In this document: positions 1 to 43,649 of the stretch, in pieces | Layout: the number at the start of each line of letters is the position of its first letter | How positions within the stretch are numbered: the stretch's first letter is position 1 | Assembly: GCA_009908725.1 (NCBI GenBank) | Contig: JAAAOT010000270.1 | Span: forward strand, 1-43,649 | Length of the DNA: 43,649 nt | From: Bacteroidota bacterium | GTDB taxonomy: Bacteria > Bacteroidota > Rhodothermia > Rhodothermales > Salinibacteraceae | Direction of reading: 5' to 3' | Notes under the pieces: model-generated | What the model was told of the DNA's origin: nothing | Databases searched by the model: none | Seen by the model: only the letters and a program-made list of their open reading frames with translations | Made by a program: the position numbers and the translations under genes

Positions 1-1
1 C

Positions 2-487
2 GACGTATCCATGGCCTGCATGGACTTCAGCTTTATCGGCGGGTCGATGGGATCGGTTGTAGGGGAGACGATCGCCCGTGCTATCAAGCGCGCCTACACC
101 CGGAAGATTCCGCTTGTCATTATCTCACAAAGCGGTGGCGCACGGATGATGGAGGGCGCGCTCAGCCTCATGCAAATGGCGAAAACCAGCGCCCATCTCG
201 CGCGCCTCGACGAGGCCGGATTGCCGTACATTTCCGTGCTAACGCATCCGACGACCGGAGGCGTGACGGCGTCCTTTTCCATGCTCGGAGACATCCACAT
301 CGCCGAGCCGGAGGCCCTCATCGGCTTTGCCGGCCCCCGCGTCATCCGGGAAACGATCGGCTCCGACCTGCCGGACGGCTTCCAGCGCTCGGAGTTCTTG
401 CTTGAGCGCGGTTTCGTCGACATGGTGGTTGACCGCCGTCGCCTTCGCCAGCGGATCATCCACCTCTTCGATATGCTCATGGCGTAA
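2..487 (+). CDS. accD: Acetyl-CoA carboxylase carboxyltransferase subunit beta (3' part)
   Basis: This is the C-terminal part of AccD, which with AccA forms the carboxyltransferase that moves CO2 from carboxybiotin to acetyl-CoA, giving malonyl-CoA for fatty acid synthesis in the cytoplasm. The reading frame is open from the window edge; the visible part has the crotonase-fold features of the family: [16 protein letters not shown], the [12 protein letters not shown] oxyanion-type segment, [16 protein letters not shown], and [13 protein letters not shown]. It ends with the usual [15 protein letters not shown] tail. The N-terminal zinc ribbon lies outside the window, so the gene is cut by the window edge rather than broken. 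An intrinsic terminator follows about 40 bp downstream. Identification is secure. Confidence 0.96.
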
Positions 488-525
488 GACCGGGCACGAT
501 CACCTCACCCGAGAAGCAAATCCCC

Positions 526-555
526 CGCCTGCCGCACACCGCGGCGGGCGTTTTT
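526..555 (+). terminator. Intrinsic terminator after accD
   Basis: A 10-bp GC-rich stem (526-535 with 541-550, one G-U pair) with a 5-nt loop is followed directly by five T residues. It lies 39 bp after the accD stop and separates accD from the next gene. The remaining stretch up to the next start (556-753) shows no gene I can support. Confidence 0.9.
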
Positions 556-753
556 GCTATACGGCCACGGTGTGGGTTATCACGCTTCGCGTAACACCCC
601 GATGCAGCGTGCGTACATGGATGTCTTGGATAAATCTGTGTGTACCTGCCGTGTCCCGTGTACCTTTACCGCGTCCAAGATATTTATAAGCAAAGCGTCG
701 TCCACTTAGGCGTGAAGCTGTCCTCGCTTTCTGATGTTCTCTGCTCCTCTTGT

Positions 754-2184
754 ATGTCATTTCCACGTCGAACGCTGCTCACAGGACTCCTGCTCATTTT
801 TGCCTTTCCGGTGATGGTTGCCGGGCAGGACACGGGAGGTGAGGATCCTCCGACGTCACCTCCGGGATACACGACGCCATCGGACGTTAGTGACGTGACC
901 CGGTACCGTCTCCCGACGTGGTCGTATACAAATCTCTGGCTGAACTTTTCAGGACAGGGTAATCGCTCCACGCAGTCGTCTACCGTGGAGGGCCCGATCC
1001 GGGTCGACCGGGACCAGACGCGATCGTCTCTAACGACGTCGTTTCGTCCCCAGGCGGAGACGTTCTACGAAAGCGAGCGGCGGACCTTTGAACTGCTCGT
1101 CACGCCAGTATTCGATTACGACCGGAGAACGCTGGATCGAGATGAAGGCAATGCAAGTCGGGAGGAGGAACTGCGCACGGTAACTTCCGCGATCGGCGTG
1201 TAACTGGAATGGAATGAATACGTGCAGGGCGATTTCTTCCTCACCGCCCGGACCTCGAACCGTGCCGCGTATGTGCATCGCTCGTCTGTAATTGATGAGC
1301 CGACGGTGCCGGAAGACGACGTTGCGGATCTTGGCGTGGCGTACCGGAGCAGTGCCCGGCTTGGCATCGGATTCGGGCGCGTACGAGATGTGACGCCGGT
1401 CATACGCGCCCTCCGCGTGCGGGAACGTCTGAAGGCGCTCGGGCGGGACGAGGTGATGGGACGGGAGGCCGTCCAGGCGGCCGCTCAGGCGTTCGCGCGT
1501 CGACCCGGATATACGGCGATTTACGACCGGCCGGACAAGTATTTCTGGAACGACCTGTTCTCCGAAATCGGCGATGGGACCGATGGCCTGGCACCGGGCG
1601 AAGTGTTCTACGTGGCGGAGGCGCTGCAGGAACCGGTCGGCCGACGTCTCGAAGGCGGCGAGGTTCGGGCCGGAGTGACGCTCGCTTACGACAACGAGCT
1701 TGAGCGAACGGAGGATAACGGTGTGCTTACGCGGCGCAATCGTGACATTGAATCCGCTTATGGACTCTTTGCCTCCGGGGAGTACTTCACGAACCTGGGG
1801 CTCCGCCAGCAGGTCGGAGTCGTTCTCGATGCACGATATTCGCGACCGACGGAGGACGATCGGACTACCGACTCGGCGTCGCGCGTTACCCTCGACGCCA
1901 CCTGGCTTTATGACGTAGCGGACCGGTTTCGGCTGGACTCGCGGGTCAATGCGAGGTATGCCCGAACGCAGCGTACGGAGCCGTTCGACATCACGGAATC
2001 AGCGATTGGTGTGAGCGTGCAGACGGACGCCCGCGTCTTCGTCGAGAATCGCCTCGCCGTGACCGCCGGCGTTGGGTATGCGTACGACTACGAGGATCAG
2101 GGAGACCGTGCGGATCAGACCTCGCGTGGCATGTTCTTCGATATCGGCGTCCGGTACTACCTCTTCCGGAGCCTGAACATCTGA
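754..2184 (+). pseudogene. Outer-membrane beta-barrel protein interrupted by one in-frame stop
   Basis: Two open stretches, 754-1200 and 1204-2184, lie in the same frame and are separated only by a TAA at 1201-1203. The ATG at 754 starts a signal peptide (positive MSFPRR, then a hydrophobic core ending near VAGQD). Both parts alternate polar and hydrophobic residues as in beta-strands. The chain ends in FFDIGVRYYLFRSLNI; a terminal strand closing a barrel is expected there. The stop falls inside a strand-like segment (TSAIGV, stop, LEWNEYVQGDFF), so removing it restores a continuous protein of about 476 residues. A short helical segment (about RVRERLKALGRDEV to AAAQAFARRP) sits between two strand-rich parts. 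I do not recognise a named family. Either a recent nonsense mutation or a sequencing error would explain it; a GTG at 1222 could restart translation but would leave no signal peptide. Confidence 0.7.
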
Positions 2185-2239
2185 CCCGGACCGTCCCCGA
2201 ATGGCTGCGCCTAAACCACACACGCCGCCGCACGCCTCA

Positions 2240-2308
2240 CATCGCCGCACGCCACCCCACCCCCACCGTCGCCGCACACCCCCCATCGCCGCACACCCCC
2301 ACCGTCGC
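2240..2308. repeat. Degenerate direct repeats beside a palindrome
   Basis: Short C-rich words are repeated: ACCCCCACCGTCGC occurs at 2259-2272 and 2295-2308 (36-bp step), and CATCGCCGCAC at 2240-2250 and 2284-2294. The second copy of the 14-mer is part of the left arm of the adjoining palindrome, so the palindrome looks as if it grew from, or slipped into, this repeat. No coding potential is apparent. Confidence 0.7.
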
Positions 2309-2333
2309 ACGGCCGTGCGACGGTGGGGGTGTG
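2292..2333. repeat. 42-bp perfect palindrome, copy 1
   Basis: Both strands read identically over 42 bp (21-bp arms, no loop; centre between 2312 and 2313). The central 32 bp (2297-2328), with half-arm CCCCACCGTCGCACGG, is identical to the palindrome at 22359-22390. It sits between convergent genes: the beta-barrel gene ends at 2184 and ridA ends at 2375. There is no T-tract on either side, so it is not a textbook intrinsic terminator, but it could act as a bidirectional terminator or 3' stabiliser. Alternatively it is a dispersed REP-like element. Confidence 0.9.
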
Positions 2334-2374
2334 GGTCCGGTCGTACCCGGTAATCAACGAGATACTATCTGGGA

Positions 2375-2779
2375 TCAGAGGTTCTCAGCACGCCCGGTCT
2401 GAACGGCGATCGCTTCGATCTCGACCTGGTATCCGTAGTGCAACTCACGCGTCGGGACAACCGCACGTGCGGGTCGGTGGTCTCCGAAAAATGCAGCGTA
2501 CACATCGTTCACCCGACTCCATAGATTGATGTCCGACACGTACACTGTCGTTTTGAGAACGTGATTGATGTCTGATCCCGCAGCCCGTAGTACAGCAGCG
2601 ACATTATCCAATGCTTGCTGCGTTTGAGCTTCGATTGTTCCTGGTTCGCGGGAGGCGCCGTCCGCACCCGTGGGATCGACCGGCAATTGGCCAGACACGT
2701 AGACGATCCCATTAAATACCCGGGCCTGTTCGTAGTGGCCGGCGGGGTGCGGAGCGTTGTCAGTGGAGATGACGTGCAT
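2375..2779 (-). CDS. ridA: RidA family reactive enamine/imine deaminase
   Basis: RidA hydrolyses 2-aminoacrylate and related enamine/imine intermediates released by PLP dehydratases, protecting PLP enzymes from damage. The 134-residue product is normal family length and shows the family pattern: ARVFNGIVYVSGQLPVDP near the N-terminus, TQQALDNVAAVLRAAGSD, KTTVYVSDINLWSRVNDVYAAFFGDHRPAR in the middle, and VEIEAIAV at the end. An Arg in the RPARAVVPTRE segment is the likely carboxylate-binding residue. I chose the ATG at 2779 (MHVISTD) because the upstream extension to 2845 is not conserved in the family. It is the last gene of a minus-strand run that also encodes a threonine/serine dehydratase (10992-11999), which makes exactly the intermediates RidA clears. 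Confidence 0.9.
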   Translation of the reverse strand: MHVISTDNAPHPAGHYEQARVFNGIVYVSGQLPVDPTGADGASREPGTIEAQTQQALDNVAAVLRAAGSDINHVLKTTVYVSDINLWSRVNDVYAAFFGDHRPARAVVPTRELHYGYQVEIEAIAVQTGRAENL

Positions 2780-2851
2780 AGCAACAGCGGATCGATGAGC
2801 GGAAGCAATAAGGACAATCAAGACACGCGAGGCGCGTCGATACACCTGGAC

Positions 2852-3652
2852 TCAGTCGACTTGCACCAGTGCAACGATTGGAAACTGGGAGCCAGGTGCA
2901 GTGTCCGTAGCAATCGCTGTGACATGACGGCCCGGCGGGAAGGACGCTCCGCCCGTCCCGATCGGTAGCTCGAGCGGGCCGACCTGTGTTGGGACCGTAA
3001 GGATCCGTCCCTCCGAGGGGATCGTCTCGACGGCGAATGAGCTTGACCCCGATGGAAAGGTTTCTGTGAAGGACACACCCTCAATCAACCGGTTGTCGGG
3101 TTGGGCGTCACCGCCCGGGGGAACGAGGAAGATGTCGACGGGTGGAGCCGAGGCGGATGCGTGGATGAGACGAAGCCCGATCTCATCGTCGGCGAGGTCC
3201 GGGAACTCATCCCGGAGGATGATAGCCTGCGGGGTCGACGTGCCCGCATTCTGTCCGGCGGCCAGTCCTCCGGCGAGAACGACCATGTATTGTGCGTCTG
3301 CCTCGAGCTGTGAGGCATCGACGGTCAGTAGCGAGGAACCGTCCTCCGACTGGACTTCGACGGTCCCCTCGACTGGCACGTCCTCATAGTCGGTCAGCGC
3401 CGGGTCGGTCGCAGGATCTCGGTTGAACGTGAAGCCAGTCACAACTTGCTCTCCGTTGGCCAGGATGGTAAGGTTCTCAGCGTCTGCGGAGGCGTGCAGG
3501 AACCGGACTTCGGCGGTGGCCACCGTGCCTTCGTTGTCTCCGCCGCTGTCGCATGCGGAAAAGAAAGCCACCGCGAGGAAGCCGAGTAGAAGCAGGAGCG
3601 GGAATGTCGTGTACCGGGATCGACGGGTCGACGGCAGGAGAATACAGATCAT
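2852..3652 (-). CDS. DUF4397 lipoprotein
   Basis: A 266-residue predicted lipoprotein. The N-terminus has basic residues, a long hydrophobic run, and a lipobox FFSAC with the lipidated Cys at about residue 34, followed by a flexible DSGGDNEG linker. The rest has two DUF4397-type halves: the first begins VRFLHASADAENLTILANG, and the second contains LRLIHASASAPPVDIFLVPPG. DUF4397 proteins are exported, immunoglobulin-like modules of unknown role that are common in Bacteroidota and related phyla. It follows the BKACE gene by 70 bp on the same strand and precedes ridA by 72 bp. Its link to the catabolic genes is positional only. The fold call is good; no function can be assigned. Confidence 0.82.
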   Translation of the reverse strand: MICILLPSTRRSRYTTFPLLLLLGFLAVAFFSACDSGGDNEGTVATAEVRFLHASADAENLTILANGEQVVTGFTFNRDPATDPALTDYEDVPVEGTVEVQSEDGSSLLTVDASQLEADAQYMVVLAGGLAAGQNAGTSTPQAIILRDEFPDLADDEIGLRLIHASASAPPVDIFLVPPGGDAQPDNRLIEGVSFTETFPSGSSSFAVETIPSEGRILTVPTQVGPLELPIGTGGASFPPGRHVTAIATDTAPGSQFPIVALVQVD

Positions 3653-3722
3653 GGGATTGCGGGAGTATCTTGGAAAGGGACAAGTACAGGATCGACGAAA
3701 CGGAAAATGAGCGTGTGCAGTG

Positions 3723-4706
3723 CTAGGAGGATGCTGTAGATCCGTAGGTTGTAGGCGTCTTCGACAGGCCGAGCATGCTGCGGGCCTCTGCGGGCGTGGC
3801 GACCTCCCGATTGAGTTCCTGGGCGATACGAACGGCCCTTTCGACCAACTGCGCGTTGTCGGCCGCTTCGCCGCGACGGTAGTAGATGTTGTCCTCCAGT
3901 CCGACCCGGACGTGTCCGCCCATTAGCATCGCCAGCGTCGTCATAGGCAACTGGTGACGGCCGATGCCGGAGCAGAGCCAGAGGGTGTCTTCGGGCATCT
4001 CGCGGAGTAACTGCAGCACGTTGTCGACGGTCGGCAGGCTGGACGCCTGGTAGCCCATTACCGTCTGAATCCAGTAGGGTGGTTCGAGTAGGTTGCGGTC
4101 GATCAGGTGGTCGACTAGGCGGAGCGATCCGGTGTGATAGGTCTCAAGCTCCGGTTTGATACCCCTCGATTTCATCGTGGAGGCAAACTCGCGGATTTGT
4201 CCAAAGGTAAAGGGAATGCAGGCGTCGATGTGGTCCTCCGGTCGAGGGTGTTCGAATGAGGAGGGACGTGCCTTCAGGGTGAACTCGGACATGTCGGGCG
4301 AGAGGTTGAGGGAGGCCACCTCCGGCTGGGCGTCGAGGCATGACTGCCGGTCCTCCATGTCGACGTAGAAATCGGCCCCGGTTGTGTTGTTGATGATGGC
4401 GTCCGGACACCGGTCGCGGATCCGACGGTTCACCTCCCACCACGTGTCGGTCCTGGTCGCGCCCTTCCATCGTGTTTCGGGGGAGCGGGCGTGCACGTGG
4501 ATCATCGACGCGCCGGCCTCGCACGCTGCTTGGGCGGCTTCGGCAATCTGCTCCGGTGTTTCAGGAATCGAGGCGTTGTACTCCTTTCCCTGAATGCCTC
4601 CGTTGATGGCGCAGCAGATGATGACGGGCGGCATGCCGTCTCGGAGCGCATCAAGGTAGTCGTCGGCACGGGCGTAGCGCCAGAGGTGGTCGAACGAAGC
4701 ATCCAT
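3723..4706 (-). CDS. BKACE family beta-keto acid cleavage enzyme (DUF849)
   Basis: BKACE enzymes condense a beta-keto acid with acetyl-CoA and split it into acetoacetyl-CoA and a shortened acid; the founding member, Kce, acts on 3-keto-5-aminohexanoate in lysine fermentation. This 327-residue protein has the TIM-barrel hallmarks: IHVHARSP with metal-binding His at about 70 and 72, NNTTGADF, and VRVGLEDNIYYRRG with Glu/Asp at about 271-272. It is about 50 residues longer than Kce, mostly as an N-terminal extension (MDASFDHLWRYARADDY...). The usual Gly-Ala-Glu turn after the first strand is replaced by NGGIQGKE, so its substrate probably differs from that of Kce. The 3-hydroxyacyl-CoA-dehydrogenase-like gene 55 bp upstream would logically supply a beta-keto substrate. 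Family secure, substrate unknown. Confidence 0.9.
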   Translation of the reverse strand: MDASFDHLWRYARADDYLDALRDGMPPVIICCAINGGIQGKEYNASIPETPEQIAEAAQAACEAGASMIHVHARSPETRWKGATRTDTWWEVNRRIRDRCPDAIINNTTGADFYVDMEDRQSCLDAQPEVASLNLSPDMSEFTLKARPSSFEHPRPEDHIDACIPFTFGQIREFASTMKSRGIKPELETYHTGSLRLVDHLIDRNLLEPPYWIQTVMGYQASSLPTVDNVLQLLREMPEDTLWLCSGIGRHQLPMTTLAMLMGGHVRVGLEDNIYYRRGEAADNAQLVERAVRIAQELNREVATPAEARSMLGLSKTPTTYGSTASS

Positions 4707-4761
4707 CGCGGGAAAGGTTGTTGAGAAGAGGAATCAGATGGTGGACGGCGGACAGCAAAGA

Positions 4762-5715
4762 TCAGGGTAGATTCGAGAGCCAGCCATCTTGTTCGTAGGC
4801 TGGGTTGGGATAGGTGTAGAATCCCTCGCCCGTCTTCACGCCGAGTTTGCCGGCCTCAATCATATCGTCCAAGACGGGCGGCGGCCGGTCGGACGGTGAG
4901 CCGCTCTCACGGTAGTACATCATCTCGATATCGCGGACCACGTCGAGTCCCACTTTGTCCATCAGGCCGCATGGTCCCATCGACGCGTCCCACTCGAGCA
5001 TCCAGCCCCGGTCGATATCTTCGGGCGTGGCGTAGGCGCCGTCGACGAGAAAGAGCGTCTCCTTCTTGATTGCCCGCCAGATGCGATTGACGGCGTATCC
5101 CATGATCTCGCGGCGCACGCGAATTGGGACGAGACCCAGCCGGCGGACGAAGCCAAGGATGGCCTCCATGGTTTGTGGTGCCGTGCCCGGATGGCCCATC
5201 ACCTCCACCTTGCGGTCGTCCGGTGGGCCGAAGTTAACGTTAGCCACCCGCTCCGGCCGTGTCGTTGCGTCGGCGAGCCACGAGCCGGGAATCGAGGAGG
5301 TGTTCGTCACGATCCACGCCTCCGGGGCGGCGGCCCGATCGATGTCGGCGAACACACGTCGCTTGAGGTCGACGTCTTCGGGGACCGCCTCGATCACGAG
5401 ATCGGCGCCGGCGACGGCCCCGGAAAGATCCGTGTGAGTGGACAGGTCGGCTATGCTGCTCTCAGAGACGGTGTGACCATGATCGTCTCGGCCATCGCTG
5501 CGCCCATCGAGCAGTTGGTTCACCGCGTGGCGGGCGTCCTCAACCGTCGCCGGATCGACGTCGTAAAGTCGCGCAGGAATACCTTCTTTAATGCAGCCGT
5601 ACGCGATGCGTCGGCCCATCGTCCCTGCACCCACGATGCCCACGCGTTGCACATGCGCAGTGTCGGGTGAATCCGACGGAGTGTCGTGTTGCGCGTTGGT
5701 CCGGGAGGTTGTCAT
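4762..5715 (-). CDS. 3-hydroxyacyl-CoA dehydrogenase family protein, catalytic His replaced
   Basis: A 317-residue NAD-dependent dehydrogenase of the 3-hydroxyacyl-CoA / L-carnitine dehydrogenase family. The N-terminal Rossmann domain has GIVGAGTMG (about 26-34) and YDVD for the adenosine ribose; VIEAVPED and TNTSS match the family. The C-terminal domain has MGYAVNRIW, ATPEDIDRG, MGPCGLMDKVGLDVV and LGVKTGEGFYTYP. Where the family normally has HxFNP with a catalytic His, this protein reads VNFGPP, which puts Asn at about 161, while the partner Glu (KVEV, about 171) is kept. It may therefore act on an unusual substrate or by altered chemistry. The start ATG overlaps the permease stop by 4 bp (ATGA), implying translational coupling. 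Upstream open frame on this strand is a shadow of the permease. Confidence 0.85.
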   Translation of the reverse strand: MTTSRTNAQHDTPSDSPDTAHVQRVGIVGAGTMGRRIAYGCIKEGIPARLYDVDPATVEDARHAVNQLLDGRSDGRDDHGHTVSESSIADLSTHTDLSGAVAGADLVIEAVPEDVDLKRRVFADIDRAAAPEAWIVTNTSSIPGSWLADATTRPERVANVNFGPPDDRKVEVMGHPGTAPQTMEAILGFVRRLGLVPIRVRREIMGYAVNRIWRAIKKETLFLVDGAYATPEDIDRGWMLEWDASMGPCGLMDKVGLDVVRDIEMMYYRESGSPSDRPPPVLDDMIEAGKLGVKTGEGFYTYPNPAYEQDGWLSNLP

Positions 5716-7256
5716 GACGTCGCACGTTCTTTTCGGTCGGAAGTATGAGGTGCGTCGGAGATGGAGGGCACCGCACGGGAAGGTGACTCCGGCGATGCGT
5801 CTGCGCCGGTCGGAAGCGATGCTCCGAAGATGAGCTGCCGTCTCGTGTTCTCGGTGACCTCGTTGCGGACCCGGCGAGCCATCCACCAGAAGCAAGCACC
5901 TAGGACGATCCAGACGGCTAGCAGCGCCCACTCCATCGGAATCCCCTCGGCACTGACGTACGGGTCGCGCAGGCTGAGGAAAACGAAGAAGGCAGCCCCG
6001 ATGACGCCGAGCATCATGACCAAGCGTCCGCCAGGCACCCGAAACGGCCGCGACAGGTCCGGCCGCTGCACGCGCATGCGGAGGGTGCCGACGCACACGA
6101 GCAGAAAGACGGCGGCCCAGCAGATAACACCCATGTTGAGCACCGGGGTAAGGCCGCCCTGACCAAGGGGTACACCGAGCGCCCCGACGGCTCCGACGAA
6201 CAAGACGGCTCCTGTCGGGGACCGGAAGCGCGAATGGACTGCTTTGAAGGCAGGTGGGATCATGCGAGCACGACCGAGGGCGAACAACAGCCGAGAAGCC
6301 GCCATGAAGATGGCGTTCCAGCTTGTGAGTAGGCCCAGCAGGGCGGCAGCGAGAACCAAGTCGGCCACAATTGGGGAGTCGAACGTCGCCCGAAAGGCGG
6401 CCGCGGCGGGAAGTTCGTCGAGGGCGAGCAGTTCTGGCCATGGCATCGCCATCGACGCCGACACGATGACGAGAACGTAGAAGACGCCTGCGAGCCCAAC
6501 GGCCAGCACCATCATCCACCCCACGGACCTTAGCGAGGTCGATGCGTCCTTCTCCTCCAACACCTGTGGGATCGTATCGAACCCGGCGAGGAAGTATGGA
6601 GCGGTCATCAGTACGGCAAGTATCCCCGGAATCACGGAGGCCCTTCCAGCATCGGTTTCCTGGAACAGCGGGTAGAGATTGTCGACCTCGCCCCACCCGA
6701 TACCGGCCACGATGAACCCGAGACTGGCCGTGATGAAGAGGGCCGTGAGGATATTTTGCACCTGCGCCCCCCAGCGAATGCCGAGATAATGCAGGCCCGT
6801 GAATCCGGCCATGCCGGCCATCCCAATTGCGATGCTCCCGACATAGACCGGGTCGCTGCCCACTGTGTACAACTCGGGGCCGCGGAGCACCGGAAACAGC
6901 GTCTCCAGGAGCATCGCCAGCGAGATCGCCTCCCATGCGACCACCGAGATGTACGCCAGAGCCAGAAGCCACCCGGTGAGGTATGACGTGCGGAGACCGT
7001 ACATCTCGTAGGTGTACGCCATCTCGCCGCCTGAAACCGGGAAGATGGAGGCCGTTTCGGCGTACGTCACAGCAATAAGCATCATCATGAGGGTGCCGAG
7101 CACGAACCCGAGCACCGCACCGGCCGGGCCTGCAGGAGAGAGCCAGAAGCCGAGATAGATCACCCACCCGACGCCGACGATCGTCCCGAACGCCATCGTA
7201 AAGTACTGTGTCGTCGTGACGACCTTGTTCAGTTCTTCGCGGTCTACGGTGGACAT
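5712..7256 (-). CDS. APC superfamily amino acid permease
   Basis: A 514-residue inner-membrane transporter of the amino acid-polyamine-organocation superfamily. The N-terminus has the TM1 unwound-helix motif FGTIVGVGWVIY, followed by about 12 hydrophobic helices with short loops. TM2-TM3 carry the family pattern ETASIFPVSGGEMAYTYEMYG. AGFDTIPQVLEEKDAS lies in the loop after TM6, and SRLLFALGRARMIPPAF after TM8. A hydrophilic tail of about 60 residues ends the protein. It very likely imports an amino acid or amine by proton or sodium symport; the substrate is not readable from sequence. It lies 21 bp after the CocE hydrolase gene and overlaps the dehydrogenase start by 4 bp, so these three genes almost certainly share a transcript. 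Confidence 0.9.
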   Translation of the reverse strand: MSTVDREELNKVVTTTQYFTMAFGTIVGVGWVIYLGFWLSPAGPAGAVLGFVLGTLMMMLIAVTYAETASIFPVSGGEMAYTYEMYGLRTSYLTGWLLALAYISVVAWEAISLAMLLETLFPVLRGPELYTVGSDPVYVGSIAIGMAGMAGFTGLHYLGIRWGAQVQNILTALFITASLGFIVAGIGWGEVDNLYPLFQETDAGRASVIPGILAVLMTAPYFLAGFDTIPQVLEEKDASTSLRSVGWMMVLAVGLAGVFYVLVIVSASMAMPWPELLALDELPAAAAFRATFDSPIVADLVLAAALLGLLTSWNAIFMAASRLLFALGRARMIPPAFKAVHSRFRSPTGAVLFVGAVGALGVPLGQGGLTPVLNMGVICWAAVFLLVCVGTLRMRVQRPDLSRPFRVPGGRLVMMLGVIGAAFFVFLSLRDPYVSAEGIPMEWALLAVWIVLGACFWWMARRVRNEVTENTRRQLIFGASLPTGADASPESPSRAVPSISDAPHTSDRKERATS

Positions 7257-7277
7257 AAGAGGGGGAGGGGTTCGGAG

Positions 7278-9191
7278 TTATCGCGATGAAGACGGCCCCG
7301 GGATGATGGGGAGCACGATGTGAGACGGATGGTCGGCCGAATGATGGACCGTATTCCGTGCCGTCGTCCACGTCGTATCAGCATGGTTGTCGCGGCCGGT
7401 ATTCAGGTTGCGTGTGAACCGAGGGAAGTTGCTGCTCGACACTTCGACGCGTATTCGATGGCCGGCTACGAAAGCGTTGCTCGTCGCATGCAGGTTGACG
7501 TCGACGCGGTAGACTTCGCCCTCTTCCATGCGGCTGACGCGATCATAGCCCTCGCGGTACCGCACCCTCTGGATGCCTTCCTGGATGTTATAGGCTGTTC
7601 CGTCGGGGGCGACGTCGACCAGCTTGACGGTGACGTCTGTGTCCGGAGCCGACGACGACAGGTAGATCGTGGCCTGGATCGGACCGGTTACCTCCACGCT
7701 CTCGTCCAGCGGGGTCGAGGTGTACACGAGCACGTCGTCCCGCATCTCCACGGCGCGCTGATCCCACGCGCCCTCGGCCTGCGGAGTCTGCGTGCAGCAA
7801 GCCTGGCCGCCAATGGTCGGCACCGGCGAGGCCGGATCGTACACAAAGGTGTCAGTAAACGCCTCGCCGGTAGGAGAGCCCGCGGCGTGGTCGGAAGGCG
7901 GTTCAGTCGAAAGCCGGCCATCTCCCATCCGGCTGTTGGCGTGGCCGTCGCTGTGGAGGAAGTACCTGGTTCGGTCGGTTTCCGGTAGCGGCCACGCGTC
8001 GGCCGACCGCCACTCGTTTTGTCCCATGAGGTAATACTGCACGGGCGAACGGTCGGTGATGCCGGTATCTTCGCCGCGGAGCCAGTGGTCGAACCAGTCG
8101 AGGTAGAGACGCCAGTAGTCCAACCGGGCGTCGCCCACGTTTCGCTCGCCGACGATCGTCTCGCCTGTGGCCTCGTGGTGGTCGCAGTGGGTCGTGGGGG
8201 CGATAATGATGAACTGGTTCTGTCGCGCCGACGCGCTCACTGCATTCGTCTGGAAGAGGTTGAAGAGCGCCAGCGCCTCGGAGACGCCGTAGTCATACCA
8301 GGAGGCGACCTGAAGCGCGGGTACGTCGAAGCGGTCGGCGTCCGTGACGAATGCGTACTGGTCCCACCACGGATCGTCAGGAGCATGCGAGACGAGATCT
8401 TCCCACAGGTTCGGCGGCGACTGAGACCGCCGCATCAGGTCGACGACGGGAAGCTCGTTCCAGAGGGCGGCCTCATCGATCTCGGGCAGTCGCGGGCGCA
8501 GGTCGAAGGCATCTGTGGCGCGGAGGAGATCATCGCGCGGCGTCCCGGCCGGGTAGCTCGGTCGAAGGCTCCATCCCTTCTCCCGAAACCACGTGAAGAT
8601 CATCGCGAGCTCGAATGCTCCTCCGTTGTTTGTCGCCCAGTTTCGATGTCGTTCGCCGTGGGTGTACATCGCCCCGGCGAACATCGGGACGGCGGCGGCA
8701 TGATTCGGATGCCGCTCTGCCGCCAACTGGATCTGGTTCTCGCCGCGATAAGAACAGCCGAAGGTTCCTACCTTGCCCGTCGACCAGGACTGTGCGGATA
8801 GCCAGCCGACCGTGTCGTAGCCGTCCTGGCGGTCATGCGCGGTCCACCGGTAGCGGCCCTCCGATTCGTACTTCCCCCGCATGTCCTGGACCGCTGCTAC
8901 GTAGCCCTGACCCGCAAAGAAACGGGCTGCGGCATGCTCGTCCGTGTCGTTCTTGTTATAGGGCGTGCGGATGAGGACGACCGGCTGTGGCATATCCGCC
9001 CCGACCGGGAAGTACAGGTCTGTCGCCAGCCGAACGCTGTCGCGCATTGGCACCATCACCGTTTTCTGCCGGCGCACGTCGTACTCCGCATCCGGCTGCG
9101 AAACCGGCTGGCCGTGGGCATGCGGTGCCCTCTCGGTGATGAGCAGGACGGCGAGGAGCGATGTCCATGTGCAGATGCGAAGACAGAGCAT
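7278..9191 (-). CDS. Exported CocE/NonD family hydrolase (S15-like)
   Basis: CocE/NonD proteins are serine hydrolases with an alpha/beta-hydrolase core and a C-terminal jelly-roll; known members cleave esters (cocaine), glutaryl-amides or X-Pro dipeptides. This 637-residue protein has a signal peptide (hydrophobic LLAVLLI, likely cut near HAHGQ). It starts the family fold with VMVPMRDSVRLATDLYFP, has VQDMRGKYESEG, and carries the nucleophile elbow GTFGCSYRG with Ser at about 147. The acid is probably in QVASWYDYG and the His in IIIAPTTHCDH. The last 200 residues are strand-rich and contain TPLDESVEVTGPIQATIYLSSSAPDTDV-like jelly-roll sequence. It is followed after 21 bp by the amino-acid permease, suggesting that the product released outside is an amino acid or amine. 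Confidence 0.9.
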   Translation of the reverse strand: MLCLRICTWTSLLAVLLITERAPHAHGQPVSQPDAEYDVRRQKTVMVPMRDSVRLATDLYFPVGADMPQPVVLIRTPYNKNDTDEHAAARFFAGQGYVAAVQDMRGKYESEGRYRWTAHDRQDGYDTVGWLSAQSWSTGKVGTFGCSYRGENQIQLAAERHPNHAAAVPMFAGAMYTHGERHRNWATNNGGAFELAMIFTWFREKGWSLRPSYPAGTPRDDLLRATDAFDLRPRLPEIDEAALWNELPVVDLMRRSQSPPNLWEDLVSHAPDDPWWDQYAFVTDADRFDVPALQVASWYDYGVSEALALFNLFQTNAVSASARQNQFIIIAPTTHCDHHEATGETIVGERNVGDARLDYWRLYLDWFDHWLRGEDTGITDRSPVQYYLMGQNEWRSADAWPLPETDRTRYFLHSDGHANSRMGDGRLSTEPPSDHAAGSPTGEAFTDTFVYDPASPVPTIGGQACCTQTPQAEGAWDQRAVEMRDDVLVYTSTPLDESVEVTGPIQATIYLSSSAPDTDVTVKLVDVAPDGTAYNIQEGIQRVRYREGYDRVSRMEEGEVYRVDVNLHATSNAFVAGHRIRVEVSSSNFPRFTRNLNTGRDNHADTTWTTARNTVHHSADHPSHIVLPIIPGPSSSR

Positions 9192-9253
9192 GTGTAGCAG
9201 GCCTCCGGGGCCGCAGGATGATTTGGGGAATGAATCGGCGAAGGACCTGGAGA

Positions 9254-10876
9254 TTACTCGGGAATGCGGGTGTCGGAGGCAAACTGCTCGAAGAGGCTGG
9301 TATCGGACGGCTCCTCGAAGTCGGGCGCCGGAAGTGAGACGTGGTCAGGAATGTCGCCGAACGACCCGGTCTTCAGAAACGACAGTACCTGCGCCTGCAC
9401 CTCAGGATGAAATTGGCGTGCCTCGCGAATGGCGAGGTGGGTGCCGTTCTCGACGTGTAGCAGGTGACTCGTCGGTAGGTCCTCCTGGATGGCGCGCGCA
9501 TTCTCGATCGGCGTCGAACGGTCGAGGTCGCCCTGAATCATCAGGACGGGCACATCGATCGAAAAGCCGGTGCGGAAGGCGTCACCGACGTCCGGGGTGG
9601 GAGCGAGGTCGCGCGTGGAGTCATAGAAGTGATTGATCGGCCCGACCCACGAAGTGGCCGTATCGGCCTGAAGGGTTCGTCTCCGTTGTGCCGAAATTCC
9701 GAGGCTGTGGTCAATCAGCGGGAAGATGAGAGTAACACGGTCAGACTGCCGGCTCCGGTACGCAAGGGCGGCTAGATACCGAAAGTCTCCGTCTTGCATC
9801 TCGAGGATGAATCGGGGCCACCGAGCGAGTCCTTCCCGGGTATAGTAATCCGGCGCGAAGCGCTTCAATGCCTGCTGCAGATCGTATCGGCCGACGACGA
9901 CGGTGACGAGCTCACCCGTCTTTGGATGGGGTACCGTCACGGTTTCGGGTTGCTCTTCCAGCCGATCGAGAAGCGAGCGGATGGCGGCTTCAAGGCCGTC
10001 CTCAGGTAGCGCGCCCTGGAGATCGGGGTCTGACTCCGCCAGGCGGATGATGCGCTGATGAGCGGCCCAGACGTGAGACGGACGGTCGTAGGCGTAGTCC
10101 AGCGGCTCGATGCCGCCCAGAAGGGCACGGGCGACGCGCTCGGGATGGCGCTTCATGAACGCAAAGCTCCACTGGCTGCCAAAGCTATTTCCCCGAAGAA
10201 TGATCTGCTCGTAGCCGAGGGCCGCCCGCAGGTCGTTTACGTCGTCGACCGCATTCAATATGTCGTAACCGGAGAGGTCTACTCCGCGCGCCTCCCACGC
10301 ATTGAGAGCCGACGTGAAGCCGTTTCGATAGGCGTCCCGTAAGACTTTCGGATCGCCGGGCACGTTCAGGGGCACCCCGCTCACCGTCATGTTCATGTCG
10401 GGCACGAAGGGCACGTCGACGTTGGGGTTGCCGCGCTGGTCGACGAGGACGAAGTCGCCGACCGACGTGAAGAACTCGATCATCTGCTGACCGTCCGCAT
10501 CGGTGAGCTCCTCACGATCGATCGTGCTTCCCGGGCCACCGGGTAGGTAGAAGACAGGCGGACCGTCGGCCCCCTCCTGTGCCGGGAATCGGCGGAATCG
10601 CACGGTGATGGTGCGCGACGTCGCGGTGCGCCGGTTCTCCGGGACGAACACGATGCCTTCCTCGTATTCAAGGTGCAATCCATTCTCCGCACCTAGAATG
10701 GCCGGCGTAATGTGCACGGTGCCCGGTTCCGGATGCTCGCTCTGTGCGGCGACGTCGTTCGCCACCAGCATGAGCCCTATTGCCAGCAAGAGCTTGATGG
10801 CGAGCACCATGTCACCAGTGAGCAGCCGTCTTGTGAAGGCGGTGGCGTTGGATAGGTGTAGAGCGCTAACTTTCAT
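9254..10876 (-). CDS. Exported alpha/beta hydrolase, S33 peptidase-like (proline iminopeptidase/tripeptidyl aminopeptidase type)
   Basis: A 540-residue secreted alpha/beta hydrolase. The hydrophobic signal (LAIKLLLAIGLMLVAND, cut near VAAQ) may be read from the ATG at 10876 or a later one at 10810. The body has the S33 landmarks: FYLPGGPGS with the oxyanion glycines, FVLVDQRGNPNVD, the nucleophile elbow ILRGNSFGSQWS (Ser at about 231 from the first Met), VLMIQGDLDRSTP with the acid, and VENGTHLAIRE with the His. A C-terminal TAP-like segment completes the family architecture. Such enzymes remove N-terminal residues or short peptides, or act as esterases. It lies 62 bp upstream of the CocE hydrolase gene, forming an exported hydrolase pair. 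Confidence 0.85.
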   Translation of the reverse strand: MKVSALHLSNATAFTRRLLTGDMVLAIKLLLAIGLMLVANDVAAQSEHPEPGTVHITPAILGAENGLHLEYEEGIVFVPENRRTATSRTITVRFRRFPAQEGADGPPVFYLPGGPGSTIDREELTDADGQQMIEFFTSVGDFVLVDQRGNPNVDVPFVPDMNMTVSGVPLNVPGDPKVLRDAYRNGFTSALNAWEARGVDLSGYDILNAVDDVNDLRAALGYEQIILRGNSFGSQWSFAFMKRHPERVARALLGGIEPLDYAYDRPSHVWAAHQRIIRLAESDPDLQGALPEDGLEAAIRSLLDRLEEQPETVTVPHPKTGELVTVVVGRYDLQQALKRFAPDYYTREGLARWPRFILEMQDGDFRYLAALAYRSRQSDRVTLIFPLIDHSLGISAQRRRTLQADTATSWVGPINHFYDSTRDLAPTPDVGDAFRTGFSIDVPVLMIQGDLDRSTPIENARAIQEDLPTSHLLHVENGTHLAIREARQFHPEVQAQVLSFLKTGSFGDIPDHVSLPAPDFEEPSDTSLFEQFASDTRIPE

Positions 10877-10991
10877 GTCGATCGTCAGGGGTCGAGCTCA
10901 ATGAACGGGGGGGCTGGGGCGAGCAGTGGGCGCGGGCGTAGGAAGGGGACATTGACCGCTCGAAACCGGCCTGCACTGTGCAGGTCAGCGT

Positions 10992-11999
10992 CTACGTGGT
11001 GGCGAACCAGCGGCCGGCCCGGGCCAGGTCGACGTTCCCGCCACTTATGATCGCGCCGACGCGGCCGCCGGACGGATCCACGATGCCCTCGAATAGCGCG
11101 GCGGCGGCGAGCGCTCCGGTCGGCTCAACCACGATCTTCATTCGCTCCCACAGGAACCTCATGGCCCGGATAAGCGCCTCATCCGAGACGGTCACGATGT
11201 CGTCGACGTAATGCAGGACGAGCGGGAATGTGACTTCACCCAGGGATGGGGTGCGCGCGCCGTCGGCAATGGTATCCGGATTTGTGACAGTCTGCAGCGT
11301 GCCGGTACGGAGGGAGCGCGCAGCGTCGTCGCCCGCGTCCGGCTCGACGCCAATGATGCGGCAGTCCGGCGAGAGCACGTCGGCCGCCATAGCGCAGCCG
11401 GAGAGCAGTCCGCCCCCGCCGCAGCAGACCACCAGCGTGTCGAGTTCGCCGACCTCGTCGATCAGCTCTTTGCCGGCCGTACCCTGGCCGGCTACGACGT
11501 GAGGGTGGTCGAACGAGGGGATAAGGGTCAGGTCGCGCTCGTCAGCAATCTCTGCGGCCAGTTCTTCTCGAACAGTCGTCTCTGGGTCGTACAGTACGAT
11601 CTCGGCGCCGTAGCCTCGAGTGGCGTCAAGCTTGACGTCGGGAGCATTTTTCGGCATGACGATCGTAGCGGGCATACCGAGCAGCTGCGCCGAAAGGGCG
11701 ATCGCCTGAGCGTGGTTTCCTGACGAGTACGCAATCACGCCGCGCTCTTTCTCCATGGGCGAAAACTGAGACAGCGCGTTGTACGCACCGCGAAATTTGA
11801 ACGCCCCCACCCGTTGGAAATTCTCGCATTTGAAGAACACCTTGGCTCCCACCCGCTCGTTTGCGGTCCGCGACGTCAGCACCGGGGTCCGGTGCGCGAG
11901 GCCGTCGAGACGCGCGGCCGCCGCCATCACGTCGGCGGGTTGCACGGGAAGGTCGGGTTGGGTAGCGCGGCTGGGAGGCGTGTGCGATTGGTCGGGCAT
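10992..11999 (-). CDS. PLP-dependent threonine/serine dehydratase (short, catabolic-type)
   Basis: Threonine/serine ammonia-lyase converts threonine to 2-oxobutyrate (or serine to pyruvate) and ammonia. The 335-residue protein is a fold-type II PLP enzyme. The Schiff-base Lys is at about 68 in VGAFKFRGAYNAL; the substrate loop is YSSGNHAQA; the phosphate-binding glycine loop is CCGGGGLLSG; a late SGGNVD segment contacts the pyridine ring. There is no C-terminal ACT domain, so it resembles TdcB or serine racemase rather than isoleucine-regulated IlvA. I chose the ATG at 11999 (MPDQSHT); the extension to 12044 begins with GTG and is low-complexity. It sits between the TonB receptor and the S33 hydrolase, and the same strand run ends with ridA, its usual housekeeping partner. 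Confidence 0.9.
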   Translation of the reverse strand: MPDQSHTPPSRATQPDLPVQPADVMAAAARLDGLAHRTPVLTSRTANERVGAKVFFKCENFQRVGAFKFRGAYNALSQFSPMEKERGVIAYSSGNHAQAIALSAQLLGMPATIVMPKNAPDVKLDATRGYGAEIVLYDPETTVREELAAEIADERDLTLIPSFDHPHVVAGQGTAGKELIDEVGELDTLVVCCGGGGLLSGCAMAADVLSPDCRIIGVEPDAGDDAARSLRTGTLQTVTNPDTIADGARTPSLGEVTFPLVLHYVDDIVTVSDEALIRAMRFLWERMKIVVEPTGALAAAALFEGIVDPSGGRVGAIISGGNVDLARAGRWFATT

Positions 12000-12069
12000 G
12001 GCACGCGGGCGAGGTCCGAGGGCGAGGTGCAGTGGTGGCGACACGGTGCAGCGAAGACGACGGTTGGGG

Positions 12070-14562
12070 TCAGTTGATGCTGACTGTGAGGCGCACGCCG
12101 AACACCCGGGGCCGCGGGGAGACCTGAAGGCCGCTCAATGAGAAACTCGACGTGCGAATGCCGACGAAGTAGTCACTGTCGAACGCGTTCTCGACGTAGG
12201 TGCTAAGCCGAAACCGATCGGCGATGACACCGGCGGAGAAGTCCCAGGTCGTGTAACTGGGAACGAAGAATTCCTCTCGTGCAGCGATGTCCTCAAATCG
12301 TTCGCCGGTGTAAGCCACCTGTCCGCGTACGAACCCGATCAGCCGGTCGGTAAGGCGCGTCTCGTAGCGGGCGAATGCATTGGCCGTCCAGTTCGGCGCA
12401 CGGGGGAGCGGACCGCCGGAGAGGTCGGCCTGCTCGCCTTCGACGTTGGCTCTGGGGAAGCGTTCGAATGTAGCGTCGAGGTACCCGAGCCCACCACCCA
12501 TGCGAAGCCCGTCGACCGGGACGGCCGAGAGTTGCACCTCAAGCCCGCGGCTTTCCGCTTCTGCCGCGTTCTGCGTATCGAAGAACGGCGTTCCGGTGGA
12601 TATGTCGACCGAGTTTACCTGCAGGTTATTCCAGTTCATCCAGAACCCGCTGAGGGCGAACCGGAGCCTGTTTTGGAGCACATCGCCCTTCAGGCCGACC
12701 TCGTAGTTCCAGAGCGTCTCCTCGTCGAATGTGGGTTCGCCCTGCGTCTGGTTCTCGTTGAATCCGCCGGCCTTGTACCCTCGAGAGATCGTCCCGTACA
12801 GGTTGATGGTCTCCGTCGCGTGATAGGTGGCCGCGAACCGGGGAGACACGTCGGTGAACGAGATCGTCCCGTCCGTCTCCCGAGCAATGAACTCGCCGGG
12901 GAAGCCCGGGTCGTCCGGGTTGAGCCGAAGAGCGAAAACGCGGCTGTCGTCCTCACTGCTCACGTCATCGTGGGTGTACCGGAGGCCCGCCAGCAGATCC
13001 AGGCGCTCCCAGAGCGTGACGCTCACCTCGCCAAAGACACCAATCGACTCGGTAGTGCGCAGCGTCTCCCCATCGTCAAACTGGAGCGGAATATCCGCGA
13101 CGAACGGTGCAAACGGCGTGTCTTCGCCGAAGAACCCCGCGACGTCGAACCGGGTCTTGTCCTCGGCATAGTTCCCTCCGATGAGCCACGTGAACGAGCC
13201 ATCGTCATCGGACTGAACGCGCAATTCCTGGCTGAATGAATCGAGCGTTTCCTCCACGTCCCGCGTTACGAACGTCATCGATGTATTGTCCTCGTCGCCC
13301 CGCGATTCGGAGACATTGTCGATCACCCCCGTCAGCGAGATCACTGAGAACGCGTCGAACTGGTACTCGGCGCGCCCCATCAGCCGCGTGGACCGCAGCT
13401 CCGACGTAAACTCGACGTCCGTACTGATCTGGTCTTCGTTCTCCGGAAAGATGCCCTGACCCTCCAGCATCGGCTCTTGAAAGCCAAGCGCCACGAGCGC
13501 CGGATTCATGGTTCCAGATGGGAGGATGGTCGGGTACCCCTGGCCAAACACCGAGTGGGTGAACGCCGCGTCGATGACGAGGGCCGACGTCGGTTCGTAG
13601 CGTAACGCGAGTCGCCCGCCCCACTCATCGCGATCGTTCGTGTTGCCGGCCGGTCCAAGATCTTCGAGGAAGCCATCGCTATGCTCGTAAAACCCGCTGG
13701 CCCTGGCGTACAGGTTGTCCGTCAGTGGCACGTTGGCCACGCCGCGTCCCGATACGGTATTGAAGCTTGCGTACGACCCGCCGACTTCGACGTAAGGCGT
13801 TGCGTTCGGCTTGACAGTCGTGATGTTGATCGCGCCCGCGATCGCGTTTCGTCCGAAGTGCGTTCCCTGAGGCCCCCGCAGGACCTCGATTCGGGAAACG
13901 TCGACGAGGTTGGCGTTGAGGCCGATGTCGGAGGAGGAGGGCGTAACATTCAGACCGTCGATGTAAACACCGTACGTATTGTTCTGACCGCCCAGGTTGC
14001 TAACGCCCCGAATCGTGATGTCGGAGGTCGACCGGCGTCCCGTGTTCTGAAACGTGACGTTGGGCGTAAGATCCGCATAGTCCTGGACCTCATTTACGCG
14101 AATCTCTTCCAGGTCGGCCGCGGTGAAGGCGGTCGCTGAAATCGGCACCTCTCGGAGGTTCTGCGTCCGGTTCTGGGCCGTCACGATCACCTCCCGTATC
14201 TCCTCCGTAGAGAGGCGCAGGGAGAAGTTCACCGTGGTCTCGTCTCCGTTAAGCGTGACCTGCTTCCGGCTCTCGACGTATCCGACGAACCGGGCAATCA
14301 GAGTGTACGAGCCTGACGGGATATCCTCGATCGCGTACCGCCCCTGCGAATTCGTGGCCGAGCCGTAGGCCTGCCCTCGCTCATTGATAAAGACGCTCGC
14401 TCCCGGGAGCGCTCTGCCTTCACGGTCAGTCACGACCCCGGTCACGGTCGTACCCTGGCCGTGTGCGTTGACCGGTACGGCCAGTATCGCCGCCAACGCG
14501 GCAACAGCAATCCATCGGATAATTTCGGGTCGGGGTTGCATGCCGGTCGGTTGATTGTTCAC
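12070..14562 (-). CDS. TonB-dependent outer-membrane receptor
   Basis: An 830-residue receptor that would import a ligand across the outer membrane using TonB energy. The order is: signal peptide (about 1-36, ending NAHGQG), a CarboxypepD_reg-like domain (GVVTDREGRALPGASVFINERG to about 115), plug domain (about 125-245; VPISATAFTAADLEEI, TIRGVSN, VYIDGLNV, EVLRGPQGTHFGRNAIAGAINI), then a beta-barrel ending in PRVFGVRLTVSIN. It lacks the SusC-type signature and its plug resembles Proteobacterial siderophore/small-molecule receptors, so it is probably not a SusCD-type glycan receptor. No SusD gene is next to it. It has its own upstream gap of 173 bp with an AT-rich inverted repeat (14608-14628), so it may be a regulated transcription start inside the island. 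Confidence 0.93.
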   Translation of the reverse strand: MNNQPTGMQPRPEIIRWIAVAALAAILAVPVNAHGQGTTVTGVVTDREGRALPGASVFINERGQAYGSATNSQGRYAIEDIPSGSYTLIARFVGYVESRKQVTLNGDETTVNFSLRLSTEEIREVIVTAQNRTQNLREVPISATAFTAADLEEIRVNEVQDYADLTPNVTFQNTGRRSTSDITIRGVSNLGGQNNTYGVYIDGLNVTPSSSDIGLNANLVDVSRIEVLRGPQGTHFGRNAIAGAINITTVKPNATPYVEVGGSYASFNTVSGRGVANVPLTDNLYARASGFYEHSDGFLEDLGPAGNTNDRDEWGGRLALRYEPTSALVIDAAFTHSVFGQGYPTILPSGTMNPALVALGFQEPMLEGQGIFPENEDQISTDVEFTSELRSTRLMGRAEYQFDAFSVISLTGVIDNVSESRGDEDNTSMTFVTRDVEETLDSFSQELRVQSDDDGSFTWLIGGNYAEDKTRFDVAGFFGEDTPFAPFVADIPLQFDDGETLRTTESIGVFGEVSVTLWERLDLLAGLRYTHDDVSSEDDSRVFALRLNPDDPGFPGEFIARETDGTISFTDVSPRFAATYHATETINLYGTISRGYKAGGFNENQTQGEPTFDEETLWNYEVGLKGDVLQNRLRFALSGFWMNWNNLQVNSVDISTGTPFFDTQNAAEAESRGLEVQLSAVPVDGLRMGGGLGYLDATFERFPRANVEGEQADLSGGPLPRAPNWTANAFARYETRLTDRLIGFVRGQVAYTGERFEDIAAREEFFVPSYTTWDFSAGVIADRFRLSTYVENAFDSDYFVGIRTSSFSLSGLQVSPRPRVFGVRLTVSIN

Positions 14563-14607
14563 AGGAGTACGCGGCGACGCTCTTCATACACACTTCGAAT
14601 ATTAAAG

Positions 14608-14628
14608 TATTTTACAGAACGTAAAATA
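14608..14628. promoter_or_regulatory. Inverted repeat upstream of the TonB receptor, candidate operator
   Basis: TATTTTAC and GTAAAATA face each other across 5 bp (AGAAC), centred 56 bp upstream of the receptor start, in the most AT-rich stretch of the gap. The word TTTTACAGAnCGnAAA recurs at the start codon of the PAS-HTH regulator gene (21568-21588). It may be the operator of that regulator; this is inference from the shared word. Confidence 0.5.
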
Positions 14629-14735
14629 TCAAGTATCACAAAGCGCTTCCAGCGAGGAGCATCCCGGAAGGCTCGTTGTGCCCTGCCCCGACACACGTTC
14701 CGGACACGGTCGTGTGGAACGATCACTCGCAGTTA

Positions 14736-16763
14736 TCAGCCTGTGGGGTCGTAGCCTGGCGCCCAGCGCATCCCCTCTGGTAAGATCCGGGGGGCCTGGG
14801 GAGAAATTCTTGCCACGCGCCCGGTGTCCGCTGCATAGGCTCTGTCCGGTGCATCGGAGGGTCTTTCCGCCGTGGGAAGACGGATATCAACGCGCTCAAT
14901 CCGAACCTGAAAGAGATCAGTAGGCGGACGTACATAGGGAGTGCTCCGTCCCAGCAGTTGGAGCTCAGCACGATGGCCTTTTGCGAGCGAATACGCATTC
15001 GGGTAGAGTTGAAAAACGAACGACGTGGCTCCACCTGACCCGTGCGCGGCCGCCATGGGCCGCGTAATCCCCTGCGTTATGAGGGTTCGCGTTTTCTCTT
15101 CCGGGTCGATATCCCACAGGCGCCCGACAATCAGAGCGTTCTCCTCGGCGCGGATCGACACAGTGGCCTGTATCGTCGGGGAGCCCATCAGCGTGACGTT
15201 GCGCCCGACGGGGGGAAATGTGTAGGATGCCGTCCCGGGCGCGGCTGAGCGAGCGGTGCGGCGACACGACGAAGATGGAATCTCCGGGCTTTGCCCGCTG
15301 GGCGGGTCGATGAGTCGAGAAACACGCCGGTTCTCAGCATCGGACCGGACCGTCGCCTGCGTGCTGTCGACGAGGCGGAGCTCGCCTGCCGAAAGCTCCC
15401 TCCAGGTCTCCGCATGGTGCCGTTGCCCGAAACCTCCCTCACAGGACTGCACGAATGCTTCCACCCCGGTCGGCGTCGGCCCCTCGTCGTCCTGCAGATG
15501 CCGCTGAAACCAGGCCATCGCTCGGGGCGCCAGCAGGGACGCACTGGTCTGGTTCGCGCGTCGGTGCCCGAAGTCGCCATAGAGCTGGGCAACCGTGGCC
15601 TCAGGATAAGCTTCCCGGACGCGTTGTACCCATCGAAGCGCTTCTGTCACCGGGAAGATGTCGTCGGTGAATCCGTTTGCGATGAGGGTCGGAGCTGGCG
15701 GACGGTCCATCGGAAGGCTGATCGCCGCGTGATGCTGTGTGAATTCACGGGCGGCGTGTCGGGACGTCTCTGTGGACGGTGCGCTACTCGGGAAAGCCTC
15801 GAACCAGGTCGATAAGTCGATCGAAGAGTCGGCGTTCGGTGGCGCGTTGTAGTGTGACTGTCCCTGTCGCCACAGCCCCTGCACGATGCTCTGCTTGAGA
15901 ACGCCCAGCGGAGCCCGCGAGAGTGTGTCGGAGCCAATGGCGTAGTCGAGAGCACGACCGTTGGGGGCCAGCGCGTAGGTCAGGTCCGACCATGCGATGA
16001 AGGGCACCGCCGCCCCAATCTGCATAGCGATGCCGTGTTCGGGGCTGGTCCATGGAGCGTAGCTGCCGTCCGGCTCCTGAATGCGGTCGCGGAGCGTGGC
16101 TAAGAGTAGCCCCCGGCCGCCGCCGTACGATCCGCCCTGCACTCCAATTGCAGGCTCGACCAGTCCTGCGTCAACGAGTCGTCCCGATAAGTACTGTACG
16201 TCGCGAATGCTGTGGCGTGCATCGCCGAGATGGTCCCATCCCCGCGTGCAGGCCTCTGGGGTCGCCCGGCGCGAGGCCTCTGTCCCGCATGAGGCTCCGC
16301 GGCCGCGAGCGGTGAATGTCATCACGGCGAAGCCTGAATCCGTGTACGTGGTATAGGTCGAGCGCCCACGCGCGCCGCCCAGGTACGGGCCGTCCTTGGT
16401 ACCGTTGTACCCGTGCATGCGCACCACGAGCGGGAACGGAGCCTCGGCGATGCTGTCGGCCGGGAAAGCGACGTTCACATCCAGTGGCACCCCGTCGAAA
16501 GAGGGCACTCTCGTTTCGATCGACCCTTCACAGTATCGCATACCGTCGACCGGGATGCACTCGATCCGGTCGAACACCCGGTCGACGCTGGCGGGTGGCG
16601 ACGGGATCTCCGAAGTGTCCGCCCCACACCCGGCAATACCCACAAGGACCACAGCCACGATCAGGAGCACGGAGCCGACACCGAAGGTCCGTGATAAGAG
16701 ACGTGCTGACAATGCTCGCGGTCGTGACGTTGGCCGACGGACACCAGAACGAGGGATGAGCAT
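14736..16763 (-). CDS. CocE/S15 family hydrolase, lipoprotein
   Basis: A 675-residue serine hydrolase of the X-Pro dipeptidyl-peptidase (S15)/CocE class, anchored as a lipoprotein: an arginine-rich N-terminus, the hydrophobic stretch LLIVAVVLVGIAG and a lipobox Cys at about 46. The core reads FDGVPLDVNVAFP, VVRMHGYNGTKDGPY and TARGRGASCG, and has the nucleophile elbow GVQGGSYGGGRG (Ser at about 212). The acid is probably in LIANGFTDDIFP and the His in YGDFGHRRA. Near residue 540 a strand-rich jelly-roll begins (GSPTIQATVSIRAEENALIVGRLWDI), as in the family. It is clearly different from the other CocE gene at 7278-9191, so the island holds two diverged members. It lies 69 bp downstream of the SDR gene and 173 bp upstream of the TonB receptor. 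Confidence 0.87.
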   Translation of the reverse strand: MLIPRSGVRRPTSRPRALSARLLSRTFGVGSVLLIVAVVLVGIAGCGADTSEIPSPPASVDRVFDRIECIPVDGMRYCEGSIETRVPSFDGVPLDVNVAFPADSIAEAPFPLVVRMHGYNGTKDGPYLGGARGRSTYTTYTDSGFAVMTFTARGRGASCGTEASRRATPEACTRGWDHLGDARHSIRDVQYLSGRLVDAGLVEPAIGVQGGSYGGGRGLLLATLRDRIQEPDGSYAPWTSPEHGIAMQIGAAVPFIAWSDLTYALAPNGRALDYAIGSDTLSRAPLGVLKQSIVQGLWRQGQSHYNAPPNADSSIDLSTWFEAFPSSAPSTETSRHAAREFTQHHAAISLPMDRPPAPTLIANGFTDDIFPVTEALRWVQRVREAYPEATVAQLYGDFGHRRANQTSASLLAPRAMAWFQRHLQDDEGPTPTGVEAFVQSCEGGFGQRHHAETWRELSAGELRLVDSTQATVRSDAENRRVSRLIDPPSGQSPEIPSSSCRRTARSAAPGTASYTFPPVGRNVTLMGSPTIQATVSIRAEENALIVGRLWDIDPEEKTRTLITQGITRPMAAAHGSGGATSFVFQLYPNAYSLAKGHRAELQLLGRSTPYVRPPTDLFQVRIERVDIRLPTAERPSDAPDRAYAADTGRVARISPQAPRILPEGMRWAPGYDPTG

Positions 16764-16832
16764 AGGGCGACTTCGGTGATAGGAGAGAAATTGTAGGAAC
16801 CAAGTACCCGGCGGGAGGAAGGAGCGACGGCT

Positions 16833-17621
16833 CTATGCTATGAGCCCTCCGTCGACACCGAGCACAGCGCCTGTAATGAACGATGCGTCGTCGGAGGCGA
16901 GGAACGCGTAGGCGCTGGCGACCTCGTCGGGGGTTCCGAATCGGCGCAGAGGTGTCTTTTGCCGAATGAGCGCGACGATGTGGTCGGGGACGGACTCGAC
17001 CATGCCTGTCTCGACGAATCCCGGTGCCACGGCGTTGACGGTGATCCCCTTCCGGCCGAGCTCGCGGGCCCACGTTTTGGTCATGCCGATGACACCCGCC
17101 TTGGCCGCGACATAATTCGTCTGGCCGAAATTGCCGTATCGTCCCGCGATTGAGGTGGCGTTTAGGATCCGGCCGAATTCTCGCTCTTCCATGTGCGGCA
17201 CCACGGCCTTCGTGCAGTGAAATGTGCCTTTGAGGTTCACGTCGATGACCTCCTCGAAGGCCTCTGCGGTCATCTTTTGCAGCGTAGCGTCGCGGGTGAG
17301 GCCGGCATTGTTAATGAGAATGTCGATCTGTCCGAATCGGTCGATGGACGCCTCGGCGAGAGCTTTCGCATCCTCCACTTGCGCCACGTCCGTTTGGATG
17401 AAGATAGCCTGACCGCCCGAGCCGTCAATGCTGGAGACGGTCTCCGCCCCCCGCTCCGTGTCAAGGTCTGCGATCACGAGGCGCGCACCCTCTCGGGCGA
17501 ACCGTTGTGCCGTTGCTCGGCCAATGCCGTTCGCGCCGCCCGTTATGATCGCCACTCGATCCTTCAGGCGGCCATTCGCTACTGTCTCGGTATTCTCGGA
17601 CGAAGACTCAGATGATGACAT
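16833..17621 (-). CDS. SDR family oxidoreductase (FabG/PhaB-like)
   Basis: A 262-residue classical short-chain dehydrogenase, similar in layout to 3-oxoacyl-ACP or acetoacetyl-CoA reductases. It has the cofactor loop TGGANGIG, a nucleotide-selecting DLDT turn after the second strand (favouring NAD), NNAG, the catalytic Ser in ATSIAGRYG, the Tyr-x-x-x-Lys in NYVAAKAG, and the C-terminal ASFITGAVLGVDGG. I chose the ATG at 17621 (MSSSESS); another ATG at 17651 and the far upstream one at 17726 are possible, and no strong ribosome-binding site decides between them. With the acyl-CoA synthetase 161 bp upstream it could reduce or oxidise an acyl-CoA intermediate. The substrate cannot be read from sequence. 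Confidence 0.88.
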   Translation of the reverse strand: MSSSESSSENTETVANGRLKDRVAIITGGANGIGRATAQRFAREGARLVIADLDTERGAETVSSIDGSGGQAIFIQTDVAQVEDAKALAEASIDRFGQIDILINNAGLTRDATLQKMTAEAFEEVIDVNLKGTFHCTKAVVPHMEEREFGRILNATSIAGRYGNFGQTNYVAAKAGVIGMTKTWARELGRKGITVNAVAPGFVETGMVESVPDHIVALIRQKTPLRRFGTPDEVASAYAFLASDDASFITGAVLGVDGGLIA

Positions 17622-17782
17622 AGGTAAAGAGACATCGTTTGTGAATGGCATACTGGGTACAACCCGGAACGCAGTGCAACCAACAACGCAGGATAGCACG
17701 CGAGGGTGTGCGATCGGCCCGTGCAATCCAGGTGGTAGATCGATCCTGCCGGAAGATTGCCTGGGGTCGCCGTGCAGTGGTG

Positions 17783-19750
17783 TTATTCCTGAATGATGAG
17801 GTTGTAAGGGGTTGTGAAATGTGCGAGCGCATCCCGGACGTTCGACTGGAGGGTATCGGGGGAGATGCGCGGCATTTTCGTCACATGGATCTGCACGTGA
17901 ACGGCTCCGCTGGAGTCGGGCGACACCGCTACGTCGGCCGTTTCGACCCCCTGCGCTTCCGTCACCGCTTCGCGGTATACGTCGGCGATCTCCCTGTGCC
18001 GCAATTCGGGTTTGAATACCTTGCCTACGGCCGTCTGGGGCATGGTATCAACGATGCGCACATGTTTTGGTACGGCAGGTCGCTCCGTCACTCGCGCCTC
18101 CGCATGGGCGAGCAGTTCGTCTTCCGTCGCATGTGCTGCAGGACGAAGCTGGACAAACGCGACCGGCAACTCACCTGCGTATGCATCGGGACGGCCCACT
18201 ACCGCGGCGATCTCGACCGCCGGATGTTCATGAAGTGCCTCCTCGACCTCTTTCGGGTCAAGGTTGTGCCCGCTCCGGATGATGAGGTCCTTCTTTCGCC
18301 CGTCAATCCAGAAGTAGCCGTCCTCGTCCTGGCGACCGAGGTCGCCGGTATTTAGCCACAGGCCGCCGTCGCTGGCCTCTACCCACGCGTCTGCATTGTG
18401 CGCCGCGTCTCGGTACCCCTCGAACACATTTGGACCGCGGATGAGAAGGACGCCGACCTCGCCGGCGTCGCACCAGCGTTGGAAGACACCGTCGTCATCG
18501 AGCAGGGCGACCGCCATCTCCTGGTAAGGCAGCCGAAGCCCAACTGACCCCGGACGGTGCTCCCCGCGGCGCGGCATGACGGACGAGACGCACGTTCCCT
18601 CGGTCAGGCCGTAGCCTTCCAGGATCGGAATTCCTGTCTCGTTCCTGAAGCGTCGGTACACCTCGACCGGTAGCGGCGCAGCTCCGCTGAACGCGAATTC
18701 GACGCTGGAGGCGGCTGCGGCGGAAGAGGGTACGTCCAAGAGTGCGCTAAAGACCGTGGGGACGCCGCTGAACGCTGTCACACCGTAGTGGTCTACGATA
18801 CGCCAGAATTTTGGAATCACGTCCGGGTCACGAAATCCCTTCGGGGTGGCGAGGACAACGCTCGCCCCCTGGCTCCACGGAGCGAGGCCGAGGATGAGGG
18901 CTGCATGTGCGTGGAAGAGGGGGAGCCCGCAGAGAATGGTGGTTTTGCTTCGGACGCCGGCGACGGTGACGCCGGCCCAGGCATCGAAGACTTCGTTCCG
19001 GTGCGTTCGTGCGGCAAGCTTGGGACGCCCCGTTGTACCGCCTGTGTGAAATAGAGAGGCAATATCGTCAGGGTGAATCTGCCGGTCGGAGACTCGCCGA
19101 TCGTTCGGTTGCGCATCGAGATGAGGGTGGAACGGCTCGACGCGGGGCCCTCCCTGCGGCGATGGCGCGGACGCGCGTCCCCACCGCCACAGCTTTACAC
19201 CCGCACGGCGCAGACCCGAGAGGTGCCGTGCCAGGTCCACCTGAAGAATCGTCTCCAGTGACGGCACCTGATTCTGAATGCGTGCCACCTTCTCCCAGAG
19301 GTTCGTGCCAGGAAAGGGGGCGAGCGTAACGAGTACCTTCGTTTCGGCCGCTCGCATGAGGTCGGCAATGGCCTCTGCATCCAGAAGCGGATTGATGGGA
19401 TTCGCAATCCCGGCTGCTTCCGCGCCCCAGAGGACCGCGTGTGTATCAGGAAGGTTGGGCAAGAGGTACGAGACCACGTCTCCACGGCCGACGCCGAGCG
19501 CGTGGAACAGGTTTGCGGCCTGCGTAATGCGGCCGACGAGTTCCTCGAATGAGTAGTCATCGGACCGCTCGTATGCGGCGCCGCGGAGAAAGAATTGGAG
19601 CGCGGTCTTCTCAGGATGCCGTGCGGCGCCCTGGCGGAGCATCGCATAGGTGCTCTCGGGCAAATTGCGCTCACGGAGCGGGACCTGCTCGATCGCCTCC
19701 ACGTCCGCCTGCGTCGCGATGCCCTCCGACAGATTGGTTGCTGTACTCAT
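17783..19750 (-). CDS. AMP-dependent acyl-CoA synthetase/ligase
   Basis: A 655-residue adenylate-forming enzyme that activates a carboxylic acid with ATP and then transfers it to CoA. The P-loop-like motif FHTGGTTGRPK is at about 234-244; EGYGLTEGT is the A5 motif; LNTGDLGRQDEDGYFWIDGRKKDLIIRSGHNLDPKEVEEAL covers the hinge region. The C-terminal catalytic Lys is in TAVGKVFKPEL, at about 577. After it there is an extra tail of about 75 residues not needed for the core fold. The start at 19750 (MSTATNL) avoids a proline-rich extension. The acid is unknown; fatty, aryl or branched acids are all possible. The neighbours (SDR, 3-hydroxyacyl-CoA-dehydrogenase-like, BKACE) fit a beta-oxidation-like route for the activated acid. 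Confidence 0.9.
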   Translation of the reverse strand: MSTATNLSEGIATQADVEAIEQVPLRERNLPESTYAMLRQGAARHPEKTALQFFLRGAAYERSDDYSFEELVGRITQAANLFHALGVGRGDVVSYLLPNLPDTHAVLWGAEAAGIANPINPLLDAEAIADLMRAAETKVLVTLAPFPGTNLWEKVARIQNQVPSLETILQVDLARHLSGLRRAGVKLWRWGRASAPSPQGGPRVEPFHPHLDAQPNDRRVSDRQIHPDDIASLFHTGGTTGRPKLAARTHRNEVFDAWAGVTVAGVRSKTTILCGLPLFHAHAALILGLAPWSQGASVVLATPKGFRDPDVIPKFWRIVDHYGVTAFSGVPTVFSALLDVPSSAAAASSVEFAFSGAAPLPVEVYRRFRNETGIPILEGYGLTEGTCVSSVMPRRGEHRPGSVGLRLPYQEMAVALLDDDGVFQRWCDAGEVGVLLIRGPNVFEGYRDAAHNADAWVEASDGGLWLNTGDLGRQDEDGYFWIDGRKKDLIIRSGHNLDPKEVEEALHEHPAVEIAAVVGRPDAYAGELPVAFVQLRPAAHATEDELLAHAEARVTERPAVPKHVRIVDTMPQTAVGKVFKPELRHREIADVYREAVTEAQGVETADVAVSPDSSGAVHVQIHVTKMPRISPDTLQSNVRDALAHFTTPYNLIIQE

Positions 19751-19852
19751 CGGGTCTCGTGGCCCTGGTGAGGGAGGTGGGATGAATTGCGGCAACACCT
19801 AGGAAGCAGCCTTCCGTGGGCGGATATCGCCTCGGGTCGCATGGAATAGAGG

Positions 19853-21235
19853 CTACGGGCGAGCATCAGACGACGAGGATGTCGGATCTGCAGTTGCGGT
19901 ACTGGTCGTATTGCCTTCCTCCTCCAGGTTCGCAGATGCCATCTCCTCGAGGGTGCCGACGAGCACCTCCAGGTAGCGCGAGAACGTGTCGCCATGGCCG
20001 GCGCCCTCGACCGGGATCAGGGTCGCTGTGTCGACGCCGCGCTCGCGCATGTTTTGCATCGCAACTCGCGCGTTGGCGAATGGGACGATGTTGTCGCCGG
20101 TCCCGTGAACCATGTAGACGGGGGCTTGTGGCGACCACTGGTAGTTCGAGTTTTCTTCGAGGACGCGTACGAGCGCAGAATCTCGTCGGGTCTGAATGCC
20201 CGATCGAAAGTCGGAAGTGAACACCGTCTTCGGGGTTGGCGGCACCGCCACGTCAAAGACGGAGCGTGCTGTGTCGAGGGGCGCGGCGTACGGAGACACG
20301 ACGACATCGGCCCACGACCGGTCGAGGTCCTCATAGTGGTCGAGGTACGTGTCGATGACCCACAGGTAGACGTTTAGAATCTGTTCGCCCGCGTCGCTCT
20401 GGGCCACCCCGAGGTCTTCTGTAGACAGAACCGAAGCCATGAACTCGGGCAGGTGATACACCCCGCTGCCGTTGACGCTTGCCGCAACCCGGAAGGTCGA
20501 GTCGCCACGGGCTTCCATGCGTCGATGCAGCGCCATCGATGTCGAGCCCCCCTGGGAGTAGCCGGTGAGCACCACGTCACCCCGGAGCGGGATGTCCTGC
20601 CGGCCAGCCACCTCCGCGGTTGCTCGCAACAGATTCCATGTTGTCATTGCATGGCTTTCGAGTAGATAATACGGGTGCGGCCGACCCTGGGAGGCGCCAT
20701 AGCCGATATAGTCAGGAGCCGCGACGACGAAACCCTGCGCGGCGAGAAGGCGGCACAGCGCCACCTCGAGAGTACGTTCTGCAAGGTTGGACGGGACCTT
20801 CGTGTCGCCCTCGAACGGGTAGATGGTCCCGTGTTGATAGCTGATCGTCGGAAGTGGACCGTCGGCCTGAGGAACGAAGAGCGCCCCCGATGCCTCGATG
20901 GTTTCCCCGGTCTTGAGGTCCTCGGTTTCATAGACGACGCGGTACGCATCCACATCGTAGGCCGCGCGCTGCTTCAGGGCGACAAACGCTTCCGGGGCCT
21001 GCGCTTTTAGCATGTCGACTGGAATGGTGCCCATCCGTTGGGCTTCCACGAGCGTGGAATCCTGCGACGCATCGTTGCTCGCGCCCGCCGCATCGCCCGG
21101 GTGCGATTCCTTGTCCGATGCGCATCCGGCTGCAAGAACAGCCACTCCAACAAGGCACCAGATGCTCGTCCAGCGAGCGAGACGACGGGCGATGGTGGTG
21201 GCCTTATCCTTTAAAGCCGTCTTCAGTAGAATCAT
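19853..21235 (-). CDS. Lipoprotein alpha/beta hydrolase (secretory lipase-like)
   Basis: A 460-residue predicted lipoprotein hydrolase. The ATG at 21235 gives a basic N-terminus, a hydrophobic run and a lipobox LAAGC with Cys at about 38; the longer frame up to 21370 would bury this signal. The fold shows ISYQHGTIYP (oxyanion region), FVVAAPDYIGYGAS, the nucleophile elbow VVLTGYSQGGSTS (Ser at about 227), the acid in VYMVHGTGDNIVPF and the His in VEGAGHGDTF. This layout is like secreted lipases and esterases that open with a strand-rich lid-bearing domain. It is the first gene of the minus-strand run and is divergent from the PAS-HTH regulator at 21585. It may release the carboxylic acid that the acyl-CoA synthetase, 102 bp downstream, activates. 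Confidence 0.85.
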   Translation of the reverse strand: MILLKTALKDKATTIARRLARWTSIWCLVGVAVLAAGCASDKESHPGDAAGASNDASQDSTLVEAQRMGTIPVDMLKAQAPEAFVALKQRAAYDVDAYRVVYETEDLKTGETIEASGALFVPQADGPLPTISYQHGTIYPFEGDTKVPSNLAERTLEVALCRLLAAQGFVVAAPDYIGYGASQGRPHPYYLLESHAMTTWNLLRATAEVAGRQDIPLRGDVVLTGYSQGGSTSMALHRRMEARGDSTFRVAASVNGSGVYHLPEFMASVLSTEDLGVAQSDAGEQILNVYLWVIDTYLDHYEDLDRSWADVVVSPYAAPLDTARSVFDVAVPPTPKTVFTSDFRSGIQTRRDSALVRVLEENSNYQWSPQAPVYMVHGTGDNIVPFANARVAMQNMRERGVDTATLIPVEGAGHGDTFSRYLEVLVGTLEEMASANLEEEGNTTSTATADPTSSSSDARP

Positions 21236-21584
21236 GTTCACCACAGGTTCTTGGGATGCATTACCGTGCAAATAGAAAAGTACGGCGACCGTAATGACGA
21301 CGAGTGCCGACCGCACGTCGGAATAACTCTGTCTGAGCAATCTGTTAAAATATATACACAGTGTAATCAAAACATCAAGACTCCGTCATGCGCGGTATCC
21401 GATCCTGGGTGCACTTGCCCGTGAACGTGCGCGGCTCCCTCAATCGTTACCCTCCTGAATGTCGTCTATGAGCAGGGATCCATATGCTCGATGACTACGA
21501 GAATCGTCCGGAGCGGGAACAAATCCGCCGGAAAGCTCCTTGCTACGTCGTATTTCACTCTGATTATCGTTTTACAGATCGAAA
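21236..21584. promoter_or_regulatory. Divergent intergenic region between island and regulator
   Basis: This 349-bp gap must hold the promoters of the leftward hydrolase run and the rightward regulator. It contains the AT-rich stretch TGTTAAAATATATACACAGTG (about 21343-21363). Read on the minus strand, part of this gives TTTTAACAGATTG, a one-base-insertion variant of the candidate operator word. No gene of its own is apparent. Confidence 0.5.
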
Positions 21585-21588
21585 ATGG
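21568..21588 (+). promoter_or_regulatory. Candidate autoregulatory site over the regulator start codon
   Basis: TTTTACAGATCGAAA (21570-21584) matches the TonB-receptor upstream motif TTTTACAGAACGTAAA at 13 of its first 15 positions, and the motif runs into the ATG at 21585. A repressor bound here would block its own translation start region. The match is seen; the role is inferred. Confidence 0.45.
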
Positions 21589-22325
21589 ATCCAACGGCCG
21601 TTTCCGAGGCACAATCTGAAGTGTCGGCCGACCGCGTCGACCACATTCTAGAGCACTATGTCACGATTGCCGAGACACTGGGGACGATGCTGGCCCCGAT
21701 CCTGGAGGTTGCTGTTCACGACCTGCGAAAGCCAGGGTCTTCAATCATCGCGATTTACAACGGGCACCTCACCGGGCGTAACGTGGGGGATGGAGCGACG
21801 GACTTAGGTCTCCGCCGCCTGCGAGGAGATGATGTCCCCGACGCGATGGTCGGCTACGCAAATGAAAGTCCGGACGGGACGAAGATGAAGTCGTCCTCCC
21901 TTGCGATCCGAGACGACGAGGGAGCGCTCATCGGCGCATTGTGCCTGAATCTCGATATTTCGTATTTCGAGCAATACGGTAAATTCGTGCAGCGACTGAT
22001 TTCAACGCACGAAAGTATGCACGTCGACGATGGCGAAGATTTCGGCGCGACAAGTCCGGCCGAGGACATTCGGGATGCTATCGACCAGATCTGCCTCTCA
22101 AACGGCTGGATGGGGCGCTCGCTTTCCAATGATCAGAAGCGAACGATTGTCGAATTTCTTTATCGGCAAGGCCATTTCAAGAAGCGGGGTGCGGTGACGA
22201 TCATGGCCGAACAGCTTGGTCTCACGCGCCCCTCAATCTACAATTACAAGAACGACTACGTAGATCGGCGGAAGAACCGGAAAGAAACCGTGGACGCTGA
22301 GAACACAGACTCCAGGACGGATTGA
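21585..22325 (+). CDS. DauR/YheO-type PAS-HTH transcriptional regulator
   Basis: A 246-residue regulator with a YheO-like PAS domain (about 22-140; HDLRKPGSSIIAIYNGHLTGRNVGDGATDLGLRRL and SSSLAIRDDEGALIGALCLNLDIS) and a C-terminal HTH_22-type helix-turn-helix (about 175-228; SNDQKRTIVEFLYRQGHFKKRGAVTIMAEQLGLTRPSIYNY). Relatives include DauR, which controls D-arginine/D-lysine catabolism in Pseudomonas, and YheO of E. coli; the PAS part is thought to sense a small ligand. A highly acidic spacer (HVDDGEDFGATSPAED) joins the domains. It is divergent from the amino-acid/peptide catabolic run, the usual place for a dedicated regulator. The shared motif at 14608 and 21568 supports control of the TonB receptor and of itself. 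The family call is firm, the regulon inferred. Confidence 0.88.
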   Translation: MDPTAVSEAQSEVSADRVDHILEHYVTIAETLGTMLAPILEVAVHDLRKPGSSIIAIYNGHLTGRNVGDGATDLGLRRLRGDDVPDAMVGYANESPDGTKMKSSSLAIRDDEGALIGALCLNLDISYFEQYGKFVQRLISTHESMHVDDGEDFGATSPAEDIRDAIDQICLSNGWMGRSLSNDQKRTIVEFLYRQGHFKKRGAVTIMAEQLGLTRPSIYNYKNDYVDRRKNRKETVDAENTDSRTD

Positions 22326-22358
22326 ATGCTGTGATCACGGGCATGACCTCACCTCCCG

Positions 22359-22390
22359 CCCCACCGTCGCACGGCCGTGCGACGGTGGGG
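22359..22390. repeat. 32-bp perfect palindrome, copy 2
   Basis: A loop-free perfect palindrome, with 16-bp arms (half-arm CCCCACCGTCGCACGG) and centre between 22374 and 22375, identical in sequence to 2297-2328. Beyond a small internal loop, CTCCC (22353-22357) can pair with GGGAG (22393-22397), which lengthens the hairpin. It lies 33 bp past the regulator stop, in the convergent gap with pckA. Confidence 0.9.
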
Positions 22391-22429
22391 GAGGGAGACT
22401 GATCATATCCGACGATCCATGCAACAAAA

Positions 22430-22461
22430 AACGCCCCGCCGACGAGTGTCGGCGAGGCGTT
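22430..22461 (-). terminator. Strong minus-strand intrinsic terminator
   Basis: A 14-bp stem (22430-22443 with 22448-22461, one mismatch) with a 4-base loop is preceded on the plus strand by six A residues, so transcripts coming leftward end in a U-tract. It is 425 bp beyond the pckA stop and beyond a nearer pckA terminator (22807-22843). It may be a backup for pckA, or end an unannotated short transcript. Confidence 0.75.
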
Positions 22462-22462
22462 G

Positions 22463-22806
22463 CATCCCCCCGGCGTCGGATGGTCGCCTGAGTCCCGAAG
22501 GACGACAAGCGAGCCAGTCCGAGCGCCGGTTTCACCCCCTTCGGTGAAAGTCAATGTTGCAGTCGGCCTGCGTCGTGAGGCGTCAGGAGCATGATCCTGA
22601 ACGTCCCCGGGGGCGGTGACGTGACCGATAGCAGACTACGTTGTAGCGTATAGAAAATCTACGGAGATGTAGAGCGACCCGGCCGGTACGTTCGGACGAG
22701 TGGTGCATGCGCCATCGGTGCACGTTGGAGTCCGCGGTCGTGTCGTCACGAGGCGAGCTCGTACCCCGAGGGGGTTCGCACGTCCGCAGAGACCGGACGT
22801 AGACAG
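22463..22806. other. Non-coding gap with small hairpins
   Basis: No credible gene is seen. Three small hairpins lie just upstream (minus sense) of the terminator at 22430: TTTCACC/GGTGAAA (22530-22536 with 22543-22549), GTCC-CGAA-GGAC (22492-22503) and CATCC/GGATG (22463-22467 with 22478-22482). They do not match a riboswitch or RNA family that I recognise. Confidence 0.4.
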
Positions 22807-22843
22807 AAAACGCCCGGCGCCGCCGGTACGGGCAACGCCGGGC
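22807..22843 (-). terminator. pckA intrinsic terminator
   Basis: GCCCGGCG (22812-22819) pairs with CGCCGGGC (22836-22843). On the minus strand the stem is followed by G then TTTT (22807-22810). It lies 44 bp beyond the pckA stop, the expected place. The stem is 8 bp with a structured 16-nt loop. Confidence 0.75.
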
Positions 22844-22886
22844 AGAGACGATCGGTCGGATCGCGGCTCCGTCGTTCGAGCCTTAG

Positions 22887-24485
22887 TCAGACGCTCGCGG
22901 GCTCCAGGGTGGGGCCGGCTGCAGCGATTTCGGCATCGGCAACCTCTTCGTACTGCTTGAAGTGATCCCGGAAGAGTCCGACCAGCTTCTGAGCCTGTTC
23001 GTCATAGGCCTCGACGTCGTCCCACGTCTTGCGCGGCTGCAGAATTTCTGCCGGCACGTTCGGGCAGTCGAGCGGGACGTTGAACCCGAAGACCGGGTCC
23101 TGTGTCATCTCGACGTCCGTCAGTGCGCCATCGTGGATTGCGTCGATGATTGAGCGTGTATGCGGCAGCGGCATCCGGTGCCCGGTTCCGTACGGCCCAC
23201 CGGTGATGCCCGTGTTGACGAGCCACGCCTCCGATCCGTGCTCTCGCATCTTGTCGGCCAGCATCTCCGCGTACACGCTGGGATGCCAGACGAGGAATGC
23301 AGCGCCGAAGGCCGCGCTGAACGTGGCTTTCGGTTCGGTCACGCCCACTTCCGTGCCCGCCACCTTCGCCGTATAGCCGCTGATGAAGTGGTACATCGCC
23401 TGTTCCGGCGTCAGTTTGGCCACAGGCGGCATCACGCCGAACGCATCGTACGTCAGGAAGATGATGTTGTCCGGGTGGTCGCCCATCGCCGGGATTTTCG
23501 CGTTCGGAATGTGCTCCAGCGGGTATGACGCCCGCGTGTTCTGCGTAATCGACGTGTCGGAGTAATCGACCGCACGCGTCTCCGGGTCGACGACGACGTT
23601 TTCCAGGACCGTGCCGTAGCGGATGGCCTGGTAGATCTCCGGCTCCTTCTCCGCCGACAGGTCGATGGCCTTGGCGTAACAGCCTCCCTCGATATTGAAG
23701 ACACCCTCGTCGCTCCAGCAATGCTCGTCGTCGCCGATGAGCATCCGGTTCGGGTCGGCCGAAAGCGTCGTTTTCCCTGTGCCCGACAGCCCGAAGAAGA
23801 GCGACACGTCGCCGTCGTCGCCCTCGTTGGCGGAGCAGTGCATTGACAGCACCCCGCGCTTCGGCATCAGGTAATGCATCACGGTGAAGATGCCCTTTTT
23901 CATTTCCCCGGCGTACTCCGTGCCGAGAATGACCATCTCGCTGTCCTCAAATGAGACGTCGACGCTTGTTTTCGACGTCATATGCTGCGTTTGCCGGTTG
24001 GCGGGAAACTGCCCGGCGTTGTAGATGACGAAGTCCGGCTCGCCAAAGTCTGCCAGCTCCTCCCGCGTCGGGCGGATCAGCATGTTATGCATGAAGAGCG
24101 CATGGTACGGGCGCGAGCAGATGATGCGGGCCTTCAGGCGGTGCTTCGGATCCCACCCGGCAAACCCGTCGATCACGTACAACCGGTCGCGCGTGTTGAG
24201 GTAGTCCTGGGCCCGTTCGCGATTGATCTGGAACGTGTGGGTGTCGATCTCCATGTTGATCGGCCCCCACCAGATGTCGTCCTCACTTTCTGGGTGTCGA
24301 ACGATGCGCTTATCGGCGGGACTGCGGCCCGTCTTTTCGCCGGATTCGATGCGCAGAGCGCCTGTGCTTGTGACGCATGCGGTCGGGTCGCGATGGATGG
24401 CCTCCTCGTAGAGGCGGGCGGTAGAAGCGTTGCGAACGATATCGGTGACATCGATACCGTGGTTGGAAAGGTCAAGGTTGGACAT
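22887..24485 (-). CDS. pckA: Phosphoenolpyruvate carboxykinase (ATP)
   Basis: ATP-dependent PEP carboxykinase decarboxylates and phosphorylates oxaloacetate to PEP, the entry step of gluconeogenesis from TCA-cycle carbon. The 532-residue protein has typical family length. Visible landmarks are TGRSPADKR (substrate Arg, about 52-60), the metal-site Lys/His in [23 protein letters not shown], the P-loop [13 protein letters not shown] (232-244), the kinase-2 motif [24 protein letters not shown], and the adenine-binding [11 protein letters not shown] chose the ATG at 24485 (MSNLDLS); the frame runs on upstream without family similarity. It stands alone, with a terminator at 22807-22843. It is convergent with the regulator gene and has a long leader region. 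It fits growth on amino acids or acetyl units, such as the neighbouring island would supply. Confidence 0.97.
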
Positions 24486-25054
24486 ATGGAAAACCCTCTT
24501 AGAAAGGGCGCTCAATCCAGAAAGCAAGGTGAGTTGCGGAAGGGGCACCGACGATGAGTACGCATCAGGCGAGGCGTCGTGGGACCGCTGTCGGAGCAAG
24601 GCGACCGCGGGATATCGGTAACGAACATAATACTTGGCTGGCACGGTGTCCACTAGTCCGCGATGCCCGTGGGCGAGCCCGGTAAGCGGTGCAATAGCAA
24701 TATGCGGCCCCGACGGGAAGGTCGGCATCGGTTGGCACACGGTACATCGTGTGGGGTCAAGCCCTACAGTGGAGAGTCTAAAATGCGGGGGGAAGTGTCA
24801 AGGGGCAGGGCGAGATGCGACGTGCGAATTTCGAGCATGGACGTTCGAATCGCGGCGTTCGAAGAAGGATCGCATTGCTGCTGTTCGGCCGACGATCGTT
24901 CGGGCCACGATCGTTCGGGCGATTACCGTTCGGCCTGCGCACGTGTGTCGGCGACCGTCATCGTGCCGGTCGCGGTTCGCCCCCGGGTTTCGGGCGCGTA
25001 CATCATCTCGGCTTCGGCCGGCGGATGCGTGTACGTGCCGCGGGTAGTTGCAAT
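24486..25054. other. pckA upstream region without a gene
   Basis: This 569-bp gap between the ROK kinase stop and the pckA start contains no gene I can support. Open frames on the plus strand here overlap the kinase gene and are low-complexity. The pckA promoter must lie in it; GAGGG about 12 bp before the start may serve as ribosome-binding site. A block of 15-bp tandem repeats is listed separately. Confidence 0.6.
24876..24935. repeat. Four 15-bp tandem repeats
   Basis: Four units of 15 bp share the phase-locked word GTTCGGsC. Units 2 and 3 (24891-24905, 24906-24920) are nearly identical (nACGATCGTTCGGGC); units 1 and 4 are diverged. They lie 390-450 bp upstream of pckA and 120 bp past the ROK gene. 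Direct repeats of this size may be protein-binding sites or slippage products. Confidence 0.7.
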
Positions 25055-25978
25055 TCACTCGTGCTCCGAAACGTGTCCGTGCGAACGGACGTGCTGGTGT
25101 GGTTCATGTGCGCGCCGCTGCGCGAGGTGGAGCGCACCGAGCACACCAGCTCTGGCACCGAAGTGGGGAGGCACGATGTAGGAATCAAGATTGCTCGTCA
25201 GACGAGGAAGATCGACGTAGCCCGCCAGTTCTTGTCGGAGGTGGTGACGAATACGGGGAAACAGATGCTTCTGCTGCATAACACCGCCGCCCAGGATGAT
25301 TCGTTCTGGGGAAAGGACGTAGATTAGCGTCGCACATGCCTGAGCGAGGTATTGCGCGTGAATGGACCAGATGGGATGATCCGTAGGGAGTTTCTCCGGT
25401 TGCGTACCGACGCGTGCCTCGAGTGCGGGTCCGGATGCGAGACCCTCCAGACAGTCTCCATGGTACGGGCAGAGGCCGTCGAACGTGTCCGCTTCGAGCC
25501 GGCGCACGCGAAGATGACCCATTTCTGGATGGAGCAGCCCATGGTGGGGGGTGCCATCGACGACAAATCCTCCGCCGATGCCCGTCCCAATTGTGAGGTA
25601 GAGGAGGCTGTCGACATCCGTGCCGGCTCCCCAGACGTACTCGGCAAGAGCTGCAGCATTCACATCTGTATCTACGGCGACCGGACAGTCGAGAGCCTGA
25701 AAGGGCTCGATGATGTCGACGTTTGACCAGCTTGCCTTGGGTGTGTTAAGAAGGCGACCGTACGCCGGGGAGTCCACACTAGGGTTGATTGGACCGAACG
25801 ATCCGATGCCCAGGGCGCGAAGCGGGGAAGAATGAGCCTGGAAGAAGTCCAAGACGGCCGTCAACGTTTCGTCGGGCGCGGTCGTCGGAATCCGAGTGAC
25901 TCGCTTCAGGTCATTCGGTCCGGATCCAGTGGCGCACACGAATTTGGTACCGCCTGCTTCGATGGCTCCAAACGTCAT
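25055..25978 (-). CDS. ROK family sugar kinase (fructokinase/mannokinase-like)
   Basis: A 307-residue ATP-dependent hexose kinase of the ROK family. It starts with the phosphate loop IEAGGTKFVCA (residues 6-16), has the catalytic Asp in AVDTDVNAAALAE (about 102-113), TIGTGIGGGFV for ATP, and the zinc-binding set HPEMGH plus CPYHGDCLEGLASGPA (His 155, Cys 170, His 173, Cys 176). This layout, with Cys-x2-His-x2-Cys right before LEG, is that of Bacillus YdhR/GmuE-type fructokinases rather than NagC-type regulators; no HTH domain is present. It lies 93 bp downstream of the LacI regulator on the same strand, likely as one operon, divergent from the SusC/SusD genes. It would phosphorylate the monosaccharide produced by that system. 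Confidence 0.9.
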   Translation of the reverse strand: MTFGAIEAGGTKFVCATGSGPNDLKRVTRIPTTAPDETLTAVLDFFQAHSSPLRALGIGSFGPINPSVDSPAYGRLLNTPKASWSNVDIIEPFQALDCPVAVDTDVNAAALAEYVWGAGTDVDSLLYLTIGTGIGGGFVVDGTPHHGLLHPEMGHLRVRRLEADTFDGLCPYHGDCLEGLASGPALEARVGTQPEKLPTDHPIWSIHAQYLAQACATLIYVLSPERIILGGGVMQQKHLFPRIRHHLRQELAGYVDLPRLTSNLDSYIVPPHFGARAGVLGALHLAQRRAHEPHQHVRSHGHVSEHE

Positions 25979-26071
25979 GTCGAGTGCGCGAGAAAAACAG
26001 AGAAGAGCAGATAGAAAGGGGGCCGAATCCTCACACCCATCGGGGCCGGATGCGAGGGCCGCGTGAGTCGA

Positions 26072-27082
26072 CTATGCGTCCATTTGGCTGCCGCAGGACG
26101 CACGGACAACAAGTTCCGGTTGGAGGACGATCAGAGCTGCGGCTCGGTCGGGAGATGCAATGCGGTCAAAAAGAAGATCTGCGGCCCGGCGTCCCATTTC
26201 GTAGCTCGGCTGGCGGACCGTGGTCAGGGGAGGATCGAGTAACTTCGCCCAAGGCGCATCATCAAACGTTACAACCGCGATGTCCTCTGGAATGCGCAGG
26301 TCGTGTTCGCGGACGCTCTCCAGGACACCGAGCGCGAGCTGGTTGTTTGCCGCGAAAAGAGCGGAGGGGGCGTGATCCAGTCGCAAGAGTTCGTCGGTTA
26401 ATGCTTTGCCAGCGTCGCGTATGGGACGCCCCTCTCGGACGAGCTCGTCGTCGAACGGGATGCCTTGATCATGGAGCGCTCGTCGGTACCCCGCCGCTCG
26501 CTCTGCACTCGTTGCGATCGTTTCGGGACCATTAATCAACCCGATCCGCCGGTGGCCGAGCTCGATCAGGTGGTTGACGATATCGCGTGCGCCGCGTTCG
26601 TTATCAACGACTACCGTGTCGACGGAGGCATCGGAGATGCGCCGATCGAAGAACACAAGGGGCATCCCGATATTTTTAATGTCCAGATTCAGGTCGCTTC
26701 GGGCGATCGGTGGGAGAATCACGCCATCTGCGGACTCAGCCTTGAGTACATCGACGTAGAACTGCTCGCGATCAGAGGTTTCGTCGGTATTGCACAGGAT
26801 AACCGCAGCGTCACGTGCATACGCAACATCCTCCGCGCCGCGAACGACGTCGGAATAGAACGGGTTCTGGATATCCGGAATGAGCAGGCCGAGCATGTGG
26901 GCCCGGCCGTCCAGCCGCCGAAGCCGGCGGGCAACCCGATTGGGCTGGTACCCCAGATCGTCGATTGCCGCCTTCACGCGGGTCCGTGTATCGTCATTGA
27001 CCATGTCCGGACGGTTGATCGTGCGTGACACAGTGCTGATCGAGACGCCGGCCTGACGCGCGACGTCTTCTAATGTGGCCAT
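26072..27082 (-). CDS. LacI family transcriptional regulator
   Basis: A 336-residue regulator with the LacI N-terminal helix-turn-helix (MATLEDVARQAGVSISTVSRTINRP, with the hinge helix at YQPNRVARRLRR), which binds palindromic operators centred on CG. It is followed by a periplasmic-binding-protein-like sensor domain (LGLLIPDIQNPFYSDVVRGAED, GLINGPETIATSAERAAGYR, ALFAANNQLALGVLESVRE, VVTFDDAPWAKLLDPPLTTVRQP). The ATG at 27082 (MATLED) fits the family start; the ATG at 27115 adds residues of no family similarity. Operator-like TGAAAACGTTTG sequences stand before this gene (27156-27167) and in the gap with susC1 (27485-27496), so autoregulation and control of the SusC/D operon are likely. The sugar effector is unknown. 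Confidence 0.93.
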   Translation of the reverse strand: MATLEDVARQAGVSISTVSRTINRPDMVNDDTRTRVKAAIDDLGYQPNRVARRLRRLDGRAHMLGLLIPDIQNPFYSDVVRGAEDVAYARDAAVILCNTDETSDREQFYVDVLKAESADGVILPPIARSDLNLDIKNIGMPLVFFDRRISDASVDTVVVDNERGARDIVNHLIELGHRRIGLINGPETIATSAERAAGYRRALHDQGIPFDDELVREGRPIRDAGKALTDELLRLDHAPSALFAANNQLALGVLESVREHDLRIPEDIAVVTFDDAPWAKLLDPPLTTVRQPSYEMGRRAADLLFDRIASPDRAAALIVLQPELVVRASCGSQMDA

Positions 27083-27155
27083 AAGCGGGAGCAGGGCAGT
27101 CGGAGAGTCATCCAATCGAAGGTATCAAACGAGGCCGATGGACTCAAATACGCCA

Positions 27156-27167
27156 CAAACGTTTTCA
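27156..27167 (-). promoter_or_regulatory. LacI-type operator before lacI
   Basis: On the minus strand the sequence is TGAAAACGTTTG, around the palindromic core AAACGTTT. It is 74 bp upstream of the lacI start and identical over 12 bp to 27485-27496. The CG-centred palindrome is typical of LacI-family operators. Confidence 0.75.
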
Positions 27168-27484
27168 CGCAATTGCATCCTTGTAAGCAACTGACACAAC
27201 TGCGAATGGACAGAGGCTTCCGGCAATGTCGGTCCTGTTTCCACTGGAAAACCGCCTCAGTCTGAATACAGTGGGGTTTAAGCCGAATCTGCCGAGAGGG
27301 CGGCTAGTAAAAACAATCATTGACGGTTGTTTGAGAAGCCTACTAGAGATCGGTGCCAAAAACCAAAGGGGCGCTCGAATCTGAGGCTCCAAGCCCTTGT
27401 AAAACGGCGAAGAAGGCCGCTTTTTTTGCTATCTTAGTTGAAAAGATAGAAGATAAGGGCAGGCTAAAAACTAAGGGCCCGCTC

Positions 27485-27496
27485 TGAAAACGTTTG
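27485..27496 (+). promoter_or_regulatory. LacI-type operator in the susC1 control region
   Basis: TGAAAACGTTTG, followed by CAATTAATTTGATCATG, i.e. directly upstream of the most AT-rich, promoter-like part of the gap. It is identical in 12 bp to the site in front of lacI (27156-27167, other strand). Confidence 0.75.
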
Positions 27497-27674
27497 CAAT
27501 TAATTTGATCATGTTATTAATTGGTGATGTGTCCGTGGGCTGGCCTCGTCCAGGGTGCGAGAGCACCCCGGAACCGAAGAGCCGCCATACCTCCGGCCGA
27601 CCGAGCCCTGAGCCAACGGCATTCCGCCCCTAAAAGCCGCGGCTTTGACCTAAAGACTCGAAGGGTGCCCCATT

Positions 27675-27734
27675 CTATTGGAAGCGCTTACGCCCCGTCC
27701 TATTGGAAGCGCTTATCGCTACGGGAGCGCTTGA
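27675..27734 (+). promoter_or_regulatory. Tandem AAGCGCTT operators upstream of susC1
   Basis: The 16-mer CTATTGGAAGCGCTTA occurs twice, at 27675-27690 and 27700-27715, exactly 25 bp apart. A third weaker site, GGGAGCGCTTGA, follows at 27723-27734, again about 20 bp later. The core AAGCGCTT is a CG-centred palindrome of LacI-family type but differs from AAACGTTT, so a second LacI-family protein may bind. The 11-mer TGGAAGCGCTT is also found before susC2 (36630-36640). Confidence 0.7.
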
Positions 27735-28050
27735 TGTTACGAACAGCCGGTCGAATGAGTATTTGCATCTGTCACTGCAGCCTCTGCCTCAATCAGCGCG
27801 TGGGGCTGCGTCCCAAGACCTCACTAACTCAGTGCTGAGTGTGATGCTACGAACGACAATGCACGATGTGCGAGATCTTGCGTCCTACGCTTCTCGACTC
27901 ACGTCCTTCGCGTTTCGGACCATTTCTTGTCCTGCGCCCAGTCCTTGTCGGTCTGGTGTAGACTCGGCTGGGTCCAAGCCGACGTCTACTTCTGTGAAAG
28001 ATTCGACGCCATCGCTCCGACGCGCACACGCCGCGCGACGGACCGAGTGG

Positions 28051-31000
28051 ATGGGGTGGACCCCCGTGTTCGTGCTTATGACCCTTCTTGTTCTGGGGCT
28101 GTGCCTTAGCTCCGCAGAACCGGCATACGCGCAGCAGCCCGACGTCATTACCGGGACCGTGACGGACGCACAGACCGGCGAGTCTCTCCCTGGCGTGAAT
28201 GTGCGCATTTTAGGCACGAACATCGGGGCAGCCACTAACACCGACGGGACCTACCGTTTGTCCCAGGTTCCGGCATCGGCCGACTCCTTGGCGTTTTCCT
28301 TCATCGGATACGTTACGGAGCGGGTGTCGATCGACGGCCGCTCGGAGATCGACATCCAGCTGGTCAAGCAGGTGCTGGAGGCAGGCGACCTTGTGGTGAC
28401 AGCGCTTGGTCTCGAGCAGGTGCAGCGGGCTCTCGGGTATTCGGTGGAGGAGATCGACGGTGCAGCGATTTCGCAAGTTGAGCGCGTCAATGTCGCGAAT
28501 GCCTTAGCTGGGCGTGTTGCGGGTCTCCAGGTCACGCAGAGCGGCTCGGGACCGGGCGGGTCGGCGCGCATTGTAGTTCGGGGGAGCAGCTCGTTGAACA
28601 AGGACAACCAAGCCCTAATCGTCCTCGACGGCGTCCCGGTGGATAACACCAACCTCCAGTCGGCTGGACGCTTCGGCGGATTCGACTACGGCGACGGCAT
28701 CACCAATCTCAATCCGAGCGACATCGAGTCCGTCTCGGTGCTCAAAGGACCAAACGCTGCCGCACTCTACGGGACGCGGGCCGCCAACGGTGCAATCGTC
28801 GTGACGACGAAGAAGGGGGAAGCGCAAGAGGGCCTCGGAGTGACTTACAACTCGACGCTCACCTTTGAATCGCCCACTGTATGGTTCGACGAGGAGTTCC
28901 AAAACACCTTCGGCCGAGGAACTCAAGGGCAGGTCTGCGTGGATCAAGACCCACCCGTGGGAAACCAGTGTCTGACGAACGACGGAACCCTGATCGCGTC
29001 GCCTGGGATCGAGTCGAGCTTCGGACCCCGTATGGAGGGCCAGCCCGTGCAGCGCTTCAATGGCGAAGTGGCACCGTTCTCGCCTCAGGAGGACAACATC
29101 CGCGACTTCTACGACATGGGCTCGACGGTGAGCAATAATCTGGCCCTCACTGGCGGGAACGAGACCGCTACATTCCGCGCTTCCTACACCAACTTGCAGA
29201 ACAATGGCATCTTGCCGGGTCATGATCTGGACCAGAATACGTTTCAACTCGCCGGAACGGTGAACCTGACCGACCGGCTGTCGGCCACTGGGCGGGCGAC
29301 GTACTTAAAGCGCACGACGTTCAACCGCCCCAATCTGACAGATAACCCGGACAACACCGTGTACAGCTTTCTGTTCACGCCGCGAAGCGTTCGGCTCGAC
29401 GCTCTGCAGCCGTTTCAGACGCCGAGTGGGCAGCCTGTCGTATGGAACAACCAGGTACCTGGGCGCCGCCAAAATCCGTACTGGACGGTCAATCTGAACA
29501 CCAACAACGACGAGCGAGACCGCCTGTTGGGTCTCTTACAAGCTGAGTACGCGATCGCTCCATGGTTGGCGCTGCAAGTGCGCGGAGGGCTCGACCAATA
29601 CGCTGAGCTTCGACGCTTCCGGCGCGCCAACAACACCGTGTTCGAAATCAGTACGGCTCCGAGCCGTGCGCTCTTTCGAGAGACCAGCGTCCGAGTCGAA
29701 GAAATCAATTACGACGCCCTCCTGACGGCCAGCGGTCAGCTGACATCGGATTTCTCCGGAGAGGTCAGTGTGGGTAGCAACCGCTTACTGCGTGAGGCGA
29801 CTCTGGAAGGATTTACGGGCAACGGAACCAGCGTGCCCAACCTGTTCGTCCGCACCAATGCGGTAGACGAAGTGCCATTCGTGGATGTGGTCGACCGGCG
29901 AGAGATTCAATCCATATACGCACTAGGCCGACTCGGATATCGGACCTACGCCTATCTCGACGTCTCGGCTCGCAACGACTGGTCGTCGACTCTGCCGGTA
30001 GACAATCGGTCTTTCTTCTACCCGTCGTTCAGCGGTAGCTTTATTTTCACGGATGCGTTTGATCTCGACGGACCGTACCTCTCTTTTGGGAAACTGCGTG
30101 CCTCGTGGGCCCAGACCGGGAACGACGCCGATCCGTTTCAAATTCAGCAGACTTTCGGGATCGGAGGCCCGCTGGGCGGCTCGTTCGGCGGGCAGAACTA
30201 CGCGAGCACGTCCGACGTCCGGCCCAACCCGAACACCGAGCCGGAGATCACCACCTCAGTCGAGATCGGGACTGACCTCCGGTTCCTACGCAACCGCCTG
30301 GACCTTGAGGTGACCTATTACACGCAGACAACCGACAACCAGGTGCTTGCGATTCCGGTTTCGTCCAGTTCGGGGTTCACCAGCCAGATAATCAACGCAG
30401 GAGAGATTACAAATCGTGGCTTTGAAGTTCGCGTCGGCGGGTCGCCCATTCGACAGGAAAACCTCCAGTGGAACCTCAACTTTAATTTCGCGGCCAACCG
30501 ATCGGAGGTCCGGAACTTCCCCGGCGACATCACCACCCGAGTTCTTGGGACGAGCCGGTCTGGCGTTCAGGTTGTTGCAGAAGAAGGAGAAGAGTTCGGC
30601 AACATCGTCGGTGAGCGCTACCTGCGAAACGATACGGGTGAGATCGTTGTCGGGCCTGACGGCATTCCTGAACGCGATCCCGAGCGCGGTGTGATTGGTA
30701 ATTTCCAACCAGATTGGACCGGCGGAGTGAACACGACCTTCCAGTGGCGGTCGATCTCTCTTGATGCCGTCATCGACATTCGGCAGGGAGGAGAGATATA
30801 CTCCCTCTCCAATGTCATCACCCATCAGAACGGGAACCACCGGGCGACGCTCGAAGGACGGGACAGAGGGTTCATCTTCGACGGTGTGACGGCTGACGGC
30901 GCGCCAAACCAGGTCGCCGTCGACCCCGAGGTCTTCTGGGCTGAGGTGGCGGCCTTTCCGGACGGAGCGATCGACGAAGAGTTTATCTACGACGCCAGCA

Positions 31001-31242
31001 ACATCCGTCTCAGCGAGGTTACGCTCCGCTACCGATTCCCCACCAGCTTGCTGCAGGCTACTCCGATTCGACGGGCCTCGATCTCGTTCATCGGTCGAAA
31101 CCTCTTCTTCCTCGAGCGACATACGGATGGCTTCGACCCCATCGCTTACAGCCGGAGCAACTCCTCGTTCGTGCAGGGCCTGGAGTACGCTGCCTTCCCC
31201 AACTCGCGAAGCCTTGGCGTCAACCTCAACGTCCAGTTCTAA
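28051..31242 (+). CDS. SusC/RagA family TonB-linked outer-membrane transporter (SusC1)
   Basis: A 1063-residue SusC-type receptor that, with its SusD partner, forms the outer-membrane gate for oligosaccharides or other oligomers. The ATG at 28051 gives a signal peptide (hydrophobic VFVLMTLLVLGLCLS, cut at AYA-QQ). A CarboxypepD_reg-like domain follows (VITGTVTDAQTGESLPGVNVRI to about 100). The plug has SGSGPGGSARIVVRGSSSL and the SusC signature LIVLDGVPVDNT, then SVSVLKGPNAAALYGTRAANGAIVVTTKKG. The barrel ends in NSRSLGVNLNVQF. A longer in-frame reading back to 27703 or ATGs at 27844/27859 is possible but would hide the signal sequence. susD1 starts 67 bp downstream. Likely controlled by the LacI protein encoded divergently. 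Confidence 0.93.
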   Translation: MGWTPVFVLMTLLVLGLCLSSAEPAYAQQPDVITGTVTDAQTGESLPGVNVRILGTNIGAATNTDGTYRLSQVPASADSLAFSFIGYVTERVSIDGRSEIDIQLVKQVLEAGDLVVTALGLEQVQRALGYSVEEIDGAAISQVERVNVANALAGRVAGLQVTQSGSGPGGSARIVVRGSSSLNKDNQALIVLDGVPVDNTNLQSAGRFGGFDYGDGITNLNPSDIESVSVLKGPNAAALYGTRAANGAIVVTTKKGEAQEGLGVTYNSTLTFESPTVWFDEEFQNTFGRGTQGQVCVDQDPPVGNQCLTNDGTLIASPGIESSFGPRMEGQPVQRFNGEVAPFSPQEDNIRDFYDMGSTVSNNLALTGGNETATFRASYTNLQNNGILPGHDLDQNTFQLAGTVNLTDRLSATGRATYLKRTTFNRPNLTDNPDNTVYSFLFTPRSVRLDALQPFQTPSGQPVVWNNQVPGRRQNPYWTVNLNTNNDERDRLLGLLQAEYAIAPWLALQVRGGLDQYAELRRFRRANNTVFEISTAPSRALFRETSVRVEEINYDALLTASGQLTSDFSGEVSVGSNRLLREATLEGFTGNGTSVPNLFVRTNAVDEVPFVDVVDRREIQSIYALGRLGYRTYAYLDVSARNDWSSTLPVDNRSFFYPSFSGSFIFTDAFDLDGPYLSFGKLRASWAQTGNDADPFQIQQTFGIGGPLGGSFGGQNYASTSDVRPNPNTEPEITTSVEIGTDLRFLRNRLDLEVTYYTQTTDNQVLAIPVSSSSGFTSQIINAGEITNRGFEVRVGGSPIRQENLQWNLNFNFAANRSEVRNFPGDITTRVLGTSRSGVQVVAEEGEEFGNIVGERYLRNDTGEIVVGPDGIPERDPERGVIGNFQPDWTGGVNTTFQWRSISLDAVIDIRQGGEIYSLSNVITHQNGNHRATLEGRDRGFIFDGVTADGAPNQVAVDPEVFWAEVAAFPDGAIDEEFIYDASNIRLSEVTLRYRFPTSLLQATPIRRASISFIGRNLFFLERHTDGFDPIAYSRSNSSFVQGLEYAAFPNSRSLGVNLNVQF

Positions 31243-31309
31243 CCGAACCCAAGTGCATATCCACTGGTGGTGATCTCCGCTCTCTTGAATGCTCCAACCC
31301 TCGAGTCCT

Positions 31310-32824
31310 ATGCGACTTCGTACTCCTAATACGTTCCCGGCGACGCCCTCTGGACTGGTTCCCCTCGCGGTGATATTGCTCTTGTGCGCTGCTTTCGTTG
31401 GCGCCTGCACCGACGACTTCGTCTCCATCAACGACGATCCCATCGAGCCAACAGCAGTTCCGGAAGACCTGCTATTTACGCGTTCGCTGCGCAAGGCGAT
31501 GCTCGACGACTTTACCTGGCAGGTCGGCGAGCACTTGCACCCTAACATGTTCGTGCAGCACTTTGCGAACTCCACACCTAGTTTCAACACCGACCGCTAC
31601 GAGGTGAACAACGGCTGGCTTACACGCTATTGGGACATTGCCTACACCGACTACGGCAAAGACATCCAGCAGGTGATCGAGCAGACCCAGGGCGACCCGC
31701 AGAAGGTCAATAAGCTTGCGCAGGCTCGTATCTGGAAGGTGTTCGTGGTGCACCGCCTGACGGATTTTTTCGGCGACATTCCCTACTCCGAGGCTTTCCA
31801 GGGTGATGAAACGCCCGTTTATGACCCGCAAGAAGAAATTTACCGTGACTTGTTTGCCGAACTAGATGCTGCTGTGGCACAGTTCGACCCTGGGCAGCAA
31901 GACCGGTTCGGGTCGGCAGACGTGCTCTACCAGGACGACGTGACACGCTGGCAGCAGTTTGCTAACTCGCTCCGACTGCGTCTTGCTCTCCGGGTTTCGG
32001 CCGTTGACCGTGGCCTGGCAGAACAGCAAGCCCAGGCGGCCGTCAACGGGCCGTCCGGCTTAATCGCGTCGAACGAGGCCTCGGCTCGGCTCCTGCCCTC
32101 CGGGGGATCCCGGACTGAGCGCAACCCACTGGCGACGGTGATGGGCTTTCAGGACAGCCGGGTGAGCCAGACGCTCGAGACGACCCTACGCGACCTCAAC
32201 GATCCGCGGCTCTCGGTCTACATCGCGCCGGCCGTGGGGGATGAGTTCGACGAGCGCCGAGGCTTTCCGAACGGTCTCACGGCATCGCAAATTCAGCAGG
32301 AGAACGTGGCCCGTTTCTCGATTGCCGGTGAGGTTTTCCAGACGCCTTCCAATCCCATCAGCGTCCTTTCGCACTCGGAAGTGCGTTTCCTGCAAGCCGA
32401 GGCGGCGGTGCGAGGCTTGACCAGGGGCGATCCCGGGGCTCTCTATGAGCAGGGCGTCGAGGCCGTCATGCAGCGCTACGCGGTCCCGTCTGCCGACGTG
32501 GAGGCGTACCTCGCGCAGCCGGAGGTTGCCTGGGACCCCGCCGACTCCGATGATGAGAAGGTGCGGAAGATTATTCTCCAGAAGTGGCTTGCGCTCTTTG
32601 GGCGGAGCGGGTTCGAGGCTTGGTCGGAGTATCGCCGCACCGGCCTTCCCGAACTGCAGCCGATCGGCGCTACGAGTGGCGGCGGCACGGGCGGCATTGT
32701 ACCGCGTCGCGTGCCGTATCCGGAGTCGGAAGATTTCCTCAACACCGAAAATCACGAGGCCGCCGTCGCGCGCCTTGGCGAGGGTGATACCTATCTGTCT
32801 CGGATGTGGTGGGACGTAGAATAG
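31310..32824 (+). CDS. SusD/RagB family lipoprotein (SusD1)
   Basis: A 504-residue surface lipoprotein that caps SusC1 and binds ligand. The ATG at 31310 (MRLRTPN) gives a signal with a lipobox VGAC, Cys at about 33, followed by the acidic TDDFVSINDDP common to SusD export signals. The helical TPR-like scaffold shows QVIEQTQGDPQKVNKLAQARIWKVFVVHRLTDFFGDIPYSEAFQGDE, a hallmark of SusD-like proteins, and the C-terminal half has LPNGLT-like FPNGLTASQIQ, VRFLQAEAAVRG, and IILQKWLALFGRSGFEAWSEYRRTGLPEL. It follows susC1 by 67 bp and precedes a GHL10 lipoprotein gene. It is paralogous to 40210-41766, with the same order of motifs throughout. Confidence 0.93.
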   Translation: MRLRTPNTFPATPSGLVPLAVILLLCAAFVGACTDDFVSINDDPIEPTAVPEDLLFTRSLRKAMLDDFTWQVGEHLHPNMFVQHFANSTPSFNTDRYEVNNGWLTRYWDIAYTDYGKDIQQVIEQTQGDPQKVNKLAQARIWKVFVVHRLTDFFGDIPYSEAFQGDETPVYDPQEEIYRDLFAELDAAVAQFDPGQQDRFGSADVLYQDDVTRWQQFANSLRLRLALRVSAVDRGLAEQQAQAAVNGPSGLIASNEASARLLPSGGSRTERNPLATVMGFQDSRVSQTLETTLRDLNDPRLSVYIAPAVGDEFDERRGFPNGLTASQIQQENVARFSIAGEVFQTPSNPISVLSHSEVRFLQAEAAVRGLTRGDPGALYEQGVEAVMQRYAVPSADVEAYLAQPEVAWDPADSDDEKVRKIILQKWLALFGRSGFEAWSEYRRTGLPELQPIGATSGGGTGGIVPRRVPYPESEDFLNTENHEAAVARLGEGDTYLSRMWWDVE

Positions 32825-32989
32825 GACCACGGAGCGGGGTGAACTTTCGGATCACGGCAGTTCCGTACGCTTCGCTAGGCCTTGCGGTGCACCCGTTGGA
32901 CCCCTTCCCGATATTCCCTGCCGTCGGCCCGGCGTGTTCAGTATCGGGCGCAGGGCGTTCCGTGTAGGCCGTTAGTACCTAACGTATCC

Positions 32990-34258
32990 ATGGATCACGA
33001 ATCAAAGGTCGAAATCGGTGCTGCTGCCGGCAGTGCTACGATCGTTCAGGCTCAGGCGCTCGAGGCCCGGCGGATTTGGCCTTTCGCTGTGGACCTAGTC
33101 CTTCTGCTTGCTTGTGTCCTAACTCTCGTTGCGTGTCAGGAGGATTCAAACGCGCCGTCCGTTCCTGCTCCTACTCCCGAACTGCGCGGCGTCTGGATCA
33201 CGAACGTCGATTCGAAGGTTCTCGACAGCCGGACCCGCATCGATGAGGCCATGCAGTTCCTTGCGGCACACAACTTCAACGTTGTCTTCCCGGTGGTGTG
33301 GAACGATGGACACACGCTCTATCCGAGCGCTGTCACCGACAGCGTCTACGGTGTGCGCATCGACCCACGCTTTGCCGGTCGGGATCCCCTGGCGGATGTC
33401 GTCGCGGCCGCTCGGGCGCATGGGCTCGCCGTGATCCCATGGTTCGAATTCGGCTTTGCCGCTGCGCACGGAACCCCCGGCCCGCTCCTCACCGCCAAGC
33501 CGAGTTGGGCAGCTCGTGACACCGCTGGCGACGTACTGACAAAGAACAACTTTCTGTGGATGAACGGCTACCACCCGGAGGTGCAGCGCTTCCTGCTCTC
33601 CCTCGTTCGGGAGGTCGTCACGCGGTACGACATAGACGGTGTCCAGGGAGACGATCGGCTTCCGGCGCAGCCGGTCGAAGGAGGATACGCACGCCGCACC
33701 CGGGCGCTTTACCGAGCGGCCCATGCCGGACAGTCTCCGCCTCTTGCTCCGCGCGACTCTATTTGGAAACGGTGGCGTGCCGATCAGCTCAATACCTTCG
33801 CTGCACGCGTCTATCGTACTGTGAAGCAGGTGGATTCCACGCTCCAGGTATCCTGGGCCCCCAGTGTGTATCCGTGGTCGTATGACGAATATTTGCAAGA
33901 CTGGCCGACCTGGATGCGAAACGGATCTGGTGACCTCGTCCACCCCCAGGTGTACCGCCGCGACTCAACTCGCTATCGGCGCACCCTCCAGCGTCAGCAT
34001 CCCGACACGCTCAAGGTTGCCCCTATGTTGAAGCAGTCGATGTATCCCGGAGTACTTCTGCAGGTTGGAGACTATCGCATGACCCCCGACGCGCTGCTTC
34101 ATGCCGTGCACACCAACCGTGCACAGGGGTACGCGGGGGAGGTGTTCTTTTTCTACGAAGGTCTTCGGGCTGATGGGGGCCGGCTTGCCGCCGTGCTGCG
34201 CGATCACGTGTATCGCGACCCGGCGCCGCTCCCGTTCCGTCGCGCCAGCCTCGACTGA
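32990..34258 (+). CDS. GHL10 (PF02638/COG1649) family glycosyl hydrolase-like lipoprotein, copy 1
   Basis: A 422-residue predicted lipoprotein (lipobox LTLVAC, Cys at about 49; ATG at 32990) carrying a TIM-barrel domain of the GHL10/YngK type. Markers in order are ELRGVWITNVDSKVLDSRTRIDEAMQFL, HNFNVVFPVVWNDGHTLYPS, GLAVIPWFEFGF, DIDGVQGDDRLPAQPVEGGY, VSWAPSVYPWSYDEYLQDWPTW, LVHPQVYRRD, and GEVFFFYEGLR. Common relatives read FDDY or LDDY where this has GDDR, at the catalytic face. The enzyme is presumed to act on glycans; no precise substrate can be given. It follows susD1 by 165 bp and is the third member of the first SusC-SusD-GHL10 triad. The last 16 residues (VYRDPAPLPFRRASLD) are identical to the second copy at the window end. 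Confidence 0.88.
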   Translation: MDHESKVEIGAAAGSATIVQAQALEARRIWPFAVDLVLLLACVLTLVACQEDSNAPSVPAPTPELRGVWITNVDSKVLDSRTRIDEAMQFLAAHNFNVVFPVVWNDGHTLYPSAVTDSVYGVRIDPRFAGRDPLADVVAAARAHGLAVIPWFEFGFAAAHGTPGPLLTAKPSWAARDTAGDVLTKNNFLWMNGYHPEVQRFLLSLVREVVTRYDIDGVQGDDRLPAQPVEGGYARRTRALYRAAHAGQSPPLAPRDSIWKRWRADQLNTFAARVYRTVKQVDSTLQVSWAPSVYPWSYDEYLQDWPTWMRNGSGDLVHPQVYRRDSTRYRRTLQRQHPDTLKVAPMLKQSMYPGVLLQVGDYRMTPDALLHAVHTNRAQGYAGEVFFFYEGLRADGGRLAAVLRDHVYRDPAPLPFRRASLD

Positions 34259-34289
34259 GGACGCTCGCCCGTCCCGCGACTGAGGACGC
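34252..34289. repeat. 13-bp direct repeat at the gene end
   Basis: CGACTGAGGACGC occurs at 34252-34264, spanning the GHL10 stop codon, and again at 34277-34289. A more diverged trace of the preceding coding bases (CCGCGCCGGCCCCGAC, about 34301-34316) follows. The unit looks like a slipped duplicate of the gene's 3' end. The window ends inside the same sequence (43640-43649) after copy 2. Confidence 0.65.
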
Positions 34290-34362
34290 GTTTCCGATCC
34301 GCCGCGCCGGCCCCGACGGGCTGCCGGCTCGCGCTCCGCTTCTCCCGATCCGGTGATCCCGC

Positions 34363-36186
34363 ATGCTGTTTATCGACTACGCCATCGTGGTGGTGTACCT
34401 GATCGCCCTCATCGGGATCGGGCTCTACCTGCAGCGAAAGGCGGGCACCAGCATCGGGCACTTCTTTCTCGGGGACAACAAGATGCCGTGGTGGGCACTC
34501 GGCGCGTCGGGGATGGCGTCGAACCTCGACGTGTCGGGGACGATGATCATCGCGGCGCTGATCTACGCGCTCGGCGTGCAGGGCTTCTATATCGAGATCC
34601 GGGGCGGCGTGGTGCTGCTCCTGGCCTTCTTCATGATCACGATGGGGAAGTGGAACCGCCGGGCGAAGGTGATGACGCTCGCGGAGTGGATGGAGTACCG
34701 CTTCGGGACCGGCCTTCAGGGGCAGGCGGCGCGCGTCCTCGCGGCGATCGCCAACCTCGCGTTCGCGATCGCGACGGTGACGTACTTCGCGCAGGGCGCC
34801 GGCATCTTCCTCGGCGAGATCCTCGGCATCTCCGCGGATGCGGCGGCCATCGGCATGATCGCGCTCGCCTCGATCTACACCATCGCGAGCGGGCTCTACG
34901 GCGTCGTCTACACCGACGTCTTCCAGGGCTTTTTCGTGTTCGGCGCGATCGTATACGTCATCTACCTCGTGATGACCGGCTACCCGATTCCGCAGGAGTT
35001 CGCCGTCTCCGTCCCGATGGGCGACGGCAGTTTCCGGGAGATCCTGACGACGCGGGAGGCGTGGACGGACGTCATCCCTGACTGGAAGAAAGACCTTCCG
35101 GGCACCTACGGGCAGTACAGCCTCTTCGGCATCGGCATCCTGTTTTACCTGATTCGCTCGTGCATCGACGGCATGAGCGGGACGGGCGGCTACGTGATCC
35201 AGCGGTTCTACGCAGCGAAAAACGAACGGGAGGCGGGTCTGCTGAGCATGTTCTGGATCCTCCTGCTGTCGCTTCGGTGGCCCTTTGTGATCAGTATCGC
35301 CATCATGGGGATCTCCTACGGTGCGTCGAATCAGGTCATCGCGAACCCGGAGGAAGTTCTCCCGATCGTGATTCTCGAAATGATTCCGACCGGATTAAAA
35401 GGATTGCTCGTGGCGGGGCTTATCGCGGCCGCGATGTCGACCTTCGACTCGGTCGTCAATGCCGGAGCGGCCTACTGGGTGCGCGACATCTACCAGCGCT
35501 TCCTGAAGCCGGATGCGACGGAGAAACGTCTGGTCTGGCATTCTCGCGCGGCCACCGCGGTGATCGTTGTCGTCGGGATGCTATCGACCTACGCGTTCGA
35601 GAGTCTGAACGACGTGTGGGGATGGCTCACGATGGGTCTCGGCACCGGGCTGATCGTACCCCAGATGATCCGGTGGTACTGGTGGCGCTTCAACGGGTAC
35701 GGCTACGCCGGGGGAACCGTCATCGGCATGTCGCTCGCCATACTTCAGCAGATATTCCTTCCCGAGCTATCCGAGCTCTGGATTTTCGTTGGTATCGGGT
35801 CGATCACATTTATCGCCTGCATCGTGATCGCACTGATGACCCCACCGACCGACGAGGAGGTGCTCGACGAGTTCTACCGGGAGACGAAGCCGTTCGGTTT
35901 CTGGAACGCCGTACGGGACAAGATCGATGCGCTGGAGATCAAGGAGGTGAAGAAGGAAAACCGCCGCGACATCGCCGGGCTTTTCCTGGCCGTGCCGTGG
36001 CAGCTGGTGCTGTTCCTCACGACGATGATGTTCGTGACGCGGGAGTGGGACGTCTTCTTTGTGCTGCTGGCGGTGCTTGTCGCGTTGAGCGTGGCGCTCT
36101 ACCTCGTCTGGTACCGCCATCTGCCGGGTGCGGTCGATCTTGCGACAACGATGGACCCCCCTGAAGCCGAGCGAGCGCAGTCCTGA
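34363..36186 (+). CDS. Sodium:solute symporter (SSS family)
   Basis: A 607-residue inner-membrane transporter of the sodium:solute symporter family, which couples Na+ entry to uptake of sugars, amino acids, or sialic acid-like compounds. About 14 hydrophobic helices are visible. Family motifs are IGIGLYLQRKAGTSIGHFFLGDNKMPWWALGASGMASNLD near the N-terminus, GLYGVVYTDVFQGF after TM5, and LKGLLVAGLIAAAMSTFDSVVNAGAAYWVRDIYQRFLKP, the sodium-site signature region. A short acidic tail ends the chain. The ATG at 34363 gives a normal N-terminus. It sits between the two SusC-SusD-GHL10 triads, so it is the probable cytoplasmic-membrane step for the product released from the glycan. From here to the window end the GC content looks higher than in the susC1-susD1 part. 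Confidence 0.94.
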   Translation: MLFIDYAIVVVYLIALIGIGLYLQRKAGTSIGHFFLGDNKMPWWALGASGMASNLDVSGTMIIAALIYALGVQGFYIEIRGGVVLLLAFFMITMGKWNRRAKVMTLAEWMEYRFGTGLQGQAARVLAAIANLAFAIATVTYFAQGAGIFLGEILGISADAAAIGMIALASIYTIASGLYGVVYTDVFQGFFVFGAIVYVIYLVMTGYPIPQEFAVSVPMGDGSFREILTTREAWTDVIPDWKKDLPGTYGQYSLFGIGILFYLIRSCIDGMSGTGGYVIQRFYAAKNEREAGLLSMFWILLLSLRWPFVISIAIMGISYGASNQVIANPEEVLPIVILEMIPTGLKGLLVAGLIAAAMSTFDSVVNAGAAYWVRDIYQRFLKPDATEKRLVWHSRAATAVIVVVGMLSTYAFESLNDVWGWLTMGLGTGLIVPQMIRWYWWRFNGYGYAGGTVIGMSLAILQQIFLPELSELWIFVGIGSITFIACIVIALMTPPTDEEVLDEFYRETKPFGFWNAVRDKIDALEIKEVKKENRRDIAGLFLAVPWQLVLFLTTMMFVTREWDVFFVLLAVLVALSVALYLVWYRHLPGAVDLATTMDPPEAERAQS

Positions 36187-36277
36187 CAACTCAAGATGTG
36201 CCCCCAAGACTCTCCATTCGTTGACTCAACAGTGGCTCTCCGCGCTTTTAGTTTCCTAAACGTACTCGGTACCGCTC

Positions 36278-36622
36278 ATGATGAAGCGCCGTGACTTTCT
36301 CCGTAACGCAGGGCTCGGCCTGGCCGGGCTCGCGGCCCGACCGTACGTTCACGGTCCATGGTTTCAGGGGCGGGCGTCCCGAGAAACCGACATCGTGATC
36401 TTCGGCGGCGGTGCGGGCGGCCTCTGCGCCGGAATCCAGGCCGCCCGGCAAGGGGCAGAGGTGGTCGTCCTGGAGCCGTCGCCCTGGGTGGGCGGCATGC
36501 TGACCGCCGCGGGCGTGAGCGCGCTGGACGGCAACAAGTACGGCGCCGGCGGCGGGCTCGTCCACGACCGTCCTGGCCGTGTGTCCGGCTCTGAACACTC
36601 CGTTCTCGCGTTTGCGTCATGA
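36278..36622 (+). pseudogene. Truncated FAD-dependent oxidoreductase (N-terminal remnant)
   Basis: The 114-residue open frame begins with a twin-arginine signal (MMKRRDFLRNAGLGLAGLAA) and then the FAD-binding Rossmann motif DIVIFGGGAGGLCAGIQAARQGAEVVVLEPSPWVGGMLTAAGVSALDGN, as in PF12831-type FAD oxidoreductases. After about residue 92 the similarity stops; full proteins of the family are several hundred residues long. No continuation was found in the other frames before susC2. It is therefore the stub of a gene whose 3' part is lost, 91 bp after the symporter. A functional short protein of this kind seems unlikely. Confidence 0.75.
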
Positions 36623-36629
36623 GGAGGAG

Positions 36630-36643
36630 TGGAAGCGCTTTCC
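36630..36643 (+). promoter_or_regulatory. AAGCGCTT-type operator before susC2
   Basis: TGGAAGCGCTTTCC is a near-perfect palindrome around AAGCGCTT; its first 11 bases are the same as in the two sites upstream of susC1. It lies about 300 bp before the susC2 start, right after the oxidoreductase remnant. Confidence 0.65.
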
Positions 36644-36814
36644 GCTCCCGTTCCCCCGCGTACCGATGTCACGGATTCACGAAGCGTGCCCATTTCAAAT
36701 GCGTGCAACATCCCCTACCGGTACTATGCGCTCAGTCCCTATGCGCTCGGTCTCTGTGCGCGGAGTACGATCTGCATTCATGGGCGGGAAACCTTCGCGA
36801 TGATGTAGTATCCT

Positions 36815-36874
36815 GGATGGTGATGCAGCAACTTGCATGGTGATGCAGCTTCCTGCATTTCGATGCAGGCTCCT
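36815..36874. repeat. Three 20-bp tandem repeats upstream of susC2
   Basis: Three consecutive 20-bp units (36815-36834, 36835-36854, 36855-36874) share the pattern G-ATG-TGATGCAG, e.g. GCATGGTGATGCAGCTTCCT in the second. A shorter 15-bp repeat (ATGCGCTCGGTCTCT type) lies at about 36726-36756. The rest of the 36623-36910 gap contains no gene I can support. Confidence 0.75.
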
Positions 36875-36940
36875 TCTACCGATGAGTGTTGACCTGACCC
36901 GACTAGTACGATGCCCGCCAGCACGATGCCCGCCAGTACG

Positions 36941-39900
36941 ATGAAATCCACCTGGACGCTGAGCGCCTGGCTCGGCCCCCTTCTCCTGTTACTGCTCTCA
37001 TCGCCGACGCATGCGCAGGCCGACCGCGACATCTCGGGGCGGGTGACCGGCGCCGTCACGGGAGAGACGCTGCCCGGCGTGAACGTTTTTGTGCCTGAAA
37101 CCACACTCGGCACGGCCACCGGCCCCGACGGGACCTACTCGCTGTCGGTACCCGAGACCGCCGACTCGCTCGCGTTTTCGTACGTAGGATACGTGACGCA
37201 GACGGTCGCCATCGCGGGGCGATCGCAGATCGATGTCGTTCTGCGTCCGGCCACGCTCGAGGCAGAAGAGCTGGTCGTGACTGCCCTTGGAATCGAGCGG
37301 GAGTCGCGCACGATTGGGTACTCGGTCCAGGAGGTCGACGGGGCCGAGGTTGCTGAGGCGGCCGAACTGAACGTCGTTAACGCCCTGCAGGGGCAGCTCG
37401 CCGGGGTGCAGGTGCAGCCCTCGGCAACCGGACCCGGTGGCTCGTCCCGCATCGTCATTCGCGGCGCTCGTTTTCTCGGGTCGAGCAACGACCCGCTGAT
37501 CGTCGTGGACGGCGTCCCGATCCAGGGCGGTGGGCGGCAGCAGACCGGTGTCTTCGGCGGGTTTGACTACGGAGGCGGCATCGGCGACATTGACCCGAAC
37601 AACATCGCGAGCCTCACGGTGCTTCGAGGCGGTAACGCCGCCGCGCTCTACGGCTCGCGGGGAGCCAACGGGGCCATCGTCATCGAGACGAAGAAAGGAA
37701 CGCAAGAGACGGAAGTCACCGTCACCTCGCAGACGACCGCCGGCGAGCCCCTCGTGCTGCCCGACCTGCAGAACGAGTACGGACGTGGAAGCAACGGAGC
37801 GCTGGTTGAAGGAAGCGACGGCGTCCTCACCGTTCCGTCCGGCGACATCAGCTGGGGACCGCGCATGGAGGGGCAGGACGTGCGCGACTGGACCGGGGAG
37901 GTCCGACCCTACAGCGCTCAGCCCGATAACGTCGAGGATCTCTTCGACACGTCGTACAGCACCAACAACAGCATCTCGTTCTCGACCGGCAACGAAGTGG
38001 CCACCGCCCGTGCCTCCATCTCGAATCTGCAGAGCGCGGGCACGCTGCCCGGCAACGAACTCGACCGGACGAACCTCTCCCTGGCCACCTCGGCCGACCT
38101 CTCGGATCGCTTCACGATCGACGGGCGCGTCGGCTACGTCACCCAGTCCGCCTTTAACCGGGCCAATGTGGCGAAAAGTCCCGACAACGTGGTCTACAAC
38201 GCCTACTACTTTCCCCGGAACCTGCGGACTGACGACCTCCAGACCTTTCAGACGAGTGAGGCCGCGCCGCGTCTCTGGCTGGACGAGTCGGCGCCCGACT
38301 TTTCAACTCGCAACAACCCCTTCTGGTCGGTCAACCTGAACACAAACGAAGACGAGCGGCGGCGGGTCATCGGCTACCTGCGCCTCGGATACGACTTCAC
38401 GGACTGGCTCGACGGCTTCGTTCGGGCGGGGACCGACTACAACACGCTCCGCCGAGAAGTGCGGGTCGCTTCGCGCACCAGCTACAAGGTGGCGCAGTGC
38501 GGGCCGGACGGTACCCGGCGCTGCGGAGAGTACCGAGCTGAGCAGACGGCGAGCCAGCAGACGACCTTTGACGCGCTTGTCAACGCCGAGCGCGAGCTGA
38601 CGGACGACTTCAGCGGGCGTCTCGGCCTCGGTGGCGAGTGGCGTTTCGAGCGCGGGGAAACGACCGGGACGTCGGGCAGCGGCCTCAGCATCCCGAACTT
38701 CTTCACGACCGGGAATCTGACGTCTCCGACGCCGGTCTACGGCTTCAGCGAGAAAGAGGTGCGGTCACTCTACGCGCTCCTCACCCTCCGCTTCCGCGAC
38801 TACCTTTTCCTCGACGTCACGGCCCGGAACGAGTGGTCGTCGACGCTTCCCGAGGACAACAACGCCTACTTCTATCCCTCGGCGACCGCCGGATTTATCT
38901 TCTCCGACATCTGGGCGCCGTCCTGGCTGAGCTTCGGGAAGTTTCGGGCATCGATCGCCCGCGTGGGAAGCGACACCTTCCCGTACCGTACTCTCCTGGA
39001 ATACAACGTGCAGGGCCAGGGCCACGCCGGGCAGTCGTTCGGAAGCGTGCAGGTTGCGCTTCCAGGCGTCGACCTGAAGCCGGAAATCACGACGTCGATC
39101 GAGATGGGCATCGAACTTGAGTTTCTCGAAGGCCGGTTCGCCTTCTCCAGCACCTACTACCGGACGAACACGCGCGATCAGATTCTGGATCTCCCGATTC
39201 CACCGACGTCCGGATGGCGGAGCGGCATCGTCAATGCCGGCAGCGTGCGTAACCAGGGCGTCGAACTGCGCCTCGACGCGGCGGCGGTCGACAGGAAAGA
39301 CTTTCAGTGGGACTTTGGGGTTAACTGGGCAACCAACGCCTCGGAGATCGTCGAGCTGACCGATGACATCGACACCTACGAGCTGTCCTCGGAGCTCGGC
39401 GTTACGATCGAGGCGCGTGCGGGCGAGCCGTTCGGCCAGATTTATGGCACCGCCTACGAGCGCACGGACGACGGCCGGCGGATTATCGACGGGGACGGAC
39501 TCCCGGTCGCGACGCCGTCCGATTCCCTCTCGCTACTCGGGAACTTCCAGGCCGACTGGTCGGGCGGCATCTCCAACACGTTCCGCTACAAGGGCATCGG
39601 CCTGAGCGTCCTCGTCGATTTCCAGCGAGGCGGCGACATCTTCTCGCTCTCGAACGCGGTCGCCGCCCAGCAGGGAACCGCTGCCTTCACGGTTGAGGGG
39701 CGCGAGGCATTCTACAACGGCGACGGGGGCCTCGTCGCCGACGGTGTGGTAAACACGGGGACCGAAGAGAGTCCCGCATACGAAGAAAACACGCAGGCCG
39801 TCGATCCGCAGGCGTACTGGACGCGCGTCGGGGGAGAGAACGGTATCACGGAAGAGTTCGTCTACGACGCCAGCTTCGTCAAGCTGCGACAAGTGACGCT

Positions 39901-40114
39901 GAGCTACCGGCTCCCCCCGAGCTGGGTGCAGCCGGCCTTCCTGCAATCGGCCCGCGTCTCGATCTTCGGGCGCAACCTCGCTTACCTGTTCAAGAATACG
40001 CCTGGCTTCGACCCGGAGTCGACGTACAGCACGGCGCTCACGAACCAGGGCCGCGAGGCCTTCGCATATCCGCCCACCCGCAGCATCGGGTTTAGCCTCA
40101 ATCTCACGCTGTAG
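36941..40114 (+). CDS. SusC/RagA family TonB-linked outer-membrane transporter (SusC2)
   Basis: A 1057-residue SusC-type receptor, paralogous to SusC1. The ATG at 36941 opens a compact signal peptide (MKSTWTLSAWLGPLLLLLL, cut near THAQA). Two earlier ATGs at 36911 and 36926 come from a 15-bp tandem duplication that would add MPAST twice and are less likely starts. A CarboxypepD_reg-like domain (ISGRVTGAVTGETLPGVNVFV) is followed by the plug with TGPGGSSRIVIRGARFL, LIVVDGVPIQGGGRQQ and LTVLRGGNAAALYGSRGANGAIVIETKKG. The barrel ends in PTRSIGFSLNLTL. The AAGCGCTT operator and 20-bp repeats lie upstream. susD2 starts 95 bp downstream. It probably takes up a ligand related to that of SusC1. Confidence 0.93.
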   Translation: MKSTWTLSAWLGPLLLLLLSSPTHAQADRDISGRVTGAVTGETLPGVNVFVPETTLGTATGPDGTYSLSVPETADSLAFSYVGYVTQTVAIAGRSQIDVVLRPATLEAEELVVTALGIERESRTIGYSVQEVDGAEVAEAAELNVVNALQGQLAGVQVQPSATGPGGSSRIVIRGARFLGSSNDPLIVVDGVPIQGGGRQQTGVFGGFDYGGGIGDIDPNNIASLTVLRGGNAAALYGSRGANGAIVIETKKGTQETEVTVTSQTTAGEPLVLPDLQNEYGRGSNGALVEGSDGVLTVPSGDISWGPRMEGQDVRDWTGEVRPYSAQPDNVEDLFDTSYSTNNSISFSTGNEVATARASISNLQSAGTLPGNELDRTNLSLATSADLSDRFTIDGRVGYVTQSAFNRANVAKSPDNVVYNAYYFPRNLRTDDLQTFQTSEAAPRLWLDESAPDFSTRNNPFWSVNLNTNEDERRRVIGYLRLGYDFTDWLDGFVRAGTDYNTLRREVRVASRTSYKVAQCGPDGTRRCGEYRAEQTASQQTTFDALVNAERELTDDFSGRLGLGGEWRFERGETTGTSGSGLSIPNFFTTGNLTSPTPVYGFSEKEVRSLYALLTLRFRDYLFLDVTARNEWSSTLPEDNNAYFYPSATAGFIFSDIWAPSWLSFGKFRASIARVGSDTFPYRTLLEYNVQGQGHAGQSFGSVQVALPGVDLKPEITTSIEMGIELEFLEGRFAFSSTYYRTNTRDQILDLPIPPTSGWRSGIVNAGSVRNQGVELRLDAAAVDRKDFQWDFGVNWATNASEIVELTDDIDTYELSSELGVTIEARAGEPFGQIYGTAYERTDDGRRIIDGDGLPVATPSDSLSLLGNFQADWSGGISNTFRYKGIGLSVLVDFQRGGDIFSLSNAVAAQQGTAAFTVEGREAFYNGDGGLVADGVVNTGTEESPAYEENTQAVDPQAYWTRVGGENGITEEFVYDASFVKLRQVTLSYRLPPSWVQPAFLQSARVSIFGRNLAYLFKNTPGFDPESTYSTALTNQGREAFAYPPTRSIGFSLNLTL

Positions 40115-40209
40115 TCCTCCTGCTGTAGTCGTCCTTCCGCTGTATACGCGGCGGCTTGCCTCCCGCGTCGCATTCTCCATTGCTGTTCCATCCCGACATG
40201 CACGATCCA

Positions 40210-41766
40210 ATGTCGAATTCCACCCCGTCTCGCCTTCTCGTGTTCGTCTGTGCGATGCTGCTCGTCGTGCCGACCGTCTTCAGCGCGTGCGACTTCGGGT
40301 CGATCAACGACGATCCGACGTCTCCGAACACGATCGACCCGAACCTCCTCTTTACGCGGTCGATCGTCTACGGCACGCTCCGTTACGATGTCTACCAGCG
40401 CAGCCAGCACCTCTTCGGCAACATGTACGCGCAGTACGTCGCCAACCTCGTCCCGAACTTCCCGACGGATCGCTACGAAACCGGAGGAGCGTACGACGAC
40501 TGGGCACAGGCCTTCTGGAACACCTCGTACGCCGCCTTCGGAGGGGTGGCCAATGTCGGGGAGAACGTGAGCAACCCGGGCATCAACATCCAGCAGGCGA
40601 TCGAGCTGACGCAGGGCGATCCGCAGCTCGTCAACAAGACGGCTATCGCGCGCATCTGGAAGGTGTGGCTCCTGCATCGCGTGACGGACACCTGGGGCGA
40701 CGTGCCGTACAGCGAGGCGTTTCAGGGCGACGAAGGCAACCGGACGCCGGCGTACGACCCGCAGGAGGCGATCTACCGCGACATGCTGTCGACCCTCGAG
40801 GAGGCCGTGGATGCCATCGACCCCTCCATCACGCAGGCCGGATTCCGGTTCGGCGATGCCGACGTGCTCTTCGAGGATGACCTGACGAAGTGGCGCCGGT
40901 TCGCCAACTCGCTGCGCCTGCGTCTCGCCATTCGCGCCTCGGAAGCCGCGCCCGACCTGGCGGAAGATCACGTCCGGGACGTGCTCTCGGGCGGCGAGGT
41001 GATGCAGAGCAACGACGACTCCGCCCGCCTCGTCATGGGCACGGCGGAAGGCGAGTTCGTCAACACGAACCCGCTCTCGATCATCGCGGGCTTCGGGGAC
41101 GACCGCGTGAGCGCACTCGCCGTGCAGATTCTGAGCGACCGCAACGACCCGCGTATCGGCGAGATCGCCGACACGACGATCACGTTTCCCCGCGATGGCG
41201 TCCTCTACCGCGGGCTGCCGAACGGACTCAGCGCGGCCGAGCTCAACGGCATCCAGTCGTTCCGCTACTCGCGCATCGGCGACCGCTTCCGGGAGCCCGA
41301 CTATCCGGTGTCAGTGATCCTGTACCCGGAGGTCGAGTTTCTCCGCGCCGAGGCCGCCCTCCGTGGGTGGACGTCCACGACGGCGCAGGAGCACTACGAG
41401 GCGGGCATCCGCGCCTCCCTCGCGATGTACGGCATCGAGGATCCGGTCACCGTCGACGCGTACCTGCAGGAGCCGAACGTCGCGTGGCCGGCGTCGGGCA
41501 GTTTCGAGGACCGGCTCGAGGCGATCATCACGCAGAAGTGGATCGCGATCTACACGCAGGGCTTCGAGGCATGGGCCGAGCACCGGCGCACCGGCTACCC
41601 CGACCTTCTCCCGATCTCCGGACAGGGCGCCACGGGCGGTGAGGTCCCGACCCGGATCCTCTATCCGAACGTCGAGCGCACGCTCAACACCGCCAACGTC
41701 AACGCGGCCGCCCAGCGCATCGGCGGAGACAGCCCCACAACCCGTGTCTGGTGGGACGTCGACTAG
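40210..41766 (+). CDS. SusD/RagB family lipoprotein (SusD2)
   Basis: A 518-residue surface lipoprotein partnering SusC2. The ATG at 40210 (MSNSTPS) gives a lipobox VFSAC with Cys at about 27, followed by DFGSINDDPTSPNTIDPNLLFTRS. The SusD scaffold reads IQQAIELTQGDPQLVNKTAIARIWKVWLLHRVTDTWGDVPYSEAFQGDE, almost the same wording as SusD1, then YDPQEAIYRDMLSTL, LFEDDLTKWRRFANSLRLRLAIRAS, LPNGLSAAELNG and IITQKWIAIYTQGFEAWAEHRRTGYPDL. The start at 40198 or 40156 is possible but lacks a cleaner signal. It lies between susC2 and the second GHL10 gene, mirroring the first triad. Confidence 0.93.
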   Translation: MSNSTPSRLLVFVCAMLLVVPTVFSACDFGSINDDPTSPNTIDPNLLFTRSIVYGTLRYDVYQRSQHLFGNMYAQYVANLVPNFPTDRYETGGAYDDWAQAFWNTSYAAFGGVANVGENVSNPGINIQQAIELTQGDPQLVNKTAIARIWKVWLLHRVTDTWGDVPYSEAFQGDEGNRTPAYDPQEAIYRDMLSTLEEAVDAIDPSITQAGFRFGDADVLFEDDLTKWRRFANSLRLRLAIRASEAAPDLAEDHVRDVLSGGEVMQSNDDSARLVMGTAEGEFVNTNPLSIIAGFGDDRVSALAVQILSDRNDPRIGEIADTTITFPRDGVLYRGLPNGLSAAELNGIQSFRYSRIGDRFREPDYPVSVILYPEVEFLRAEAALRGWTSTTAQEHYEAGIRASLAMYGIEDPVTVDAYLQEPNVAWPASGSFEDRLEAIITQKWIAIYTQGFEAWAEHRRTGYPDLLPISGQGATGGEVPTRILYPNVERTLNTANVNAAAQRIGGDSPTTRVWWDVD

Positions 41767-41838
41767 TGCCGGTTCTTGTCCATCCCCTCGCGCTATCGCC
41801 CGCCTCCGCTCCTTCCCCACTGCTTCCGCGACCGACCG

Positions 41839-43647
41839 ATGACTTCCTCTGCGCTTCCACGATCCGCCACCTGGGCGGCCCTTGTCGCGCTCCTGCTGCT
41901 CACCGCCGCCGCCTGTGATTCGAGCGGAAGCAGCGATGTCCCGCCCGACGCACCGGCCGAGGTGGCACTCTCGTTCGCGGCGGACGCCTCATTCGTCGTC
42001 GGCGAAACCGTCGGCGTCACGGCGACCGTCACCGCAGACGATGACCCTGTCGCAGGCGACACGGTCGTCTTTTCCGGGGACGGCGCGTTTCAGCCGTCGA
42101 CCGCCATTACCGACGCCAACGGCGAGGCGACGACCGGCTGGACGCTGGCAACGGACCAGACCGGCGCTGACGCGCAGCGCGTGCGGGCCGAGGTGCCCGC
42201 GGGAGGAAATGCCGAGCAGCGCGTGTCGGTGAACCCCGGCGCGGTCGGCAGCATCACGGCGACCGCCGCCGACACCGTCATCGCCGTCGACAGCACGACA
42301 ACGCTCTCGATCGTGGACGTCGCCGACGAGTTCGGGAACGCCATCGCCGACCTATCGCGCTACACCTTCACCTGGGCCAGCGCCACGCCCGACAGCGCCG
42401 TCATCGAGGGCGACAGCCTCGGGACGGAGGTGACCGTCCGCGGCACGGGCGACGGACTCGCGCAGTTCTCGGTCTCCTCCGGCGGCGCCCCGAACGCGAC
42501 GGTCGCCGACGTCCAGAAGGCCGCGAAGGCCGCCGCGACCGACCTCGAGGTCGACGTGCGGCAGCAGGAGCTCCGCGGCGTGTGGCTCACGAACGTCGAC
42601 TCCAATGTGCTCGATAGCCGTGCAAACATCCGTGAGGCGATGGAATTTCTGGAGGCCAACAACTTCAACGTCGTCTTCCCCGTGGTCTGGAATAAGGCCG
42701 CGACCATGTATCCGAGCACAGTCATGGACACGCTGCTCAACGAGCCAATCGATCCCGCCTACGCCGGGCGCGATCCGCTACAAGAGATCATCGATGAGGC
42801 GCAGCCGCGCGGCATCGCGGTGATTCCGTGGTTCGAGTTCGGGTTCTCGTCGTCCTTCAGCCAGAACGGAGGGCCGATCATCGACAAATACCCGAGCTGG
42901 GCGGCGAAGGACGTCAACGGCGACCTGCTGGTGAAGAACGGCTTCGACTGGATGAACGCCTACAAGCCCGAAGTGCAGAACCTCCTGATGTCGCTCATCA
43001 TGGAGGTCGTCAACAATTACGACATCGACGGCATTCAGGGCGACGACCGCCTCCCGGCCAACCCGGTTGAGGGCGGCTACTCCGAGTTCACGAAAGAGCT
43101 CTACCGCTCGGAGCATGGCGGGCAGGATCCGCCGACGAACGAGCAGGATCCCGCGTGGAAGGAGTGGCGGGCCGACAAGCTCTCCGACTTCGGGGAGCGC
43201 GTCTTCGACAACGTGAAGGCGGTCGACCAGGACCTCATCGTGTCGTGGTCGCCGAGCCCGTTCTCGTTCGGCTACGACGAGTACCTGCAGGACTACCCCG
43301 AGTGGATCGAACGGGGCATCACCGATATCGCCCACCCGCAGCTCTACCGTCGCGACTTCCCGTCGTACCGGTCGCTCCTCAGCCAGCAGCTGAATATCAC
43401 CGATCGCGATCAGATCAACGTGGGCTTTTACCCCGGCGTTCTCCTCAAAGTGGGCGGCTACGTGGCCGAGCCGGACGACATGGTAAATGTCGTGCAGGAG
43501 AACCGGGCGAACGGCGTCTACGGCGAGGTCTTCTTCTTCTACGAAGGCCTGCGCGAGTTCAACGGCGACGTCCCCCAGGCCCTCGTCGAGCGAACGGTCT
43601 ACCGCGACCCGGCGCCGCTCCCGTTCCGCCGAGCCAGCCTCGACTGA
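41839..43647 (+). CDS. GHL10 (PF02638/COG1649) lipoprotein with N-terminal Ig-like domains, copy 2
   Basis: A 602-residue predicted lipoprotein (MTSSALPRSATWAALVAL..., lipobox AAAC, Cys at about 26). After a DSSGSSD linker come two Ig-like segments (about 35-135 and 135-235) of invasin/Big_1 character: DDPVAGDTVVFSGDGAFQPSTAITDANGEATTGW and ITATAADTVIAVDSTTTLSIVDVADEFGN. The GHL10 barrel then starts at ELRGVWLTNVDSNVLDSRANIREAMEFL and matches copy 1 motif by motif: NNFNVVFPVVWN, GIAVIPWFEFGF, DIDGIQGDDRLPANPVEGGY, VSWSPSPFSFGYDEYLQDYPEW, AHPQLYRRD and GEVFFFYEGLR. The gene ends two bases before the window edge. The Ig-like part may project the enzyme from the surface or bind polymer. Confidence 0.9.
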   Translation: MTSSALPRSATWAALVALLLLTAAACDSSGSSDVPPDAPAEVALSFAADASFVVGETVGVTATVTADDDPVAGDTVVFSGDGAFQPSTAITDANGEATTGWTLATDQTGADAQRVRAEVPAGGNAEQRVSVNPGAVGSITATAADTVIAVDSTTTLSIVDVADEFGNAIADLSRYTFTWASATPDSAVIEGDSLGTEVTVRGTGDGLAQFSVSSGGAPNATVADVQKAAKAAATDLEVDVRQQELRGVWLTNVDSNVLDSRANIREAMEFLEANNFNVVFPVVWNKAATMYPSTVMDTLLNEPIDPAYAGRDPLQEIIDEAQPRGIAVIPWFEFGFSSSFSQNGGPIIDKYPSWAAKDVNGDLLVKNGFDWMNAYKPEVQNLLMSLIMEVVNNYDIDGIQGDDRLPANPVEGGYSEFTKELYRSEHGGQDPPTNEQDPAWKEWRADKLSDFGERVFDNVKAVDQDLIVSWSPSPFSFGYDEYLQDYPEWIERGITDIAHPQLYRRDFPSYRSLLSQQLNITDRDQINVGFYPGVLLKVGGYVAEPDDMVNVVQENRANGVYGEVFFFYEGLREFNGDVPQALVERTVYRDPAPLPFRRASLD

Positions 43648-43649
43648 GG

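Follow-up and report, generated by a model that had tools for sequence, protein, structure and literature searches.

A 3-hydroxyacyl-CoA dehydrogenase family protein with asparagine in place of the catalytic histidine, encoded beside a beta-keto acid cleavage enzyme

The window analyzed here, a stretch of 43,649 nucleotides from a metagenome-assembled Bacteroidota genome, encodes a 3-hydroxyacyl-CoA dehydrogenase (3HCDH)-family protein (positions 4762-5715, minus strand) that lacks the catalytic histidine. This raises the question of whether such a protein can still be a dehydrogenase, and of what substrate. The 3HCDH family is among the most widespread families of dehydrogenases; its His-Glu dyad is regarded as essential, and a functional assignment often has no other basis than the family name. 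In the accepted mechanism, the histidine takes the proton of the 3-hydroxyl group and is itself held by Glu170 (PMC10988713).

Translation of the minus strand of 4762-5715 gives a single intact open reading frame of 317 amino acids, running from an ATG start at 5715 to 4762 with neither a stop nor a frameshift, and the plus strand of the same interval is interrupted by stops. The GC content by codon position (0.67, 0.48, and 0.76) resembles that of the neighboring genes. The frame is also open across the entire upstream permease gene, which is read in another frame, giving an open reading frame of 869 amino acids (4762-7371, minus strand), so that an automatic gene caller could misplace the start.

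Both domains of the family are recognized in the protein, 3HCDH_N (PF02737) with 133.8 bits against a cut-off of 22, and 3HCDH (PF00725) with 82.4 bits against 22.1. An AlphaFold model has a mean pLDDT of 84.9, its top Foldseek matches are 3-hydroxyacyl-CoA dehydrogenases, and its fold superimposes on solved 3-hydroxybutyryl-CoA dehydrogenases with a TM score of about 0.8-0.9. As both gathering cut-offs are exceeded and the fold agrees, the protein is placed in the 3HCDH superfamily. The best NCBIfam model, PRK08293 / NF006143, matches over the full length with 217.7 bits, below its cut-off of 312, and the L-carnitine dehydrogenase models NF005716 and NF005471 give 88.5 and 77.8 bits against cut-offs of 592 and 414. 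The protein retains the partner glutamate, the serine of the NTSS motif, the Asn-Arg pair, and the NAD loop of an active L-3-hydroxyacyl-CoA dehydrogenase; it lacks the histidine of HxFNP, and because this defining catalytic residue is absent, it is not filed as a 3-hydroxyacyl-CoA dehydrogenase. Residues 60-90, which in relatives contain a CoA-binding helix with a lysine, align poorly and have pLDDT values of 52-60 in part; an arginine may replace the lysine here.

The HxFNP catalytic motif is replaced by VNFGPP (V160-N161-F162-G163-P164-P165; 5221-5238, minus strand), with the codon for Asn161 at 5233-5235. The dehydrogenase was aligned with 37 homologs, taken from genomes and from plasmids (38 rows). 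The Asn161 column holds histidine in 37 of the 37 homologs and asparagine solely in the dehydrogenase. Asn161 stands one residue before the end of a predicted strand (157-162), and His145 of a His-bearing relative has the same place in strand 141-146 of its own AlphaFold model (pLDDT 91.6). Plasmid-derived rows were left out of the structure prediction. Since the strand position matches that of His145, the assignment of Asn161 does not depend on one alignment. Compared with the loop that follows (NFG-PP), HFFNPVP has two residues more, and the HFYMPP of the nearest clade has one more.

The remainder of the active site is largely kept. Glu113, Asn138, Ser140, Arg211, and the glycines of the GAGTMG dinucleotide-binding loop (codons 29-34; 5614-5631, minus strand) are invariant in the 38-row alignment, the loop as a whole being invariant or nearly so. 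Asn210, which with Arg211 (5083-5088, minus strand) corresponds in two alignments to human Asn208 and the following arginine, is nearly invariant, and the NTSS motif is retained. Glu171 (in VEV; 5203-5205, minus strand), the equivalent of the glutamate that anchors the catalytic histidine (PMC10988713), is invariant in a second alignment, and some actinobacterial relatives have aspartate instead. These comparisons bear out the preliminary description, which placed an asparagine near residue 161 at the histidine position and held that the cofactor loop, partner Glu, Asn-Arg motif, and C-terminal domain were kept. In total, the protein departs from the family at four of the 35 columns that hardly vary among the 37 homologs (A42I, H161N, F207Y, and G227A) and conserves the other 31. 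By the same measure, L042 and L046, its nearest relatives from genomes that have the histidine, each lose 4 of 38, and most others lose none or one. The change of Phe207 to tyrosine is also unique to this protein and lies three residues before Asn210, near the active-site asparagine; that Tyr207 is a new proton donor is only a suggestion.

The dehydrogenase gene is part of a series on one strand that encodes, in order of transcription, an S15-family hydrolase, an APC permease, the dehydrogenase, a beta-keto acid cleavage enzyme (BKACE), a DUF4397 protein, and a Rid-family protein. The CocE/NonD S15-family hydrolase (7278-9191, minus strand; TIGR00976, 421.7 bits, cut-off 66.3) ends 21 bp upstream of the permease and is a possible member of the unit. 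The stop codon of the APC-superfamily amino-acid permease (5712-7256, minus strand; PF13520, 164.5 bits) overlaps the dehydrogenase start as ATGA, and the BKACE (DUF849; 3723-4706, minus strand; PF05853, 288.6 bits, cut-off 24.8) starts 55 bp past the dehydrogenase stop, in agreement with the translational coupling and the BKACE neighbor described earlier. The BKACE appears to be intact, as its HxH (IHVHAR) and GLED motifs align with solved members, and it scores below every named NCBIfam BKACE cut-off (at best 234.5 against 382). The Rid (YjgF/RidA) gene (2375-2845, minus strand; TIGR00004, 129.3 bits, cut-off 106.25) lies beyond the DUF4397 gene and is only a possible member of the unit.

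The BKACE is the only one found in the source genome, and a BKACE is present in 4 of 114 genomes of the order, the source included. Two BKACEs from the three other genomes were compared, with identities of 31-38%, and the flanks examined showed no 3HCDH homolog. Neither the second genome of the genus nor any other of the 114 genomes of the order has the dehydrogenase. Of the genes in the window, that for hydroxyaspartate ammonia-lyase alone is shared with five further genomes of the family, so that the dehydrogenase block has no counterpart in the genus and family. The shared gene encodes a threo-3-hydroxy-L-aspartate ammonia-lyase (10992-12044, minus strand; 541 bits, cut-off 452). Elsewhere in the window, a gene for a FabG-like SDR adjoins one for a PRK07529-type acyl-CoA synthetase (16833-19798, minus strand; 861 bits, cut-off 632), and a YheO-like PAS and HTH_22 regulator gene (21585-22325, plus strand) lies on the strand opposite to the surrounding block.

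Searches of 245 genomes from the class, 395 from the phylum, and 396 from Actinomycetota, together with 72,556 plasmid records and viral contigs, gave no second VNFGPP protein; in the same searches, which include the 114 genomes of the order, no relative exceeded about 42% identity. A peptide-pattern scan of genome contigs, which uses exact peptides and so finds close relatives only, was likewise negative. In an unrooted tree, the dehydrogenase groups with an actinobacterial clade whose motif reads HFYMPP or HYQQPP (support 100/97). The same split is obtained, again unrooted, with the motif region removed (99/95), and the placement is therefore independent of the motif; it remains uncertain, as long branches meet there, the end branch of the dehydrogenase having 1.2-1.4 changes per column. 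The clade (L007, L008, L009, L012, L042, L046, L072, and L073), at up to 42% identity, is rare, being present in 4 of the 396 Actinomycetota genomes. All its members have the histidine, and in 2 of the 8 loci a divergent acetoacetate decarboxylase family gene adjoins the HFYMPP 3HCDH gene (L007, 6015-6950 minus strand and 6998-7888 plus strand; L008, 6072-6821 minus strand and 6962-7837 plus strand). This pairing suggests a free beta-hydroxy acid pathway, of which we met no description, and because of it the clade may also feed free beta-keto acids. No BKACE was found beside the clade genes in the stretches examined. The preliminary description had proposed looking for a separate VNFGPP clade with BKACE neighbors, and what was found instead is a nearest clade that keeps the histidine and has acetoacetate decarboxylase rather than BKACE in those two loci. 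On the haloarchaeal plasmid L035, a BKACE gene and a His-bearing 3HCDH gene do adjoin, in divergent orientation (8078-8914 minus strand and 8977-9996 plus strand), near gamma-glutamyltransferase and ornithine cyclodeaminase family genes. Its BKACE is 42% identical to that of the window, and its 3HCDH gene is a more distant relative.

The reading that we favor, tentatively and at somewhat less than even chances, is that the gene encodes an active NAD-linked dehydrogenase, which acts on a small free acid and supplies the BKACE, with Asn161, a water molecule, and Glu171 replacing the His-Glu dyad. A small compound resembling an amino or hydroxy acid would enter through the permease and be oxidized at C3 by the dehydrogenase to a free beta-keto acid, whose acetyl part the BKACE would move onto acetyl-CoA, yielding acetoacetate and a shorter acyl-CoA. 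Hydride would pass to NAD+ as in the rest of the family, Asn161 would do no more than orient the substrate oxygen, and Glu171 might take the proton through a water molecule in the space vacated by the histidine. That the substrate is a free acid and not a CoA ester is suggested by the adjoining gene for an enzyme of free beta-keto acids (a BKACE here, a decarboxylase in some relatives), as for carnitine and deoxyribonate. In favor of this reading we count the intact frame, the domains, the fold match, the 31 of 35 columns, the position of Asn161, the ATGA overlap, the BKACE, the known dehydrogenase-BKACE pairs, the acetoacetate decarboxylase neighbors of the clade, and the haloarchaeal plasmid with its BKACE and His-bearing 3HCDH genes. 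Against it, loss of the histidine is expected to cripple alcohol oxidation, since the accepted mechanism has this residue receive the proton (PMC10988713). A second natural copy with the asparagine, which would point to selection on Asn161, was not found in the genomes, plasmids, and viral contigs searched, and as to the substrate, the low NCBIfam scores of the BKACE weigh against it as well.

A serious rival, even if an unlikely one, is a weak or inactive protein that was acquired by transfer, lost its histidine, and is drifting or has a non-catalytic role. The loss of the proton acceptor together with the shortened loop, the long end branch, and the occurrence in one metagenome-assembled genome, with nothing in the other genome of the genus or the rest of the order, all point this way, whereas the uninterrupted frame, the other active-site residues, and the tight fit between permease and BKACE do not, and near-invariant positions have been lost no more often than in the nearest His-bearing relatives. 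The earlier judgment that the protein is probably not dead thus has indirect support, from the conserved columns and this level of loss, the normal GC content by codon position, the coupling to the permease, and the intact BKACE that follows; altered chemistry or substrate, as far as the sequence can indicate, is plausible. A deficit that is an artifact of assembly or base calling, the true codon being CAC for histidine, is highly improbable. The source assembly is in 394 contigs and 84% complete, a single base separates CAC from AAC, and a second sequence for comparison was not found, but the adjoining motif is also remodeled with the frame preserved (NFG-PP where relatives have HFYMPP or HYQQPP), a change that a single wrong base could not produce, so that error alone is unlikely.

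If the protein is active, its base might come from another histidine, or no such base might be needed. His175 lies at the far end of the next predicted strand and was set aside as a substitute base from the predicted secondary structure. In the preliminary description, a different histidine at the active site was the alternative to altered chemistry; none is obviously placed there, and His79 and His81 are the candidates left, as they lie in a poorly predicted loop (71-90; pLDDT 52-60) that could fold over the cleft of an otherwise ordinary dehydrogenase. The loop region contacts CoA in relatives. We nevertheless regard this as quite improbable, since we know of no precedent in the family, and the remaining histidines are elsewhere in the predicted secondary structure. 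Oxidation of an amine is distinctly unlikely too. In that reading, a beta-amino acid would be converted to a beta-imino acid, and hydrolysis, Rid-aided or spontaneous, would release the beta-keto acid for the BKACE. Loss of the histidine base would fit, an amine needing no deprotonation by the His-Glu dyad; the permease coupled to the dehydrogenase is of the amino-acid type, a Rid-family (enamine/imine deaminase) gene lies two genes past the BKACE on the same strand, and haloarchaeal relatives of the permease (about 33% identity) adjoin class III aminotransferase-family genes. In the lysine pathway that gave KCE its name, the keto acid arises from a beta-amino acid by oxidative deamination. 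Against it, imine or amine activity in the 3HCDH family was not found in the literature searched, Rid genes are common, and the DUF4397 gene stands between Rid and BKACE. The more specific proposal, that an NAD-linked beta-amino acid dehydrogenase of 3HCDH fold without a His base forms with the permease, BKACE, and Rid one block in which beta-amino acids are taken up, deaminated, and cleaved, is improbable.

Should the dehydrogenase be active, it would show that proton transfer has a second solution on the 3HCDH fold, or that the fold can turn from oxidizing alcohols to oxidizing amines, and it would indicate a BKACE pathway that is not yet assigned. An inactive protein would caution against domain-based naming of such genes.

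Among known systems, the (S)-3-hydroxybutyryl-CoA and L-3-hydroxyacyl-CoA dehydrogenases of Protein Data Bank codes 6aa8, 1f0y, and 3had share with the protein both domains, the fold (TM about 0.7-0.9), the NAD loop, NTSS, the partner Glu, and Asn-Arg, the 3-hydroxybutyryl-CoA dehydrogenases of the PDB being about 30-33% identical to it. It differs from them in the asparagine, the loop shorter by two residues, and neighbors that are not beta-oxidation genes. PRK08293 / NF006143 is its best full-length model but scores under the cut-off, and the actinobacterial clade shares NRIW.AIK and the PP motif with it but retains the histidine. The best PDB match by sequence is 4om8, 5-formyl-3-hydroxy-2-methylpyridine 4-carboxylate 5-dehydrogenase, a family member of the pyridoxine pathway that does not act on CoA esters; unlike our protein, 4om8 keeps the family histidine (mHws.nPP), and the dehydrogenase reaches 158 bits where 500 are required by the NCBIfam model of that type. 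Carnitine dehydrogenases, too, carry the family histidine. A natural 3HCDH member without it was not found in the literature searched, the coverage of which was partial, so that the case cannot be called unprecedented. The fold, the domains, and the pairing of a dehydrogenase with a BKACE are already known. Use of a free 3-hydroxy acid is established for deoxyribonate dehydrogenase, an SDR, with BKACE (PMC6365646), and for L-carnitine dehydrogenase, which likewise feeds a free beta-keto acid to a BKACE (PMC12482172). In contrast to the carnitine pathway, the protein described here scores far below both carnitine dehydrogenase models, and the transporter in the window is an APC permease.
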